Positions 1 through 64,000 of a DNA stretch of 64,000 nt are shown in pieces. This DNA is from Empedobacter stercoris. Its GTDB lineage: Bacteria > Bacteroidota > Bacteroidia > Flavobacteriales > Weeksellaceae. The number at the start of each line of letters is the position of its first letter. Positions within the stretch are counted from its first letter, which is position 1. The notes beneath the pieces were generated by a model. It had not been told where the DNA came from and made no database searches. It saw only the letters and a program-made list of their open reading frames with translations. The stretch lies in assembly GCF_020281205.1 (NCBI RefSeq), contig NZ_JACXZC010000008.1, forward strand, positions 1-64,000, written 5' to 3'. The translations under genes were made by a program, and so were the position numbers.

Positions 1-40
1 TAAATGCTACATCATATTTTACTTTTCTTGTCATAAAAAA

Positions 41-77
41 TGCCCCCAAAAGTGTCTAACTTTTTGGGGGCAGTGTA
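41..77 (-). repeat. Palindromic dispersed repeat, copy 1
   Basis: This is an imperfect palindrome with arms gcccccaaaa and tttttgggggc around the centre gtgtctaac, followed by agtgta. Near-identical sequence in the opposite orientation lies at 48571-48609, and a shorter degenerate version lies at 2762-2797. Each half (CCCCAAAAAGTTxGACA) resembles the terminal repeats of some IS3-family elements, so it may be a relic of an abutted pair of IS ends. It could also act as a hairpin terminator, although no strong T tract follows it. Confidence 0.6.
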
Positions 78-96
78 TAGTAGTGATGTTTTTTTG

Positions 97-234
97 TTAA
101 TTTAAAAAGTCTATGATAATTAAAATGGTCACAATACTAACTGCAACTACAATTAAAATATCCAAATAATTTATTTTTTTCGAACCAAATTTTGTTGTTC
201 TTTTTCGTTTTTTTGTCAGCACTATTCTCTTCAT
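97..234 (-). CDS. Small predicted single-pass membrane protein (45 aa)
   Basis: I do not recognise this short ORF. It starts with ATG (MKRIVLTKKRKR), has a strongly basic N-terminal half of about 20 residues, then one hydrophobic segment of about 20 residues (LDILIVVAVSIVTILIIID), and ends at TAA. The basic-then-hydrophobic layout fits a small inner-membrane protein with its N-terminus in the cytoplasm. It lies between a hairpin at 244-274 and the palindromic repeat at 41-77. No clear TAnnTTTG promoter or strong ribosome binding site was seen, so it may be a chance ORF. Confidence 0.35.
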   Translation of the reverse strand: MKRIVLTKKRKRTTKFGSKKINYLDILIVVAVSIVTILIIIDFLN

Positions 235-243
235 TTTACAATA

Positions 244-274
244 AATAAGTCGTGAAATCAATTCACGACTTATT
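244..274 (-). terminator. Hairpin downstream of the 317-814 gene
   Basis: This is a perfect 13-bp inverted repeat (aataagtcgtgaa / ttcacgacttatt) with a 5-nt loop. It begins about 40 bases past the stop of the minus-strand gene at 317-814. The tract after the stem on that strand is TTATT-like, so it is a moderate terminator. It separates that gene from the small ORF at 97-234. Confidence 0.55.
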
Positions 275-316
275 GGTCAAAAATACATTAAGTAGTTAGT
301 TAGTTGTTAATCCGTT

Positions 317-814
317 TTATTGATATTTATAGCAACTTCCAGTTTTTTTAGCCGATTTACCTGCCATTTTATCAGATAATAAAAGAATAAATGGGCATCT
401 CACCTCCGCAGCTTGTTGTTTTAAAACTTTCTCAGCACGCTCATCTTTTCCATTTCCAGATCTAAAGTTTACCCAACCTGTTTTTGATTTCAAATCATCC
501 CCTTTTTTTAATCCAGCAACTAAAGATTTATCTTCTAAAATAATAACTTTCGGCCAATCTTTGTCATCGGTAATTTCTATCTTTTCTGAAACATCTTCGA
601 TACGAGTGCTTTTTCCGTAGAAAACCTTGTTTACAGAATATTTACTTAATGATTGTATTGCATCTTCTCCATCATAAGTAAATTCTACAGTAAATTCTCC
701 TACACGCTTTATTTGACCTTCTATAATTTCTCCTGAATGTTTATAAATTTTATCAACTTGTCCAAAAGCCACAGAAGACATAAAACCTAATCCTAAAATA
801 AAAATGTTTTTCAT
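317..814 (-). CDS. Secreted protein of unknown function
   Basis: The function is not recognised. The 165-residue product begins with a signal peptide (MKNIFILGLGFMSSVAFGQ, cleavage probably after about residue 18). The mature part starts with DKIYKHSGEIIEGQ, a pattern seen in small Bacteroidota exported proteins that open with a short beta-rich repeat. The C-terminal third carries the only two cysteines (AEVRCPF and GSCYKY), which could form a disulfide in the periplasm. A second small secreted protein gene lies 34 bases upstream on the same strand (849-1376), so the two are probably co-transcribed. A hairpin follows the stop. Confidence 0.7.
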   Translation of the reverse strand: MKNIFILGLGFMSSVAFGQVDKIYKHSGEIIEGQIKRVGEFTVEFTYDGEDAIQSLSKYSVNKVFYGKSTRIEDVSEKIEITDDKDWPKVIILEDKSLVAGLKKGDDLKSKTGWVNFRSGNGKDERAEKVLKQQAAEVRCPFILLLSDKMAGKSAKKTGSCYKYQ

Positions 815-848
815 AGTTAATTTTTTAATTTGTATATAATGTATTTAT

Positions 849-1376
849 TTAGTTTACAATTAAAACACTTGCAGTGTCATCGATAGATATAGTAGTATTT
901 AAAGTACTTGATTCTAAAAGACCATGATTCTCTTTTAGATTTGTTGTTGGTTTTTTCATTAAATCAATCAAATGACTTATAGACTCTTGATAGATTTTCT
1001 TTTTTGTAGAATTTTTAACTAAAGAAATATAAACTGTTTTATAGTTTTTCTTTGTTGGAGTTGTTTGTTCTATTTCTTGTGCGATATTTTGAAAAAAATT
1101 AGTTCTATTTTCAGAATTCACAACAACAATTCGTTTAATGTTCTTACCTTCAGTTTCCACCTCCATACTTATAGTATATGGATCTATTGTGATAGAATTG
1201 TAGTGTACTTTTTGATTACCAAAATTATCATCTATAGAACTGGATTTTATTTGATAATAATCTTCTAATTCGGTTACTCGATTACCGATAAATTGTTTTA
1301 ACGTTTTGTAATCTAAATTTTGAGCAAAAATCACATTAGACAACATGACTAATAAAAGAGTTAAAATATTTTTCAT
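849..1376 (-). CDS. Secreted protein of unknown function
   Basis: The family is not recognised. The 175-residue product starts with a signal peptide (MKNILTLLLVMLSNVIFAQ) and then has a mixed charged sequence without cysteines or membrane segments, so a soluble periplasmic protein is likely. It is rich in Asn, Thr, Ile and Lys, and the C-terminus (SIDDTASVLIVN) looks beta-rich. It sits 34 bases upstream of the other small secreted gene (317-814) on the same strand. No good TAnnTTTG element was found in front of it. The gene diverges from the TPR/LuxR regulator at 1552. Confidence 0.65.
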   Translation of the reverse strand: MKNILTLLLVMLSNVIFAQNLDYKTLKQFIGNRVTELEDYYQIKSSSIDDNFGNQKVHYNSITIDPYTISMEVETEGKNIKRIVVVNSENRTNFFQNIAQEIEQTTPTKKNYKTVYISLVKNSTKKKIYQESISHLIDLMKKPTTNLKENHGLLESSTLNTTISIDDTASVLIVN

Positions 1377-1458
1377 ATTTCTATTTAATTATCTAATTTA
1401 TTACGACTTACATTTGTTATAAATCTTCACAAATTTTAAAAATCATAAAATAAATTCC

Positions 1459-1466
1459 TACTTTTG
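1459..1466 (+). promoter_or_regulatory. -7 promoter element for the TPR/LuxR gene
   Basis: TACTTTTG matches the Bacteroidota -7 consensus TAnnTTTG. Transcription would begin near 1471-1473, giving a leader of about 80 bases that contains the inverted repeat at 1482-1502. A second match, TACATTTG at 1409-1416, lies upstream on the same strand. Confidence 0.6.
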
Positions 1467-1481
1467 CAAGCATAGTTAATG

Positions 1482-1502
1482 GGTAGTTTATATTAAACTA
1501 CC
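1482..1502 (+). promoter_or_regulatory. Inverted repeat in the leader of the LuxR-type gene
   Basis: GGTAGTTTA and its exact complement TAAACTACC are separated by three bases just after the predicted transcription start. A third related half-site, gggtagtcta, follows at about 1506. The symmetry suits a dimeric HTH operator for autoregulation, or an RNA hairpin. Function is inferred. Confidence 0.45.
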
Positions 1503-1551
1503 TACGGGTAGTCTATGTAAAACGCATATAATCAACTAAATGATCTAAATC

Positions 1552-2757
1552 TTGAAAAAATTTCTCTTATTATTATTTTTTTCTTTTTATACTCAAGTAG
1601 GGTTTGGAAACACAATTAATTCCGAAATTCTAAAGAAAGAGATTAGTAATTTCAACCAAATTGGTGCTTATAATAAATCTATTTTCAAATTAGATAGTCT
1701 TATCTACTCTGAGAGAGTTAGTAATTATGATTTATACAATTTGTATTTATTAAAATATATTACCTATAAAACTTTATTGAATTATCCAGAAGCTGAAGAA
1801 AATCTAAATATTGCTGAAAAATATGGATTAAAGGATCCTAACCGTAAAAAAGAAGTTGAAACAAAAATTTTAATTGAGCGAATTTTCATTCAGTTTGATT
1901 ACCTTAAATATGATAATGTAAATGAATTGCTTAAAAAAGTAGAAAAGAATAATCTTCATTTTTTAGATCCAGAAACGTATGCTTTTTATATTTCTGTTTT
2001 AGGCACAATCAATATCCTTAATAAGGATTATCAACAAGCTGAAAAAGAATATAATGAAGCTGTAGATGTATTAAAAAAAGAATCACCCAAACATTTACCA
2101 AATATATATCGAAAACTATTGCATCTTTACACCGAAACCAATGAAGATCAAAAAGCGATAAAGGCTTTTGAAAACGGACTGTACTATGCTAAAAAATTCA
2201 ATACAAAATTATATATTCTGAATATGTACGAATCTCTTACTTGGCATTATGCACAAAATGAAGATTGGGAAAAAGCTTACAAAACGCGATTAATTGTAAA
2301 TGATCTTGCAACCGATTACGACGCAATAAATCAAAGTGGAAAATTACAAAGTTTAGAGAAAGAAATTATCAATAAACGAAATAATTTAGAGGTTCGAAAT
2401 CAAAAAAATATCAAATTTTTTTTAGGTATAATTTCTACCATTTTAGCTATTTTACTTTTAGTTCTTTTCAAATACAATAAAATTAATAAAGAAAAAAGAA
2501 TATTAGTTGAAAATGAGAACGAAAGAATGCGCAAAGAACTCTCAGATTTAATTGATAATAAATCAAAAAACGAGAAAATATTCACTTTTTCGGACTACAA
2601 TCTGTCTGAAAGACAGTTAGAAATCATTGATTTTGTAAGAAAAGGATTAACCAACAAAGAGATTGCTACTCAATTATATATTTCTGAAAATACAGTTAAG
2701 TACCATTTAAAAGTAATTTACACAACATTAGGTATTGATAGTCGAAATTCTTTATAA
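1552..2757 (+). CDS. TPR repeat, membrane-anchored LuxR-type regulator
   Basis: This is a 401-residue one-component regulator of a type common in Flavobacteriia. It has a signal-like N-terminus (residues 1-19), a helical TPR region in the periplasm (about 20-280), one membrane helix (about 287-306) and a charged coiled stretch. It ends in a LuxR-type HTH (351-401) with LSERQLEII, KGLTNKEIA and ISENTVKYHL. The start is TTG: the upstream frame has stops and no ATG precedes the signal sequence. The HTH ends abruptly at DSRNSL, in the last helix, only four bases before a palindromic repeat (2762-2797), so the C-terminus may have been trimmed. The ligand and targets are unknown. A palindrome in the leader suggests autoregulation. 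Confidence 0.85.
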   Translation: MKKFLLLLFFSFYTQVGFGNTINSEILKKEISNFNQIGAYNKSIFKLDSLIYSERVSNYDLYNLYLLKYITYKTLLNYPEAEENLNIAEKYGLKDPNRKKEVETKILIERIFIQFDYLKYDNVNELLKKVEKNNLHFLDPETYAFYISVLGTINILNKDYQQAEKEYNEAVDVLKKESPKHLPNIYRKLLHLYTETNEDQKAIKAFENGLYYAKKFNTKLYILNMYESLTWHYAQNEDWEKAYKTRLIVNDLATDYDAINQSGKLQSLEKEIINKRNNLEVRNQKNIKFFLGIISTILAILLLVLFKYNKINKEKRILVENENERMRKELSDLIDNKSKNEKIFTFSDYNLSERQLEIIDFVRKGLTNKEIATQLYISENTVKYHLKVIYTTLGIDSRNSL

Positions 2758-2761
2758 AAAA

Positions 2762-2797
2762 TGCCCAAAAAGTTAGATACTTTATGGGCATTGTATA
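2762..2797 (+). repeat. Palindromic dispersed repeat, degenerate copy 2
   Basis: tgcccaaaaag / ctttatgggca flank ttagata, followed by ttgtata. This is a shortened version of the repeats at 41-77 and 48571-48609, in the orientation of the latter. It lies between the convergent LuxR-type gene and murB, so it may also act as a hairpin between the two transcripts. Confidence 0.55.
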
Positions 2798-2816
2798 AAT
2801 AAAAATAGGATTTTAA

Positions 2817-3836
2817 TTATTGAATAATATTAACTTCTCTGACTAATGTGACACCGTACTTAGACTTCACATCTTCAATAATTTGTTCAGACAAATCATA
2901 TATTTCACGTCCTGTAGCATTACCATAATTCACCAAAACCAATGCTTGTTTATCGTGAACACCAGCATCACCAAAACGCTTTCCTTTCCAACCAGCATGT
3001 TCAATTAACCAACCTGCAGCTAATTTTACACCCGAATCAGTTTTATAATGAGAAATTTCGGGATGACGTTTTTCAATCTCCACAAATTCTTCGTTCGTAA
3101 TAACAGGATTTTTAAAGAAACTTCCCGAGTTTCCTATTTGCGAAGGATCTGGTAATTTACTTTGACGTATTTTGATCACGGCTGCACTAATTTCTTGAAT
3201 TGAAGGCTCAAAAATTTGCTCCTTTTCCAATTCAGATTTTATTGCCCCATAATCGATATGCAATTGATGATTTCTCTTTGATAACTTAAATGTAACTGCT
3301 ACCAAAACATATTGACCTCTTAATTCATTCTTGAAAATAGATTCACGGTAACCAAACTGACACTCTTCATTTGTAAAAGTACGCTCGTCACCTGTTTCTA
3401 ATTCTAATGTTTGAACTTCTTCAATATAATCTTTTACTTCAACGCCATAGGCTCCAATGTTTTGCATCGGTGCTGTTCCAACATTTCCTGGAATTAAAGA
3501 AAGATTTTCTAATCCTCCGAAATCATTTTCCAACGTCCATTGAACAAAATTGTGCCAATTTTCGCTTCCTTGCGCTTTTATGTACACAAAATCATCCTCT
3601 TCATTGATAATTTCGATTCCTTTCAAATTTAATTTTAACACAATTCCTGGAAAATCGTCTACAAAAAGCATATTACTTCCTCCTCCAATAAATAAAATGG
3701 GAAGATTTTTTTGACGACGAAAAACCAATACTTTTCGTAAATCTTGAATAGTTGCGACATCTGCAAAATATTTTGCTTTTGCTTCTATTCCGAATGTGTT
3801 ATATAATTTTAATGAATAATTTTCGATGATTTCCAT
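2817..3836 (-). CDS. murB: UDP-N-acetylmuramate dehydrogenase
   Basis: MurB reduces UDP-N-acetylglucosamine enolpyruvate to UDP-N-acetylmuramate with NADPH and FAD, a cytoplasmic step of peptidoglycan precursor synthesis. The 339-residue protein shows the FAD-binding GGGSNML (51-57), IPGNVGTAPMQNIGAYG, the catalytic serine region GNSGSFFKNP and the C-terminal AAGWLIEHAGWKG. The length fits type I (E. coli-like) MurB. It starts with ATG 13 bases after the aminotransferase stop on the same strand, so the two genes probably share a transcript. Confidence 0.96.
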   Translation of the reverse strand: MEIIENYSLKLYNTFGIEAKAKYFADVATIQDLRKVLVFRRQKNLPILFIGGGSNMLFVDDFPGIVLKLNLKGIEIINEEDDFVYIKAQGSENWHNFVQWTLENDFGGLENLSLIPGNVGTAPMQNIGAYGVEVKDYIEEVQTLELETGDERTFTNEECQFGYRESIFKNELRGQYVLVAVTFKLSKRNHQLHIDYGAIKSELEKEQIFEPSIQEISAAVIKIRQSKLPDPSQIGNSGSFFKNPVITNEEFVEIEKRHPEISHYKTDSGVKLAAGWLIEHAGWKGKRFGDAGVHDKQALVLVNYGNATGREIYDLSEQIIEDVKSKYGVTLVREVNIIQ

Positions 3837-3849
3837 CTTCGTATATTTC

Positions 3850-5052
3850 TTATGATCTAATTGTTCCTGGATATTGTTCTAAAGCTTCTTTTAGTAATTC
3901 TACAGAACGTACTAAATCTTCTTCTTTTAGCACATATGCCAAACGAACTTCTTGTATTCCTGAATTTGGAGTTGAGTAAAATCCCGCTCCTGGTGCCAAC
4001 ATGACAGTTTCCCCATTTGACGAAAATGACTCTAACAACCAAATTGCAAATTTTTCCGCATTATCAACTGGTAATTGAATCATACAATAGAAAGCACCTT
4101 TTGGATTTGGACAAACCACCCCTGGAATCTGTTTTAAACCTTCTATTAATGTATTGCGACGTTTTAAATATTCTGTACGACAATCTTCGAAATAAGATCC
4201 TACATTTTTATGCGCTAATGTTGCAATGTATTGAGAAATCTCAACTGGACTCAAACGCGCTTGTGCATACAACATAGCTGCTTTTAAGAACTTTTCGTTT
4301 CGTGTAATTAACGCTCCAGAACGAGCACCACATAAAGAAAAACGTTTCGATTCAGAATCAATTACAATTGCATTATCTTTTAATTCTGGAAAACTTAAAA
4401 TAGATGTAAATTCTTCTTCTGTATATAAATATTCAGCATACACTTCATCTGCAATTAAATAAATATCATGTTCTAAAACTAAATCTTTCAATTGATTTAA
4501 TTCTTCTTTCGAATAAACATAACCAGTTGGATTTCCAGGATTACAAATTAAAACTGCACGCGTTTTATCTGTAATCTTTTTTGCAAACTCTTCGACAGAA
4601 GGTAAAGCAAAATTATTCTCAATTGTTGAAGGTACAGGAACAATATTTACATCATTTTCACACGTAAATCCATTGTAATTTGCGTAAAAAGGTTCTGGAA
4701 TAATGATTTCATCACCCGGATTTGCGATAATCCCAAAAATAAACAATAAAGCTTCTGAACCTCCTAACGTAGCAATAAAATTCTCTGGAGTTAATTCAAT
4801 TCCACGATTAGTGAAATAGTCTGCCAACGCTTGACGATATTCTAACGTTCCTTCTGAATGCGTGTAAGAAATAATGTTAGATGGAAATTTTTTCAATCCT
4901 TCTAAAACAGCTTTTGGCGATTCTATATCAGGTTGACCAATGTTCAGATGATATACTTTTGTACCTCTCTTTTTAGCTGCATCTGCGTATGGAACCAACT
5001 TTCTAATAGGAGAAGCTGGCATATTTTGTGATTTTTCAGATAATATTAACAT
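3850..5052 (-). CDS. PLP-dependent aminotransferase, class I/II
   Basis: This 400-residue fold type I aminotransferase acts in the cytoplasm. The PLP lysine is in DSESKRFSLCGARSG, the ring-stacking region is GGSEALLFIFG, and CNPGNPTGYVYS and DEVYAEY carry the usual Asn, Asp and Tyr contacts. The C-terminal arginine region is EVRLAYVL. These features place it in the aspartate/alanine/aromatic aminotransferase superfamily. The amino donor cannot be read from sequence, so no symbol is given. It precedes murB by 13 bases. The YtxH gene diverges from it, and a TAAATTTA near-match to the -7 element lies upstream. Confidence 0.9.
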   Translation of the reverse strand: MLILSEKSQNMPASPIRKLVPYADAAKKRGTKVYHLNIGQPDIESPKAVLEGLKKFPSNIISYTHSEGTLEYRQALADYFTNRGIELTPENFIATLGGSEALLFIFGIIANPGDEIIIPEPFYANYNGFTCENDVNIVPVPSTIENNFALPSVEEFAKKITDKTRAVLICNPGNPTGYVYSKEELNQLKDLVLEHDIYLIADEVYAEYLYTEEEFTSILSFPELKDNAIVIDSESKRFSLCGARSGALITRNEKFLKAAMLYAQARLSPVEISQYIATLAHKNVGSYFEDCRTEYLKRRNTLIEGLKQIPGVVCPNPKGAFYCMIQLPVDNAEKFAIWLLESFSSNGETVMLAPGAGFYSTPNSGIQEVRLAYVLKEEDLVRSVELLKEALEQYPGTIRS

Positions 5053-5153
5053 TTATTGTAATTTTTTTAAATTTAAATTTAATTCTTTGGTATTGTTTTT
5101 GTAATTTTAATGTGTAAATATAAAAAACGTTTAATCTCAAAAAAAACTTTATT

Positions 5154-5513
5154 ATGAGTAAATTAAATAATGCAACTAAATTATTAGCAGGTTTAGCAAT
5201 TGGAACAGCAATCGGAGCAGTAGTAGGTTTATTGTACGCGCCAGAATCAGGGAAAGACACGCGCAAAAAATTAAAAAAAGAAGCTGACAAATACAAAAAA
5301 GAGTTAGATAAATACGCAAATGATTTTTCTGATAAAGCAAAGCAAACAAAAAAAGAATTAGAAGCTAAATTAGAAGAAATTAAATCTAAATTAGCAGATC
5401 AAAAAGACGAATTTGTTGCGAAAGCCAAAGAAGCTGGAAAAGATTTGAAAACTAAAACAAATCAAGCTAAAGAAGATTTAAAAGACGAATTTCAAGAAAA
5501 CGTAGGAGTTTAA
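5154..5513 (+). CDS. YtxH domain protein
   Basis: The 119-residue protein opens with a glycine-rich hydrophobic segment (residues 8-28, LLAGLAIGTAIGAVVGLLYA) followed by PESGKDTRKKLKK, the YtxH signature. The rest is a long Lys/Glu-rich amphipathic helix. Members are small membrane-associated, stress-linked proteins of unclear biochemical role. It is the first gene of a same-strand trio with a holin-like protein (5576) and a small membrane protein (5913). The layout resembles the ElaB/YqjD-YqjE-YqjK group of proteobacteria; that parallel is inference. Confidence 0.88.
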   Translation: MSKLNNATKLLAGLAIGTAIGAVVGLLYAPESGKDTRKKLKKEADKYKKELDKYANDFSDKAKQTKKELEAKLEEIKSKLADQKDEFVAKAKEAGKDLKTKTNQAKEDLKDEFQENVGV

Positions 5514-5547
5514 TTCAGTTTAGTCAATAATCCTTAAAAATTATAAT

Positions 5548-5555
5548 TAAATTTG
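5548..5555 (+). promoter_or_regulatory. -7 promoter element inside the YtxH trio
   Basis: TAAATTTG is an exact match to TAnnTTTG, 20 bases before the start codon at 5576. The second and third genes can therefore be transcribed without the YtxH gene. Confidence 0.5.
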
Positions 5556-5575
5556 TCTAAACTAAAACAATTTTT

Positions 5576-5923
5576 ATGTTTAATGATCTAAAAACCTATA
5601 TCAATAATAGAATCACGTTAACTAAATATGACTTGATAGATTCTGTCAGTAACATGTTAGCAAGCGGGATTTACGTACTGATTATTGCCGTTTTTGCGCT
5701 GTTCTTATTGTTGTTAGGTAGTTTAGCATTAGGATTTATTTTAGGCAGTTATTTTGATGATACAGGATTAGGTTTCTTAACTGTTACTGGAATTTATTTT
5801 GTAGTAATGGTACTATGCCTTTTGTTTAGAAAGAAATTAAAATTATTCTTAACAAACATTGCGATTGAGAATGCTATGGAAGCTATGTCTAACCAAGATG
5901 ATGACGACGAAGATGACAAATAA
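5576..5923 (+). CDS. Holin-like (phage holin 3_6 / YqjE type) membrane protein
   Basis: The 115-residue protein has an amphipathic N-terminus and two hydrophobic segments (about 31-60, with GIYVLIIAVFALFLLLLGSL, and 65-85, around FLTVTGIYFVVMVLCLLF). It ends in an acidic tail (NQDDDDEDDK). This pattern fits the actinobacterial/Bacteroidota holin-X superfamily, whose members are chromosomal and not shown to be phage lysis proteins. No phage genes lie nearby. Its last 11 bases overlap the start of the next gene (ATG at 5913), which indicates translational coupling. Confidence 0.8.
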   Translation: MFNDLKTYINNRITLTKYDLIDSVSNMLASGIYVLIIAVFALFLLLLGSLALGFILGSYFDDTGLGFLTVTGIYFVVMVLCLLFRKKLKLFLTNIAIENAMEAMSNQDDDDEDDK

Positions 5924-6236
5924 AGAAAAACCAGTAATTAAAAATTTAGAAGATTTACGACTTGCTAAAAGAAAGCTTCGTATTGAAATGAAGGCTTCTG
6001 AAAACAAGCACGATAATTCTATTGTGAATAAGGCTGTGGGTCTTATATCGAATATAAAAACTGATACTCATTTTACGTCTTCTAAAGTTGAAAACGCATT
6101 AAATTGGGTTGGAGATAAAGCATCAAATAAATACCCAATGAAAGGGATTACAAAAATTGTCATTTCGGGATTAATTATGATAGCTGTACCTATAATTACA
6201 ACTAAAATTCAGGAATATTTAGACGAAAAACTCTAA
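5913..6236 (+). CDS. Small membrane protein, third gene of the YtxH trio
   Basis: I place the start at ATG 5913 (MTNKEKPVIKNLEDL), which gives 107 residues. Starting 18 codons further upstream would only add residues read out of frame from the acidic tail of the preceding gene. The N-terminal two thirds are charged and helical, and the C-terminus has one membrane segment (ITKIVISGLIMIAVPIITT). The family is not recognised with certainty. It overlaps the holin-like gene by 11 bases and is followed by a strong terminator, so it closes the operon. Confidence 0.75.
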   Translation: MTNKEKPVIKNLEDLRLAKRKLRIEMKASENKHDNSIVNKAVGLISNIKTDTHFTSSKVENALNWVGDKASNKYPMKGITKIVISGLIMIAVPIITTKIQEYLDEKL

Positions 6237-6254
6237 TAAAATATTTTAAATATA

Positions 6255-6287
6255 AATAGCCTTACAAATTGTAAGGCTATTTTTTTT
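6255..6287 (+). terminator. Intrinsic terminator after the YtxH trio
   Basis: The stem atagccttacaa / ttgtaaggctat is followed by eight T residues on the plus strand. It begins about 20 bases after the stop at 6236. Confidence 0.85.
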
Positions 6288-6308
6288 ATGCGATAAATTT
6301 AAGCTCTA

Positions 6309-8006
6309 TTAATATTTCTCATGGAAATACTCGTTTAGAATTTTAATTTTATCTTGTTTATCCTTCGCTTCTTGGTTTCGTAATTCTACGCGACGTATTT
6401 TACCTGAAATTGTTTTGGGTAATGATTCAACAAATTGGACAATTCGAGGAATTTTGTAACGTGCTAAATGTTCTTCCGTATACCTGAAAATATCTTTCGC
6501 TAATTCTTCCGAAGCTTCATACCCTGGGGCTAAAATAACAAACGCTTTCACTGCATTACTTCGCAATTCGTGTGGACTTGCTACAACAGCAGCTTCCATA
6601 ATCGCATCATGTTCTAATAACGCACTTTCTACTTCAAATGGTCCAACTCTAAAATCTGATGCTTTTATCACATCGTCATCACGCCCAACAAACCATACAT
6701 AGCCATCTTCGTCTTTGTACGCTTTATCTCCTGTATAATATAATCCATGCTTAAAAACTTTTGACATCTTATCTTTCTGAATAAGATATGTCTTAAAAAT
6801 TCCATTAATGCTTTCTTCGTTGTACACAACACAGATATTTCCTTCTTCACAATCTTGTACTATATTTCCATTGTCATCTGCAATTACAATTTCATATAAA
6901 AAAGCAGGTTTACCCATCGAACCATATTTTATATTTTCGTTAGGTAAGTTGGCAATCATAGCTGTAGATTCCGATTGTCCATATCCATCTCGAATTGTTA
7001 TGCCTGTGCCTTCTTTCCAAACATCTATAATCTCTGGATTAAGCGGTTCGCCTGCCGCAACACATTGACGAAGTTTGAAATGATAATTTTTTAAATCTTC
7101 TAAAATTAATACACGCAAAGCAGTTGGTGGTGCGCAAAATGTTGTCACACCTAAATCCTGAATTGTTTGTAATTGTTCCTTTGGAACAAATTTATCTGCA
7201 TGATATCCTAAAATTGTAGCCCCCATATTCCAAGGAGCAAAGAAACTACTCCAAAAGAATTTAGCCCATCCAGGTTGTGATATATTGTAATGTAAATCAC
7301 CTTGTTTCATTCCAACCCAAGAAGAGGTTGTAAAGCCTCCAAGCGGATAAGTGTAATGTGTGTGCACCACCACTTTTGGCATTCCAGTTGTACCAGAAGT
7401 AAAGAAATAAAACAAATCATCGTCTGCTTTAGTATCGGCAGCTTCGGCTTCAGGTGATTCATTCCATAAATCGTTGATATTTATCCATCCTTCTCTTTCT
7501 CCCTCCGTGATTAATTTAACTTTGATTTTCTGCTCAAATTTTGCTTCTGCTTCATCTATTTTATTAGCATTCGCTTGATCAGCCAATGCCACTTCTGGAA
7601 ATGATGATTCAAAACGGAAAGTTAAATCACGTGCTTCTAACGTTGTAGCCGCTGGAATAATAACCAATCCACCTTTGATTGATGCCAGATAGCCAATCCA
7701 AGTAATTGGTAATAAAGGAACTTGAGAAAACATTTTGTCCCCTTCTACAATACCTTTGTTACGTAAATAATTTAAAAATTGATTGTACTTAATAGATAAA
7801 TCTTGAAACGTATAATCTTCTCGTTGATTATTGTACTTCCAAATCAATCCTTTTTGCTCACCTAATTGAGTAACATTATACGTTTCGAAAATGTCTCGAA
7901 CCCAATTAAATTTTTCTGGTTTAAAAATTTTAATTTCTTTTAACTGCGCATAATTCTCTTGTTCGATAGAAGCTCGAATAGAATTAAACAATTCTTGTAC
8001 TGTCAT
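6309..8006 (-). CDS. AMP-dependent acyl-CoA synthetase / ligase
   Basis: This 565-residue ANL-superfamily enzyme activates a carboxylic acid with ATP and loads it on CoA in the cytoplasm. The phosphate-binding loop FFTSGTTGMPKVV, the GYGQSES motif, YTGDKAYKDEDGYVWFVGR with the ribose-binding Asp, and the catalytic lysine region PKTISGKIRRVELR are all visible. Overall it resembles the acetyl-/medium-chain acyl-CoA synthetase branch; the chain length is not readable. It is flanked by terminators and appears to be a single-gene unit, with a TATATTTA near-match to the -7 element just upstream. Confidence 0.9.
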   Translation of the reverse strand: MTVQELFNSIRASIEQENYAQLKEIKIFKPEKFNWVRDIFETYNVTQLGEQKGLIWKYNNQREDYTFQDLSIKYNQFLNYLRNKGIVEGDKMFSQVPLLPITWIGYLASIKGGLVIIPAATTLEARDLTFRFESSFPEVALADQANANKIDEAEAKFEQKIKVKLITEGEREGWININDLWNESPEAEAADTKADDDLFYFFTSGTTGMPKVVVHTHYTYPLGGFTTSSWVGMKQGDLHYNISQPGWAKFFWSSFFAPWNMGATILGYHADKFVPKEQLQTIQDLGVTTFCAPPTALRVLILEDLKNYHFKLRQCVAAGEPLNPEIIDVWKEGTGITIRDGYGQSESTAMIANLPNENIKYGSMGKPAFLYEIVIADDNGNIVQDCEEGNICVVYNEESINGIFKTYLIQKDKMSKVFKHGLYYTGDKAYKDEDGYVWFVGRDDDVIKASDFRVGPFEVESALLEHDAIMEAAVVASPHELRSNAVKAFVILAPGYEASEELAKDIFRYTEEHLARYKIPRIVQFVESLPKTISGKIRRVELRNQEAKDKQDKIKILNEYFHEKY

Positions 8007-8066
8007 TTATTTGTGGTTTTGAATAAATATAGAAAAATTATCAATTCAAATACAAATTTTAAGCAC

Positions 8067-8103
8067 AAAAAAAGGATGATTTAAAAAAAATCATCCTTTT
8101 TAG
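8067..8103 (-). terminator. Intrinsic terminator of the DEAD-box helicase gene
   Basis: The stem aaaggatgattt / aaatcatccttt is followed on the minus strand by a run of T residues. It lies about 20 bases past the helicase stop and insulates the acyl-CoA synthetase gene. Confidence 0.85.
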
Positions 8104-8123
8104 TTGTTATTTTTTGAGAAATA

Positions 8124-10013
8124 TTAATCTCTACCTCTTCTTGAACTTCCCGTTCTGTTGCGGTCTCCACCGCGGTAACCACCACGATCTCCTCCTTTAC
8201 TGTCACGGCTATCACGATCACGGTCTCCTCCTCGGTAACCTCCTCTATCGCGATTTCCTCCACGGAAACCACCACGGTCTCCACCGCTTCTTTCACGATC
8301 AGAGTCACGACGACTGTTAAAACCACGTCCACGAGAATCTCCTCCGCCATTACGACGACGATCTCCGCCTCCACGACGCTCACCGTCACCACGTCTTGGT
8401 TCTGGTTTAGAGATTTGAACATCTAAATCAACTCCATCACGTTGTGCATCTTTGAAAGATTCTAAAACTAATGATTCGAATTGTGTATCTACTTCGAAGA
8501 AAGAGAAATTACGTAAAATTTCAATTTTTCCAATTTCGATGTTACGGTTACGTGTTTGTTCGTTGATTAATCCAATTAAGTTTGGAACACGTAAGTTGTG
8601 TTTTTGTCCAATGTTAATGAAGAATCTTGAGAAATCACGACCTCCACGACGATTAGAAGAACGATCACTTCTATCACCACGATCACCTTCTGGAGTGATG
8701 TCTTTCGTATTTTTGTAATATTCTAAGAACGAATTAAATTCTACTGTTAAGAAACGTTTCAATAAAGTATCACGATCAATATCAGCTAATTTTTCGTTTA
8801 CAGTTTCCATGTAAGGCTCGATTAACTCTTCATCAACTTCGATATTTTCGATTTTGTCAATTAAAGAAATTAAACGTTTTTCACAAATTTCTGCACCAGT
8901 TGGAACGTTTTTAGGCTCGATTTTAGAAGCAATTAATTTTTCTAAATCTCTAATTTTACGTGCTTCACGTCCACCTGAAATAATAATAGATATTCCTTTG
9001 TTTCCTGCACGACCTGTACGACCTGAACGGTGAACATAAACTTCTGGATCATCTGGTAAGTTGAAGTTGATAACATGTGTCAACTCATTAACATCAATTC
9101 CACGAGCTGCAACGTCTGTTGCTACAAGAATTTGAATGTTTTGGTTACGGAATTTTTCCATCACGTGATCACGTTGTGATTGTGATAAATCTCCGTGTAA
9201 TGCATCTGCATTATAACCATCTTGCATCAATTTATCTGCTACATCTTTCGCTTCGCGACGTGTTCTACAGAAAACGATACCATAAATATTTGGGTAATAA
9301 TCGGCCAAACGTTTTAAAGCTAAGTAACGATCTGATGAACGTACTAAATAAACGTGGTGCTCGATATTTTTTGAGGTAGTATTTACTTTACTAACAGCAA
9401 TCTCAACTGGATTGTGCATATATTCTGAAGCGATACGACGAACCTCTGAAGGCATTGTAGCTGAGAACAATAAAGTTTGTTTTTCTTCTGGAGTAGTTTC
9501 TAAAATTGAATCGATTTCGTCACGGAATCCCATGTTCAACATCTCATCAGCTTCATCTAAAACTGTCCACGTAATGTCATTAATTTTTAATGCACCACGT
9601 TTAATTAAATCCATTGTACGACCTGGTGTTCCTACAACGATTTGTGGATTATCTTTTAATCCTCTAATTTGTTTAACGATATCAGCTCCACCGTAAACTG
9701 CTTGTACACGTACTCCTCGTGTATCAGCTGCAAAAGTTTCGATTTCTTTTGCTATTTGTAAACATAACTCACGAGTTGGACATAAAATAATTGCCTGAAC
9801 TGATTTTGAACTATTGTCTAATTGATTTAAAATCGGAAGCCCGAATGCTGCAGTTTTTCCTGTACCTGTTTGCGCCAATGCAATAACATCTTGGTCTGAT
9901 GAAAGGATTTGAGGAATAGCTTTTTCTTGAATTGGAGAAGGGTTAACGAAGCCCATTTTCTCAATTGCAGTTAGGAGTTCTTCTTGAAGTCCTAATTCTT
10001 TGAATGTAATCAT
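8124..10013 (-). CDS. DEAD-box RNA helicase with DbpA domain and RGG tail
   Basis: This ATP-dependent RNA helicase probably acts in ribosome assembly, mRNA decay and cold adaptation. In its 629 residues the core motifs are complete: Q motif (PSPIQEKA), AQTGTGKT (47-54), PTREL, TPGR, DEAD (153-156), SAT (184-186), ATDVAARGID and HRSGRTGRAG. A DbpA-type RNA-binding domain follows (about 460-540). The last 90 residues are a low-complexity Arg/Gly/Asp tail with repeats such as GGDRGGYRGGDR, which favour RNA binding or condensate formation. The gene has a promoter about 170 bases upstream and a potentially folded leader, which suggests post-transcriptional control. It is a DeaD/CsdA-like protein. 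Confidence 0.95.
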   Translation of the reverse strand: MITFKELGLQEELLTAIEKMGFVNPSPIQEKAIPQILSSDQDVIALAQTGTGKTAAFGLPILNQLDNSSKSVQAIILCPTRELCLQIAKEIETFAADTRGVRVQAVYGGADIVKQIRGLKDNPQIVVGTPGRTMDLIKRGALKINDITWTVLDEADEMLNMGFRDEIDSILETTPEEKQTLLFSATMPSEVRRIASEYMHNPVEIAVSKVNTTSKNIEHHVYLVRSSDRYLALKRLADYYPNIYGIVFCRTRREAKDVADKLMQDGYNADALHGDLSQSQRDHVMEKFRNQNIQILVATDVAARGIDVNELTHVINFNLPDDPEVYVHRSGRTGRAGNKGISIIISGGREARKIRDLEKLIASKIEPKNVPTGAEICEKRLISLIDKIENIEVDEELIEPYMETVNEKLADIDRDTLLKRFLTVEFNSFLEYYKNTKDITPEGDRGDRSDRSSNRRGGRDFSRFFINIGQKHNLRVPNLIGLINEQTRNRNIEIGKIEILRNFSFFEVDTQFESLVLESFKDAQRDGVDLDVQISKPEPRRGDGERRGGGDRRRNGGGDSRGRGFNSRRDSDRERSGGDRGGFRGGNRDRGGYRGGDRDRDSRDSKGGDRGGYRGGDRNRTGSSRRGRD

Positions 10014-10180
10014 GTTAGATACGATACCGTGATATTGAAATTCATTTATATTTCATATCCGGTTTTTATTTTTAAATTATTATAACCAACAGATATGAAA
10101 GAATAAAATTAAATGGCTGAGCAGCCTAAAAAATCCCTAAATGAATATTCTTTAACATCCGTACCTTAATTCTAAAAGGC
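10014..10180 (-). promoter_or_regulatory. Long, potentially structured leader of the helicase mRNA
   Basis: The predicted promoter at 10185-10192 leaves about 165 untranslated bases before the helicase ATG. On the minus strand, ttcatatc (10092-10099) can pair with gatatgaa (10052-10059), and an inner ggtt/aacc pair (10084-10087 with 10061-10064) extends the stem. A short ggctg-ct-cagcc hairpin lies nearer the 5' end (10115-10126). This resembles cold-shock or autoregulated leaders in concept only; no known riboswitch family was recognised. From 10193 to the sdaA stop at 10279 I see nothing but AT-rich spacer. Confidence 0.35.
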
Positions 10181-10184
10181 TGTG

Positions 10185-10192
10185 CAAATGTA
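10185..10192 (-). promoter_or_regulatory. -7 promoter element for the DEAD-box helicase
   Basis: TACATTTG on the minus strand matches TAnnTTTG exactly. Transcription would start near 10180. Confidence 0.6.
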
Positions 10193-10278
10193 AGGATTTT
10201 TTTTGAAACACACAACACACTTTCACAATCCTTACAAATTACACACTATTCTTTATTTAATTGAATATAAATACTTTA

Positions 10279-11694
10279 TTAACAATCTGCAATATTCACA
10301 GCAACTGCTAAGCCTCCTTCAGAAGTTTCTTTGTATTTATTATTCATATCTTTTGCAGTTTCCCACATTGTATTTACAACCTTGTCTAAAGGTACTTTTG
10401 CATTTAAAGGATCTGTATCCAATGCCAATTCAGCAGCATTTATCGCTTTAATTGCTCCCATTGTATTGCGTTCAATACAAGGTATTTGTACCAACCCTCC
10501 TATTGGATCGCAAGTTAAACCCAAGTGATGTTCCATCGCAATTTCAGCTGCAATAGTTACTTGTGCAGGACTTCCTCCCATTAATTCGCACAAAGCACCT
10601 GCTGCCATTGCAGATGACACTCCAATTTCAGCTTGACAACCTCCCATCGCGGCAGAAATGGTAGCACCCTTCTTAAAAATAGATCCAATAACACCTGCTG
10701 TTGTTAAAAATTGTTCAATTTCTTTTTGTCCCGCTTTGTGGTTTTCGATCACCAAATAATACATCAATACAGCAGGAATTACTCCTGCACTTCCATTTGT
10801 TGGTGCTGTTACCACTCTACCTAACGAGGCATTAACCTCATTCACTGCAAGTGCGAAACAACTTACCCATTTCAGAATTTGGCGAAAATATACTTTGGTT
10901 TTCCGAATAGATATAATCCATTCTTGTGGATTAGAATAAGGAGTTGTTCCAATCAGATTATTGTGCATGTCATACGCACGACGTTTTACATTCAATCCGC
11001 CTGGCAATGTACCTTCTGTGTGACATCCTATATACATACATTCTAACATTGTATTCCAAACACGCATTAATTCGTGATGAATTTCATCTTCTGTTCGAAG
11101 TGTTTTCTCATTTTCGAACATGATTTGTGAAATTGGTTTATTTTCTTTATCACAAAATGCTAAAAGCTCTGTTGATGTATTAAATAAAAATGGAAATGCA
11201 CATGTTACATCTGCATTAATTGATTCTTCGTTTTCTTTTGTTATAAATCCACCTCCTATCGAATAGAATGTAGAGGTAAATTCTTCATTCTCATAAAAGG
11301 CAGTAAACATCATTCCATTTGCATGAAAATCTAAAAACTCTCTATTAAAAACAATATCTGTTTTGGGATCAAAATCAATTAAAAATCGGTTTCCAAAATT
11401 TAATTGTTTTTCACTGTTAATTGTATTGATTATTGTTGAAATATCATCAATAGGAATGTATTCAGGATCTGCGCCACTCAATCCTAACATAACCGCAAAA
11501 TCTGTTGCATGTCCTTTTCCTGTTAAGGATAAAGAACCGTACAAATCTACGCGAATACGGGTAATTTTATTGAAAATTGAAGCCTCATCTAACTCTTTTA
11601 GAAAAGCCTCTGCTGCTCGCCAAGGGCCTAAAGTATGAGAACTTGAAGGACCTACGCCAATTTTGAGCATATCAAATACTGAAATACAATCCAT
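10279..11694 (-). CDS. sdaA: L-serine ammonia-lyase (iron-sulfur, single chain)
   Basis: The enzyme deaminates L-serine to pyruvate and ammonia using a 4Fe-4S cluster in the cytoplasm. At 471 residues it is the fused form. The N-terminal beta domain starts with [20 protein letters not shown], and the alpha domain carries the cysteine motifs [16 protein letters not shown] and [16 protein letters not shown], consistent with the cluster ligands. It starts with ATG. An exact TAnnTTTG element lies 35 bases upstream. It is a single-gene unit between the helicase promoter and the Lrp operon terminator. Confidence 0.95.
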
Positions 11695-11729
11695 TTTGTA
11701 CTTTTAATTTATATTTTTTCCACACAAGA

Positions 11730-11737
11730 CAAATATA
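11730..11737 (-). promoter_or_regulatory. -7 promoter element for sdaA
   Basis: TATATTTG on the minus strand, 35 bases before the sdaA start codon, is an exact TAnnTTTG match. Confidence 0.65.
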
Positions 11738-11849
11738 ACCGTTAAATTCACATATTCGTTTTATTTCAGTATATTTTTAATCAACTTAATCAGTTATAGA
11801 TTTTAAAATATTCATATTGAATGATATTAAATCAATTAATTTTCAATCA

Positions 11850-11886
11850 AAAAAAATAGGTTACAATTTTTTGTAACCTATTTTTT
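11850..11886 (-). terminator. Intrinsic terminator of the Lrp / Nudix-regulator operon
   Basis: The stem aaaataggttacaa / ttgtaacctatttt is followed on the minus strand by further T residues. It lies about 20 bases after the stop at 11906. Confidence 0.85.
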
Positions 11887-11905
11887 CTATTTTATCAAAT
11901 TTTTA

Positions 11906-12388
11906 TTATTTGAATTTATACCAATAAGGATAAATAATTGCTAAACCATAACCTATAAACACAAATAAAGCGAACATTGTAAATAGTGTTCCATCTGCCA
12001 TAAATTCTGGTTGTATTGCTGCAGATATAAATAATGAACCTGCGACCATATATACACCTATTCGTTTGTATTTATTTACCAAGAAAATACCTGCAAGACC
12101 AATTAAACCAAAAATAATAGTTGAAATTGGATACCAACTTGGCATTTCTGGTGCATCTTGATTCAGTAAATCGCGCATTAAATAATCATTTGTCACTAAC
12201 AATTGGTAACCTCGATATAGAATACTTAATAAAAGAAAAACCATTATAAAGATCATTGATTTGAATAAGAATGATTTTTTCTCTCCTTTGTGTTTTAAGT
12301 CATTTGATTTTGTATTATCAGACATTAAAACATTAGCATCAAAAAGATCTTCTCTTTCTTTATTGGTTTCATTTTTTTTATCTGTCAT
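11906..12388 (-). CDS. Membrane protein of unknown function
   Basis: The family is not recognised. The 160-residue protein has a charged 45-residue cytoplasmic N-terminus, a first membrane helix (about 48-65, SMIFIMVFLLLSILYRG), then three further hydrophobic segments (about 90-155) around STIIFGLIGLAGIFLV, GVYMVAGSLFISAAI and FALFVFIGYGLAIIYPYW. It follows the Nudix-type regulator by 9 bases and is the last gene before a terminator. It is therefore probably in the regulator's operon and may be one of its targets or partners; that is inference. Confidence 0.7.
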   Translation of the reverse strand: MTDKKNETNKEREDLFDANVLMSDNTKSNDLKHKGEKKSFLFKSMIFIMVFLLLSILYRGYQLLVTNDYLMRDLLNQDAPEMPSWYPISTIIFGLIGLAGIFLVNKYKRIGVYMVAGSLFISAAIQPEFMADGTLFTMFALFVFIGYGLAIIYPYWYKFK

Positions 12389-12397
12389 AGCTTTGTT

Positions 12398-13099
12398 TTA
12401 AAATAAGAAATCATATCCTTTCAAGCTCAATTTTTCGTATTTTTCTTCGTCAAAACGGTATAATTTCGACACTTTACGATGAAGTTTCGGGTCGGTTGTA
12501 TTGCCTGTTTCGATAATTAAATTTGAGTTAAAGATTTTCTTTCTAAAGTTACGTTTATCAAGTTCTCTATTCAAAGCTTTTTCATATAAACTTTGTAATT
12601 GTGCAATTGTAAATTCATCTCCTAAAAGGTTAAAACCAACTGGGCGACGTTTTACGCGGCGTTTTACACGTTCTTTTGCGTATTTTACAATCTCATTATG
12701 ATCGAAAGCTAAATCTGGTATGCGGTCATATAGATACCACTCACCTCCTTGCATTTTTACTTTCTCCTCTATTTGAGGTGTTAGTTTTACAAGTGCGTAA
12801 TAAGCAACATTTACAACACGTCCTAATGGATTACGAAAAACTTTTGTAAAAGCTTTCAGTTGTTCGATATAGGTTTGATGCTCATCGTAAGCAATTTTCT
12901 CGATTAATAATTCGTGAATTGCCTGATCGTTACTTACCGTTGGTGCAATATATTTTCCTGGTAAAACCAATGCTCCTTTGAAAGGATCGTTAAGTTTTTT
13001 ATATATTAATATTTTTAGATCTTCTCCATCAAACCCGAAAAGCACGAGACTTGAACAGAGAGCGACCTGAAAATATTTTTCTTTTTCTTCGTCTGTCAT
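12398..13099 (-). CDS. NrtR-like regulator: degenerate Nudix domain plus winged helix
   Basis: The 233-residue protein has an N-terminal Nudix-fold domain (about 10-140) and a C-terminal winged-helix domain (about 155-233, FTIAQLQSLYEKALNRELD and RNFRKKIFNSNLI). This is the NrtR/AraR/XylR architecture of Bacteroidota, in which the Nudix domain senses a nucleotide-linked ligand such as ADP-ribose. The Nudix box is eroded: the usual R-E-x-x-E-E-x-G reads HELLIEKIA, and the upstream glutamate is missing, so hydrolysis is unlikely. It lies 32 bases after the Lrp-type gene and 9 bases before a membrane protein gene. The ligand and target genes are not visible here. Confidence 0.85.
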   Translation of the reverse strand: MTDEEKEKYFQVALCSSLVLFGFDGEDLKILIYKKLNDPFKGALVLPGKYIAPTVSNDQAIHELLIEKIAYDEHQTYIEQLKAFTKVFRNPLGRVVNVAYYALVKLTPQIEEKVKMQGGEWYLYDRIPDLAFDHNEIVKYAKERVKRRVKRRPVGFNLLGDEFTIAQLQSLYEKALNRELDKRNFRKKIFNSNLIIETGNTTDPKLHRKVSKLYRFDEEKYEKLSLKGYDFLF

Positions 13100-13131
13100 T
13101 TTGTGGGATGATTTAAAAAATTGAATTTTTC

Positions 13132-13602
13132 TTAGTGAAAGATTGAATGCATTAATCTATTTTTATCATTAAAAGATTCTTCTAACGAAATCATAGATTC
13201 TGTTCTCAAAACGTCATCAATTTGATCAATTTTGTAGATAACATCTTTTGCATCTGCTGTATCTCTTGCACGAATTTTACAGAAAATATTATATTTCCCA
13301 GAAACTACGTGAACAACTGTTACGTTTGGAATTTTGTATAATTCATCGATTACTTTTTGAGTTTTGTTTGTTTTCGTAAGCAATAAACCTACATATGCAA
13401 CAAACTGATAACCCATTTTATCATAATCTGTAATTAGTGTAGTTCCTTTGATGATTCCCGCTTCCTCTAATTTCTTGACACGTACATGAATAGTACCAGC
13501 AGAAACATTCATTTTTTTTGCTATTTCTGTAAATGGCATTCTTGTATTGTCAATTAAATACATCAAAATCTTCTTATCAACATCATCAATTATGTAATTC
13601 AT
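13132..13602 (-). CDS. Lrp/AsnC family transcriptional regulator
   Basis: The 156-residue protein has an N-terminal HTH (about 5-60; DVDKKILMYLIDNTRMPFTE, then SAGTIHVRVKKLEEAGIIKG) and an AsnC/RAM ligand domain (about 65-145, with VVHVVSGKYNIFCKIRARD). Family members bind DNA as dimers to octamers and sense amino acids. It leads an operon with the Nudix-type regulator and a membrane protein. A well-formed promoter (TTTG about 18 bases from TAATTTTG) lies 57 bases upstream. An oppositely directed promoter-like element lies beside it. Confidence 0.93.
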   Translation of the reverse strand: MNYIIDDVDKKILMYLIDNTRMPFTEIAKKMNVSAGTIHVRVKKLEEAGIIKGTTLITDYDKMGYQFVAYVGLLLTKTNKTQKVIDELYKIPNVTVVHVVSGKYNIFCKIRARDTADAKDVIYKIDQIDDVLRTESMISLEESFNDKNRLMHSIFH

Positions 13603-13658
13603 TTTCCTAATTTTTGATTATTATTATTATTTTAATAAAAAATCGAATTAATTTTTAG

Positions 13659-13666
13659 CAAAATTA
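13659..13666 (-). promoter_or_regulatory. Promoter of the Lrp operon
   Basis: TAATTTTG on the minus strand is preceded by TTTG repeats at the right distance for the -33 element. It is one of the best promoter matches in the window. Confidence 0.65.
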
Positions 13667-13718
13667 TAAATAAAACAAACAAACATCAAAATATTTTTTA
13701 ATGATTTATTTAATATTT

Positions 13719-13726
13719 TACTTTTG
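13719..13726 (+). promoter_or_regulatory. -7 promoter element of the orphan transcription unit
   Basis: TACTTTTG on the plus strand is an exact TAnnTTTG match, but no plus-strand gene follows before 18474. A clear -33 TTG is not present. It would drive the candidate small RNA at 13732-13816. Confidence 0.45.
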
Positions 13727-13731
13727 CTGTA

Positions 13732-13816
13732 ATAATAGTTCAAAAAAGAAAGAACTAATCACTTTTGTTTGTTTGCGCGAGTTTATTGTCTAACCACAAT
13801 AAACTCATTTTTTTTT
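13732..13816 (+). ncRNA. Candidate small RNA of about 85 nt
   Basis: A plus-strand promoter element (13719-13726) and a plus-strand intrinsic terminator (13779-13816) enclose a short segment without an ORF. The terminator stem gagtttattg / caataaactc is perfect and is followed by about nine T residues. The minus-strand genes on either side would not use a T tract in this orientation. The 3' end overlaps the stop codon of tamB in antisense. No known RNA family was recognised. Confidence 0.45.
13779..13816 (+). terminator. Intrinsic terminator on the plus strand in the tamB-lrp gap
   Basis: There is a perfect 10-bp stem, an 8-base loop and a long T tract on the plus strand. The T tract overlaps the tamB stop codon. 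On the minus strand no T tract follows the stem, so it is poorly suited to terminate tamB. Confidence 0.7.
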
Positions 13817-16800
13817 ATTTAATTCTGACTAAACCGCGACGCTTTTGTTGTGTCTTTGGCTGAGAAAATTTTTGATAAGTAACGTTGACTGTATCTTTAC
13901 GAGCTTGATATGCAGAATCTATTTTATTTTCTTCTTTTTTAAATTGTTTTGGAAGTATAATCGAATCAAATTTTTCTTGTTTATATTCAGTATTTTTATT
14001 GTTAGGTTCTTTCTTTCTTTCATCTATTCCTAAAAATCCTCTGAAGGTATCAAAACTTTTATTGTATTGAATTCCGACACCAAAACTTTGATTCAAGCTA
14101 TTTTCCATACCAGGTAATAGTCCAAAAGTCGTTGGTTTTGTAAATGCTTTTAAAACCAATGAACCATTGTTTAATTTTGAAATATCATAAGAAATATCAA
14201 AATTACCATCAAAATTCTCTTGCACATTGCGGTTATTTGTTACGGCAATTCCATAAGATCCTCTTAAACTTAAACGATTATTGATACGATAAGAAACAGA
14301 TGTTCTAATTTTATCATTTGTATCAGACTGTGCACTACCACCAACATATTCCATTTGAATATCTACATTATTTGCAATAGATGACAACATACCTGCAATT
14401 GTCGATAAGCCAATATCAGCAGCTGTACTTGTAACTCCTGATTGCACAGCAGAAGCGTCTCCAAATTTACCTGTCAATAAGATATAACTAAATTGGAGCA
14501 TCTGCTCTTCTGTGTTAGAACGGAATTTTGATTGTAACTGTGAATTAATATCTGATCCAGCATTCGGAATTGATAAACCAAAATCAATGATTGGTTTTTT
14601 AAGCGTTTCGGAAATATCAATGGAAAGAATTGCATCGTAAATTTGAGAATATCCAACACCTAAATAATCGCCTACATTAGAAACTGAACGTTGATATTCT
14701 GCTGTAATATTTAATGTTGCATCCAGTGGATTGCCCGCAAATTGAACAGATGAACCTTTCTTTATTTTAAAATCTTTTGGAATCAGAGGAAATTGTCTAA
14801 ACTCATATGTTCCACTTTCTATATTGTAAACCCCTGTAATATTAAGCCCTGCTTTGTTCATCAAGAAACGTAGATTTTCTGCAGTACCGCGAGCTGTTGC
14901 TTTATCATTTGTCGCAGCATCAAAAATTAAATTCACCATAGCATTTGGATAAGCATTGATGTTAACATCTATCGACATTCCTTTTGGTGCATGTGGCTCA
15001 TTGTTTTTTGCTATCTCGTCTAAATGCTGATTAGGAACAAAACGAACCAAATTATTTTCAGATTCAATTGTTGTACTACCAGTGTTTATCGTTAATTCTG
15101 AGTTTCCAACTACTGTTGCGTCTCCCGCTATCTCCAGTTCTTCTACAGCACCAAACATCGTTACATTTCCTTTAGCAAATACTTTACCATAAAATAACTC
15201 ATTGTCCTTTATCGTTGTATTCATCACCAATAAATTGTCTGTATCAAAATCTAAGTTGAGACCCCATTTACTCAAATTTCTAAACAGAATTGCTCCGTCC
15301 ACTTTTCCTTTAGTATTAAAAGAAGTGTCCTTAAATGCAATATCATTTAACATAATAATCCCTTGTCCTTTACCTTGTTTGGTAACAAATAATTCGTTTT
15401 CTCCTTCAAATAAATAATCCGTTCCCAAGAAATTAACTTTCAGCCCAAGATCTTTCGCGACCATATTTCCATTTAGATTTGGTAAATCAACTGGTCCTGT
15501 CATTTTTAAATCTCCTGATAAAGTACCACGCATATTAGAGAAAACTGATTTCAAAAATCCTTCTAAGAAATCAATGTGAAATTCATCAAAATTGGCATCT
15601 ACATCCAACTCTGGACCTGTAGGTTTATTGATAATGTTACCATAAGCAACCAATGATTGAATCTGCTCTTTTTGTAAACTTGTTTCGAAATTAAATTGCT
15701 TATCTTCTACATTATAACCTCCTTGTAAAGTCAAATTTCCGAGTTCAAAATCATTTAACCCTAAATGATCAATTTTAGCTTCGAGCGTTGGTTCTAACTT
15801 TTCCTTTGTTCGGACTATATTGACATTTCCATTTGCAATTCCGACAATTTTAAGGTTGTTTAAAACTGTTTTAGGAATAATTTTTTCGAGGTATAAATCT
15901 TTAAAATCTGCATTGAAATTATAATCAATATTATTGTTAAACAAACCGCTAACATTCAGACTTTGTTCTTCTGACTCTAACGATAAATCTTCAACTTTCA
16001 ACGAATTATTGATCCGATTAAAAATTACACGATTTGAATTTGCATCATTTAAATGATTAATCGTCCATTGAGTCGAATCGATTTGAACAGTCGAAGGCGA
16101 AAATCCAAAAATCAAATCATTCTTATTTTGTACTGTATGAAAAAGATTTAAATTAAATACTACTGGATTTTTTCGTCCAATATTAAAATCTGTTTTCACA
16201 ATCATTGTATCATTTTTCGGAATCGAGCTTACATTGATTTCATTCAGCGTAACACCACTCACTTTCATACTATCAATTTTAGCGTTCAGTGTAGGCAATT
16301 CGGCTATTGTATTCAAATTTACATTCGATTGAAACAATTGAATTCCTGCATATTTTATTCCAGGTGTTTCCAAAGTTGCTTCTAATTGATTCTTCGTTCC
16401 GTCTATAAAACCTTTTACATGCGTGTCTGGCTCAATAGAAATCGAAGGGTCTATATAATTTAGTAAGTTTTCTTGCACATTGACATCAAACGAAAAAGCT
16501 TGATTTGGCGAAACTTTTTTCATGCGAAAAGACGGCACTAAATTAACCAATGAATTATTGACTACATCTGCAATTTCGGTAACATTAAATCGTCCATCAA
16601 CAGTAGCTTTCATGTAATTTGGAACATCTAATGTCATGATTTTATTTGATCCGCTTATTTCAGAATTTAACATGACATGTGCCAATTCTAACGTATCTTT
16701 TTTTGAGCGGAAATACAGATTTTTAACGTCGATATTCCCTCGTAAATCATTAATATTTGTTAACTGAAAATTCCCCGTTACATCACCTCTTACAACCGCT

Positions 16801-18410
16801 CCTAAATTCTTTGTTAAACCGATAAAATCTAAGTTAACTTGACGGATATTTGATGTAAAATCAAAATCATAAGGTTTTCCACTAAAATTAATTTTTCCGT
16901 TCAATTGCGCATTCAGATTAGGGTCTTTGATATCAAATAATCCATTAAATTGATAATTTTTAACCAAACCATCAACCGTAATATTTTGATATCTCTTACC
17001 AATTAAATCAATATAACGAAGTGTACCGTCAAGATTTAAATTGATATTGTTAAGATCTGTTCCTTTTCCATCAAATTTAAATTGTCCACTTACATACCCC
17101 AAATCTTTTGCATTCGTTAATTGATGAAGATTTAAGTTTTTAGCGTCAATCGTTCCTTTGTATATTAACGATTTTACATCTTTATAATTTCTAATTTGAG
17201 CATTAATGTCCGCATCTCCTAAACCAGAAACAGCATATCCATTTGCATTAATTTCATTTGGATTTAATGAAATATCACCGCGGTAATTAATCGCTCCAAA
17301 ACGTGTTAATAAATCGGGAATGCTCTTCGCTATTGAAGTCGGAAGCAACTTAGTTATCGACTGATATGACGTATTAATCTTGGCATTTCTTGTTGAAAAA
17401 TTTAATAAAGATCCATTTAATACATCTTGTAATTGTAATCGGGATGCACCGACATAGTTATCTTCACCTTTCAATTCGAAATCCAAAAATGTTAAATTAT
17501 TCAACGGTCCTTCTACCTTACCGTACAAATCTACAGATGAATTTTTGTCGAATATTTCGGTGAAATAGCGAATCTCCTTAAAGTTAATTTTTGAACCTCT
17601 ATCAAAGAAAACATCCCAACGTACCTTATTCGAAAAGTCGGACATATCTGAAGGCTCATCGTAGCTCAACAATAGATTTCCGTTTAAAACAGAAGTATCT
17701 GTTCGTAGATTCAAATTTCCAATTCGAATTTCTTTATTAGAATAATGAACTTTCCCTGTAAAATTCTGAACGTTATATATCTCTTTATTCTTTGTTGCAA
17801 CAAAACAGAAATTCTCTAATTCTCCTGTAATATCAGAATCGACCAATCTAAATTTCTTCACCGTCAAATTCAGTTGTTTTGCATCCAACCAAATATTGCC
17901 AGAATTTTGATTAACAATTGACACTTTACCCTCTTCTAAAACAAAATCGCCATCAAGTTTAAAAATCTTTTTCGGGTCTTTAGGTTTATCCGAGCTAAAA
18001 CCATTGACAAATTTTATAAAGTTAGAAACCGAATCGCCTTTGTATGTGATCACATTTATTTCGGGTTGAATCAATTTCACTTGACTTAAATCGATATGGT
18101 CTTTTTTTATACCTGGCAAAAGCGACCAAAGATCAATTGTGGTTTCCAACGTTTTAGACTTCATAAAATCATACTTATGATCATCTTTAATCTTAACACC
18201 ATGGAAATATATCCGCCCAAAAAAATCAATATCAACCGAGTCAACATACATTTGCGTATTCAACGATTTATTTAATTTTTCTAAAGCGAAATGTGCTAAT
18301 TTTGTCTGTACCGCAGGAATTTGTATGACGATTGCTACTGTCAAAACCAAGGTTAAAACAAGTATAATCAACGACAATAAAAATCTTCCTATTCGTCTGA
18401 CTATTTTCAA
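13815..18410 (-). CDS. tamB: TamB-like translocation/assembly module protein
   Basis: This 1531-residue AsmA/TamB-family protein has one N-terminal membrane anchor (about 9-30, FLLSLIILVLTLVLTVAIVI) and a very long repetitive beta-rich body predicted to form a taco-shaped lipid groove across the periplasm. It ends in the conserved TamB (DUF490) domain (about 1150-1480, with NAGSDINSQLQSKF and LLTGKFGD). The family links the inner membrane to the outer-membrane assembly machinery and transports phospholipid. The start is TTG followed by AAA; no upstream in-frame ATG exists. The C-terminal 60 residues are charged and low complexity. It diverges from tsaD. Confidence 0.9.
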   Translation of the reverse strand: MKIVRRIGRFLLSLIILVLTLVLTVAIVIQIPAVQTKLAHFALEKLNKSLNTQMYVDSVDIDFFGRIYFHGVKIKDDHKYDFMKSKTLETTIDLWSLLPGIKKDHIDLSQVKLIQPEINVITYKGDSVSNFIKFVNGFSSDKPKDPKKIFKLDGDFVLEEGKVSIVNQNSGNIWLDAKQLNLTVKKFRLVDSDITGELENFCFVATKNKEIYNVQNFTGKVHYSNKEIRIGNLNLRTDTSVLNGNLLLSYDEPSDMSDFSNKVRWDVFFDRGSKINFKEIRYFTEIFDKNSSVDLYGKVEGPLNNLTFLDFELKGEDNYVGASRLQLQDVLNGSLLNFSTRNAKINTSYQSITKLLPTSIAKSIPDLLTRFGAINYRGDISLNPNEINANGYAVSGLGDADINAQIRNYKDVKSLIYKGTIDAKNLNLHQLTNAKDLGYVSGQFKFDGKGTDLNNINLNLDGTLRYIDLIGKRYQNITVDGLVKNYQFNGLFDIKDPNLNAQLNGKINFSGKPYDFDFTSNIRQVNLDFIGLTKNLGAVVRGDVTGNFQLTNINDLRGNIDVKNLYFRSKKDTLELAHVMLNSEISGSNKIMTLDVPNYMKATVDGRFNVTEIADVVNNSLVNLVPSFRMKKVSPNQAFSFDVNVQENLLNYIDPSISIEPDTHVKGFIDGTKNQLEATLETPGIKYAGIQLFQSNVNLNTIAELPTLNAKIDSMKVSGVTLNEINVSSIPKNDTMIVKTDFNIGRKNPVVFNLNLFHTVQNKNDLIFGFSPSTVQIDSTQWTINHLNDANSNRVIFNRINNSLKVEDLSLESEEQSLNVSGLFNNNIDYNFNADFKDLYLEKIIPKTVLNNLKIVGIANGNVNIVRTKEKLEPTLEAKIDHLGLNDFELGNLTLQGGYNVEDKQFNFETSLQKEQIQSLVAYGNIINKPTGPELDVDANFDEFHIDFLEGFLKSVFSNMRGTLSGDLKMTGPVDLPNLNGNMVAKDLGLKVNFLGTDYLFEGENELFVTKQGKGQGIIMLNDIAFKDTSFNTKGKVDGAILFRNLSKWGLNLDFDTDNLLVMNTTIKDNELFYGKVFAKGNVTMFGAVEELEIAGDATVVGNSELTINTGSTTIESENNLVRFVPNQHLDEIAKNNEPHAPKGMSIDVNINAYPNAMVNLIFDAATNDKATARGTAENLRFLMNKAGLNITGVYNIESGTYEFRQFPLIPKDFKIKKGSSVQFAGNPLDATLNITAEYQRSVSNVGDYLGVGYSQIYDAILSIDISETLKKPIIDFGLSIPNAGSDINSQLQSKFRSNTEEQMLQFSYILLTGKFGDASAVQSGVTSTAADIGLSTIAGMLSSIANNVDIQMEYVGGSAQSDTNDKIRTSVSYRINNRLSLRGSYGIAVTNNRNVQENFDGNFDISYDISKLNNGSLVLKAFTKPTTFGLLPGMENSLNQSFGVGIQYNKSFDTFRGFLGIDERKKEPNNKNTEYKQEKFDSIILPKQFKKEENKIDSAYQARKDTVNVTYQKFSQPKTQQKRRGLVRIK

Positions 18411-18473
18411 TGGTATAATTTTACGATATTTGCAGGGTAAAAATAAGTTATAAATTTTATTCTACAAGGAATT

Positions 18474-19493
18474 ATGAGCGATAAAAACTACATTTTAGCC
18501 ATAGAGTCTTCTTGTGATGATACAGGCGCAGCAATTATTGACGGAAATAAAATTATTTCTAACGTTGTGGCAAGCCAAAAAATTCACGAAATATATGGTG
18601 GCGTAGTACCAGAATTAGCTTCGAGAGCACATCAACAAAATATTGTTCCCGTCGTAGATCAAGCCCTAAAACAGGCAAATATTAACAAAGAAGAACTTAA
18701 AGCAATTGCTTATACGCGCGGTCCAGGATTAATGGGTTCGCTTTTGGTTGGCGGAAGTTTTGCAAAATCATTCAGTCAATCTTTGGATATTCCGTTGATT
18801 GAAGTCAATCATATGCAAGCGCATATTTTGGCAAATTTTATTGAAGATGCAAACGATGAAAAACCTACTTTTCCTTTTTTATGTTTAACAGTCTCTGGAG
18901 GGCATACTCAAATTGTAAAAATTAACAATTATTTTGAGATGGAGATTTTAGGTGAAACGATTGACGATGCCGCTGGTGAAGCTTTTGATAAAGCAGGTAA
19001 AATTTTAAATTTACCTTATCCTGCAGGTCCAATTATCGACAAAAAATCTAAGATTGGAGATCCTACAAAATTCAAATTCGCAAAACCAAAAATTGAAGGT
19101 TTAAACTTTAGTTTTAGTGGATTTAAAACGTCTATTTTATATTTTATTCAGAAAGAAGTCAAAGCGAATCCAAATTTTATTGAAGAAAATATTGACGATT
19201 TGTGTGCCTCAATTCAACGTTCTATCGTGAATATTTTAATGGAAAAAGTTAAAAAAGCATCTGATGAAACTGGAATTAAACAAATTGCAATTGCAGGTGG
19301 AGTTTCTGCAAATTCAGAAATTCGTCAACGACTAAAAGATGGAGAAACTGAATTTGGTTGGAAAACTTTTATTCCAAAATTTGCCTACACAACCGACAAT
19401 GCTGCCATGATTGCAATGGTTGGAAGTTTAAAATTTGATCAAGAAATCTTTACAGAAAATACAGCAAAATCTGTAGCGAAATACCATATTTAA
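18474..19493 (+). CDS. tsaD: tRNA N6-adenosine threonylcarbamoyltransferase
   Basis: TsaD transfers the threonylcarbamoyl group to A37 of ANN-decoding tRNAs, working with TsaB and TsaE. The 339-residue protein shows the metal-binding HMQAH (His113, His117), SGGHTQ, the SFSGFKTSI loop, AGGVSANSEIR and TDNAAMIA. It starts with ATG 63 bases from the divergent tamB start; a near-match GATATTTG to the -7 element lies in the gap. Its stop overlaps the start of rsmE (TAATG). Confidence 0.97.
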   Translation: MSDKNYILAIESSCDDTGAAIIDGNKIISNVVASQKIHEIYGGVVPELASRAHQQNIVPVVDQALKQANINKEELKAIAYTRGPGLMGSLLVGGSFAKSFSQSLDIPLIEVNHMQAHILANFIEDANDEKPTFPFLCLTVSGGHTQIVKINNYFEMEILGETIDDAAGEAFDKAGKILNLPYPAGPIIDKKSKIGDPTKFKFAKPKIEGLNFSFSGFKTSILYFIQKEVKANPNFIEENIDDLCASIQRSIVNILMEKVKKASDETGIKQIAIAGGVSANSEIRQRLKDGETEFGWKTFIPKFAYTTDNAAMIAMVGSLKFDQEIFTENTAKSVAKYHI

Positions 19494-20203
19494 TGAAATT
19501 ATTTTTTGGAGAAATTCATCACGATACAGCAATTCTAAACGAAGAAGAAAGTCATCATTTTGCAAAAGTTTTACGCGGAAATGAAGGCGATTTAGTTCAT
19601 GTCACAGATGGAAAAGGAAATTTGGCAGAAGTTGAGATTACATCAATTTCTAAAAAAGCAGTTGAAGGAAAAATTGTTGATTTAAAAACAAATTTCGAGC
19701 AAAAAAACTATTATTTGCATGTTGCAATAGCACCGACAAAAACAATGGAACGTTTGGAGTTTTTCTTAGAAAAAGCAACTGAAATTGGTATTGACGAAAT
19801 TACTTTTTTACAAACTTTTCATTCGGAACGAAAAAATATTAAAATCGAACGCATCGAAAAAATTGTACAATCTGGCACAAAACAATCGTTAAAAGCATAT
19901 TTACCAAAAGTAAATGATTTGATAAAATTCAATGAGTTTATCAAACAAGATTTTGAAAGTTTCACAAAATGTATCGCACATTGTGAATCTGATATCGAAC
20001 GTACGCCTTTACGAACAGTTTTAGAAAATAATCCGCAGAAAATTTTAATTCTGATTGGTCCTGAAGGAGATTTTTCGAGAGATGAAATTCTAACAGCAGA
20101 AGAACATAATTTTACAGGAATTAGTCTTGGACATCAACGTTTTCGAACTGAAACAGCAGCTCTACAAGCCGTTTTTGCAGTTGATTGGGGTTTAGAAAAA
20201 TAA
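19493..20203 (+). CDS. rsmE: 16S rRNA (uracil-1498-N3)-methyltransferase
   Basis: RsmE is a SPOUT-class enzyme that methylates U1498 of 16S rRNA with S-adenosylmethionine. The 236-residue protein has the N-terminal PUA-like domain (HHFAKVLRGNEGD) and the knotted C-terminal domain with LIGPEGDFSRDE and LGHQRFRTETAA. The start codon overlaps the tsaD stop by one base, so the pair is translationally coupled. A terminator follows the stop. Confidence 0.95.
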   Translation: MKLFFGEIHHDTAILNEEESHHFAKVLRGNEGDLVHVTDGKGNLAEVEITSISKKAVEGKIVDLKTNFEQKNYYLHVAIAPTKTMERLEFFLEKATEIGIDEITFLQTFHSERKNIKIERIEKIVQSGTKQSLKAYLPKVNDLIKFNEFIKQDFESFTKCIAHCESDIERTPLRTVLENNPQKILILIGPEGDFSRDEILTAEEHNFTGISLGHQRFRTETAALQAVFAVDWGLEK

Positions 20204-20226
20204 ATCAAAAACAATAATTTATACCA

Positions 20227-20257
20227 AAACCGATTCATTTTTGAATCGGTTTTTTTG
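20227..20257 (+). terminator. Intrinsic terminator after rsmE
   Basis: The stem aaaccgattca / tgaatcggttt is followed by a T tract. It ends only about 20 bases before the -7 element of the next gene. Confidence 0.85.
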
Positions 20258-20274
20258 TTTTATTTGTAAATAAA

Positions 20275-20282
20275 TATCTTTG
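20275..20282 (+). promoter_or_regulatory. Promoter of the 20297 gene
   Basis: TATCTTTG is preceded by TTTG with a 17-base spacer, a full match to the Bacteroidota consensus. It ends 14 bases before the ATG, so the leader is at most about 8-10 bases. Confidence 0.7.
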
Positions 20283-20296
20283 TTAAAATTAAAACT

Positions 20297-20650
20297 ATGA
20301 AAAAATTAGCACTTACTTTTGGATTACTTTTCGGAAGTTTGTCGTTTGCACAAACAGTAAATGATGTACCGATTAAAGATATAAATGTTGAGTATATACA
20401 AATTATTGGAACTGGACGAGGTTTGAGCACAAAAATGAATATCAGATTAGATTTTGGTCAAGAAACTAAATCTATTTCTTTTAAAAACGGGCTAAAAATT
20501 AAAGATGAAAAAGGAAATACCATCAAATTTAATTCGATGATTGATGCATTAAATTTTATGTCTTCAAATGGATATGAATTTCAATTTGCTTACACTTCGA
20601 AAGAAAATGATGACGATGCACTTTATTACATCTTGAAAAAACGAAAGTAA
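20297..20650 (+). CDS. Small secreted protein of unknown function
   Basis: The family is not recognised. The 117-residue product has a signal peptide (MKKLALTFGLLFGSLSFAQ) and a compact mature domain of about 98 residues without cysteines. The end (NGYEFQFAYTSKENDD, then YYILKKRK) resembles the 'mutants of YP' style C-terminus of small Bacteroidota periplasmic proteins. It has its own strong, nearly leaderless promoter and is followed by a very long perfect hairpin, so it is a single-gene unit. Confidence 0.7.
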   Translation: MKKLALTFGLLFGSLSFAQTVNDVPIKDINVEYIQIIGTGRGLSTKMNIRLDFGQETKSISFKNGLKIKDEKGNTIKFNSMIDALNFMSSNGYEFQFAYTSKENDDDALYYILKKRK

Positions 20651-20663
20651 GTTAGAGGAAACT

Positions 20664-20710
20664 ATATCAAACAATATTAGCTCGATAAACGAGCTAATAT
20701 TGTTTGATAT
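20664..20710. terminator. 21-bp perfect hairpin between convergent genes
   Basis: The two 21-base arms are exact complements (outer atatcaaacaat, inner attagctcg) around the loop ataaa. It lies between the convergent genes ending at 20650 and 20739 and probably terminates both. T tracts are weak on both sides, and the stem is longer than other terminators in the window. Confidence 0.65.
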
Positions 20711-20738
20711 TATTAATTCTTTTGATAAGTGAAGAATA

Positions 20739-21716
20739 TTATTTTTCTCTTTCGATAACGTATTTCACCATAGTTTCTAATGAATTTCGGTATTCAGATT
20801 CAGGAAATTCGTGCAGAATATCCAACGCTTCTTGACTGTATTTTTTCATCATTTTTTGCGTGTATTCAATTCCGCCGTTATCTTTCACATATTGAATAAT
20901 TTCACGCACACGTTTCTTATCGTTATTGTAGCGTTTCACTGAATTAATCAACCATTTACGATCTTTTTCGTTCGCATTATTGATAGAATAAATTAAAGGC
21001 AATGTCATTTTTTGTTCTTTAATATCAATTCCAACTGGCTTTCCAATTGCATTAGAAGTGGTGTAATCAAACAAATCGTCTTTGATTTGGAAAGCAATTC
21101 CAACCAATTCACCAAAACGATGCATTTTTTTCGCAACTTCTTCCGAGCAACCAACAGAACGCGCTCCAGCTTCGCAACAAGCAGCAATAAGCGTGGCAGT
21201 TTTCATTCGAATAATTTCGAAATAAACATCTTCTGTAATATCCAATTTTCTCGCCTTTTCGATTTGTAATAACTCACCTTCAGAAATTTCTTGTATCGCT
21301 ACAGAAACAACTTCAAGTAAATCAAAATCTTTGTTTTTAGTCGAAATAATCAACGTCTTAGACAAAAAATAATCACCAACTAAAACGGCTACTTTATTTT
21401 TCCAAATAGCATTTAGAGAAAAAAAACCTCGACGCAAAGTACTGTCATCTACGACATCATCATGAACCAAAGTTGCGGTATGTATAAGCTCGATAAAAGA
21501 AGCCGCACGATAGGTACGTTCTTGTACTTCTCCATTTAATTTCGCCGTTAAAAAAACAAACATTGGACGCATTTGCTTTCCTTTTCTGCGAACAATATAA
21601 TTGGTAATACGGTCAAGAAGCGAAACATTACTCTTCATTGATTCGAAGAATTTCTGTTCAAACAATTTCATTTCCTCCGCGATTGGAGCTTTAATCAAAT
21701 CTACCGTGTTAGCCAA
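20739..21716 (-). CDS. Polyprenyl diphosphate synthase
   Basis: This trans-isoprenyl diphosphate synthase elongates prenyl chains with isopentenyl diphosphate, probably for the menaquinone side chain. The 325-residue protein has the first Asp-rich motif in LVHDDVVDDSTLRRG and the second in QIKDDLFDY. GKQMRPMFVF is the usual N-terminal substrate-binding arginine region. The start is TTG (MANTVDLIKAPIAEE); the IKAP segment that follows is conserved in the family, which supports this start over the internal ATG. It is the last gene of the queA operon, 11 bases after the propeller-like gene. Confidence 0.92.
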   Translation of the reverse strand: MANTVDLIKAPIAEEMKLFEQKFFESMKSNVSLLDRITNYIVRRKGKQMRPMFVFLTAKLNGEVQERTYRAASFIELIHTATLVHDDVVDDSTLRRGFFSLNAIWKNKVAVLVGDYFLSKTLIISTKNKDFDLLEVVSVAIQEISEGELLQIEKARKLDITEDVYFEIIRMKTATLIAACCEAGARSVGCSEEVAKKMHRFGELVGIAFQIKDDLFDYTTSNAIGKPVGIDIKEQKMTLPLIYSINNANEKDRKWLINSVKRYNNDKKRVREIIQYVKDNGGIEYTQKMMKKYSQEALDILHEFPESEYRNSLETMVKYVIEREK

Positions 21717-21727
21717 AATTTAGTTTT

Positions 21728-22681
21728 TTAATTCGTAAAATTATTGATGCAATGTATAACTTGCTTAGCGTAAAATTCTTTAAATTTAAATTCTTCACCG
21801 CTTACACAAATTTTATTAGCTGTTGGTAAAACTGAAATTCCTTCCAATTGTCCCAACTGTGTCGTGAAGCCCAAAGGTAAACTTATTTTTTTAACTTGAA
21901 AAGTGAAGAATAATGGATTGTTATCTTTTGGCAAATCGAACCAATTAATAAACGCTAAAGCTTCTTTTGTGTAACCTAATAAATAGATTCCTTTGGTTGG
22001 ACTTGTTGGGTCAGAATCAATATACGCCGAAGTTACAGCGTAATTTGTTTTGAAAGTTTCTACTTTTATTGCAGCGTGTTTTTGAGAAGTATCAATCGGA
22101 ACAACATAATGTGTAGTTGCCAAATTTGACCATTCTTTTGTAAAAATATGCAATTGATTTTGGTAGACAAAAAATGCTTCTGCGTCCCAATTCGTCGTCA
22201 TATTTTTGAACTGAAAAGTTTCTTGTTCAGGATAATAAAATTCAATCTTTTCTGCTTTTAATTCTTGATAAGTTTTAGAGAAATCTATCTTCGATTTTTC
22301 GATGAAATAAATGGCTAAATCTCTACGCTTACCCAAATTATTGCCAAAATCAGCAAAATAAATTCGATTATCATCTGAAGAAACTTCTTCCCAATCTACA
22401 TTGGGAGCGTTTGAGATGAAAATTGTATTGATAATTTCCCCTGTTTTAGCATTAAAACGATACAATTCTGGTTTGGAATCAGAATCATTCAAACCCCAAA
22501 AAGAAGCCACATTTTTATCTTCTTTTTCATATTCTAAAGCCGAAATTTCGTTCAAGATAGTCGGTAAGTTAAAACTTTCCATTTTATAATCATCGATTGA
22601 AATTGTATCGATATTTTCTACTATTTGAGCGTAGGTGAATTTAGTTAGAATCAAAAATAAAAATATGGCTAAATATTTCAT
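21728..22681 (-). CDS. Secreted beta-propeller-like protein of unknown function
   Basis: The 317-residue product has a signal peptide (MKYLAIFLFLILTKFTYAQ). The body is beta-rich with segments such as ASFWGLNDSDSKPELYRFN, DWEEVSSDDNRIYFADFGNN and GIYLLGYTKEALAFINWF. These look like strands of an SdiA-regulated or NHL-type propeller lipoprotein or esterase-like protein. No catalytic signature was identified, and the exact role is unknown. It sits between rlmN (11 bases) and the prenyl synthase (11 bases) on the same strand, so it is in their operon, although no functional link is evident. Confidence 0.7.
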   Translation of the reverse strand: MKYLAIFLFLILTKFTYAQIVENIDTISIDDYKMESFNLPTILNEISALEYEKEDKNVASFWGLNDSDSKPELYRFNAKTGEIINTIFISNAPNVDWEEVSSDDNRIYFADFGNNLGKRRDLAIYFIEKSKIDFSKTYQELKAEKIEFYYPEQETFQFKNMTTNWDAEAFFVYQNQLHIFTKEWSNLATTHYVVPIDTSQKHAAIKVETFKTNYAVTSAYIDSDPTSPTKGIYLLGYTKEALAFINWFDLPKDNNPLFFTFQVKKISLPLGFTTQLGQLEGISVLPTANKICVSGEEFKFKEFYAKQVIHCINNFTN

Positions 22682-22692
22682 TTGATTATTTT

Positions 22693-23742
22693 TTAATCAT
22701 TACCAGTCTTATTGGCCAATTGTCCACAAGCTGCATCGATGTCTTTTCCGCGACTGCGACGAACATTTACCACAATATTATTTGACTCTAATGCTTTTAT
22801 ATAATGATCAATTGCTTGTTCTGATGCTTGTTTGTAGATTCCGTCATCAATCGAATTATATTCGATGATATTCACTTTTGAAGGAATTTTTTTACAGAAT
22901 TTCACCAAGGCATCAATGTCTTCTTTTTTATCATTCACGCCTCCCCAAACAATGTATTCGAATGTAATGCGCAAACCTGTTTTATCGTACCAATATTGTA
23001 AACTTTCCATCAAATCTGTCAACGGAAATTTAACCGAAAACGGCATAATTACGTTTCGAACTTCTTCTCGAGCTGAGTGTAAAGAAACCGCAAGATTAAC
23101 ACGTAATTCTTCGTCTGCTAATTTCTCTATCATCTTAGGAATTCCTGAAGTTGAAACTGTTATTCGTCTTGGAGCCATTCCTAATCCTTCTGGTAAAGTT
23201 ATTTTTTTGATAGCAGAAATTACTTCATTGTAATTTAACAAAGGCTCTCCCATTCCCATAAACACAATATTACTTAATGGACGGTTAAAATAACGTTTAC
23301 TTTCGTCATCGATTATCACAACTTGATCAACGATTTCGGCAGCTGTTAAGTTACGCATACGTTTTAATTGAGCTGTTGCACAGAATGTACAATCTAAACT
23401 ACATCCAACTTGAGACGAAACACAAGCTGTTGTACGCGTATCGGTTGGAATTAAAACAGATTCCACAACGTTACCATCATGAAGCTTTACAGCATTCTTG
23501 ATGGTTCCGTCGTTAGATTTTTGTAGAAGATCAACTTCAACTGGTTGAATCTGGAAAGACTCTCCTAATTGCTCACGTAAAGCTTTAGAAATATTTGTCA
23601 TGTCATCAAATTGATGGGCATTCTTTTTCCATAACCATTCGTACACTTGTTTTGCGCGGAATGACTTTTCTCCAATCCCTTTGAAATAGTCTTCAATCTC
23701 AGCTTGTGAAAGCTTTCGTATATCTTTTTTTGTTGTATTCAA
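22693..23742 (-). CDS. rlmN: Dual-specificity RNA methyltransferase RlmN
   Basis: RlmN is a radical-SAM enzyme that makes 2-methyladenosine at A2503 of 23S rRNA and A37 of some tRNAs. The 349-residue protein has the cluster motif CTFCATA within SLDCTFCATAQ, the FMGMGEPLLN loop and the two catalytic cysteines (TTACVSSQVGC region and the C-terminal AACGQL). The start is TTG; no ATG is available nearby, and the N-terminal KKDIRKLSQAEIEDYF is typical. It follows queA by 7 bases. Confidence 0.96.
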   Translation of the reverse strand: MNTTKKDIRKLSQAEIEDYFKGIGEKSFRAKQVYEWLWKKNAHQFDDMTNISKALREQLGESFQIQPVEVDLLQKSNDGTIKNAVKLHDGNVVESVLIPTDTRTTACVSSQVGCSLDCTFCATAQLKRMRNLTAAEIVDQVVIIDDESKRYFNRPLSNIVFMGMGEPLLNYNEVISAIKKITLPEGLGMAPRRITVSTSGIPKMIEKLADEELRVNLAVSLHSAREEVRNVIMPFSVKFPLTDLMESLQYWYDKTGLRITFEYIVWGGVNDKKEDIDALVKFCKKIPSKVNIIEYNSIDDGIYKQASEQAIDHYIKALESNNIVVNVRRSRGKDIDAACGQLANKTGND

Positions 23743-23749
23743 ACTTGTC

Positions 23750-24805
23750 TTATAAGATTAACATTGCATCTCCGTAAGAGTAGAATTTATATCCTTCTTT
23801 TACTGCTTCGCTATACGCTTTCATTGTTAAGTCGTGTCCAGCAAACGCAGAAATCATCATAATTAATGTTGATTTTGGTGTGTGGAAGTTTGTAATCATA
23901 CAATTTGCAATAGAGAAATCGTAAGGTGGGTGAATAAATTTATTCGTCCATCCATCAAAAGCATTTAAATGACCATCAGCAGAAACTGAAGATTCGATAG
24001 AACGCATAGAAGTTGTACCTATGGCACAAACTTTTTTCTTCTCATCTATTGCACGATTTACTAAATCTGCTGTTTCTTGAGGAATAATTACTTGCTCAGA
24101 TTCCATTTTATGTTTAGATAAATCTTCAACCTCTACAGCCTGAAAAGTTCCTAAACCAATATGTAATGTTAATTCAGCAAAATCAACACCTTTGATTTCT
24201 AAACGTTTTAATAAGTGTTTAGAAAAGTGTAAACCAGCTGTAGGTGCAGCAACTGCCCCTTCGTGTTTTGCATAAATAGTTTGGTAACGTTCTGCATCTT
24301 CTGGCTCAACGTCGCGTAAAATATATTTTGGAAGAGGAGTCTCTCCTAATTCTTTTAATTTTGCACGAAATTCTTCGTAAGATCCATCAAACAAAAAACG
24401 TAAAGTACGTCCACGAGAAGTTGTGTTGTCTACTACCTCTGCAACTAATGTATCATCATTATCAAAAAACAATTTATTTCCGATACGAATTTTACGTGCT
24501 GGATCTACTAAAACATCCCATAAACGAGTTTCTGCATCTAATTCTCTTAATAAGAAAACTTCGATTTGTGCACCTGTTTTTTCTTTATTACCCATTAAAC
24601 GAGCTGGAAAAACTTTGGTGTTATTACGAATCATCACATCTCCTTCATCGAAATAATCAATTAGATCTTTAAATTGTCTATGTTCAATTTCTCCGGTATC
24701 ACGGTGAACAACCATTAGACGAGCTTCATCTCTGTTTTCAGAAGGACGATCTGCTAAAAGTTCTTCAGGTAAAGTAAAATCGAAATCGGAGGTTTTCATT
24801 TTCAT
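23750..24805 (-). CDS. queA: S-adenosylmethionine:tRNA ribosyltransferase-isomerase
   Basis: QueA converts preQ1 in tRNA to epoxyqueuosine using the ribosyl part of S-adenosylmethionine. The 351-residue protein has [19 protein letters not shown] at the N-terminus, then [27 protein letters not shown] and NFHTPKSTL, which are family signatures. It leads a four-gene operon (queA, rlmN, propeller-like, prenyl synthase). The ATG at 24805 is followed two codons later by another ATG. An exact -7 element with an upstream TTG lies 18 bases before it. Confidence 0.96.
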
Positions 24806-24822
24806 AATTGTACAATTTTTTA

Positions 24823-24830
24823 CAAATATA
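24823..24830 (-). promoter_or_regulatory. Promoter of the queA operon
   Basis: TATATTTG on the minus strand is an exact match. A TTGACA-like -33 lies about 21 bases upstream. Confidence 0.7.
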
Positions 24831-24896
24831 CAACCTCGGGTACCCCTTTGTCAAGTGAATTGAGGTATTTTATGAAATTGATAACGTTTAAATGTT

Positions 24897-24904
24897 TATT
24901 TTTG
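24897..24904 (+). promoter_or_regulatory. -7 promoter element for the TlpA-like lipoprotein gene
   Basis: TATTTTTG on the plus strand, about 50 bases before the start codon at 24957, is an exact match to TAnnTTTG. Confidence 0.55.
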
Positions 24905-24956
24905 GCAGTTAAACTGCTTTACCAAGTAGATTTTATAAATTAGTTGAAATCAACAA

Positions 24957-25541
24957 ATGAAAACAAAACTGCTAATACTATCAATGATTTTTACATTTTT
25001 TAGTTGTAACAAATCAGAACAAAAAGTTGAAGAATCGACTGAAATAGAACAAATTGATTCTGTTGCAACAAATGAATCACCAGAAACTGAAATACCAAAA
25101 GAATTGGTTAAAGCGCCTGACTTTTCGTTAGCCGATATCAATGGAAAACGATTTGATTTATCTGATTTCAAAGGGAAATATGTCTACATTGATATTTGGG
25201 CAACTTGGTGTGGACCTTGTAAAGTGCAAATTCCTTTTATGAAAGAATTGGAAAAACAATTTCGAGAAGCACCTATTCATTTTGTAAGTATTTCTTTGGA
25301 TAAAGAAGAGGATAAGCCTATTTGGGAGAAAATGGTAAGAGAAAATCAGATGTCTGGCGTACAATTATTTGCAGGAAGAGAAAACAATTTTGGCTACGAT
25401 TATCAAATACAATACATTCCAACTTTTTTAATTTTAGATAAAGAAGGAAATATTATGATTGATAGTGCGCCAGCACCAATGGATTATCAAACAGGAGAAA
25501 TAAACCAACAATTAGTTGATATTTTCAAAATGATGAACTAA
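24957..25541 (+). CDS. TlpA-like thioredoxin-fold lipoprotein
   Basis: The 194-residue protein begins with a lipoprotein signal whose lipobox is TFFSC (Cys17). An acidic linker follows, then a thioredoxin-like domain (about 52-190) with WATWCGPCK (Cys85, Cys88). The cis-proline loop is in IQYIPTFLILDKEGN. It is predicted to be anchored in the cell envelope and to reduce or shuffle periplasmic disulfides, as in the TlpA/ResA family. It has its own promoter and a strong terminator, so it is transcribed alone, divergent from queA. Confidence 0.9.
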   Translation: MKTKLLILSMIFTFFSCNKSEQKVEESTEIEQIDSVATNESPETEIPKELVKAPDFSLADINGKRFDLSDFKGKYVYIDIWATWCGPCKVQIPFMKELEKQFREAPIHFVSISLDKEEDKPIWEKMVRENQMSGVQLFAGRENNFGYDYQIQYIPTFLILDKEGNIMIDSAPAPMDYQTGEINQQLVDIFKMMN

Positions 25542-25570
25542 AAAAAGCTTCCTTTTGGAAGCTTTTTTTA
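25539..25570 (+). terminator. Intrinsic terminator after the TlpA-like gene
   Basis: The stem aaaaaagcttcc / ggaagctttttt has a 4-base loop and a T tract. It begins at the stop codon. Confidence 0.85.
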
Positions 25571-25646
25571 GTTCATTGAATATTTTAATATTTAATTATT
25601 TCTAATAGTTCTTAACAGAAGAAAAAGTATTGAAATATTTTGCGAA

Positions 25647-26915
25647 TTACTTTACCAAAATTTTATTGGCTAATTGATTATTTCCATCAATTTTTTCTGT
25701 AATTGGTAAACCTAATAATTTAGCAATCATTGGATATACTTGCGTGTTAGGAAAAACTTTAATCTCTTTTCCAGCCTTAATATTTGGTCCCCAAGCCATA
25801 AAAGTTGATTTCATTTCTGGTGTTTCTTTTACATAAAATCCGTGCGAACCTTTTGGTGCATTTTTATTTGCAAAATAATTTGGTGCATGCGCAATCAAAA
25901 TAATATCACCAATACGATTGTATCGATCATTTTTTGCATCAAACTGATATTTTTTTGGAACATTTGTAGTTTTATACACCTCGAATTTATCGTTTTGTGT
26001 TGCTTTTAATTCGTTGTAAATCGATTCAATATCATTTTTATCATTTACAAATAAACTAACATACGAACCGTTTGAAGCGACTTGCATTTTAGACTCATCG
26101 ATTTTTATTGGTAATTTCAACGGATTTTCGTTATCAATTCTTGTCATTCCATGATCAGATACAAAAACAAAATTTACGTTTAACCCAGTTTTTGCAACTT
26201 CATCATTCAATTTCTTAATCGATTCATCTACAAAACGAACTGCATCCCTTGTTTCAGGAGCATCTGGACCAAAAGCGTGTCCAGCATGATCAACTTCAGG
26301 AAAATAAAACGTAATCAAATGAGGTCGTTTATCCGCAGGTAACTCTAACCAATTTACAACTTGTTGTATTCGAAAATCAATCGGAGATTTTTCTGAATAT
26401 TTGTAAGAATAAGTGGGTAACATTCCATTAATTGGCGCTTCAGAACCTGGCCAATAGTAACAAGCTGCTAACATATTATTCTGTTCTGCAAGATTCCAAA
26501 TTGGCGTTCCACCGTACCACTTCGGATTAATAACTGCATTTCTGTTTCCTAAAGAATAACGTTCTCCCGACTCTCTATCTAACATATTATTCCCCACCAA
26601 ACCGTGATGAATAGGAGTTAAACCTGTTACAATTGTGTAATGATTAGGAAAAGTAACCGAAGGAAAAGATGGATACATTGCATCTGCTTTTACTCCTTTT
26701 TTTGCAAATTCTAATAAATTCGTAGCGCCATGTTTTTCTGCATAATCATAACGAAATCCATCTGCTGATATCAAAATCACATAAGGTTTTTCTTGTTGTT
26801 TGATATCATTAACACGATTTTCAAGTACAATTTGAGGTTCAATTTCTTGTGCATTTGCTGTAACAGAAAAAGTTAAAACAATTGCAGAAAATATACTAAG
26901 TATTGTTTTTTTCAT
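25647..26915 (-). CDS. ENPP-type alkaline phosphatase family phosphodiesterase
   Basis: The 422-residue exported enzyme has a signal peptide (ending VTANAQ) and an alkaline-phosphatase-superfamily domain of the nucleotide pyrophosphatase/phosphodiesterase type. The metal-binding ISADGFRYD, the catalytic threonine in FPSVTFPNHYT, the second metal site YFPEVDHAGHAFGP and VSDHGM are visible. It probably hydrolyses nucleotides or phosphodiesters in the periplasm; the substrate is not readable. A TAAATTTG element ends four bases before the ATG, so the mRNA is likely leaderless. Confidence 0.92.
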   Translation of the reverse strand: MKKTILSIFSAIVLTFSVTANAQEIEPQIVLENRVNDIKQQEKPYVILISADGFRYDYAEKHGATNLLEFAKKGVKADAMYPSFPSVTFPNHYTIVTGLTPIHHGLVGNNMLDRESGERYSLGNRNAVINPKWYGGTPIWNLAEQNNMLAACYYWPGSEAPINGMLPTYSYKYSEKSPIDFRIQQVVNWLELPADKRPHLITFYFPEVDHAGHAFGPDAPETRDAVRFVDESIKKLNDEVAKTGLNVNFVFVSDHGMTRIDNENPLKLPIKIDESKMQVASNGSYVSLFVNDKNDIESIYNELKATQNDKFEVYKTTNVPKKYQFDAKNDRYNRIGDIILIAHAPNYFANKNAPKGSHGFYVKETPEMKSTFMAWGPNIKAGKEIKVFPNTQVYPMIAKLLGLPITEKIDGNNQLANKILVK

Positions 26916-26919
26916 GTTT

Positions 26920-26927
26920 CAAATTTA
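26920..26927 (-). promoter_or_regulatory. -7 element abutting the ENPP gene start
   Basis: TAAATTTG on the minus strand lies four bases before the start codon. The expected transcription start therefore falls on or next to the ATG, which implies a leaderless message. Confidence 0.55.
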
Positions 26928-26987
26928 GAACGTTTTATGCTTAGAATGAATTAAAAAAATGTCATTTTTTTTCGAAAAAGTATAAAT

Positions 26988-27017
26988 AAAAAAATCGTTA
27001 CAATAATGTAACGATTC
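26988..27017 (-). terminator. Intrinsic terminator after the thioredoxin-TPR gene
   Basis: The stem aatcgttaca / tgtaacgatt is followed by T residues on the minus strand, 25 bases after the stop at 27043. Confidence 0.8.
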
Positions 27018-27042
27018 TGATAGAATTATACCTCTAATTTGA

Positions 27043-28212
27043 TTATAAACTTTCTAATAATTTTTGAGTTCCTTCAAAATCTTCTCCTTCAGCTTTTGCC
27101 AATTCGATAGATTTTGTTGCCCATTTTTTAGCATTTACTTTGTCGCCAGTTTTACTATATAAATGTGCTAAGGTATCGGTATTGTGATAACCTTGGTCCT
27201 TTTTTACTGATTCTTGTGCCCATAAAATTGCTTTTTGCAAAGCCCCTTTATCAGTTACATTTTCATAAAATCTCCACGAAACAGAATTTAATTCGTTTGC
27301 ATCAACAGCAGATACGTCTTTGTATTTTTCTAACATCAATGATTCCCACATTGCATAATCTTTTTTACTATAAGCAATGTTTCCTTTAATTGAAATTAAT
27401 GCCCGCTGAGCCTCTTTCTCTGTTAAAAAATCTTGAGCTTGTTTTAAGAATTGTGTTTCATCTAAGGTTTTTGAATCCTTATTATAGGTTTTTTTATAAA
27501 CATTTGATAATAATAGATTATTCTCAAATTTTGTGTAAGCTGCAGGAGTAATCACTTTCTCAATAGCCGCTTTTCTTTCTTTGTAAATTTTATATGTTGG
27601 ACTTTCAATTGAACTGATTCCATATTGAAGTAAAGCAACATCGTCTTTTGTCAACTCTTCTGTTTTGTTTACATTATATAAACGAATTAGTGCTTTTTCA
27701 AATAAATCTCTATCAGCATAAACCGCTTTCATCACAAAACTTTTCAAAAATTCTGGATCATTATCACCATCCTCAAAACGTTTGACAAGCGATGCTATTC
27801 TTCCTTCTGGGTTAAGTGCATCTTTACCGAATTGAATAAAATCTTCCTCTTTTACGTAACCCATTGTTCGATGTACCTCGTTTCCATCTCCATCAATAAA
27901 TAAATATGTCGGATATCCTTGAACTTTAAATTTTTTAGCCAATTCAATTCCTTCCCCTTTTTCCATATCAATTTTTACATTCACAAAATTTGCATTGTAA
28001 TAATCGCCAACCGTTTGTAAAGGAAATATATTTTTCACCATTAACTTACAAGGTCCACACCAAGCGGCATACGCATCTAAAAAGATTAATTTATTTTCTT
28101 TTTTTGCTTTCGCTAAAACCGTTTTAAAATCTGATTCTTCAAATTTCATCCCTGTCTGACTAAATGAAAATACACTAATTACAAGCACTGTGAGTGTAAG
28201 AATTTTTTTCAT
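27043..28212 (-). CDS. Exported thioredoxin-domain protein with helical C-terminus
   Basis: The 389-residue protein has a signal peptide (MKKILTLTVLVISVFSFSQ) and a thioredoxin fold (about 22-135) with AAWCGPCK (Cys52, Cys55) and the cis-proline loop VQGYPTYLFIDGDGN. The helical region (about 150-389) ends in TPR-like helices (LAHLYSKTGDKVNAKKWA). This architecture is common in Flavobacteriia periplasmic thiol-disulfide proteins. The partner proteins are unknown. It appears to be monocistronic. Confidence 0.88.
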   Translation of the reverse strand: MKKILTLTVLVISVFSFSQTGMKFEESDFKTVLAKAKKENKLIFLDAYAAWCGPCKLMVKNIFPLQTVGDYYNANFVNVKIDMEKGEGIELAKKFKVQGYPTYLFIDGDGNEVHRTMGYVKEEDFIQFGKDALNPEGRIASLVKRFEDGDNDPEFLKSFVMKAVYADRDLFEKALIRLYNVNKTEELTKDDVALLQYGISSIESPTYKIYKERKAAIEKVITPAAYTKFENNLLLSNVYKKTYNKDSKTLDETQFLKQAQDFLTEKEAQRALISIKGNIAYSKKDYAMWESLMLEKYKDVSAVDANELNSVSWRFYENVTDKGALQKAILWAQESVKKDQGYHNTDTLAHLYSKTGDKVNAKKWATKSIELAKAEGEDFEGTQKLLESL

Positions 28213-28278
28213 ACTTAATTGTTTATCTTATTGGTGTCTAATATAAATATTCTTACGAAGAACAAATAGAGAACTGAA

Positions 28279-28326
28279 TAAAAAAACAAAACCTTTTTTT
28301 TTAGGTTAAAAAGAGGTTTTGTTTAG
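28279..28326 (-). terminator. Terminator of the heme oxygenase / phytochrome operon
   Basis: aaacaaaacc and ggttttgttt form a 10-bp stem with an A/T-rich loop, followed on the minus strand by a run of T residues. It lies just past the heme oxygenase stop at 28335. Confidence 0.7.
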
Positions 28327-28334
28327 AATTATAT

Positions 28335-28889
28335 TTATGCAAAGCTAATCAGATCTTCGTATGCTTTTTTTGCACCTTCAAAAACTTGTTGTTGCTCATT
28401 TTCTGTTGTAAATTCTTGGTCAATGTAAGCAATAAAAGTTTTCCAGATTGAACCAAGATTTTCACCATAATGTCCAAAATAATTAAAGCTTTTATGTTCT
28501 AAAAAAGGGTATTTTTTTAGTGTTTTTGCAATCACATTCCCTCCAAGCATCGATCCTTCGATTACATAAAGTGCTCCGATAGCTTCTGCTCTATTTTTTA
28601 ACTCAAATTGCTTATTTACTTGTAATTCATTTATACCTAATTCTTGTAAATCTTTTTCGATTAAAGGCAATTTATTCAATTTTGTTAAAGCCAAATTTTC
28701 TATATCCTTATCATTCAATAAATATTTAATCGATTCTTCATACGATTTCAGAAAAACGTGGTTAACCTGCAACATTTTAAAATAATTTTTATCTGTAAAT
28801 GTGCCATTAAATAATTTGTGAGATTCTAATTTTTGCTCAATTTCTGCGTGATAATTTGCTGTTTTTTTCTTTAAATAATCAGATAACAT
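28335..28889 (-). CDS. Biliverdin-producing heme oxygenase (BphO-like)
   Basis: The 184-residue all-helical protein matches the bacterial heme oxygenase family. His14 in LKKKTANYHAEIEQ is at the position of the proximal heme ligand. The distal helix motif GALYVIEGSMLGG has the glycine-rich kink typical of BphO-type enzymes. It would cleave heme to biliverdin, iron and CO in the cytoplasm. It overlaps the end of the bacteriophytochrome gene by 11 bases on the same strand, a classic bphO-bphP arrangement that implies it supplies the chromophore. Confidence 0.85.
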   Translation of the reverse strand: MLSDYLKKKTANYHAEIEQKLESHKLFNGTFTDKNYFKMLQVNHVFLKSYEESIKYLLNDKDIENLALTKLNKLPLIEKDLQELGINELQVNKQFELKNRAEAIGALYVIEGSMLGGNVIAKTLKKYPFLEHKSFNYFGHYGENLGSIWKTFIAYIDQEFTTENEQQQVFEGAKKAYEDLISFA

Positions 28890-31068
28890 CCGTACATTTT
28901 TTAAATGTTAATACAAAAGTTGTTCCTTCCCCTATTTTACTTTCAAAAGATATATCTCCATCCATTCTATTCATCATACGATGTGCAATCGCCAATCCAA
29001 CTCCATTTCCCGAAATATTTCCAGTATTTGACATTCGACTAAACAATTGAAACATCTTTTCATGATCTTCATCTTTTATTCCAATTCCGTTGTCTTTTAC
29101 TTTAAAAACGACATATTCACCAGCTATTTCTGATGAAATATTAATTTTTGGATGTGATTCTAACGATGAATATTTTACCGCATTACCAATGATGTTCAAA
29201 AAAACTTCATAAAACATTGTTTTATCTGCTAATACATTATTGATATGTTCTACTACTACTTCTGCATTTGTTGATTTGTAATACAATAATACATCACGCA
29301 CAATCTTCTCAATAATTGGTTTTGTCTGAATGTTAGATAATTCAATTTCGGATTTTTTAGCCTTACTCAAAGCTAATAAATCCTGCATCATTTCTGCCAT
29401 TCGATCAATTTCTTTCACTACATTTTGTAATCGATCATTCTTTATTTCATCGTCTTTTAAACTTCGTTGAAGCATTTGACAATTTAATTTCATGACAGAT
29501 AAAGGTGTGCGCAAATCGTGAGAAACAGTATAAGTAAATGCATCTAATTCATCATTTATTTCTTTCAACTGTTCGTATAAACTATGAATTTTGAAGGATT
29601 GTAAATGAAGTGTTTCAATAATTAATTTCACGACTTCTTTTGCAACATATTTCTCTTTTTCTAACCAAATAAACGATTTATGTTTAATTTCTTGTTGCCA
29701 AATTTTGAACGATGATTTAGAAGATGAATACACCACTTCTTTATCATCTATCACAACAATTTTATCGGTTTGATTTGAGTTCCCTACCCAATTTAATTTT
29801 TGCAATTGTTCTTTTTTAAACCAAATCACAAAATGCTTAAATCCTTGTCCCAAAAAACCACACATTACACCGGCGGCTTTTACACTTATATTTAACTCTT
29901 TTCCATAATCAACATAAAAAGAATTTGATGAAAATAATTGAGTCGGATGATTATGAATTGCCCAATCTCTAATTCTCAAAATCTCTTCAATTTCTGGTGT
30001 TTCACCTTCGTAATACACCTTCCCAAAATTAACCAAAGCTATTCCATCGGCTTGGGTTAAATGAAGAACTTGAGTTAAATAAGTATTGATTGAATTTTCT
30101 ATATTTTCCTCTGTCAAAAGATTTTCTTTAAGCTTTATAGCAATTTCATTAAATTGATTTTGAAATTTTAATCGCTCATTTGACTTAAAATTGACATACG
30201 TCAATCTACCTAAACGCGTCAACAACTCGCTTTGCAAACGAATTTGATTAGGTATATATTTTGGCTCTGTATTCTGACAAATAACAATTCCCCACAATTT
30301 TTCATTCATAATTACAGAAACTGAAAAACTTGCAGAGCAATCCGAATTTCGAAGATACTGGATATGTTCGGGTGAAAGTGCTCGAACAGATGAATATTTC
30401 AAATCAATTTTTTGATTTTTTGCGCTTAATATTTTAATCTGCGGTCCATTTACATCTGAAACCATTCGACTTTTCTTCTCTAAATACAATTCTTTCATCT
30501 GATCAGAAAAATCAAACTCTGGGAAGTGTAATCCTAAATACGAACTTAAATCATCGTCCTTTTTTTCATTAATCACAATTCCGCTTCCATCTTCAAGGAA
30601 TTGGTACAACATTACACGGTCATAACCTGTCAGGTTTTTAATTGACAGAATTAAGTTGTCCCAAGTTAATTCGGTCGATTTTGCATAAAGAATCTTTTCA
30701 GAATATTTATAAAAATCTAATCTATTTTCTAAAGTTTGTAAGTTTTCTAACTCAATATAAATATAGTCGTTTGTATAAAAAGTGGTTACATCATACTTTT
30801 CTGAATTAATTTCTATATGAGAACGATAAAACTCACCTTTTTCGAGTGCTAAAACGTCATTAAAGTTGATTTCGAAATTGTATAATTCAGCGATATTTTT
30901 CCCTAAAATTTGATTAGGAGAAATTTCAAAAACTTCGGTTATATTTTGAGAAGCAAACTCAATTTCACTCGTTTTTTTATGGATACCAATTAGATAGCCA
31001 AAAGATTGAATTTCATTAAGAAATTGAGGAGCCTCTTCTTCATCGTTTTTGATAATTTGGTTGATCAT
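28879..31068 (-). CDS. Bacteriophytochrome-like sensor histidine kinase
   Basis: The 729-residue soluble protein has a PAS domain (about 18-110), a GAF domain (about 125-290), a PHY domain (about 315-480) and a HisKA/HATPase kinase (about 505-725). The phospho-acceptor is His517 in SHDLRTPL, with NIIGNAVKYSS and DNGIGIKDED as N and G1 boxes. The GAF pocket keeps His235 in SPEHIQYLR and the Asp in PEFDFS (183-188). However, the usual N-terminal biliverdin-binding cysteine is absent (the first cysteine is residue 244), PxSDIP is altered, the His-His pair reads CQN, and the PHY tongue PRxSF reads SKSSF. It overlaps a heme oxygenase gene. No cognate response regulator is adjacent. Confidence 0.9.
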   Translation of the reverse strand: MINQIIKNDEEEAPQFLNEIQSFGYLIGIHKKTSEIEFASQNITEVFEISPNQILGKNIAELYNFEINFNDVLALEKGEFYRSHIEINSEKYDVTTFYTNDYIYIELENLQTLENRLDFYKYSEKILYAKSTELTWDNLILSIKNLTGYDRVMLYQFLEDGSGIVINEKKDDDLSSYLGLHFPEFDFSDQMKELYLEKKSRMVSDVNGPQIKILSAKNQKIDLKYSSVRALSPEHIQYLRNSDCSASFSVSVIMNEKLWGIVICQNTEPKYIPNQIRLQSELLTRLGRLTYVNFKSNERLKFQNQFNEIAIKLKENLLTEENIENSINTYLTQVLHLTQADGIALVNFGKVYYEGETPEIEEILRIRDWAIHNHPTQLFSSNSFYVDYGKELNISVKAAGVMCGFLGQGFKHFVIWFKKEQLQKLNWVGNSNQTDKIVVIDDKEVVYSSSKSSFKIWQQEIKHKSFIWLEKEKYVAKEVVKLIIETLHLQSFKIHSLYEQLKEINDELDAFTYTVSHDLRTPLSVMKLNCQMLQRSLKDDEIKNDRLQNVVKEIDRMAEMMQDLLALSKAKKSEIELSNIQTKPIIEKIVRDVLLYYKSTNAEVVVEHINNVLADKTMFYEVFLNIIGNAVKYSSLESHPKINISSEIAGEYVVFKVKDNGIGIKDEDHEKMFQLFSRMSNTGNISGNGVGLAIAHRMMNRMDGDISFESKIGEGTTFVLTFKKCTDVI

Positions 31069-31073
31069 AAAAA

Positions 31074-31775
31074 TTAATCTTCTTGCTTTCTTAACTTTAA
31101 AATATAATTTTCTAACTCTAACTCATCTGTGTCAACCAATTCAAAGTCATTATAATGCGCTAATTGAGATGTAAAAAACTCAACAACTTTATTTTTTTCA
31201 AGAGATGGATGTACTTTAATTCCATTGAATTTTATGCTCTTCATGTACACATAAAAATCACAATCAAAATCAGTTTCTCCTAAATGCGTATTGGCAATTT
31301 TCCCTTTCCATTTGATATCAAAAACACCAAATTCTTCTGTATCCAAAAATGTGATTTCGTGTTGTGCAACAGTGTCATTCCCTAACATCGAAACACCAAA
31401 GGCTAAATTTTCTGATTCATCAAGATTAATCGGAAGCGGATCAATTTCGAATACTTTATTATTGAGCTGATTAAAATCTAATTGCTCATTATTCTCTATC
31501 TTAATTCCTTTATTGTTCCAATATGTGCTCGAAATAATGGCATGATCATAATTGATCCAAAGTTGTTTTGTAGCATTTTCTTGCGAGATATCGTCTATTT
31601 CATCTAAATCGTCTTTATATTCCTCTTCTTGATCGTAATTATCAGATTCTAAATGAAGATCCATCCATAGATCAAAATTTTCATCAAGGCGAGCACTCCA
31701 AACAAAATCTATTACTTTGTGGCCGTTTGTAAATGGGCTATTTGAAAAGTATATTTTGTTATTTTCCTTACTCAT
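31074..31775 (-). CDS. Acidic cytoplasmic protein of unknown function
   Basis: The family is not recognised. The chosen ATG at 31775 gives 233 residues (MSKENNKIYFSNSPFTNG); an alternative TTG at 31829 would add 18 residues but overlaps the likely promoter. The protein is acidic, with a charged stretch (YDQEEEYKDDLDEIDD), and has no signal or membrane segment. The pattern FDIKWKGKIANTHLG, then DFDCDFYVYMKSIKFNGIKV, looks beta-rich. It ends 5 bases before the bacteriophytochrome start, so it is the first gene of that operon and may be part of the photosensory pathway; that is inference. Confidence 0.65.
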   Translation of the reverse strand: MSKENNKIYFSNSPFTNGHKVIDFVWSARLDENFDLWMDLHLESDNYDQEEEYKDDLDEIDDISQENATKQLWINYDHAIISSTYWNNKGIKIENNEQLDFNQLNNKVFEIDPLPINLDESENLAFGVSMLGNDTVAQHEITFLDTEEFGVFDIKWKGKIANTHLGETDFDCDFYVYMKSIKFNGIKVHPSLEKNKVVEFFTSQLAHYNDFELVDTDELELENYILKLRKQED

Positions 31776-31885
31776 AAATTGGGGTTTGACTTCTGTTTTT
31801 GAATTTACAACGATTATTCTATTCTGCAAAATTTTAAAAAATAATTGGATTACTTATTGAATATTGTCATTGATTTTCAAACAAA

Positions 31886-31923
31886 TAAAAAAGTACAATT
31901 TCTATAGAAATTGCACTTTTTTA
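31886..31923. terminator. Hairpin with T tracts on both strands
   Basis: aaaaaagtacaatttc and gaaattgcactttttt pair with one mismatch, and T tracts follow in both directions. On the minus strand it terminates the S9 peptidase gene that ends at 31948. Confidence 0.75.
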
Positions 31924-31947
31924 TTATTTGATATGTTTATAATTGAA

Positions 31948-33834
31948 TTATAACGTTTCTTTTAACCATTTGAAAAATTCTGTATGCCAAATGATTGAAT
32001 TTTGTGGTTTTAACACCCAGTGATTTTCTTCAGGGAAATAAATAAAACGAGATTTAATTCCTTTCAATTGTAAAATTTGATATGCTTCTTGTCCTTGTCC
32101 CATTGGTACACGGTAATCGTGACCTCCAACATAAATCAACATTGGTGTATTCCATTTATTGACTAATTCGGTACTACTTGGATCAAATTTAGTATATGTT
32201 TTTTGTGCAGCTTTATTGTTCGTTTCCCACCAAGCACCACCAGCATCCCAGTTTGTAAAGAAAATTTCTTCTGTTGTTCCGTACATTGATTTCAAATCGA
32301 ACACACCATTATGCGAAATAAATGATTTGAAACGACCTTCGTGAATTCCTGCTAAATAATAAACAGAATATCCTCCGTAAGATGCACCAACAGCTCCACG
32401 ACGATCTTTATCAACATATGGTTCTTTCGAAATATCATCAATTGCTGCTAGATAATCATCCATTACTTGCCCACCCCAATCTTTCGAAATTTGCTCGTTC
32501 CATTCTACTCCATGTCCTGGCATTCCTCTACGATTAGGCGCAATCACGATATAACCTTGAGCAGCCATTAATTGAAAATTCCAACGAGGAGAATAGAACT
32601 GAGTTAAAGCAGATTGTGGACCTCCTTGACAATATAATAAAGTTGGGTATTTTTTGTTTGGGTCAAAATTTGGTGGATAAATTACCCAAGCATGCATATC
32701 TTTTCCGTCTGTCGTTTTGATCGTTCTTGCTTTTACATCACTCAACGCAATGTTATCAAAAATATCTTGGTTTTCGTTTGTCAATTGTGTTAACGATCCA
32801 GATTTAAGATCAACTACATATATTTCTGCTGCATGATTGATATCTGTTTTTGTTACGACAGCCTTATTCCCTACAACTTCTTTAATATCTGCTATATCAA
32901 AATCACCTTTTGTAATTTGCTTTATGAAAGGCATCTTTTTCATTTTGAAGTTGACATCAACTTCAAATAATTGAACAGTTCCTCCAACTGGTGCATTGAA
33001 ATATATTTTTGTACCATCATTACTCCATTTGTAATTTTGTACAGTTCCGTCCCAATGTTTTGTAATATTTAGTTCAAGATCACCACGACGAACAATTAAA
33101 TCATTTTTATCCGCTTCGTAACCATCACGCGCCATACTCAAAAAAGCGAAATCTCCTTGAGACGAGAAGCTTGGTGTATTGTCATACCCCATTTTTCCTT
33201 CTGTGATATTGGTCGTTTTCTTTGTTGTTAAATCGTATTGAAAGATATCTGTGTTTGTGCTCAACGCATAATCAGTACCAAATTTCTTTTTAGAAACATA
33301 CAACACTTTTGTCCCATCTGGTGCCCAAACAAATTCAGAAACTGAATACGGTTCATCTTTTAAAACATCAATCTTTGTTGCATTTTCTTTATTTTCTGAC
33401 ACAAATAAATGTTCAAAATGACCATCGTTCCAAGTATCCCAATGTCTATAATTTAACTCATTGTAAATCTGAACATTTGATTTGTCCATTTCTGGATAAT
33501 AATCTGACCCAAAAACCTTTTGTAATTTAACCTTTTCTGTTTCAGCTTTGTATTGTTGAGATTTATTTAATGAAACATCAGCCAATAGTGTTTTGTAGTC
33601 TTCAATTTCTGAAGCTTTACCACCTGCTAATGAAATCATATATGTTTTTGACGTGTCTTCTTGTGTTTTAACGTCTGTAGATGTTACTTTGTAAATAAGA
33701 TTTTTTTGATCTTTTGTTACTCCAACTGGAGAAACTTTTTTTACTTGCCATAGCAATTCTGGCGTCATCACTTTTTGTCCCATTGCTGTCGTCGTCATTA
33801 AAATACTTGCGACTAATATAGAAAATCTATTCAT
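31948..33834 (-). CDS. S9 family peptidase (prolyl oligopeptidase type)
   Basis: This exported serine peptidase has an N-terminal beta-propeller (about 40-380) and a C-terminal alpha/beta hydrolase domain. The catalytic serine is in GASYGGYS, the aspartate in YVGGHDYRVP and the histidine in PEENHWVLKP. I choose the ATG at 33834 (MNRFSILVASILM, 628 residues), which gives a normal signal peptide ending TTAMGQ; a TTG five codons upstream is the alternative. It is likely periplasmic or surface-exposed and cleaves oligopeptides, as in the DPP/acylaminoacyl-peptidase group. Confidence 0.92.
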   Translation of the reverse strand: MNRFSILVASILMTTTAMGQKVMTPELLWQVKKVSPVGVTKDQKNLIYKVTSTDVKTQEDTSKTYMISLAGGKASEIEDYKTLLADVSLNKSQQYKAETEKVKLQKVFGSDYYPEMDKSNVQIYNELNYRHWDTWNDGHFEHLFVSENKENATKIDVLKDEPYSVSEFVWAPDGTKVLYVSKKKFGTDYALSTNTDIFQYDLTTKKTTNITEGKMGYDNTPSFSSQGDFAFLSMARDGYEADKNDLIVRRGDLELNITKHWDGTVQNYKWSNDGTKIYFNAPVGGTVQLFEVDVNFKMKKMPFIKQITKGDFDIADIKEVVGNKAVVTKTDINHAAEIYVVDLKSGSLTQLTNENQDIFDNIALSDVKARTIKTTDGKDMHAWVIYPPNFDPNKKYPTLLYCQGGPQSALTQFYSPRWNFQLMAAQGYIVIAPNRRGMPGHGVEWNEQISKDWGGQVMDDYLAAIDDISKEPYVDKDRRGAVGASYGGYSVYYLAGIHEGRFKSFISHNGVFDLKSMYGTTEEIFFTNWDAGGAWWETNNKAAQKTYTKFDPSSTELVNKWNTPMLIYVGGHDYRVPMGQGQEAYQILQLKGIKSRFIYFPEENHWVLKPQNSIIWHTEFFKWLKETL

Positions 33835-33900
33835 GTTAATTTTATTCAATTTCCTTGTAAAAATAACAATTCTTTATTGAGAAAGGTAAATATTCCCCAT

Positions 33901-33944
33901 AAAAAAAGACATCATTCAATACAAAATGTATACAAATGATGTCT
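33901..33944 (-). terminator. Terminator of the barrel protein gene
   Basis: agacatcatt and aatgatgtct form the stem, and seven T residues follow on the minus strand. Confidence 0.7.
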
Positions 33945-34017
33945 CCGCTAATAATTTTTTCAAATCGTCTAATCGATGTTTGAAATTAAGCTATATATTT
34001 TATATTTAATCCTTTAA

Positions 34018-34857
34018 TTAAAAGTTTAACTTATTTTTATGAGTAAAAACTGGGATAATCGCTCCAAAAACTAAGTTTTGTTGTGAGAAGAAAAAATCTT
34101 GTTTTGCTTTATCCGATTTATTGGCAGTTGTACGAATATCATTCATATTAGCATAACCTCCTTTCATTTCTGCTTGTATAAAGAAATAATCCCAGAAAGT
34201 AAAGTTAATTCCGACCATTGCTGCTGTTGCAAAACCTGCTAAATGAAACTCATCGTAACGTTCGTTACTCATTAACTTTACATTAGAACGTGGGTATAAA
34301 ATACCTGCACCCAAACCAGCAGTTACGTTAACATCTATTCCTTTTCCATTTTTAGTAATTGGAAAATGCTGAATATTATCAAAACGACGAATTTCTAAGT
34401 TCGCATAATTTAATCCATCTGTGTGCTCAAATGTTAAGAAATCTTCTGTTAATTTTTGATTGACATTATTATAATTTCCATCAAATTCAGAACCAGTATT
34501 AATCGATCCATTCATGTTAACCATTTGATCTTGATCCATTACATATTTCATGTGATCAATACCAAAAGAGATGTTCCAATTATCTGTAACAAAGTATCCT
34601 AAACGGAAATTATACTGAGGAATTGTCATTGATGTTGGATTGAAATACTTAATTCCAAAAGAAGTTTGACGGTCATGTGCCACTACATTGTCTAATGTAA
34701 AATCGTATCCATTTCCTTTGAATTGAATATCTGATTTTGTGTATTGCGCATGATTCCAACCCCAATAAACATAAAATTTTCCTTTATTATGTTTTCCTTG
34801 TCCAAAAGTAGTCGCCACCAAAGCTACTAAAAACATTACACTTATATACTTTTTCAA
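34018..34857 (-). CDS. Predicted outer-membrane beta-barrel protein
   Basis: The 279-residue product has a signal peptide (MKKYISVMFLVALVATTFGQ) and alternating hydrophobic strands with many Tyr, Phe and Trp. These include NFRLGYFVTDNWNISFGIDH and FIQAEMKGGYANM, and the chain ends in a terminal Phe (HKNKLNF) as in outer-membrane barrels. The function is unknown. The start is TTG: it gives a lysine-rich signal n-region and sits 14 bases after an exact -7 element, whereas the internal ATG would lose the basic residues. Confidence 0.75.
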   Translation of the reverse strand: MKKYISVMFLVALVATTFGQGKHNKGKFYVYWGWNHAQYTKSDIQFKGNGYDFTLDNVVAHDRQTSFGIKYFNPTSMTIPQYNFRLGYFVTDNWNISFGIDHMKYVMDQDQMVNMNGSINTGSEFDGNYNNVNQKLTEDFLTFEHTDGLNYANLEIRRFDNIQHFPITKNGKGIDVNVTAGLGAGILYPRSNVKLMSNERYDEFHLAGFATAAMVGINFTFWDYFFIQAEMKGGYANMNDIRTTANKSDKAKQDFFFSQQNLVFGAIIPVFTHKNKLNF

Positions 34858-34871
34858 AATTTAAATTTTTG

Positions 34872-34879
34872 CAAATTTA
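34872..34879 (-). promoter_or_regulatory. -7 promoter element for the barrel protein gene
   Basis: TAAATTTG on the minus strand is an exact match, 14 bases before the TTG start, so the leader is short. Confidence 0.55.
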
Positions 34880-35025
34880 CCCCTAATATGAATGATTAAA
34901 AATGATTTATGATATCAATTTTGTATCTCTATATATTTTTAATCAATAAATATAATAAAGCGATATAAAATGATAAATATTTATTAATAATTTCTTTAGA
35001 TATTTTGTAATTAAAAATTAAAATA

Positions 35026-35033
35026 TATTTTTG
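35026..35033 (+). promoter_or_regulatory. Promoter of the 35041-37734 unit, leaderless
   Basis: TATTTTTG is preceded by TTTG with an 18-base spacer, a full consensus match. It ends seven bases before the ATG at 35041, so transcription should begin at or next to the start codon. Confidence 0.7.
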
Positions 35034-35040
35034 TTTCGTC

Positions 35041-35397
35041 ATGAAAGACAATCTGATCAAACATATCATTGGAATTTTTTTTACGCTTATTTTGGTGTTC
35101 AGCACGAACATGCAAGGTATTGCTGGGTACTTAGATTATCAGATAAAATTAGAGCAAAACGCTTGTGAAAATTCTACAAACGACGCAACGAAAGCACTTT
35201 TTTCACAAACTTCGACAGAAGAAGAAAATCATCATACGTCTTCGAAAGAAATTACCGAAAAAATACATTATTTTCATGAGATTAATTTGTTTACATTTTT
35301 CAAATCAAAAGAAAATTCTTTTATAGACTTTCATCATTCCAAACTTTATTCATCTTTGAACAATAGAGTTACAACACCACCTCCTGAATTAATTTAA
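35041..35397 (+). CDS. Small exported His-rich protein of unknown function
   Basis: The 118-residue product has an N-terminal hydrophobic segment (about 8-28, HIIGIFFTLILVFSTNMQG), two membrane-distal His clusters (NHHTSSK, FHHSK) and a C-terminus ending TPPPELI. Small proteins with a PPPE-like end often precede transporters in Bacteroidota, but I cannot name a family. It lies about 100 bases before the SulP start with no terminator between them, so it probably shares the strong leaderless promoter with the SulP-carbonic anhydrase pair. A periplasmic metal-binding role is conceivable but unproven. Confidence 0.6.
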   Translation: MKDNLIKHIIGIFFTLILVFSTNMQGIAGYLDYQIKLEQNACENSTNDATKALFSQTSTEEENHHTSSKEITEKIHYFHEINLFTFFKSKENSFIDFHHSKLYSSLNNRVTTPPPELI

Positions 35398-35501
35398 TTT
35401 TTTTTACAGATTATTTGCTTCATTCTCTTCCAATTATTGGAAATAGAACAGCAATATTCATATCATTTTTAAAAATAATAAATTATTCATTTTATATCAT
35501 T

Positions 35502-37046
35502 ATGAACATTTTTCAAAATTGGAAAAAGGACATACCAGCGAGTATTGTTGTCTTTTTCGTTGCATTGCCATTATGTTTAGGTGTTGCTTTGGCCAGTGGT
35601 GCGCCTTTATTTTCTGGGATTATTGCTGGAATTATTGGAGGAATTGTAGTAGGCTTAATTTCAAAATCACAAATCGGAGTTTCTGGACCAGCAGCAGGTT
35701 TAGTCGTTATTGTTTTAAATGCAATTACCGATTTAGGTGCTTATGAATTATTCTTAGTTGCAGTTGTAATTGCTGGTATATTTCAGATACTTTTAGGCAT
35801 TATAAAAGCTGGTGTTATTGGGTATTACTTTCCTTCTTCAGTGATCAAAGGAATGTTATGTGCTATTGGTATTTCTATTTTCTTAAAACAAATTCCGTTA
35901 GCTTTCGGGTATCAAGGGAATTTTTCGTTTAGCGAATTCAGTTTTTCGAATGCTACACCAGGAGCGATTATTATCACCATAATTTCTCTATTTATCTTGA
36001 TCGTTTGGGATAATATCTTAGGCAAAAAGTCTAACTTTTTCAAATTATTACCAGGATCGTTAGTAGCGGTTTTAATTGGAATTTTATATCAAATTACGAT
36101 TGGAGACACCAATCACGAAGTATTCTCTATCGATCATAATCTATTGGTAAAAGTTCCTATTCCAGAAAGTATCACAGACTTCTTTGCTCAATTTACGACA
36201 CCTGATTTTGCGAATGGATTAACGAATCCGTTAGTTTGGCAAACAGCCTTTACAATTGCCATTGTGGCTTCGTTAGAGTCTTTGCTTTCTGTTGAGGCAA
36301 CTGATAAATTAGATCCATTAAAACGTCAAACGCCTACTAATCACGAATTAATTTCTCAAGGAATTGGAAATTCTTTATCTGGATTAATAGGAGGTTTACC
36401 CGTCACACAAGTAATTGTTCGTTCCTCTGCTAATGCGATGAGTGGAGGTCTTACTAAATTATCGACAATTACACATGGAATTTTATTATTAGTAAGTGTA
36501 ATATCTATTCCAATTTTTCTAAATTTAATTCCGAATGCTGTATTAGCTTCTATCCTATTGATTATTGGATATAAATTAGGTAATCCAAAACAATTTTTGG
36601 ACATGAAAAAATTAGGAAAAGATCAATTAATTCCATTCGCTGTTACAGTGATTGCTATTCTTGCAACAGATTTGCTGAAAGGAATTATCATCGGTTTAAT
36701 TGTTGGTGTTGTCGTTTCATTGATCAAATCGTATAATAATTCGCATGTGATGTTAGTAAAAGAAGGAAACATTTTTCATATGAATTTTGCTGAAGAAGTA
36801 ACTTTTGTTAACCGCGGAGCAATTGTAAAAGAATTAGATGGATTGAAACCTGGATCTAACTTAGAATTAGATGTCCGTAAAACTCGAATATTAGATTATG
36901 ATATCATCGAATATTTGGATGAATTTAAGGTAAAAGCTAAAAATAATAACATTAATATCCGATTAATTTCTGAACGTGGAACTGTCGATAATCCTCCCTC
37001 TTTTAGAGAATTTTTTGGTTACGTATTAGTCGCTGGAGCACATTAA
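35502..37046 (+). CDS. SulP family anion transporter (possible bicarbonate transporter)
   Basis: I place the start at ATG 35502 (MNIFQNWKKDIPASIVVFF), the normal SulP beginning, giving 514 residues; the frame extends 29 codons further upstream without similarity. About 11-14 membrane segments fill residues 15-430, with LPLCLGVALASGAP and SGPAAGLVVIV typical of the transport core. A short STAS-like domain follows (about 445-510). The gene next to it encodes a beta carbonic anhydrase 43 bases downstream. That pairing favours bicarbonate over sulfate as substrate, by analogy with BicA-type systems. Confidence 0.9.
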   Translation: MNIFQNWKKDIPASIVVFFVALPLCLGVALASGAPLFSGIIAGIIGGIVVGLISKSQIGVSGPAAGLVVIVLNAITDLGAYELFLVAVVIAGIFQILLGIIKAGVIGYYFPSSVIKGMLCAIGISIFLKQIPLAFGYQGNFSFSEFSFSNATPGAIIITIISLFILIVWDNILGKKSNFFKLLPGSLVAVLIGILYQITIGDTNHEVFSIDHNLLVKVPIPESITDFFAQFTTPDFANGLTNPLVWQTAFTIAIVASLESLLSVEATDKLDPLKRQTPTNHELISQGIGNSLSGLIGGLPVTQVIVRSSANAMSGGLTKLSTITHGILLLVSVISIPIFLNLIPNAVLASILLIIGYKLGNPKQFLDMKKLGKDQLIPFAVTVIAILATDLLKGIIIGLIVGVVVSLIKSYNNSHVMLVKEGNIFHMNFAEEVTFVNRGAIVKELDGLKPGSNLELDVRKTRILDYDIIEYLDEFKVKAKNNNINIRLISERGTVDNPPSFREFFGYVLVAGAH

Positions 37047-37089
37047 AAAAAAATAAAAACAAAACATTTTTCAAACAAAACAATATAAA

Positions 37090-37734
37090 ATGACAAACGA
37101 ATATTACAAACAAATATTAGATAATAACAAAGCATGGGTTGAATCAAAATTAAATTTAGACCCCGATTTTTTCACCAAATTGGCTCAAGGTCAACAACCT
37201 CCTCTTTTGTGGATTGGTTGTGCTGATAGCCGAGTTCCAGCCAACGAAATTATTGGTGCGCAACCTGGTGAAGTATTTGTGCATCGTAACATTGCCAACA
37301 TGGTTGTTCACACAGATATGAATATGCTTTCTGTGTTAGATTATGCTGTAAATGTCTTAAAAATAAAAGATATTATTGTATGCGGACACTATGGATGTGG
37401 TGGTGTAAAAACAGCAATGGGAAATGCTTCCGTTGGATTAATTGACAATTGGTTACGTCACATCAAAGATACTTATCGTTTCAATAAAGCAGAATTGGAT
37501 GCCATTACAGATGAGAACACAAAATGTGATCGCTTAGTCGAAATTAATGCTGCTGAACAAGTTCTTAATTTAGCAAAAACGTCAATTGTTCAAAATGCAT
37601 GGGCAAAAGGTCAAGATTTACATGTGCACGGTTGGGTTTATGGAGTTAGTTCTGGTCTAGTAAAAGATTTAGGTGTGTCTCTTAATTCTAATGATGATTT
37701 GGAAGCTGTTTTCCAATTAAACATCTCTCACTAA
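37090..37734 (+). CDS. can: Beta-class carbonic anhydrase
   Basis: The enzyme interconverts carbon dioxide and bicarbonate with a zinc site in the cytoplasm. The 214-residue protein has the complete beta-class signature: Cys44, Asp46 and Arg48 in WIGCADSRVP, and His100 and Cys103 in VCGHYGCGGV. EVFVHRNIANMV is also conserved. It follows the SulP transporter by 43 bases without its own recognisable promoter, so the two form a transport-conversion module. A terminator follows. Confidence 0.95.
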   Translation: MTNEYYKQILDNNKAWVESKLNLDPDFFTKLAQGQQPPLLWIGCADSRVPANEIIGAQPGEVFVHRNIANMVVHTDMNMLSVLDYAVNVLKIKDIIVCGHYGCGGVKTAMGNASVGLIDNWLRHIKDTYRFNKAELDAITDENTKCDRLVEINAAEQVLNLAKTSIVQNAWAKGQDLHVHGWVYGVSSGLVKDLGVSLNSNDDLEAVFQLNISH

Positions 37735-37763
37735 TTTTTTTAGATAAGATTTTAAGAAATGTG

Positions 37764-37796
37764 AAATCCACTCGTTTGAGTGGATTTTGTTATTTT
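37764..37796 (+). terminator. Terminator after carbonic anhydrase
   Basis: The stem aaatccactc / gagtggattt is followed by a T-rich run. It overlaps the 3' end of the convergent lipoprotein gene. Confidence 0.75.
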
Positions 37797-38323
37797 GATT
37801 CAAAATTTTTCCAAATTTCGAACTTTTTATCAATCTTTTCTTTTATTAGCAAATAATTTAGCTCTGAGTCTTCAACATGGTAAACAGATTTATTATCAAT
37901 AATCTTTTGAAATAGATTTGTATAATCATCCAAATATGAACCATACATCTTAGAAAATTTAGAATCATTTTCATAATAATCTTTTGTAAAATTCTTACCA
38001 ATTTCATTTAAATCAGAATCTAAAAATTTTCCGTCAGAATATTTAATAAGAAAAGTAGCTCCAGTAATTCTATTGCTCTTCACATCATCAATACCATCTT
38101 TTGTATCTTCAATCAATTCAGAAGAAATTAAATTATGATGAATACACCATTTTAAATACATTCCGATATGCGTAGAAGCATTTTCCTGAGTTAAATCTTT
38201 TGGATAATCATTTCCATAATGCCAAGAAGCATCATCGTACTTAAAAACTTGTTCAGTAAGTTTATTATTTTGCTTAGAACAATTTATATTAAAAATTACA
38301 AGTAATAAAAAAATCTTTTTCAA
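37790..38323 (-). CDS. Lipoprotein with immunity-like domain (DUF7832-like)
   Basis: The 177-residue product starts with a short lipoprotein signal ending at Cys15 (LVIFNINCSK); the start codon is TTG. The mature part begins KYDDASWHYGNDYPKDL, then NASTHIGMYLKWCIHHNLI, a pattern I recall from small bacterial proteins often found as predicted immunity partners in polymorphic toxin loci. No toxin gene is adjacent: it lies between the convergent carbonic anhydrase and the HsdR_N-type gene. The domain call is from memory of the motif and needs a profile search. The function is unknown. Confidence 0.7.
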   Translation of the reverse strand: MKKIFLLLVIFNINCSKQNNKLTEQVFKYDDASWHYGNDYPKDLTQENASTHIGMYLKWCIHHNLISSELIEDTKDGIDDVKSNRITGATFLIKYSDGKFLDSDLNEIGKNFTKDYYENDSKFSKMYGSYLDDYTNLFQKIIDNKSVYHVEDSELNYLLIKEKIDKKFEIWKNFESK

Positions 38324-38364
38324 ATCATATTATTTTCACATCAACTCATTACCGAATTAGCAAA

Positions 38365-38817
38365 TTAACATTTTTTCGGCAACTCTTTCAAAAAATTATA
38401 CCGTTTATTTTCAAAATCCATCATGCAATAAAAATGATTCAACCCATTTGTAACCATCAATAATTGAGAACCTAACACAATATTGTAACGTGCTATTTGA
38501 TCAAAAGTTGCTTGCGAAATTGGTATATGAGGTGCTTTACACTCTACCATAATCCAAGGTTTTTCTTGTTGATAAACTACAATATCTGCACGTTTTCGCA
38601 TTCCTGTGATATCAATAGGAACTTCTAAGGCAATCGCAGAAGTTGAATAACCTAAATCGTAGATTAAATAATTCAGAACGTGTTGCCTAACCCATTCTTC
38701 GGGTGTATAGACCAACCATTTTTTTCGAATCAAACAAAAGATATACAATTTATCTTGGGCTTGTTTCAATCTTATTTGGTATTTTTCGGAAAAATTTAAT
38801 TGTACTAATTCAGTCAT
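38365..38817 (-). CDS. HsdR_N-type PD-(D/E)xK domain protein
   Basis: The chosen ATG at 38817 (MTELVQLNFSEKYQIRLK) gives 150 residues. The protein resembles the N-terminal domain of type I restriction enzyme R subunits as a stand-alone unit. A nuclease-like core is visible: RADIVVY supplies the acidic residue and MVECKAP the E-x-K. No methylase or specificity subunit is nearby, so this is not a restriction system. The start codon is three bases from that of holA on the other strand, and its promoter lies inside holA. A role near DNA replication or repair is possible but unknown. Confidence 0.8.
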   Translation of the reverse strand: MTELVQLNFSEKYQIRLKQAQDKLYIFCLIRKKWLVYTPEEWVRQHVLNYLIYDLGYSTSAIALEVPIDITGMRKRADIVVYQQEKPWIMVECKAPHIPISQATFDQIARYNIVLGSQLLMVTNGLNHFYCMMDFENKRYNFLKELPKKC

Positions 38818-38820
38818 TGT

Positions 38821-39831
38821 ATGAGTCCTGTAGAATCTTTGATCAAAGATATAAAAAACAAACACTATAAACCGATTTACTTCTTAGCGGGCGACGAACC
38901 GTTTTTCATCGATCAGGTAACTAATTTGTTAGAAGAAACTATTTTACCTGTAGAAGAGAAAGGATTTAATCAAACAATTGTTTATGGACAAGATGTAGAA
39001 ATTGGACAATTAATTGGAATGGCGCGTCAATACCCAATGGGTGCGGAAAAATCGGTTGTTATTGTAAAAGAAGCTCAACATTTGAGTCGTTCGATTGATC
39101 AATTGGAAATGTATGCAAATCAAGTTCAAGATTCAACAATTTTAATCATCAATTACAAAGGAAATACATTAGACAAACGTAAAAAAATCTACAAGATTCT
39201 GAATGAAAAAGGGTTTTATTTTGAATTTAAAAAGATTTATGAAAGCGAAATTCCTGCTTGGATAGAACAAAAAGTAACTACCAATCAATTTAAAATTGAA
39301 CCAAAAGCAAAGTTTCTATTGACCGAATATGTTGGTGCCGATTTATCTCGTTTGAACAATGAATTAGAAAAATTATTTACAATAGTTGGTGCTGATAAAA
39401 CGATTACACCCAAACATATCGAAGAACATATTGGGATTAGCAAGGATTATAATGTATTTGAATTACGAAATGCAATCGAAACGAAAAATATCGAGAAAGC
39501 ATTTAAAATTATCAAGTATTTCGAAAAAAATCCAAAAGATAATCCGTATGTGGTTTCTATCACAACAATTTTCAATTTGTTTACGAATATCATTCAAATC
39601 CATGTAACAGCGGATAAATCGAAACAAAATCTGGCAAAAGTTTTAGGTATTAACCCTTATTTTGTACAAGGAATGATGACGGCAGCAAATAATTATCCGT
39701 TGAAAAAAGCAACGAGAATTATTTCTTTTATTCGCGAATATGACTTGAAAGGTAAAGGTGTTGGCACAACAGGAAATGTAACGCCAAGCCAATTGTTGAT
39801 TGAATTAGTGTATAAAATTATGCATCTATAA
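38821..39831 (+). CDS. holA: DNA polymerase III subunit delta
   Basis: The delta subunit opens the sliding clamp as part of the clamp loader. The 336-residue protein has the family layout: an N-terminal AAA+-like domain starting KPIYFLAGDEPFFIDQV, a central helical lid (about 145-210) and a C-terminal collar domain (about 210-330, IRTY-like region FELRNAIETKN). The ATG at 38821 is three bases from the divergent HsdR_N gene. Its own promoter must lie within that neighbour. Confidence 0.93.
   Translation: MSPVESLIKDIKNKHYKPIYFLAGDEPFFIDQVTNLLEETILPVEEKGFNQTIVYGQDVEIGQLIGMARQYPMGAEKSVVIVKEAQHLSRSIDQLEMYANQVQDSTILIINYKGNTLDKRKKIYKILNEKGFYFEFKKIYESEIPAWIEQKVTTNQFKIEPKAKFLLTEYVGADLSRLNNELEKLFTIVGADKTITPKHIEEHIGISKDYNVFELRNAIETKNIEKAFKIIKYFEKNPKDNPYVVSITTIFNLFTNIIQIHVTADKSKQNLAKVLGINPYFVQGMMTAANNYPLKKATRIISFIREYDLKGKGVGTTGNVTPSQLLIELVYKIMHL
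38844..38851 (-). promoter_or_regulatory. -7 element for the HsdR_N gene, inside holA
   Basis: TATCTTTG on the minus strand is an exact match, 26 bases before the ATG at 38817. It lies within holA codons 8-11. Confidence 0.5.
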
Positions 39832-39873
39832 TTTTAAGAAATAATCTTATACTAAAAGTAAAATTAGAATAAC

Positions 39874-39881
39874 TAAATTTG
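39874..39881 (+). promoter_or_regulatory. -7 promoter element for trxB
   Basis: TAAATTTG, 18 bases before the trxB ATG, is an exact match to TAnnTTTG. Confidence 0.6.
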
Positions 39882-39899
39882 TAAAAAATAAAACTCACA

Positions 39900-40844
39900 A
39901 TGGAAAATAACGTAAGAGAAGTCATCATTATAGGATCGGGACCAGCTGGTTATACTGCAGGGATTTATGCGGCTCGTGCTAATATGAATCCGTTAATTTT
40001 AACAGGAATGGATCCTGGTGGTCAATTAACAACAACAACCGATGTTGAAAATTTCCCGGGTTACCCTGAAGCAGTAACTGGACCAGAATTGATGGCTGAT
40101 TTACAAAAACAAGCAGAGCGTTTTGGAACTGAGATTAAATATGAATATGTAACGGAAGTAACTTTTGGAGAAAAAGAAGGTGATATCCACCATGTAAAAA
40201 CAAATACAGCTGAGTATCAAACACGTTCTATTATTATTTCTACTGGTGCAACTGCAAAATATTTAGGATTAGATGATGAAACAAAGTATGCTGGTAGCGG
40301 AGTTTCGGCTTGTGCTACTTGTGATGGTTTCTTCTACCGCGGAAAAGATGTTGCTGTAGTTGGTGGTGGTGATACTGCTGCTGAGGAAGCTACATACTTA
40401 TCAAAACTTTGTAATAAAGTCTATTTATTGGTTCGTAAAGACGAAATGCGCGCTTCTAAAGCGATGCAAGATCGTGTAGCTAATACACAAAATTTAGAGG
40501 TTTTATACAACCACGAATTAATTGGTCTTGATGGAAATAATGTTGTGGAAAAAGCTAAAATTATCAACAATGTAACGAATGAAGAAAAAGAATTAATTGT
40601 AGATGGTGTTTTTATAGCAATTGGACATAAACCAAATACAGATTTATTTGTTGGTAAATTGGATATGGACGAAACAGGTTATTTAATTACGCAAGATCGT
40701 TCGTACAAAACAAATGTACCTGGAGTTTTTGCTGCGGGTGATGTACAAGATTCTGTTTACAGACAAGCAATTACAGCAGCAGGTGCTGGTTGTGGTGCAG
40801 CTTTAGATGCAGAACGCTATGTAGCAGAATTTTTTGAAGTATAA
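39900..40844 (+). CDS. trxB: Thioredoxin-disulfide reductase
   Basis: This NADPH-dependent flavoenzyme reduces thioredoxin in the cytoplasm. The 314-residue protein has the FAD-binding GSGPAG (13-18), the redox-active CATC (Cys138, Cys141), the NADPH-binding VGGGDTAAEEA and the C-terminal FAD motif GVFAAGDVQD. The length fits low-molecular-weight bacterial TrxB. It has its own promoter and terminator. Confidence 0.96.
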   Translation: MENNVREVIIIGSGPAGYTAGIYAARANMNPLILTGMDPGGQLTTTTDVENFPGYPEAVTGPELMADLQKQAERFGTEIKYEYVTEVTFGEKEGDIHHVKTNTAEYQTRSIIISTGATAKYLGLDDETKYAGSGVSACATCDGFFYRGKDVAVVGGGDTAAEEATYLSKLCNKVYLLVRKDEMRASKAMQDRVANTQNLEVLYNHELIGLDGNNVVEKAKIINNVTNEEKELIVDGVFIAIGHKPNTDLFVGKLDMDETGYLITQDRSYKTNVPGVFAAGDVQDSVYRQAITAAGAGCGAALDAERYVAEFFEV

Positions 40845-40870
40845 TTTTTCAGAAGAAATTATAAATACTA

Positions 40871-40902
40871 AAATAGCGAGCTAATGCTCGCTATTTCTTT
40901 TA
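40871..40902 (+). terminator. Terminator after trxB
   Basis: The stem aaatagcgagc / gctcgctattt is followed by a T-rich run. It lies between convergent trxB and the RND pump gene. Confidence 0.8.
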
Positions 40903-40922
40903 ATAAAATAAACAACTACAAA

Positions 40923-43900
40923 TTATTTCAGGAATTTCTGTTGATATTCTTTTCTGTATGCATAATAAAATACAACTGGAAGAATTGTAAAGGATAGGAT
41001 TAAACAAATGATTAATCCTCCTACAATCATAATTGCCAAAGGCTTTTGAATTTCTGATCCCATTCCGGTAGAAAGTGCTGCTGGTAATAATCCCATCGAT
41101 CCCATAAGCGCAATCATCACAACAGGGCGTATTCTACTTTTGACACCATTAACTATTGCTTCTTTTAATTGCATTTTATGTTTTAAATTATCTCGAATAA
41201 CACCAATTAGAACAATACCATCAATTGTTGCTACTCCAAAAAGAATAATAAAACCTATTCCCGCAGATATACCAAAAATAGTTCCTGTTATCCAAAGCGA
41301 AATAAATCCTCCAATAAAAGCAAAAGGCAGTGTTAATGCAGCTATCGCTGTGTCTTTTACATTTCCGAAATTAGTGTACAGTAATAATAAAATCAAAACC
41401 AACGAAATCGGAACAACCATTGCTAATTGTTTTGCTGCGCGCTCTTTACTTTCGAATTCACCAGCCCATTCCATGTAATTTTCTTTCGGTAATTTAACTT
41501 CTTTGGCCACTACTTTCTTCGCTTCATCGATTGTACTTCCTAAATCACGACCTTCTATACTAAATCCTACACCGATATAACGACTATTTCCTTCTCGATA
41601 AATAAAAGCAGGTCCTGTTTGATAACCAATTGTAGCTATTTCCTGCAAAGGGACATTGTTCCCGTTACTTGACGGAATCAAGATATTTCCAATTTTCTCA
41701 GGAGTATCTCTATAAGCTTCCTGAAAACGAAGAATAACATCAAACTGTCTATCATTTTCATAAAACTTAGTAGCTGCTTGTCCACCAATTGTCATTTCAA
41801 TTACTGCCTGAACATCCGCTGTACTAATACCATATTTCGCCATTTTTGTATCACTCAATTCTATTCTAAGTTCAGGTAATCCAATATTTTTGTAAACATT
41901 GATATCCGTTATTCCATTTACTTTTTCGATAGATGAAGCTACCTTATTTGCATATTTTTCTAAATCATACAAATCATCACCAAAAATCTTAATAACTAAT
42001 GAACTTTTTACACCTGCTACATATTCTTCAACATTATCTTGAATGGGTTGCGAAAATCCAAATACAATTCCAGGATAATGATTCAGTTTATCTCGCATCT
42101 CTTGAATAATCTCTTCTTTTGAAACCTTGCGTTTCCAATCTTTTTCATCTTTTAATTGAATATTAAATTCAATATTGAAAAATCCTGTTGGATCAGTTCC
42201 ATCATTTGGACGACCTGTTTGTGTTAAAATAAAATCAATTTCATCACAGTTTTTCTGCATCAGCTCTTTCATCTCTTTTGTTAATCGAGTTGATTCTTGT
42301 AAATTGACACTATTTGGTAAAGTTGCACGAATGTAAATTGCTCCTTCATTCAATTTCGGAAGAAATTCTGATCCATAATGTGAGAACTTAAACAAACAAA
42401 GAGCTAAAATCCCTAAAAAAATTCCTATTGTTGCTTTTTTATAACGAAATGCTGTTTCATATAATCCGAAAATAGTTTTCTGAAAAAATCGAGTAATAAA
42501 GTTCTCTTTCTCCTCCATATTTTTCTTAAAAAGCAACTTACACATTGCAGGAACATAAGTTAGACTTAATATTAAAGATCCTAATAATGCGTATCCCAAT
42601 GTAAATGCTAAAGGAGAGAACATTTTACCTTCCACTTTTTGGAATGAAAATATCGGTAATAAAGCAACAATAAGAATAAGTAAAGCAAAGAAAATATAAG
42701 AAGCTACACTTCCTGCGCTTTTCTTTATAACGCCCATTTTACTCATTTTTGCGAAACGTTCTGCTCCTACTTTATGTTGCATGGTTGCTAAAGCAACAAA
42801 AACTGTTTCCACAATTACCAAAGTTCCTTCTAACAACAATCCAAAATCCAATGATCCCATTGAAATTAAATTCGCTGGTAATCCTTGTATTTTCAACATA
42901 ATAATTGCGAACAAAAACGAAAGCGGTATAACCGAAGCTACAATAAATGTTGATTTCCAATTATATAAAAAAACAAAAACAATTAATGATACTAATAAAA
43001 TACCTTCAATGATATTTTTAGAAACCGTATGTACTGTATTATCAACCAATTTGGTACGATCTACAACTGTTTCAATTTTTACATTATCTGGTAAAGTTCT
43101 TGTATTTAATTCTCCAATCTTTGCTTTCAGATTTCCAATGACTTCAGATGGATTTTCTCCTCGTAGCATAATAACGATACCTTGTACCATATCATCATTT
43201 TCATTATAACCAACTTGTCCTAATCTAGGTTTATTTGAAACAACAACATCTGCTACATTTTTGATAAGAATTGGTGTAGAACCATTTAGAGCAACAGTAA
43301 TATTTCCTATATCCTCCATCTTATCTAACAAACCAACACCACGAACTACATAAGCTTGATCTCCTTGCTGAATAACATCTCCACCTACATTTATATTTGA
43401 TTTAGAAACTGCTTCGTAAACATCTAAAGGCGATAAATTATAATTTTTTAATTCTGTCGGATTGATTTTAATTTCATATGTTTTTTCTTCTCCACCAAAA
43501 CTTACAACATCTGCAACTCCAGATACAGAAAGTAATTCACGCTCAATTACCCAATCTTGTATCGCTGTAACTTCCTTAATCGGTAAATCACTTTTGATCA
43601 CATAACGAAAAATCTCTCCCGTAGCACCAGAAGGTGGTTCAATATCCGCATCAGCTCCTTCTGGTAAATCAACTCCACTTAATTTATTCGATACGTATTG
43701 TTGTGCATAAAAATCATCTACACCATCTTCAAACTGAACAGTAACAACAGATAATCCGAAAAGAGAAATAGAACGAATATTTGATTTATGCGGAATACTA
43801 TTCATTACTTTTGAAACTGGTAGAGTCACCAATTTTTCCATTTCCTCAGCACTTCTTCCTGGCCATTGTGTTATAATACGAGCTCTAGTATTTGTTACAT

Positions 43901-44030
43901 CTGGAAATGCCTCTATTGGTGTGTGTTTTAAAGAAAATATACCTACAAAGAGTAATGCAAATACAGCAAATAAAACGAAGGTTGTATTTCGTAACGAAAA
44001 AGTTACGACTGATTGTACTAACTTTTTCAT
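40923..44030 (-). CDS. Heavy-metal RND efflux pump (CzcA/CusA family)
   Basis: This 1035-residue inner-membrane proton-metal antiporter has the family start IEAFPDVTNTR, two large periplasmic loops and 12 predicted membrane helices. The helix-4 proton/metal relay reads DFGLLLEGTLVIVE. Relative to CzcA (DFGxxxDGxxxxxE) the middle aspartate is glutamate, a conservative change. The first aspartate, present in CzcA-type divalent-cation pumps, suggests zinc, cobalt, cadmium or nickel rather than copper; that is inference. It is the last gene of the TolC-adaptor-pump operon, 3 bases after the adaptor, and forms a tripartite complex with those two. Confidence 0.93.
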   Translation of the reverse strand: MKKLVQSVVTFSLRNTTFVLFAVFALLFVGIFSLKHTPIEAFPDVTNTRARIITQWPGRSAEEMEKLVTLPVSKVMNSIPHKSNIRSISLFGLSVVTVQFEDGVDDFYAQQYVSNKLSGVDLPEGADADIEPPSGATGEIFRYVIKSDLPIKEVTAIQDWVIERELLSVSGVADVVSFGGEEKTYEIKINPTELKNYNLSPLDVYEAVSKSNINVGGDVIQQGDQAYVVRGVGLLDKMEDIGNITVALNGSTPILIKNVADVVVSNKPRLGQVGYNENDDMVQGIVIMLRGENPSEVIGNLKAKIGELNTRTLPDNVKIETVVDRTKLVDNTVHTVSKNIIEGILLVSLIVFVFLYNWKSTFIVASVIPLSFLFAIIMLKIQGLPANLISMGSLDFGLLLEGTLVIVETVFVALATMQHKVGAERFAKMSKMGVIKKSAGSVASYIFFALLILIVALLPIFSFQKVEGKMFSPLAFTLGYALLGSLILSLTYVPAMCKLLFKKNMEEKENFITRFFQKTIFGLYETAFRYKKATIGIFLGILALCLFKFSHYGSEFLPKLNEGAIYIRATLPNSVNLQESTRLTKEMKELMQKNCDEIDFILTQTGRPNDGTDPTGFFNIEFNIQLKDEKDWKRKVSKEEIIQEMRDKLNHYPGIVFGFSQPIQDNVEEYVAGVKSSLVIKIFGDDLYDLEKYANKVASSIEKVNGITDINVYKNIGLPELRIELSDTKMAKYGISTADVQAVIEMTIGGQAATKFYENDRQFDVILRFQEAYRDTPEKIGNILIPSSNGNNVPLQEIATIGYQTGPAFIYREGNSRYIGVGFSIEGRDLGSTIDEAKKVVAKEVKLPKENYMEWAGEFESKERAAKQLAMVVPISLVLILLLLYTNFGNVKDTAIAALTLPFAFIGGFISLWITGTIFGISAGIGFIILFGVATIDGIVLIGVIRDNLKHKMQLKEAIVNGVKSRIRPVVMIALMGSMGLLPAALSTGMGSEIQKPLAIMIVGGLIICLILSFTILPVVFYYAYRKEYQQKFLK

Positions 44031-44033
44031 TTA

Positions 44034-45128
44034 TTATTTATTTAATTCCTCAAATATCATTAGAGCGTTTCGAGAAATAACTTTCTCATTTGGAGCAAAC
44101 TTTTCGCTAACAAATGTGAATTCTTCATTCTGACCAATCGTCGTAATTTTTCGGATTTCCATTGTACAATCATTTTTATATACCACCACATATTCCTTGT
44201 TGTTCTCAAAAACTTTGGCTTTGTTTGGTATCGCAAATGCATTTCCAATAATATTTTGTTTATCGATAATAATATCTGCACTCAAACCTGGCATCAAGTT
44301 CAAATCTTGATTTTCTAACACAACACGCGCTTTCAAAACGTGTTCATTTTCATCAAACACATTGTATATTTTATCAATTTTTCCAACATAAATTCGATCA
44401 GGATACGCCATAGATTTCACTTTTACAGCATCACCTTTTTTTACATATTGCAGATTATTGGCGTAAATATTTACCATTACCCAAACCTGTTTTAAATTTG
44501 AAATAGAAAAAAGATTTTCATCTGAATCTGAAGTAATAGATTGACCAACGCTCATGTTTTTCTGAACGATATAACCATTTTTAGGTGATAAAATCTGGAA
44601 TTGACCATTGCCAACTGCACGATACATCTTCAAGGTTGCATTGATTTTATCAATTTCAATTTGCGCTGATTGTAATTCGTGTTCTGCCTCGGTAACTTCG
44701 GGCTGAGAAGCCATTCCATCATTCAGCAATTCTTTCTTCGACTTGATTTGTTTTCGAATCAAATCCATTTGATTTTGATGATAACGCTTTTGCTGCACCA
44801 AATCCAGTACTTCGTTCGATTTTACAACTGCCAAAACTTGACCTTGACGAACATAATCGCCTAATTCAAAATTCACTTTATCTACCACTCCTTGCAGCAA
44901 ACTTTTAAAACCAACCAAATCATTTTCGTTGTATTCAATTTTTCCTGACAAGGTTAATTGTTCGTGAATCGGCTGCTCTAAAACAGCTACAATTTCAGTT
45001 GATTTTTTCAGTTGTTCGTTCAAACAAAATTTGTCTTCTTTTACCGCTTCTTTCTGGGGTTCTTGTTTGTTACAACTACTTAAAAACAAGGTAAAAGCAG
45101 CTAAAAAATATAAAGTTTTTTTCATCAT
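44034..45128 (-). CDS. RND efflux periplasmic adaptor lipoprotein (CusB/CzcB type)
   Basis: This membrane-fusion protein bridges the RND pump and the outer-membrane channel. I choose the ATG at 45128 (MMKKTLYFLAAFTLFLSSC, 364 residues), which gives a clean lipobox LSSC. A longer frame reaches 45146 inside the upstream gene. Domains run in the usual order: a beta-barrel and lipoyl half-motif (VDKVNFELGDYVRQGQVLA), a coiled-coil hairpin (about 95-165), then the second lipoyl half (ILSPKNGYIVQKNMSVG) and a beta-barrel (VWVMVNIYANN). No histidine-rich metal tail is present. It starts one base after the TolC-like gene ends. Confidence 0.92.
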   Translation of the reverse strand: MMKKTLYFLAAFTLFLSSCNKQEPQKEAVKEDKFCLNEQLKKSTEIVAVLEQPIHEQLTLSGKIEYNENDLVGFKSLLQGVVDKVNFELGDYVRQGQVLAVVKSNEVLDLVQQKRYHQNQMDLIRKQIKSKKELLNDGMASQPEVTEAEHELQSAQIEIDKINATLKMYRAVGNGQFQILSPKNGYIVQKNMSVGQSITSDSDENLFSISNLKQVWVMVNIYANNLQYVKKGDAVKVKSMAYPDRIYVGKIDKIYNVFDENEHVLKARVVLENQDLNLMPGLSADIIIDKQNIIGNAFAIPNKAKVFENNKEYVVVYKNDCTMEIRKITTIGQNEEFTFVSEKFAPNEKVISRNALMIFEELNK

Positions 45129-45129
45129 C

Positions 45130-46380
45130 TTATAAATCTTGTCCAACGATATAATTTAATTCTTCGAATGTGTTTTGATAATTCTCTAACAAATCAAAAT
45201 AAGCTTGTTGAGATTCTCGATAAGCCTGCGTAAAATCAATAAATTCTAGTAAAGTGATTTGTTTATTTTGGAGATGTTTTTTATAATTGTCAATCATGGT
45301 TAATTGCTCTTGATTATTCAATTTTTTCCACTGAATAAGTGCTTTATCCAATTGACTAATTTGATTTTGAAGTCGATCGATCGAAATATCTAACTCTGAA
45401 TGTAGCGCATTTTTCGTAATTTGTTGTTGATTCAGTACAATTTCAGAAGCTTTGATGTTTCCTTTATTCGTATTGAAAATCGGTAAATCAATACTTACAC
45501 CAACACCAACAAAATCGCGCATAATATTTCCACCTCGATCATAATTTACTTGAAAAGCCAAATCTGGTGTACGTTGTGCTTTTTCTAAAATCAATTGTTT
45601 TTCAGCTAAATTGATTTCATTCTCTTGTTTTTTTAACGCTATATTTTGCTCTTTCGCTAATTGTTTAGCATTAAATGGAATTGATTTGGAGTGAGAATTG
45701 AATCTTGAAAAATCGATTTCATTTACATTTAAATCTGAGTTTTGCGTTAACAATCGAAGTTTATTGATGTATTCAATTTCTTGATTTTCTAGCTCAATTT
45801 GATCTTTTTGTAAACCAATTAATTCGGTTTGAAGTCTATAAAAATCTGCTTTCGGAACATTTTTTAAATCTGCTTGTCGCTGATATTGCATCATCATTTG
45901 TTTAAACAAATCAACGCTATTTTGCAATTCTTTCTTTTCAGATTGAATACGCGCCAACGAAAAATATGTTTGTCTTAATTCTTTTTTCAGCTCACGCAAT
46001 AATTCCTCATACTCAAAAAGTGCAGAACTCTTCTCTAATTCTTTAATCGCAACACGCTTTTTTCGTTTACCAGCGGTTTCAATTAATTGCTCTAATTCGA
46101 CAGAAATTTGTTGATTTTTCCCGTATTTACCGAATAAATAAGGCTGTTCTTCTACATTATAAGTTTTCCAAAGATTAACCTCAGAAATACTCAACGTTGG
46201 ATTTTGCCATAATTTCTCCTGAATAATTTCAGCATCAATTCTGTCTACATTGAATTTATTCGCAATAAGCGCATAATTTTTTTGTAAAAACGCTGCTTCT
46301 AAATTGTCCAACGTTATGTTTTGCGCCTGTGTTTGTATCGCAAGAACAATTGGAATTGCTGTATAATAGATCTTCTTCAC
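45130..46380 (-). CDS. TolC family outer-membrane efflux channel
   Basis: The 416-residue protein has a signal peptide (MKKIYYTAIPIVLAIQTQAQ) and two repeats of long coiled-coil helices typical of TolC/CusC channels (about 25-215 and 230-410). NPTLSISEVNLW and VGVSIDLPIFNTNKG are recognisable strand regions. The start codon is GTG. It opens the tripartite efflux operon. Its promoter (46401-46408) and a set of phased repeats lie just upstream, overlapping the end of the sensor kinase gene. Confidence 0.9.
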   Translation of the reverse strand: MKKIYYTAIPIVLAIQTQAQNITLDNLEAAFLQKNYALIANKFNVDRIDAEIIQEKLWQNPTLSISEVNLWKTYNVEEQPYLFGKYGKNQQISVELEQLIETAGKRKKRVAIKELEKSSALFEYEELLRELKKELRQTYFSLARIQSEKKELQNSVDLFKQMMMQYQRQADLKNVPKADFYRLQTELIGLQKDQIELENQEIEYINKLRLLTQNSDLNVNEIDFSRFNSHSKSIPFNAKQLAKEQNIALKKQENEINLAEKQLILEKAQRTPDLAFQVNYDRGGNIMRDFVGVGVSIDLPIFNTNKGNIKASEIVLNQQQITKNALHSELDISIDRLQNQISQLDKALIQWKKLNNQEQLTMIDNYKKHLQNKQITLLEFIDFTQAYRESQQAYFDLLENYQNTFEELNYIVGQDL

Positions 46381-46400
46381 TTCTACTCTTTTTGAAAATT

Positions 46401-46408
46401 CAAAAGTA
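46401..46408 (-). promoter_or_regulatory. Promoter of the efflux (TolC-adaptor-RND) operon
   Basis: TACTTTTG on the minus strand is an exact match, 20 bases before the GTG start of the TolC gene. Confidence 0.6.
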
Positions 46409-46413
46409 AAAGT

Positions 46414-46457
46414 GTAAGATTAAGGTGAATTTTAAGTTAGATTAAAAGTAGATTAGA
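46414..46457 (-). promoter_or_regulatory. Phased 11-bp direct repeats, probable response-regulator site
   Basis: On the plus strand, four related units start at 46414 (gtaagattaag), 46425 (gtgaattttaa), 46436 (gttagattaaa) and about 46447 (agtagattaga), spaced about one helical turn apart. They cover the region just upstream of and overlapping the -33 position of the efflux promoter. Tandem direct repeats at this spacing are the normal binding mode of OmpR/PhoB-type regulators, and one is encoded next door. The last unit lies in the 3' end of the kinase gene. Confidence 0.5.
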
Positions 46458-47790
46458 AAATGAGTTTAACAATCGTTCCTTTAGGTTTATTCGGAACAAT
46501 TTCGATATCAATTTGATGAAGTGTAAAAATAATATTCGCCATCGAAAGTCCAATGCCTTTTCCTTGAAAATCTTGCGTATTTTTTCCTCGAAAAAAGTTT
46601 TGTTTAATTTGTTTGATATCGGTTTCTAAAATACCAATTCCTAAATCGGAAATATGAATTTGCAAACGATGATTAATTTCCAAAAACTGTACTAAAATCG
46701 GTTGATTGTTCGAATATTTTATTGCGTTACTTACTAAATTATTCAACGCAACTTCTAATAATTTTTCGTTTCCTTGAATGGTTAACAATTGATTATTTTC
46801 GACTTGTAAATCCACATTTATACGTGCTTGATGATACAAAACAGCATTTTCAATCACTTGCCAAACTACTTCATCAATTCGAATTTGACTAAATTCAAAA
46901 CTCGTTTTTGCTCCCGAAAGTAACATCATTTGGTCTAACGTTTCTTGTAAATCATTCGTATATTGTTTAAGCTGTACAATTACGTCTTCGTATTCTTCGA
47001 GCGTTCTTTTTTTATGATTTGTCACCTCTAAAGTCCCTAATAATGCAGTAATTGGCGTTCGTAACTCGTGCGAAACATAATCAATAAAATTCTTTTGTAC
47101 ATTAAAAGTTTGCGCCATTCGATCAATAAAGTGATTGTAGGTTTTGATTAAATCCTCAATTTCTGCATACGATTTATTAAGCTTTAAAGGTTCAGTAAAA
47201 TTCTTCGCATCACGCTCTTTTATTTGTTCAATAATTTTTGTGATCGGCTCATAAGCAATTATTCCTAAAAAATTAGAAAATAGATAAATAAAAATCAACC
47301 CAACCAATGAAACCGAAATCAAAATTTGAAGTAACGATTGCATTTGTTCGTTAAATTCTTGTTTAGATTCACGCGTGATTACAACAAAATCACCTTCGTT
47401 ATCATGATAAAAAATTCCGTTATAAAAGAAATCTTTACTTGTAAAAAAATCGGATTTATTGGCACGAATATTTTCTATAAAATTGGTTGAAATATCTTTA
47501 TTAGAAGACATATTTCCATTGTATTTTTTGTTGTTATGATCAACAATTAAAATATTTTTTCGGGAAATCGTCTTCTCTAATTGACTTTTGATATTATTAT
47601 GTTCTAAAACAGGTAATTCGTCCTTTTCTAAATAATAAATAGAAGCCAAAAGTGTCTTATTCTGCAATGATTTGATCTCTTTTTTCTCCATTTCGGTATA
47701 AAAAGAAAAGTAAATAATTGTAGAAACAATCAGAATAATGATACTGAAAATAACGACTGAATAAAGTGCTAATCGGTGTTTTAATTTCAT
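46453..47790 (-). CDS. Sensor histidine kinase (CusS/ArlS-like)
   Basis: The 445-residue membrane kinase has an N-terminal transmembrane helix (about 9-30), a periplasmic sensor region (about 31-150) and a second helix (about 153-175, LLQILISVSLVGLIFIYLFS). A HAMP-like linker follows, then a HisKA domain with the phospho-acceptor in YVSHELRTPITALL and an HATPase domain (NLVSNAIKYSN, DLGIGILE, GKGIGLSMANII). It lies 3 bases after the response regulator and 72 bases before the efflux operon. It probably detects periplasmic metal ions and activates the pump genes; the signal is inferred from context. Confidence 0.93.
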   Translation of the reverse strand: MKLKHRLALYSVVIFSIIILIVSTIIYFSFYTEMEKKEIKSLQNKTLLASIYYLEKDELPVLEHNNIKSQLEKTISRKNILIVDHNNKKYNGNMSSNKDISTNFIENIRANKSDFFTSKDFFYNGIFYHDNEGDFVVITRESKQEFNEQMQSLLQILISVSLVGLIFIYLFSNFLGIIAYEPITKIIEQIKERDAKNFTEPLKLNKSYAEIEDLIKTYNHFIDRMAQTFNVQKNFIDYVSHELRTPITALLGTLEVTNHKKRTLEEYEDVIVQLKQYTNDLQETLDQMMLLSGAKTSFEFSQIRIDEVVWQVIENAVLYHQARINVDLQVENNQLLTIQGNEKLLEVALNNLVSNAIKYSNNQPILVQFLEINHRLQIHISDLGIGILETDIKQIKQNFFRGKNTQDFQGKGIGLSMANIIFTLHQIDIEIVPNKPKGTIVKLIF

Positions 47791-47793
47791 AAG

Positions 47794-48471
47794 TTAGGCT
47801 TTAAACATATAACCAACGCCTTTTACCGTGTGAATATATTTCGTACCATTTTTCTCTATTTTATTACGCAAATACGAAATGTAAACATCCACAACATTGG
47901 TGTGATTATCGAATGTTATTCCCCAAACCGCATTTAAAATTTGGATACGAGTAACGGTTTTATCTATATTTTCGATTAAATAATTCAACAACTTAAATTC
48001 TCGTGGAGAAAGTTCTGTTTCTTCTTTATTTACAAAAACTTTGTATTGATCCAAATCAATTTCTAAATCATCAAAAATCAATTTATTTTCAGGAGCTTCT
48101 TGCGAACGAAACTGATTCCGGCGCGTCAAAGCTTTGATTCGCGATAATAATTCGTCGAAATGAAATGGTTTTGTAATGTAATCATCTGCACCATAATCTA
48201 AAGCGGATACTTTATCTTGAACTGTATTCAAAGCGCTTAACATCAATATTGGAGTGAATATTTTCTTGTAACGAAGTGTTTGTACAAGCTGAATTCCATC
48301 CATTTTTGGTAACATAATGTCACAAATAATCAAATCAAACTGAATCGTAATAAATTCATCTAAAACAGTTTCTGCATCTTTACAAAGCGTAACCAAATAT
48401 CCATTTTCTTCTAGTCCTTTGATTAAAAAATCGCTAATTCGCTTATCATCTTCGATTACTAAAATTTGCAT
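47794..48471 (-). CDS. OmpR-family response regulator of the efflux locus
   Basis: The 225-residue regulator has a receiver domain (about 1-120) with acidic pocket DD, the phosphorylated aspartate in DLIICDIMLPKMDG and the conserved lysine in YITKPFHFDELL. A winged-helix DNA-binding domain follows (about 130-225; ELSPREFKLLNYLIEN, VVDVYISYLRNKIE). It leads the operon with the sensor kinase. An exact -7 element (48488-48495) lies 16 bases upstream. The phased repeats before the efflux genes are its likely target. Confidence 0.95.
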   Translation of the reverse strand: MQILVIEDDKRISDFLIKGLEENGYLVTLCKDAETVLDEFITIQFDLIICDIMLPKMDGIQLVQTLRYKKIFTPILMLSALNTVQDKVSALDYGADDYITKPFHFDELLSRIKALTRRNQFRSQEAPENKLIFDDLEIDLDQYKVFVNKEETELSPREFKLLNYLIENIDKTVTRIQILNAVWGITFDNHTNVVDVYISYLRNKIEKNGTKYIHTVKGVGYMFKA

Positions 48472-48487
48472 ACACTATCCTTTTTTT

Positions 48488-48495
48488 CAAAATTA
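48488..48495 (-). promoter_or_regulatory. -7 promoter element for the response regulator gene
   Basis: TAATTTTG on the minus strand is an exact match, 16 bases before the ATG. Confidence 0.55.
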
Positions 48496-48570
48496 ATGAA
48501 ATTGACCAAGATAAAATGAATTTAAAGTATTTTCTAATTATTTTTTAATTTAAAAAGCTCAACCAATATA

Positions 48571-48609
48571 CACAGCCCCAAAAAGTTGGACACTTTTGGG
48601 GGCAGTGTA
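48571..48609 (+). repeat. Palindromic dispersed repeat, copy 3
   Basis: agccccaaaaa, gttggacac and ttttgggggc, then agtgtaaa, match the reverse complement of the 41-77 repeat at nearly every base. It lies just past the stop of the oxidoreductase gene (48645, minus strand) and before the response-regulator promoter. The core CCCCAAAAAGTTGGACA resembles IS3-family ends. Confidence 0.6.
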
Positions 48610-48644
48610 AAGGCACCCTTTGTAAAAATATAAAATAGTTGGAA

Positions 48645-49586
48645 TTAAAATCGTAAAATATTTTCTTTCGCTTGATTGAAACCTAAGATTAAATCATCAA
48701 AAACTTCTTGTACAGTTGGAATTGAATCAATTAATGCAGAAACTTGTCCTATTTCTAATTCACCATTTACCAAATCACCTTCAAACATTCCTTTTTTAGA
48801 ACGACCTCTACCTAAAAGCTCTTTCAACTCTTCCGCAGTTGTTCCTTGTTGATATTTTTGTTGCACCTGATTATAAAATTCATTCTTAATCAAACGTACT
48901 GGTGCCAATTCTTTCAATGTTAATTGTGTATCGCCTTCTTTTGCACTTACAATCACTTCCTTGAAAGCTTGATTAGCAGACGATTCTTGCGTAGCTGCAA
49001 AACGAGATCCAATTTGTACACCATCAGCACCAAGAGCAAAAGCTGCCAAAATTTGAGCACCTGTACCAATTCCTCCTGCTGCAATTAAAGGAATATCGAT
49101 TTGTCGTTTTACATTTGGAATAAGACATAAAGTCGTTGTTTCTTCTCTGCCATTATGTCCACCTGCTTCAAAACCTTCTGCCACGACAGCATCAACTCCA
49201 GCTTCTTGAGATTTTAACGCAAATTTTGTACTACTGATAACATGCGTTACTGTAATGCCTTCTTTTTTTAAAATTTCTGTCCACGTTTTTGGATTTCCAG
49301 CAGAAGTAAAAACAACTTTCACACCTTCTTCCACAATTATCTGCATAATTTCTTCAATATTAGGATAAAGCATTGGTACATTTACTCCAAAAGGATGATT
49401 AGTAGCTGCTTTACACTTTTTTATGTGTTCCCGCAAAACATCAGGATACATGCTTCCAGCACCTATTAAACCAAGCCCTCCAGCATTACTAACAGCCGAT
49501 GCTAAACGCCAACCACTGTTCCAAATCATACCTCCTTGAATAATTGGATATTTTATTGCAAATAATTTTGTTATATTCGTGTCCAT
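48645..49586 (-). CDS. Nitronate monooxygenase-like flavin oxidoreductase
   Basis: This FMN-dependent TIM-barrel enzyme belongs to the nitronate monooxygenase/enoyl reductase group. I choose the ATG at 49586 (MDTNITKLFAIKYPIIQGGM, 313 residues), the normal family start; the frame runs 21 hydrophobic codons further but without similarity. Motifs are PIIQGGMIW, GLGLIGAGSM, FGVNVPML, EGFEAGGHNG with the catalytic His, and AAGGIGTGAQILAAFALGA for phosphate binding. The substrate could be a nitronate or another small electron acceptor. It is monocistronic, with a palindromic repeat after its stop. Confidence 0.9.
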   Translation of the reverse strand: MDTNITKLFAIKYPIIQGGMIWNSGWRLASAVSNAGGLGLIGAGSMYPDVLREHIKKCKAATNHPFGVNVPMLYPNIEEIMQIIVEEGVKVVFTSAGNPKTWTEILKKEGITVTHVISSTKFALKSQEAGVDAVVAEGFEAGGHNGREETTTLCLIPNVKRQIDIPLIAAGGIGTGAQILAAFALGADGVQIGSRFAATQESSANQAFKEVIVSAKEGDTQLTLKELAPVRLIKNEFYNQVQQKYQQGTTAEELKELLGRGRSKKGMFEGDLVNGELEIGQVSALIDSIPTVQEVFDDLILGFNQAKENILRF

Positions 49587-49754
49587 TTTCGTTATATTTA
49601 GGCATAAAATTAAATAAATAAAGACAACGAAAAAATTTAATTTTAACATAAAGACTGACAGTTTGACTTTGGCAAATTATTTGATTTGCAAAAAATCGAA
49701 TTTTAAAACAAATTAGAGTTTAATTATCTCTACTAATAATAAAAAATATAAGCT

Positions 49755-49976
49755 ATGTATTGGACTTTAGAATTAGCATCTTATTTGAGTGATGCACCTT
49801 GGCCAGCAACTAAAGATGAATTAATCGATTACGCAATTCGTACTGGTGCACCTTTGGAGGTGGTAGAAAACCTACAATCTATTGAGGACGAAGGAGATTC
49901 TTACGAAAGCATTGAAGAAATTTGGGCTGACTATCCAACGGACGATGATTTCCTTTGGAACGAGGACGAATATTAA
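49755..49976 (+). CDS. DUF2795 domain protein
   Basis: This 73-residue acidic protein of the DUF2795 family, small soluble proteins widespread in Bacteroidota, has no known biochemical role. The first half (MYWTLELASYLSDAPWPATK, then DELIDYAIRTGAPLEVVENL) is the conserved domain, and the C-terminus is very acidic (DDDFLWNEDEY). It is expressed as a single gene: a terminator follows at once, and secA has its own promoter. Confidence 0.9.
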   Translation: MYWTLELASYLSDAPWPATKDELIDYAIRTGAPLEVVENLQSIEDEGDSYESIEEIWADYPTDDDFLWNEDEY

Positions 49977-49978
49977 AA

Positions 49979-50007
49979 TAAAAAAGCCCGAATTGGGGCT
50001 TTTTTCG
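49979..50007 (+). terminator. Terminator after the DUF2795 gene
   Basis: The stem aaaaagccc / ggggcttttt is followed by a T tract, immediately after the stop. Confidence 0.85.
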
Positions 50008-50038
50008 ATTCTATAATCTATAACTAACATAGTTAACG

Positions 50039-50046
50039 TATATTTG
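50039..50046 (+). promoter_or_regulatory. -7 promoter element for secA
   Basis: TATATTTG is an exact match, leaving a leader of about 50 bases before the ATG at 50104. Confidence 0.6.
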
Positions 50047-50103
50047 CATCTTAATTAGTCTCAAATATATTGTGGCTAATTTTGACGAAGAACGCAGAAA
50101 AAT

Positions 50104-53100
50104 ATGAATATTTTAAACAAAATTTTACAAGGATTCTTAGGTGATAAGAATGCAAAAGACGTAAAAGAATTACAAAAATATGTTGACCTTGCCAATCAAG
50201 CAGGTCAATCACTTGGTTCATTAACTATAGATGAATTAAGAGAAAAAACGACAGGTTTCAAAACTCAATTAATAGAAGCTACTAAAGAACTGAAAGCTCA
50301 AATTGATGAGCTAAAGAAAAAAGTAGAAGAAACTGAAGATTTTGGAGAAAAAGAAGACTTGTATACTGAAATTGATAAAATCAATAAACAAGCTTACGAA
50401 ATTGAAGAAAAGATTTTATTAGAAATTTTACCTGAAGCTTTCGCAGTAATGCGTGAGACAGGTAAACGTTTTACAGAAAATGAAACTTTAGAAGTAACTG
50501 CATCTGATTTTGATAAAACATTAGTTCAACGTGGACATGATTTCGTTTCATTAAAAGACGAAAACACTGCTATTTGGAGAAACTCTTGGGATGCTGCCGG
50601 TCGTCAAGTAACATGGGACATGTCTCATTATGATGTACAGTTTATTGGTGGTTCTGCTTTACACTTAGGTCGTATTGCAGAGATGCAAACCGGTGAAGGT
50701 AAAACCTTGGTTGCAACTTTACCAATTTACTTAAATGCTTTAACAGGTCGTGGAGTTCACTTGGTAACTGTAAATGATTACTTAGCAAAACGAGATATGG
50801 CGTGGATGCGTCCTATTTTTTCATTTCATGGATTATCTGTTGATTGTATTGATAACCATCAACCAAATTCACCAGGTCGTCGCGAAGCATATGCTTCTGA
50901 TATTGTTTATGGTACAAATAACGAATTTGGTTTCGACTATTTACGTGACAATATGGCAAACACGCCAGACGCTTTGGTGCAACGTGAGTTAAACTTTGCA
51001 ATTGTCGATGAGGTCGATTCTGTATTAATTGATGATGCTCGTACTCCATTGATTATTTCTGGTCCAGTACCACAAGGAGATCGTCACGAATTTGATGTGT
51101 TACGACCAAAAATTGATCGTCTATACCAAATGCAACGTGAGATGTTAGGAAAAACATTAAACGAAGCGAAAACATTATTCAAACAAGGAGATACAAAAGA
51201 AGGTGGTTTCAAATTGTACCAAGTTTATCGTGGTTTACCGAAATACAAACCATTAATTAAATTCTTATCTCAAGATGGTATTCGTGCTCAATTACAAAAA
51301 ACAGAAGCGCATTTCATTCAAGATAACAACCGAGAAATGCCAAAAGTTGATGAGCATTTATACTTTGTAATTGATGAAAAACAAAATCAATCAGATTTAA
51401 CAGATAAAGGAATTGAGTATTTGTCTAAAGGAATGGAAGACGAGAATTTTTTCATTTTACCAGATGTTTCGACAAATATTGGAGCAATTGAAAACTCTGG
51501 AAAAGATAAAGAAGAAATTCTTAAAATGAAAGAAGAATTCTTCCGTAATTTCTCTATCAAATCGGAGCGTATTCATACATTAAGTCAATTGTTAAAAGCC
51601 TATACTTTATTCGAAAAAGATATCGAATATGTAGTGGTTGATGGTGAAGTAAAAATCGTTGACGAATCGACAGGACGTATTATGGATGGTCGTCGTTACT
51701 CTGATGGATTACACCAAGCAATTGAAGCGAAAGAAAATGTAAAAATTGAAGCAGCTACACAAACGTTTGCGACAATTACATTACAAAACTACTTCCGTAT
51801 GTACAACAAATTAGGAGGTATGACTGGTACTGCGGAAACTGAAGCAGGTGAATTTTGGGAAATTTACAAATTAGATGTTGTTTCTATTCCAACAAACCGT
51901 CCTATTTTACGTCATGATAAAAATGATATTGTTTTCAAAACAAATCGTGAAAAATATAAAGCAGTAATCGAGGAAATTGTTCGCTTATCACAAGATGACA
52001 AACGTCCAGTTTTAGTTGGTACAACAAACGTTGAGATTTCTGAGATATTATCAAAAGCGTTAAAATTGCGTGGTATTAATCACAACGTTTTAAATGCGAA
52101 ATTACACAAAAGCGAGGCTGATATTGTAACAGAAGCTGGTAAACCAGGAGCTGTAACAATTGCAACAAACATGGCTGGTCGAGGTACCGATATTAAATTG
52201 ACACAAGAAGTAAAAGATTCTGGAGGTTTAGCAATTATTGGTACAGAACGTCACGATTCTCGTCGTGTAGACCGTCAGTTACGTGGTCGTGCTGGTCGTC
52301 AAGGAGATCCAGGATCATCTCAATTCTTTGTTTCGTTAGAAGATTCATTAATGCGTTTATTCGGTTCAGAACGAATTGCAAAATTAATGGACCGTATGGG
52401 ACACAAAGATGGAGATGTAATTGAACACTCTATGATTACAAAATCAATTGAACGTGCACAGAAAAAAGTAGAAGAAAACAACTTTGGTATCCGTAAGCGT
52501 TTATTAGAATATGATGATGTAATGAATAAACAACGTGAAGTAATTTACAAACGTCGTCACAATGCATTATTCGGAGATCGTTTGGAAGTAGATATTGCAA
52601 ACATGATTTATGATGTAGCTGCTTCTGTTGTAAGTTCAAACAAAGATTTTGAAGACTTTGGACAATATGAATTAGATTTAATTAAATACTTCACAATGGG
52701 AACTCCTGTTACAGAAGATGAGTTTAAATCTAAATCTGTAAAAGAGTTAACAAACATCACATACGACGCGGCAATTGCAGATTACAAAGCACGTATGCAG
52801 TATGTTGCAGAAACTGCTTTCCCTGTTATTTCGAATGTTTTCGAAAATCAAGGTCATATGTTCTCTCGTATTCAAGTCCCGTTTACAGATGGATTGCGTC
52901 AAATGACAGTTGTTTGTGATTTGAAAGAAGCGTACGAATCTCATGGAAAAACATTAATCAAAGATTTCGAAAAATCGGTTGTATTAAGTTTAATCGATGA
53001 TAACTGGAAAGAGCATTTACGTGATGTTGATGATTTACGTAAAACGTCTCAGAATGCAGTTTACGAGCAGAAAGATCCGTTGGTTGTTTACAAACAAGAG

Positions 53101-53226
53101 TCTTTCCATATCTTCCAAAGAATGTTAGATACAGTGAACAAAGAAATTATTTCGTTCTTGTTCAAAGGTGAATTACCAAATGCACAAAAAGAAGAATCTG
53201 TAGAAGAAACTGAAACAGCGAACTAA
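50104..53226 (+). CDS. secA: Preprotein translocase ATPase SecA
   Basis: SecA drives protein export through SecYEG. At 1040 residues it is larger than E. coli SecA because of insertions typical of Bacteroidota: an N-terminal charged region (about 60-110) and a segment near residues 340-400. Walker A is MQTGEGKTLVA, the DEAD-like Walker B is VDEVDSVLIDDARTPLIISG, and AGRGTDIKL and RQLRGRAGRQGDPG are helicase motifs V and VI. The C-terminus ends in an acidic tail (VEETETAN), and the zinc-binding cysteine motif found in many SecA proteins is absent. Confidence 0.97.
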   Translation: MNILNKILQGFLGDKNAKDVKELQKYVDLANQAGQSLGSLTIDELREKTTGFKTQLIEATKELKAQIDELKKKVEETEDFGEKEDLYTEIDKINKQAYEIEEKILLEILPEAFAVMRETGKRFTENETLEVTASDFDKTLVQRGHDFVSLKDENTAIWRNSWDAAGRQVTWDMSHYDVQFIGGSALHLGRIAEMQTGEGKTLVATLPIYLNALTGRGVHLVTVNDYLAKRDMAWMRPIFSFHGLSVDCIDNHQPNSPGRREAYASDIVYGTNNEFGFDYLRDNMANTPDALVQRELNFAIVDEVDSVLIDDARTPLIISGPVPQGDRHEFDVLRPKIDRLYQMQREMLGKTLNEAKTLFKQGDTKEGGFKLYQVYRGLPKYKPLIKFLSQDGIRAQLQKTEAHFIQDNNREMPKVDEHLYFVIDEKQNQSDLTDKGIEYLSKGMEDENFFILPDVSTNIGAIENSGKDKEEILKMKEEFFRNFSIKSERIHTLSQLLKAYTLFEKDIEYVVVDGEVKIVDESTGRIMDGRRYSDGLHQAIEAKENVKIEAATQTFATITLQNYFRMYNKLGGMTGTAETEAGEFWEIYKLDVVSIPTNRPILRHDKNDIVFKTNREKYKAVIEEIVRLSQDDKRPVLVGTTNVEISEILSKALKLRGINHNVLNAKLHKSEADIVTEAGKPGAVTIATNMAGRGTDIKLTQEVKDSGGLAIIGTERHDSRRVDRQLRGRAGRQGDPGSSQFFVSLEDSLMRLFGSERIAKLMDRMGHKDGDVIEHSMITKSIERAQKKVEENNFGIRKRLLEYDDVMNKQREVIYKRRHNALFGDRLEVDIANMIYDVAASVVSSNKDFEDFGQYELDLIKYFTMGTPVTEDEFKSKSVKELTNITYDAAIADYKARMQYVAETAFPVISNVFENQGHMFSRIQVPFTDGLRQMTVVCDLKEAYESHGKTLIKDFEKSVVLSLIDDNWKEHLRDVDDLRKTSQNAVYEQKDPLVVYKQESFHIFQRMLDTVNKEIISFLFKGELPNAQKEESVEETETAN

Positions 53227-53247
53227 CAGATTTAAAATAATTTTTTA

Positions 53248-53285
53248 AACCCTTTCTGAATGTTTTTAGAAAGGGTTTTTTTGTT
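53248..53285 (+). terminator. Terminator after secA
   Basis: The stem aaaccctttct / agaaagggttt is followed by T residues. Confidence 0.85.
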
Positions 53286-53307
53286 AAATTTATGATTTAC
53301 ATTAAAT

Positions 53308-53742
53308 ATGAAAATATTCTTTTCTAAATATATCCAATTTGGGATTCTTATAATGATAATATTGTTTTTTATTTCATGTGATAATTGTGAGAGATTTTAT
53401 GATGATATTAATAATCTTGAAAGCAATATAATTGTAACAAAAAATTTAACAAAAGAGCAGTCTTTTCCAAAAGTTTTTATAGAAGGTCTGAGTTTAAAAA
53501 CAAAAAATAAAGAAATTTTATCTACAGAAAATAGGTCTTTGATTGGAATTAGTAAGTATATAAAAATAGGTGATACTGTAATAAAGAAAAAAGGAGAGCC
53601 TATTATGTATGTTTACAAAAAAGATTCTATTATAGTTCATGCTTTTGAAAATTTTTGTCAAAAATCTATAAATCATAAAACTGATGAAATAAAAAGTATA
53701 GGAAATAGAATTTTTATTCGAAAAAATTTTTATTTGAAATGA
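53308..53742 (+). CDS. Predicted lipoprotein of unknown function
   Basis: The family is not recognised. The 144-residue product has a hydrophobic N-terminus (about 9-24, IQFGILIMIILFFISC) ending in a lipobox cysteine (Cys24). The mature domain has DNCERFYDDINN, ISKYIKIGDTVIKKKG and YKKDSIIVH, a pattern seen in small uncharacterised Flavobacteriia lipoproteins. It has higher A+T than its neighbours, lies next to an IS remnant and may be a recent arrival. A TAAATTTA near-match to the -7 element lies upstream and a hairpin follows. Confidence 0.65.
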   Translation: MKIFFSKYIQFGILIMIILFFISCDNCERFYDDINNLESNIIVTKNLTKEQSFPKVFIEGLSLKTKNKEILSTENRSLIGISKYIKIGDTVIKKKGEPIMYVYKKDSIIVHAFENFCQKSINHKTDEIKSIGNRIFIRKNFYLK

Positions 53743-53768
53743 GTGCAAAAACATTCACAATAATACAA

Positions 53769-53793
53769 AAGGCAAATTAAGGTTTGCCTTTTT
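53769..53793 (+). terminator. Terminator after the 53308 lipoprotein gene
   Basis: The stem aaggcaaa / tttgcctt is followed by T residues that run into the left end of the insertion sequence. Confidence 0.75.
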
Positions 53794-53851
53794 GTAATCT
53801 TCCCCAAAAAAAGCTACGCATAAAAGTAGAATATTTTTTAAATTATGAAGT

Positions 53852-54118
53852 ATGAAAAAAAGCAAATTTTCAGAAGTACAAATCATCAAGATTATCTCTG
53901 AACAGGACAAAGGCAAAACCGTTTTGGAAATTTGTCGTGAATACGGAATCAGTCAACCGACTTTTTACCAATGAAAGAGTAAATATTCGGGAATGGATGC
54001 TAATCAACTCAAACAGTTAAAAGAAATGGAGAAATAATTAGTCCAATATAAAAAGATTGTTGCAGAATCACCCCTTCAAAATACGGTTTTAAAAACTGTT
54101 ATCGAAAAAAAGCTCTAA
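53852..54118 (+). pseudogene. IS3-family orfA (HTH) with two internal stops
   Basis: Read through, the frame gives an 88-codon transposase orfA starting MKKSKFSEVQIIKII with the HTH GKTVLEICREYGISQPTFYQ. Codon 41 is TGA at 53972, where the family has tryptophan (QWK). Codon 62 is TAA at 54035, where the family usually has glutamine. Both are single transitions from the expected codon. The rest of the coiled-coil region is intact. Confidence 0.85.
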
Positions 54119-54935
54119 CGCCTGACGAAAAACGCGAACTGGTTGATTTTTCTCGCGAGGAATTTAAACTCAGTCTTCGTCAGGCTTGTATATTGTTTTG
54201 TATCAGCACATCGGTGTTTTATTATCGTCCCAAACGTAACAATCAGGACGATTTAATCATTCAAGAACTCTCTTCATTAGCGGATTTAAACAAAACATGG
54301 GGTTTTTGGTTGATGTTTCATCGGCTTAGAAAGTTGAACTATTCATGGAACCATAAACGAGTTTATCGTGTTTACAAAATGATGCGTCTAAATTTGAGGA
54401 ATAAACGCAAGAAACGATTACCAGCACGGGTAAAAGAGCCACTTTTGCGCCCGATTTATCCAAATGTAACGTGGAGTATGGATTTCATGCATGATAGTTT
54501 AGAAAACGGAAAAAGCGTGAGAAGTTTGAATATTATAGACGATTTTAATCGATAAATTTTGAGTATTTGTATCGATACAAGTTTACCTTCAGGACGAGTA
54601 GTAAGAGAACTTGAGAATTTAATTCAATGGAGAGGAAAACCAGAGTGAATAAGAGTCGATAATGGACCAGAATTTATTGCAAACGCACTAAAATATTGGT
54701 GTCATAATCAGTCTATTGAATTGATTTATATTCAGCCTGGTCAACCGACGCAAAATAGTTTGATCGAACGTTTTAATCGTACATTTAGACAAGAAGTTTT
54801 GGATTGTTTTAGTTTTCAACAATCAAGCAATTCAACATATTCTCTCAAGCTTGGATGTGGATGTATAACAATGAGAGACCGCACGCAAGCCTCGGATACC
54901 TTACTCCGCACAAGTTTTTGTTGAAATATGGAAAA
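54119..54935 (+). pseudogene. IS3-family orfB (DDE integrase) with stops and frameshift
   Basis: The reading frame shows an IS407-type integrase: the first Asp in VTWSMDFMHDSL, the second in RVDNGPEF and the Glu in [15 protein letters not shown] at 54553 replaces the Glu codon in DDFNRE, and TGA at 54646 replaces the Trp codon in PEWIRVDNG. Near 54830-54850 the frame shifts, because the expected C-terminus ([18 protein letters not shown]) continues in another frame up to about 54935. No functional transposase can be made. Confidence 0.85.
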
Positions 54936-55042
54936 ATAAATAAACCGAATACAAGTGAATTTCCAACATTTCAGCAAGATAATTGTAGTAATAATCAGTG
55001 GAATCATTAGTTTTGAATGTAGCTAGTTAAGGGAAGATTACA

Positions 55043-55204
55043 CTCGAATATCAGCTTCAGAAAGTGCAGAGAACTTTTCTATTTCTGCTGTTAATTCGTC
55101 GATGCTAACTTCGCCATCTGTTTTTGCGCTTGCATACCATTTTTTACACCTCCTCTATCTACTCCTAGTTGCGGTTTTTCTACTAAGTTAAATTTTATTG
55201 CCAT
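55043..55204 (-). pseudogene. HU-related DNA-binding protein, cut by the IS
   Basis: From ATG 55204 the minus strand begins MAIKFNLVEKPQLGVDRGGV, the start of the Bacteroidota HU-like family. Adding one A to a six-A run restores the expected continuation KKWYASAKTDGEVSIDELTA up to residue 54, where the IS right end interrupts it. The C-terminal half, with the DNA-binding arm, is not found on the other side of the element. The gene is therefore both frameshifted and truncated. Confidence 0.75.
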
Positions 55205-55289
55205 AGCATATTGTTTTGGTTAATTAATTCGTATTAAGATAGTTATTTTTTTTTATTAATACTCAACAAGACACAAAAAATGATTAAAT

Positions 55290-55321
55290 AAAATAGCCAA
55301 CTTATGGAAGTTGGCTATTTT
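55290..55321 (-). terminator. Terminator of the dnaA-side operon
   Basis: The stem aaatagccaactt / aagttggctattt has T-rich flanks on both strands. It lies downstream of the methylase gene that ends at 55390. Confidence 0.75.
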
Positions 55322-55389
55322 ATTTACTTTGAAACAACGACTCGTGAAAAGCGACACGAAGTGTTGATCTATTAGTTTAAAAAATTAGT

Positions 55390-56097
55390 TTAAGCTTGCA
55401 TCACAAAAATTGCGGGACGTTTGTGGTAATCGTATTGTTCATTTTTCCACTCTTTGATTGATAAGGTACGAATATCTTCGTCGTCTAAAGTAATATGACA
55501 CGCCACACAAATCTTGGTTTCGGCACGAAGAATTTTCGTTAAATCGTCTACCATTTGATTATTACGATAAGGCGTTTCCATAAAAATTTGAGCAATTCCA
55601 GTCTTTGCACTTTCGTTTTCTAAATGTGCTAATTTCTTTTTACGTTCGGTTTTATCGATAGGTAAATAGCCATGAAACGCAAAGTTTTGACCATTCATTC
55701 CAGAGGCCATCAAAGCCAAAAGAATCGACGATGGACCTACTAAAGGTACAACCTGAATTCGTTTTTGTTGCGCCACCTTTACCAACTGTGCACCCGGATC
55801 GGCAACAGCAGGTAAACCAGCTTCGGAGATAATACCCAAGGAGATTCCTTTGTCCAATAATTTAATCAAATCGAACAGCTCTTCTGGTTCTGTATCTTTG
55901 TTAAGAATGTAAATATCTAAATCGGCTTGTACTTTTTCGGGACAAACTTGCTTGATAAACTTACGTGCAGATTTCTCGTTTTCCACGACAAAAGTAGTTA
56001 ACGAACGAATAATATCAAGATTGTATAAAGGCAATACTCTACTGTGTTCGCTTTCGCCTAATAGCGAAGGAATCAAATAAACTTTAGCCGTATTCAT
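55390..56097 (-). CDS. RsmI-like tetrapyrrole-methylase family SAM methyltransferase
   Basis: The 235-residue protein belongs to the tetrapyrrole (corrin/porphyrin) methylase fold, in the RsmI-related group that methylates 16S rRNA. ISEAGLPAVADPGAQLV and PLVGPSSILLALMASG are the SAM-site motifs, and FHGYLPIDKTERKKKL and METPYRNNQMV are typical. It is shorter than RsmI (about 280 residues) and lacks its C-terminal domain. It may be the Bacteroidota paralog rather than RsmI itself. It follows the phosphatase gene by 9 bases. Confidence 0.85.
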   Translation of the reverse strand: MNTAKVYLIPSLLGESEHSRVLPLYNLDIIRSLTTFVVENEKSARKFIKQVCPEKVQADLDIYILNKDTEPEELFDLIKLLDKGISLGIISEAGLPAVADPGAQLVKVAQQKRIQVVPLVGPSSILLALMASGMNGQNFAFHGYLPIDKTERKKKLAHLENESAKTGIAQIFMETPYRNNQMVDDLTKILRAETKICVACHITLDDEDIRTLSIKEWKNEQYDYHKRPAIFVMQA

Positions 56098-56106
56098 AAT
56101 TATTTT

Positions 56107-56553
56107 TTAAAGATTGTATTTTTTGATGATACCGTCAGTGGCTTCATCTAATAATTGGTAAACATGCTCGAAAGCATCTTCGCCATCGTAATAAGGATCA
56201 GGTACATTGTGCGCAAGACCTGTCCCTTCTTTCAGAATTAATTTTACTTTTTCTTTTTCTTCTTCGTTACGAGCTAATTGCTGCAAATCGATCGAGTTTT
56301 GTTTATCCATTGCAAAAATCAAATCAAATTCTTCGAAAAAGATTGGATTGAAATGCATCGCACGTTGATCGGAAATATCAACGCCATATTTCTTTGCCAC
56401 TGCAACGGAGCGTCTGTCTGGTTGTTCGCCAACGTGCCAATTTCCTGTACCAGCAGAATCTACCCAATGATTGTCGCCAACCTTTGCTTGTAAAATACCT
56501 TCTGCCAAGGGAGAACGACAAATATTCCCCAAACAAACCATTAAAATTTTCAT
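56107..56553 (-). CDS. Low-molecular-weight protein tyrosine phosphatase
   Basis: The 148-residue cytoplasmic phosphatase has the P-loop CLGNICRS (Cys7, Arg13) at its N-terminus and the general-acid aspartate in VPDPYYDG. It would remove phosphate from tyrosine residues or small phosphoesters. It sits 18 bases after dnaA and 9 bases before the RsmI-like gene on the same strand, so all three are probably co-transcribed. No tyrosine kinase or polysaccharide genes are nearby. Confidence 0.93.
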   Translation of the reverse strand: MKILMVCLGNICRSPLAEGILQAKVGDNHWVDSAGTGNWHVGEQPDRRSVAVAKKYGVDISDQRAMHFNPIFFEEFDLIFAMDKQNSIDLQQLARNEEEKEKVKLILKEGTGLAHNVPDPYYDGEDAFEHVYQLLDEATDGIIKKYNL

Positions 56554-56571
56554 AGAAAAAGTATTAACTAT

Positions 56572-57996
56572 TTAATCAGCAATTTTACGCGAAATATCTT
56601 CGATATAACCACGGAATTGTTTGTCTGTTTCTTGTAAGTTTTTAACTGTTTTACAAGCATGCAAAACAGTTGCGTGATCACGTTTACCAATTTGAGAACC
56701 GATACTCGCTAACGAGGCTTTTGTGTATTGTTTTGCAAAATACATCGCCAATTGACGTGCTTGGACCACATCGCGTTTACGTGTTTTAGATTGAATATCT
56801 TCCATCTTCACTTTAAAATATTCGCAAACCGTTTTTTGAATATAATCAATTGAAATTTCTTTACGAGCCGTTTGCACCAATTTAGAGAGTGTACGTGCTG
56901 TAAGATCTAACGTAATCTCGCGTTTATTTAATGTTGCTTGTGCAATGATAGAATTCAAAGAACCTTCTAATTCGCGCACATTTGTATCGATATTTTGAGC
57001 GATATAATCCATTACTTCGTCAGGGAATTCGATTCCGTCATTTTCTAATTTTTGTTTCAAAATAGATAGACGTGTATTGTAGTCTGGATTTTGCAAATCT
57101 GCTGATAATCCCCATTTGAAACGAGAAATCAAACGATCTTCCATGTCTTGGATATCTGCAGGAGATTTATCCGAAGTCAAAATAATTTGATTTCCTCTTT
57201 GATGTAAGTGGTTAAATATATGGAAGAAAACTTCTTGTGTTTTTGTTTTTCCTGATAAAAATTGAATATCATCCATAATCAAAACATCAATCATTTGATA
57301 AAAATGAATGAAATCATTTTGATTATTATTTTTTACAGCTTCGATAAATTGTTGTGTAAATTTCTCTGTCGAAACATACAAAACCGTTTTCTCTGGATGT
57401 AAATCTTTTACTTCTAAACCTATCGCATGCACCAAATGAGTTTTTCCTAATCCTACTCCACCATAAATAAAAAGTGGATTGAACGAAGTCCCTCCTGGAC
57501 GTTTGGCAATCGCACGACCAGCAGCACGAGCTAATCGGTTTGATTCTCCTTCGATAAAATTACTGAAGGTATAATTGTGATTTAACTGTGAATCAATTTT
57601 AAGTTTTTGTAATCCTGGGATAATAAAAGGATTCATCATTTTACCCGCCTGTAAATTCATTGGCGCTTCAACCTCTTGTGGGCGAGGTTTTTCTTTGTTC
57701 GAGCTTGGAATACGAACGGTAAATGGTTCACGTCCTTGTGACTTTTGATCCATCAAAATACTATAAACTAATTTCGCATCAGAACCAAGTTCTTTTTGTA
57801 AGGCACTTTTTAAAATTTTGATATAATGTTCCTCTAACCATTCGTAAAAAAATTTACTTGGTACTTGTATTGTTAAAACATTATTATTTAGTTTGCCCGG
57901 ACGAATCGGAACAAACCATGTATTGAATGCATCTTCCGCAATGTTGTCTTTGATAAAAGACAAGCATTTTTCCCACACAGAATTTGCAGTTATCAT
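56572..57996 (-). CDS. dnaA: Chromosomal replication initiator DnaA
   Basis: DnaA binds DnaA boxes at oriC and opens the origin. I choose the ATG at 57996 (MITANSVWEKCLSFIKDNI, 474 residues); a TTG at 58011 would add five residues. Domains: I (1-90), a linker, the AAA+ ATPase with GGVGLGKTHLVHAIG and VLIMDDIQFLSGK, and the C-terminal box-binding domain IV with the signature IGSQIGKRDHATVLHACKTV. A promoter about 170 bases upstream leaves a leader with a hairpin and two possible DnaA boxes. dnaN is not adjacent, which is common in this phylum. Confidence 0.97.
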   Translation of the reverse strand: MITANSVWEKCLSFIKDNIAEDAFNTWFVPIRPGKLNNNVLTIQVPSKFFYEWLEEHYIKILKSALQKELGSDAKLVYSILMDQKSQGREPFTVRIPSSNKEKPRPQEVEAPMNLQAGKMMNPFIIPGLQKLKIDSQLNHNYTFSNFIEGESNRLARAAGRAIAKRPGGTSFNPLFIYGGVGLGKTHLVHAIGLEVKDLHPEKTVLYVSTEKFTQQFIEAVKNNNQNDFIHFYQMIDVLIMDDIQFLSGKTKTQEVFFHIFNHLHQRGNQIILTSDKSPADIQDMEDRLISRFKWGLSADLQNPDYNTRLSILKQKLENDGIEFPDEVMDYIAQNIDTNVRELEGSLNSIIAQATLNKREITLDLTARTLSKLVQTARKEISIDYIQKTVCEYFKVKMEDIQSKTRKRDVVQARQLAMYFAKQYTKASLASIGSQIGKRDHATVLHACKTVKNLQETDKQFRGYIEDISRKIAD

Positions 57997-58046
57997 CGTA
58001 ATATTGTCCAAAAGTGCTTAAGTTTTAATGTAAATTATTGATAATC

Positions 58047-58090
58047 AGCTTATGTGAAAAACATAAGCTTACCTACAAAATTGTGAACAA
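58047..58090 (-). promoter_or_regulatory. Leader hairpin and two possible DnaA boxes
   Basis: agcttatgt and acataagct form a 9-bp hairpin with loop gaaaa (58047-58069). On the minus strand, TTTTTCACA (58053-58061) fits the relaxed DnaA box TTWTNCACA, and TTGTTCACA (58082-58090) is a near-match in the same orientation. The arrangement could support autoregulation of dnaA. It is too sparse to call an origin. Confidence 0.35.
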
Positions 58091-58178
58091 ATTTTGAATA
58101 AAAAAAATAATTTGGGTATTGATATATTAAAAAATACTTTGTATAATAATAAAAATCAACAAACAGTTTTAGACAAAG

Positions 58179-58186
58179 CAAAAGTA
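58179..58186 (-). promoter_or_regulatory. -7 promoter element for dnaA
   Basis: TACTTTTG on the minus strand is an exact match, giving a leader of about 175 bases. Confidence 0.5.
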
Positions 58187-58239
58187 CTGCTAAGATAATC
58201 TTTTCATACATATTTTGTCTTATCAAAATTAATATTTAT

Positions 58240-58247
58240 TATTTTTG
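58240..58247 (+). promoter_or_regulatory. Leaderless promoter of the 58255 gene
   Basis: TATTTTTG ends eight bases before the ATG, and a TTTG lies 22 bases upstream. The expected transcription start coincides with the start codon. Confidence 0.6.
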
Positions 58248-58254
58248 TATTACT

Positions 58255-58515
58255 ATGGAAATTACACAAGAAAAAATTGACTTTGCAATTATCAAAGTAG
58301 AAAATCATTTAAATGATTTAGGGATTAAAAATAATTTTTCGCTTTTACGAATTGAACAAGTTGAAGAAGAAAATGTAAGGATTTTTTATTATGAAATTGC
58401 GAATCCTACATTCAAAACAATTATTCAAATTCAATATGATTTCTTAAAGGAAGAGCAAAAAGATTCTTCTCAAACATCTTTTAGTTGGATGGATTACAAA
58501 AAAATTACTGAATAG
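58255..58515 (+). CDS. Small cytoplasmic protein of unknown function
   Basis: The family is not recognised. The 86-residue protein is acidic, without signal or membrane segments, and starts MEITQEKIDFAIIKVENHLN. Its central part (VRIFYYEIANPTFKTIIQIQ) is probably beta-strand. It diverges from dnaA, and its -7 element is placed so that the mRNA starts at the ATG. The intact frame and consensus promoter support a real gene. Confidence 0.6.
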   Translation: MEITQEKIDFAIIKVENHLNDLGIKNNFSLLRIEQVEEENVRIFYYEIANPTFKTIIQIQYDFLKEEQKDSSQTSFSWMDYKKITE

Positions 58516-58564
58516 ACTTTTTCATTTTTTAGCTAATTAATGACCAAGTCTTTTTTTTGTTCTC

Positions 58565-58572
58565 TACTTTTG
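58565..58572 (+). promoter_or_regulatory. -7 promoter element for the thioesterase gene
   Basis: TACTTTTG, 29 bases before the ATG at 58602, is an exact match. Confidence 0.55.
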
Positions 58573-58601
58573 AAGTTTTAAAATGATGTATTAGAAAAAT
58601 T

Positions 58602-59021
58602 ATGGAGAAGATAGAACAATTGAATGTTTTTCGTACTAAAACGCGTATTTTATATAAACATACCGATCAAATGAAGGTAGTGTATTATGGTAACTATCCC
58701 GAATTTTATGAAATTGGACGTGTTGAATTGATGCGTGAGAGAGGTTTTCCTTATGCGGAGTTGGAAGCAATGGGAATTCAGATGCCAATTATCGAAATGC
58801 ATTCAAAATATGTTGGAAGTGCTTTGTATGATGAATTAATCGAAATTGAAACAACCGTTCCAGAGCGTGATAAAGGTGTTCGTATTCGTTTTAATTATAC
58901 GATTTATAATGAGGCAGGAAAAATAATTAATCAAGGTTATACAATTTTGTGTTGTATTGATGCTGAAACACGTCGACCAGTTCGAATTCCGGAACGTATT
59001 TGGACAAGTTTAGGATTATAA
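58602..59021 (+). CDS. Acyl-CoA thioesterase (4HBT, YbgC/FadM-like)
   Basis: The 139-residue single-hotdog protein of the 4-hydroxybenzoyl-CoA thioesterase superfamily starts with the conserved TDQMKVVYYGNYPEFYEIGR region, which carries the catalytic-site residues, then RERGFPYAELEAMGIQMP. It would hydrolyse acyl-CoA or acyl-ACP thioesters in the cytoplasm as a tetramer. The acyl chain is not known. It has its own promoter; apt follows with a separate one. Confidence 0.9.
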   Translation: MEKIEQLNVFRTKTRILYKHTDQMKVVYYGNYPEFYEIGRVELMRERGFPYAELEAMGIQMPIIEMHSKYVGSALYDELIEIETTVPERDKGVRIRFNYTIYNEAGKIINQGYTILCCIDAETRRPVRIPERIWTSLGL

Positions 59022-59078
59022 AATTATTTAGACTCATTAATAATTCATAAAAAGAAATTCTTGCAAATGAATTCTCAT

Positions 59079-59086
59079 TAAATTTG
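59079..59086 (+). promoter_or_regulatory. -7 promoter element for apt
   Basis: TAAATTTG, 28 bases before the apt ATG, is an exact match. Confidence 0.6.
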
Positions 59087-59114
59087 TCTCTTAACAAAAC
59101 ATGATTAAAAACGA

Positions 59115-59645
59115 ATGTCAACACTTCAAGAAAAAATCAATCAAACGATTGTAGACGTTATCGATTTTCCAAAAGAAGGAATTGTCTATAAAGATATTAC
59201 ACCATTGTTCTTAAACGCAGAACTTTCGGATGAAATTGTAGATGCGTTTGTAGATAAAGCCAAAGGAAAAGTAGATGTAGTTTGTGGAATCGAAAGCCGT
59301 GGTTTTTTGTACGGGATTCAAATTGCTCAAAAACTAAAAGTTCCTTTTGTGCTTATTCGCAAAGCAGGTAAATTACCGCCTCCTACAATTAATCAATCTT
59401 ATGATTTGGAATATGGACAAGCAACAATTGAAGTTAATTCAAATTACATCAAAGATGGTGCGCGTGTTTTAATTCATGATGATGTTTTGGCAACTGGCGG
59501 TACAGCTGAAGCTTGTGCTAAATTGGTAGAAAAATGTGGAGGTAAAACAACACAATTTTCTTTTATCGTTGATTTAACTTTCTTAAATGGAAAAGATAAG
59601 TTAACAACTTTTGCAACCGATATCGTTACATTGATAGAATATTAA
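59115..59645 (+). CDS. apt: Adenine phosphoribosyltransferase
   Basis: Apt salvages adenine to AMP using PRPP. The 176-residue protein has the family start IDFPKEGIVYKDITPLF, the GIESRGFLYG loop, the RKAGKLPPPTI hood and the PRPP-binding VLIHDDVLATGGTA. The length and order fit the standard enzyme. It is followed by a strong terminator and is convergent with the SanA-like gene. Confidence 0.96.
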   Translation: MSTLQEKINQTIVDVIDFPKEGIVYKDITPLFLNAELSDEIVDAFVDKAKGKVDVVCGIESRGFLYGIQIAQKLKVPFVLIRKAGKLPPPTINQSYDLEYGQATIEVNSNYIKDGARVLIHDDVLATGGTAEACAKLVEKCGGKTTQFSFIVDLTFLNGKDKLTTFATDIVTLIEY

Positions 59646-59648
59646 GTA

Positions 59649-59681
59649 AAAACCGTTCAAAAAAGTTGAACGGTTTTTTTA
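59649..59681 (+). terminator. Terminator after apt
   Basis: The stem aaaccgttcaa / ttgaacggttt is followed by a T tract. It reaches the 3' end of the convergent gene. Confidence 0.85.
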
Positions 59682-60329
59682 TTCTTTTTTGGGTGCTATA
59701 ATCACTTCGGGTGTTCTATCTTTCCCTATATCTAACAACGCTTTAATATTCGCTAAAACCTCTCTAAAACTCTGTTTACCTTCTGTTTTATAAGGTCCAT
59801 TATCTGCATTATATCCAATACAATCCAAACCAAAAACTTTCCCTAAAAACAATGCTCTTTTGAGATGATAGGATTGAGAAATTAGAATCACTTTATTAAA
59901 TCGAAAGATATTTTTAGTTCTATAAATTGTACTATACGTATCTAATCCTGCTCCATCAAGGTAAGTATCTTCAATCTTAACCCCTCTATCCAATAAATAT
60001 TTTTCCATTACATCAATTTCATTGAAGTTTTCATAGATTTTTTCTCCAGAAAGTAAAATGACATCCACTTGATCTTCTTCATAAAGTCGAATTGCAGCAT
60101 CCAAACGATCTTTCAAAAAACGGGTTGGTTGTCCATTTGCTTGTATTTTTGCCCCAAACACAACTGCTATTCGATAATCCTGTGGAATATTCCCTTGATA
60201 GTTGTAAATATAGTAAGAAGTAAGAATCTGAATAATTAATGCGATAACTAAAGTGAAAGCCGCTATTATACCGATGGTTAGCATACTTTTACGCATTACA
60301 AATCTTCCTATTTTTACAAGTTTACTCAA
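59679..60329 (-). CDS. SanA/YdcF (DUF218) family membrane protein
   Basis: The 216-residue protein has one N-terminal membrane helix (about 16-38, LTIGIIAAFTLVIALIIQIL) and a DUF218 domain (about 50-205). The domain has VVFGAKIQANGQPTRFLKDR, DVILLSGEK and VILISQSYHLKRALFLG, the SanA signature. SanA-type proteins affect envelope permeability and vancomycin exclusion; the reaction is not established. The start shown is TTG (MSKLVKIGRF); an ATG at 60296 is an alternative that removes 11 residues. Confidence 0.88.
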   Translation of the reverse strand: MSKLVKIGRFVMRKSMLTIGIIAAFTLVIALIIQILTSYYIYNYQGNIPQDYRIAVVFGAKIQANGQPTRFLKDRLDAAIRLYEEDQVDVILLSGEKIYENFNEIDVMEKYLLDRGVKIEDTYLDGAGLDTYSTIYRTKNIFRFNKVILISQSYHLKRALFLGKVFGLDCIGYNADNGPYKTEGKQSFREVLANIKALLDIGKDRTPEVIIAPKKE

Positions 60330-60436
60330 TATCTTTTTCTTTAAAACCTTTAACTTTCAAAAATCCATAACATTAGTCACATATAAAAATTATTAATGTG
60401 AAAATTACTTTAAATTTTTCATCGTATTTTTAGGCA

Positions 60437-61228
60437 ATGAATGAGATTGAATTAAGAACAGTTACTGTAGAACGCTATTTGCAACCTTTGCGCGAAGGAG
60501 GTTCTTTGCCTGCATTGGCTGATGCGGATGACGGTTTTAAATATGTTATAAAATTTAAAGGCGCAGGACATGGACCTCGAATGTTAATTTCTGAATTGTT
60601 AGGAGGTGAAATTGCTCGTATTTTAGGTTTTAAAGTTCCTGAATTAGTTTTTGCTTTATTGGACGAATATTTTGGACAATCGGAGGCAGACGAGGAAATT
60701 CAAGATTTATTAAAATTTAGCGAAGGAACAAATTTAGCTTTACATTATTTGTCTGGAGCAATCAATTATGACCCTGCGGTAATGAAAATTGATGATAAAT
60801 TATCTTCTCAAATTGTTTGGTTAGATGCTTTTTTAACAAATGTCGACCGTACATTTCGCAATACAAATATGTTGATGTGGCACAAAGAGTTGTGGTTAAT
60901 CGACCATGGAGCTTCTTATTATTTCCATCATTCGTGGGACAATTGGGAAAAAGCAGCAATTGCTCCATTTGCACCAATTAAAGATCATGTTTTATTGAAA
61001 AATGCAACAAAACTTGAAGAAGTTGACACCGAATTTAAAGCATTACTAAATGATGAAATTATTGATAAAATTGTAGACTTAATTCCCGATGAATGGTTAG
61101 AAACAGAGGTAACACATGCGTCGTTTGAAGAAATGAGAACGGTTTACAAAACATTTATCAAAACACGATTACAACATTCAGCACTATTTATAAACGAAGC
61201 GAACAATGCCAGAAAAAATCTTATATGA
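60437..61228 (+). CDS. HipA-like protein kinase, compact form
   Basis: The 263-residue protein resembles the C-terminal kinase domain of HipA without the HipA N-terminal subdomain. Lys39 in YVIKFKG fits the ATP-binding lysine. The catalytic loop appears as DAFLTNVDRTFRNTNML (Asp137, Asn142, Asn144), and the metal-binding aspartate is Asp156 in LWLIDHGAS. No HipB-type HTH antitoxin is adjacent. It overlaps the following DUF3037 gene by 23 bases, so the two products are made together. A TATTTTTA element just before the ATG suggests a leaderless message. The substrate is unknown. Confidence 0.85.
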   Translation: MNEIELRTVTVERYLQPLREGGSLPALADADDGFKYVIKFKGAGHGPRMLISELLGGEIARILGFKVPELVFALLDEYFGQSEADEEIQDLLKFSEGTNLALHYLSGAINYDPAVMKIDDKLSSQIVWLDAFLTNVDRTFRNTNMLMWHKELWLIDHGASYYFHHSWDNWEKAAIAPFAPIKDHVLLKNATKLEEVDTEFKALLNDEIIDKIVDLIPDEWLETEVTHASFEEMRTVYKTFIKTRLQHSALFINEANNARKNLI

Positions 61229-61589
61229 GTATGCCATTCTTCGATTAGTTCCAAAAGTAGAGCGCGAAGAATTTATTAACGTTGGAGTGATATTATTTTC
61301 GAAAAAGCAAAATTATTTGAAAGTCAAATATTTCATCAATGATCAACGAATCAATGCTTTTTGCCATGAATTAGACCTTGATTTTATTGACAGCAATTTG
61401 AATGCTTTATCCAAAATAGCAGAAGGAATTCATCCCGAATCAGCTATTTCTAATTTTGAAACTCCCGAACGTTTTAGATGGTTAACTGCTGTGCGTAGCT
61501 CATCAATTCAATCATCACGACCACATCCTGGAAAGACTTATAATTTAGATAAAACATTAGATAGATTGTACAAAGAACATGTTTTATAA
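61206..61589 (+). CDS. DUF3037 protein paired with the HipA-like kinase
   Basis: The 127-residue protein of the DUF3037 family starts LYEYAILRLVPKVEREEFIN, continues VGVILFSKKQNYLKVKY, and has PERFRWLTAVRSSSIQ, SRPHPGK near the end. It has no signal or membrane segment. Its start lies 23 bases inside the kinase gene in another frame, which indicates translational coupling. The two families co-occur widely, to my recollection, but the biochemical role of DUF3037 is not established; it could be a substrate, regulator or antitoxin-like partner. Confidence 0.85.
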   Translation: MPEKILYEYAILRLVPKVEREEFINVGVILFSKKQNYLKVKYFINDQRINAFCHELDLDFIDSNLNALSKIAEGIHPESAISNFETPERFRWLTAVRSSSIQSSRPHPGKTYNLDKTLDRLYKEHVL

Positions 61590-61629
61590 AAGTTAAATAC
61601 TTAAAAACGAATGTTTTAATTTTATTTCT

Positions 61630-61637
61630 TAATTTTG
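61630..61637 (+). promoter_or_regulatory. -7 promoter element for the SSB gene
   Basis: TAATTTTG, 29 bases before the ATG at 61667, is an exact match. Confidence 0.55.
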
Positions 61638-61666
61638 GTTTACATTAATTTAAATTATTTATCGCC

Positions 61667-61993
61667 ATGAGTACATTAAGAAACAAAGTTCAATTAATTG
61701 GGAATGTAGGAAACAATCCTGAAATTAAAACATTTGAAAACGACAAGAAGTTCGCAAAATTTAGTTTAGCTACAAACGAGAGTTACACAAACAACAAAAA
61801 TGAAAAAGTACAAAATACAATTTGGCACAATATCGTAGCATATGGACCAATTGTAAGTATTATTGAAAAACATGTTGAAAAAGGAAAACAGCTCGCAGTT
61901 GCTGGTAAATTAACTTATCGAGAATACCAAGATAAGGAAGGTACTACAAAAAATATGACCGAAATTGTAGTTGATGAAATTGTGCTTCTTTAG
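61667..61993 (+). CDS. ssb: Single-stranded DNA-binding protein, tail-less form
   Basis: The 108-residue protein is a single OB fold of the bacterial SSB family: NKVQLIGNVGNNPEIK, FAKFSLATNESY, TIWHNIVAYG and GKQLAVAGKLTYREYQDKEG. It ends directly after the last strand (TEIVVDEIVLL). The flexible linker and acidic tip that recruit partner proteins in standard SSB are missing. It is probably a second, specialised SSB rather than the essential one. It has its own promoter and a strong terminator. Confidence 0.92.
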   Translation: MSTLRNKVQLIGNVGNNPEIKTFENDKKFAKFSLATNESYTNNKNEKVQNTIWHNIVAYGPIVSIIEKHVEKGKQLAVAGKLTYREYQDKEGTTKNMTEIVVDEIVLL

Positions 61994-62000
61994 CGTTTAA

Positions 62001-62037
62001 AATAAAAGGGAAACAGTGATGTTTCCCTTTTATTGTT
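62001..62037 (+). terminator. Terminator after the SSB gene
   Basis: The stem aataaaagggaaaca / tgtttcccttttatt is strong and has T-rich flanks. It lies between convergent ssb and sufS. Confidence 0.85.
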
Positions 62038-62071
62038 TTATATGATAATCTAAATAAGTTTAGAAATATAT

Positions 62072-63295
62072 TTATCCCAACATTCTAATCGCGGTTTTTA
62101 AACCATCAATAAAAATATCAATTTCTTCTTTTGTATTGTAAACAGCGAACGAAGCACGCACTGTGCCTGGAATATTAAAGTGATGCATAATTGGTTGTGC
62201 ACAATGATGTCCAGTACGCACTGCAATTCCTTTTTTATCCAAGATCATACCGACATCTGACGAATGTACGCCATCAAATTTTAAGTTGAACGAAACCGCT
62301 CCAGAATGCTCTGCATCTTTAGCATAGATCACAACTTCATCAAATTCTGATAAACGTTGAATGGTATAATCTACCAATTCTTTTTCATAATCATGAATCG
62401 TTTGCATACCGATCGAATTGATAAAATCTACCGCAGCTCCAAGTCCGATAATTCCAGCAATATCTGGTGTACCAGCTTCAAACTTGAATGGTAAACAAGC
62501 GTAGGTAGAAACTTCCATTGTTACATCTTTTATCATCTCTCCTCCTCCATGAAAAGGTGGTAATTCATTCAAGATATCTTCTTTTCCGTACAATATTCCA
62601 ATTCCAGTTGGTCCATACATTTTATGCCCAGAGAAAACCAAGAAATCACAATCCAATGTTTGTACATCAATCACTGTATGTGGTGCAGATTGCGCAGCAT
62701 CAATTAAAACCCAAGCGCCTTTTGCATGCGCTTTTTCGATAATCGTTTCGATAGGATTTACAACACCCAACGCATTAGAAACCTGATTAACACAAACTAA
62801 TTTTGTTTTATCTGTCAATAAATCATCTAATTTATCAATATCCAAAATACCTTCTGCAGTTAACGGAATATATTTCAGTTTTGCACCTGTTCTTTGACAC
62901 AACAATTGCCAAGGAACGATATTAGAATGATGTTCGATTTCGGTAATAATAATTTCGTCATCAGCCGTCAAAACATTACGCAATGAATTTGAAACTAAAT
63001 TAATTCCTTCCGTTGTTCCACGCGTAAAAATAATTTCATGATCATATTTTGCATGGATAAATTTCTGAATTTTACGACGAGACTCTTCCATCAAATCAGT
63101 TGCTTCCTGACTTAAGGTATGGATTCCACGGTGTACATTTGCATTGTACATTTCGTAATATTCATCTAAAACATCTAAAACAACTTTTGGTTTTTGAGAA
63201 GTTGCCCCATTATCTAAATAAACCAATGGTTTTCCATTGACTTCTCTAGTTAAAATTGGAAATTGACTTCTTATTTGTTGGATATCTATTGACAT
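62072..63295 (-). CDS. sufS: Cysteine desulfurase SufS
   Basis: SufS takes sulfur from cysteine as a persulfide for iron-sulfur cluster assembly, using PLP. The 407-residue protein has LVYLDNGATSQKP, the EHHSNIVPW loop, the PLP lysine in FSGHKMYGPTGIG and the catalytic cysteine in VRTGHHCAQP, as in group II desulfurases. It lies 103 bases after sufD on the same strand, with a hairpin between them. Confidence 0.96.
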   Translation of the reverse strand: MSIDIQQIRSQFPILTREVNGKPLVYLDNGATSQKPKVVLDVLDEYYEMYNANVHRGIHTLSQEATDLMEESRRKIQKFIHAKYDHEIIFTRGTTEGINLVSNSLRNVLTADDEIIITEIEHHSNIVPWQLLCQRTGAKLKYIPLTAEGILDIDKLDDLLTDKTKLVCVNQVSNALGVVNPIETIIEKAHAKGAWVLIDAAQSAPHTVIDVQTLDCDFLVFSGHKMYGPTGIGILYGKEDILNELPPFHGGGEMIKDVTMEVSTYACLPFKFEAGTPDIAGIIGLGAAVDFINSIGMQTIHDYEKELVDYTIQRLSEFDEVVIYAKDAEHSGAVSFNLKFDGVHSSDVGMILDKKGIAVRTGHHCAQPIMHHFNIPGTVRASFAVYNTKEEIDIFIDGLKTAIRMLG

Positions 63296-63335
63296 TTTTT
63301 TATTGTATTATGTAGTTTGTAAAATGTATTAGGTT

Positions 63336-63366
63336 TAAAAAAAGTTGTAAGTAAACTTACAACTTT
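63336..63366 (-). terminator. Terminator-like hairpin between sufD and sufS
   Basis: aaagttgtaag and cttacaacttt form a perfect 11-bp stem with a 4-base loop, followed on the minus strand by seven T residues. It lies inside the suf cluster, so it would attenuate sufS relative to the genes upstream. Confidence 0.6.
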
Positions 63367-63398
63367 ATACTTATGACTTAATACTTTCGTACATTCAA

Positions 63399-64000
63399 TT
63401 ATAATTCGAAATCTAAACTAACGCCTAATTTTTCGGCAATTACGGCATTTACACGATTAGATATTTGTGGAATTTGTACATGTCGTAAAGCATCAGCTGC
63501 AAATGCATATAACAACATTGCTTTTGCTTCTTTCTTTGGAATACCACGTTGCTGCATATAGAACAATGATTCTTCTTCTAATTGCCCAACAGTACATCCG
63601 TGCGAACATTTTACATCATCTGCAAAAATCTCTAACTGAGGTTTTGTATTGATTGAAGCTCCATCTGATAATAATACATTATTATTTTGTTGGAAAGCAT
63701 TCAATTTTTGAGCTTCTTTGTGTACAAATATTTTACCATTGAAAACACCTTGAGCTTTGTCATCGTAAATACCTTTGTATAACTCATGTGATTCACAATT
63801 TGGGAAATTATGTTCTACAAAAGTATGATGATCGACGTGTTGTTTTCCTCCGATAACAGTAATTCCATCCATTACAGAGTTACAGTTTTCCCCATTTTGG
63901 AAGAAGTTTAAGTTATTTCTAACAATTTTACCTCCAAAAGAAAACGTAAATACATTGGCGCGAGAATCTCTTTCTTGGTTAATGTAGGTATTATCTACCA
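63399..64000 (-). CDS. sufD: SufD, Fe-S cluster assembly scaffold (5' end outside window)
   Basis: The open frame continues past 64000, so only the C-terminal 200 residues or so are present. Upstream of the internal Met at 63872 the frame reads NTYINQERDSRANVF, with FGGKIVRNN following, which is typical of SufD. Later come GKQHVDHHTFVEHNFPNCES, DGASINTKPQLEIFADDVKC, SHGCTVGQLEEESLFYMQQR and the final helices. SufD forms the SufBCD scaffold complex with SufB and the ATPase SufC. sufB and sufC are expected beyond the window edge. Confidence 0.92.
   Translation of the reverse strand, partial: VDNTYINQERDSRANVFTFSFGGKIVRNNLNFFQNGENCNSVMDGITVIGGKQHVDHHTFVEHNFPNCESHELYKGIYDDKAQGVFNGKIFVHKEAQKLNAFQQNNNVLLSDGASINTKPQLEIFADDVKCSHGCTVGQLEEESLFYMQQRGIPKKEAKAMLLYAFAADALRHVQIPQISNRVNAVIAEKLGVSLDFEL

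Follow-up and report, generated by a model that had tools for sequence, protein, structure and literature searches.

A phytochrome-type histidine kinase of Empedobacter stercoris that lacks the biliverdin-attachment cysteine and conserved switch motifs and keeps bilin-cavity residues and an overlapping heme oxygenase gene

For a bacteriophytochrome kinase that departs from ordinary light sensing, RpBphP4 of Rhodopseudomonas palustris may serve as the closest precedent of the general kind. It is reportedly a redox-dependent kinase with no biliverdin bound. A paper citing Vuillet 2007 (PMC6879726) states that it evolved from a light sensor to a redox sensor. SaBphP1 of Stigmatella aurantiaca naturally lacks the equivalent of His290 and is photoactive despite the missing histidine (PMC6748860); loss of the cysteine or of PRxSF is not reported there. 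SaBphP2 of the same organism is one of the closest full-length relatives with a solved structure of the protein described here. The roles of the contact between R466 and D207/Y263, of the WG/AG motif and of tongue refolding were taken from PMC6798134, and the GAF domain takes up the bilin non-covalently before the thioether forms (PMC5578081). Within the library of papers searched, none names both Empedobacter and phytochrome.

The window, a stretch of 64,000 nucleotides of Empedobacter stercoris (contig NZ_JACXZC010000008.1, positions 1 to 64,000), carries on its minus strand a cluster of an upstream ORF, a phytochrome kinase and a heme oxygenase gene, in this order (Table 1). The span 28335-31775 takes in the upstream ORF, which has no Pfam or NCBIfam match, besides the other two genes. 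The domains of the kinase follow the order PAS_2-GAF-PHY-HisKA-HATPase_c, all five above the Pfam cut-offs, and the protein is 69-74% identical to its orthologues in Empedobacter tilapiae, brevis and falsenii, in which the three-gene cluster is syntenic. Descent and architecture thus make it a bacteriophytochrome, but it lacks two features that define a working bilin-linked photoreceptor, the cysteine and the switch motifs. The genus as sampled is the GTDB genus with Empedobacter tilapiae, brevis, falsenii, Algoriella, Chishuiella and Faecalibacter. The heme oxygenase scores 53 bits against PF01126 (cut-off 23) and conserves the proximal histidine His15 and the GSMLGG of the distal glycine-rich helix; it is of the BphO type and overlaps the 3' end of the phytochrome gene by 11 nt, as the first-pass annotation had claimed.

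Table 1. Coordinates of the phytochrome cluster and of selected sites in the window
Feature	Position	Strand	Details
Upstream ORF	31074-31775	-	233 aa; first gene of the conserved cluster in congeners
Phytochrome-type sensor histidine kinase	28879-31068	-	729 aa; ATG start; PAS_2, GAF, PHY, HisKA, HATPase_c
Codon 9, canonical biliverdin-attachment position	31042-31044	-	GAT (Asp); TGT (Cys) in congeners
Altered PxSDIPxQAR segment	30493-30522	-	PEFDFSDQMK, residues 183-192; Asp186 kept; I187F, P188S, A191M, R192K
His235 codon	30364-30366	-	His260 of DrBphP; kept
PHY tongue	29707-29790	-	Residues 427-454; W-V-G-N-S-N-Q and SKSSF, versus WAGxPxK and PRxSF
Heme oxygenase	28335-28889	-	184 aa; PF01126; proximal His15 and GSMLGG kept

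For the window protein and its E. tilapiae orthologue, AlphaFold gives similar models (mean pLDDT 83.5 and 84.4, respectively), each with a beta tongue; the N-terminus and tongue of the window protein are modelled with slightly less confidence. Both are apo models, and binding lies outside what such models can show. By Foldseek, the window model reached a TM of up to 0.87 to solved phytochrome photosensory modules. Compared with the BphP/BphO kinases of the Weeksellaceae branch, the window protein shares the architecture, the fold, His235, Asp186, the propionate anchors and a heme oxygenase in the same cluster, but it has no attachment cysteine and its PxSDIP, WAG and PRxSF motifs are altered, whereas Cys, DIP, WAG and PR are intact in all ten congeners examined.

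The loss of the attachment cysteine could be followed directly on the translation. Cysteines are found only at positions 244, 264, 403, 530 and 725, and extending the frame by the 18 residues that precede the ATG adds none. The earlier claim of no cysteine before residue 244 was thus correct, and the canonical thioether site is lost: Asp9 occupies the attachment site of the PAS domain and Glu234 that of the GAF domain (SPxH). In a background survey of 151 sequences from the genus, family, order and more distant groups, 150 have cysteine at position 9, and the only one without it (L113) comes from Anabaena and has a GAF-type PCH (cyanobacterial-type) cysteine. Apart from the missing C9 and from C403 in place of C404, the window protein has the same cysteines as the E. 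tilapiae protein. The first-pass annotation had suggested that another cysteine may serve for attachment, which found little support, as C244 is shared by four congeners with the normal cysteine, C264 is universal and the GAF SPxH site holds glutamate.

The motifs that link the GAF domain to the tongue are changed as well. PRxSF reads SKSSF (residues 450-454), as had been noted before, WAG reads WVG with the proline and lysine further on also replaced, and PASDIP reads PEFDFS (residues 183-188). Proline 450 and arginine 451 occur in all 151 background sequences. The A of WAG and the IP of PASDIP show nearly the same conservation (Ile187 in 149 and Pro188 in 151), and of the residues just beyond PASDIP, Ala191 and Arg192 are each found in 150. 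The letters PEFDFS had been reported correctly, but the aspartate itself (D186) is retained, and the change concerns the flank; the arginine partner of D186 is replaced by lysine (R451K). In the second genome of the species (G011), the aromatic residue of the tongue WxE is also lost (W457L), a position that is aromatic in 150 of the 151 background sequences. The second histidine of the pocket is indeed replaced in CQN (residues 264-266), but this is no loss specific to the lineage: glutamine stands there in 97 of the 151 sequences, canonical congeners included, and CQN was dropped as part of the coordinated change.

The cavity itself is largely kept. D186, H235, Y238, R201, R229, S247 and S249 are present, as are S453 and F454 of the tongue motif, and His235, previously noted as kept, closes an SPEH motif (residues 232-235). 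In DrBphP numbering, the kept positions correspond to Tyr176, Asp207, Tyr216, Arg222, Arg254, His260, Tyr263, Ser272, Ser274, Ser468 and Phe469, and the changed ones to Cys24, Ile208, Pro209, Pro465 and Arg466, together with Ala288, which is isoleucine here. Two of the substitutions in the pocket, A263I and I187F, introduce larger side chains. Taken together, the two lists indicate that the cavity and propionate anchors stay and that the covalent bond and the surface relaying ring-D rotation to the tongue go. The mapping onto DrBphP was done by alignment offsets, with residue roles from PMC6798134 and PMC6748860.

The loss of the cysteine and of the switch motifs is specific to the own lineage of the window species. 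Within the genus, 12 of 14 genomes have the phytochrome, and Cys9, PE(F/E)DIP, WAG and the PR of PRxSF are kept in 10 congeners and missing only in both genomes of the window species. All changes recur in G011 (98.9% identical); as the two genomes agree at every one of these sites and the frame is open, a sequencing error or frame damage was rejected. The stem of the window species carries substitutions at 8 of the 39 near-invariant sensor sites (C9D, I14P, I187F, P188S, A191M, R192K, P450S and R451K), and the sister lineages at none. Sites conserved to at least 98% thus account for 8 of the 57 unambiguous sensor substitutions on the stem, but for 0 of the 73 that arose in the sister lineages (Fisher p=0.001). 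With a smaller set and the same 98% threshold, 8 sensor sites differ in the window protein, and the maximum among 132 background sequences is 3. None of the kinase-domain sites conserved at 90% is changed. The proposal that the two sides of the GAF-tongue contact changed in concert was supported: the changes go beyond any background phytochrome, and the survey of orthologues that had been suggested found the coupled substitutions only in the two genomes of this species.

Codon statistics argue against a decaying pseudogene, and the sensor module is under purifying selection. Fits per partition were confounded by synonymous saturation, and the codon model used instead (custom script) applied one common set of synonymous branch lengths to all partitions of the operon. 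Stem omega was about 0.095 for PAS, 0.093-0.098 for GAF, 0.067 for PHY, 0.036 for the kinase and 0.033 for the heme oxygenase, values that are only rough because the stem dS of about 1.7 is near saturation and the species is represented by two genomes. GAF alone was nominally raised over its background of 0.056 (uncorrected p=0.012); PAS and PHY showed no significant rise, the heme oxygenase showed no rate change on the stem (0.033 versus 0.036), and gross relaxation of selection found no support in the codon models. G011 and the window genome differ in the sensor by 6 non-synonymous and 10 synonymous changes, below the neutral expectation (p=0.003). Orthologues with a standard cysteine, which had been named as a mark of merely local decay, do exist; the decay part was not borne out, as the frame is intact, the kinase sites are spared and selection is purifying.

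Heme oxygenase and phytochrome are closely linked in the family. Among 320 family genomes, 225 have a PHY match, 225 a heme oxygenase match and 224 both, with one exception each way; the two lists were compared by eye, and the Fisher association ignores relatedness. One genome (G216) has a phytochrome-like kinase and no heme oxygenase match, an absence that is uncertain in an assembly that is 93% complete. Its gene (L178:5381-7582, minus strand; also L166) is an intact frame of 733 aa and an independent, more complete loss of light sensing: cysteine, the cavity Asp/His/Tyr/Ser anchors and PRxSF are all gone. The near-perfect co-occurrence and G216 suggest that heme oxygenase is normally tied to a bilin-binding phytochrome in this family. 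However, in G008 of the same genus (L067:7277-8587, minus strand), the upstream ORF is followed within about ten bases by an intact heme oxygenase gene, and the phytochrome is absent there and genome-wide. Retention of the heme oxygenase is therefore no proof of bilin use, despite the almost perfect linkage family-wide. In four congeners (G001, G006, G007 and G009; L033-L036), the heme oxygenase and phytochrome genes are far apart, and the overlapping arrangement is thus not shared by the whole genus. The upstream ORF is the first gene of the cluster in most congeners and stays beside the heme oxygenase gene in the cluster without a phytochrome. On the stem, its omega lies below background (0.014-0.015 versus 0.038).

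The protein is probably no ordinary light switch any more. With middling confidence, it is read here as a phytochrome kinase in which covalent attachment and the GAF-tongue switch were lost and the cavity was kept, and which likely binds biliverdin non-covalently and has an uncoupled or strongly altered light response. In its own lineage, the biliverdin thioether and the switch (PASDIP flank, WAG, PRxSF) would have been lost, and the bilin cavity, propionate anchors, kinase and overlapping heme oxygenase gene retained. Biliverdin made by the heme oxygenase may then be taken up non-covalently, which is the predicted option that most likely applies since the cavity residues and heme oxygenase are kept. 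Judged from its residues, photoswitching is probably impaired and red/far-red output altered or absent: a D-ring flip would no longer be relayed normally through tongue refolding, leaving the kinase light-uncoupled or strongly altered in its response. Against this stand R451K, where the lysine is positively charged like arginine and may yet form the contact to D186, the heme oxygenase without phytochrome in G008, and the pocket bulk of A263I and I187F. A working red/far-red photoreceptor, in which Lys451 would replace arginine in the contact to aspartate around non-covalent biliverdin, with shifted spectra or kinetics, seems improbable. Engineered bacteriophytochrome fluorescent proteins devoid of the cysteine absorb nearly like Cys15-bound ones (PMC5454922), SaBphP1 is photoactive although it has lost His290 (PMC6748860), with glutamine usual at this position in the family of the window protein, and D186, H235, Y238, S453 and F454 are kept. 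Nevertheless, the otherwise invariant P and R of PRxSF and the near-fixed A of WAG and IP of PASDIP change all together, with Trp457 gone in the second strain. Equally improbable is a conversion to a chemical biliverdin sensor for heme oxygenase activity or heme turnover, in which a reversible ligand made by the heme oxygenase would set the kinase independently of light.

A light-independent apo-phytochrome kinase has a better claim than these but is still somewhat doubtful; it would bind no bilin and be driven by redox, a small molecule or a partner, or be constitutive, with the heme oxygenase kept for iron or by lag. Loss of the cysteine and tongue motifs with a preserved kinase resembles RpBphP4, reportedly also a lineage-specific conversion of a bacteriophytochrome kinase whose normal light input was lost and whose relatives keep it. 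G008 shows that heme oxygenase can persist alone, and the bulkier I187F and A263I as well as W457L in G011 fit the same picture. However, in distinction from RpBphP4 as reported, the window species keeps the heme oxygenase and cavity residues and has no new cysteine suggestive of thiol redox sensing, its cysteine set being neutral to weakly against sensing of that type. All listed propionate and D-ring anchors are kept, save for the family-wide change of histidine to glutamine, and the G216 kinase, which is likewise an intact frame without chromophore cysteine or PRxSF, lost its anchors together with the heme oxygenase. The first-pass annotation had offered heme, CO or redox state as inputs in place of red light, but there is no specific pointer to the sensing of heme, of CO or of thiol redox. 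Early decay is unlikely; selection on the light role would have ceased and the sensor would be drifting, with kinase and heme oxygenase still unbroken. The phytochrome is absent in G008 (syntenic locus) and G010 and frame-split in G151 and G173, the stem omega of GAF is modestly up (0.098 versus 0.056, uncorrected p=0.012) and W457L adds a further tongue loss. But sensor omegas on the stem are about 0.07-0.1, PAS and PHY do not rise significantly, variation within the species falls significantly short of the neutral expectation, and the changes at near-invariant sites fall on switch and attachment positions and spare the cavity. In G173 (L167/L169) and G151 (L168/L170), the phytochrome is split in two frames within PHY, with canonical cysteine and GAF motifs, and these are likely recent frame breaks.

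The phytochrome of this species represents a natural experiment in which bilin pocket, covalent attachment and tongue switch are separated in one protein, while relatives with 69-74% identity keep all three. Together with the E. tilapiae orthologue, it forms a matched pair for testing, which would show whether a phytochrome kinase can serve beyond red/far-red sensing while the pigment supply persists.
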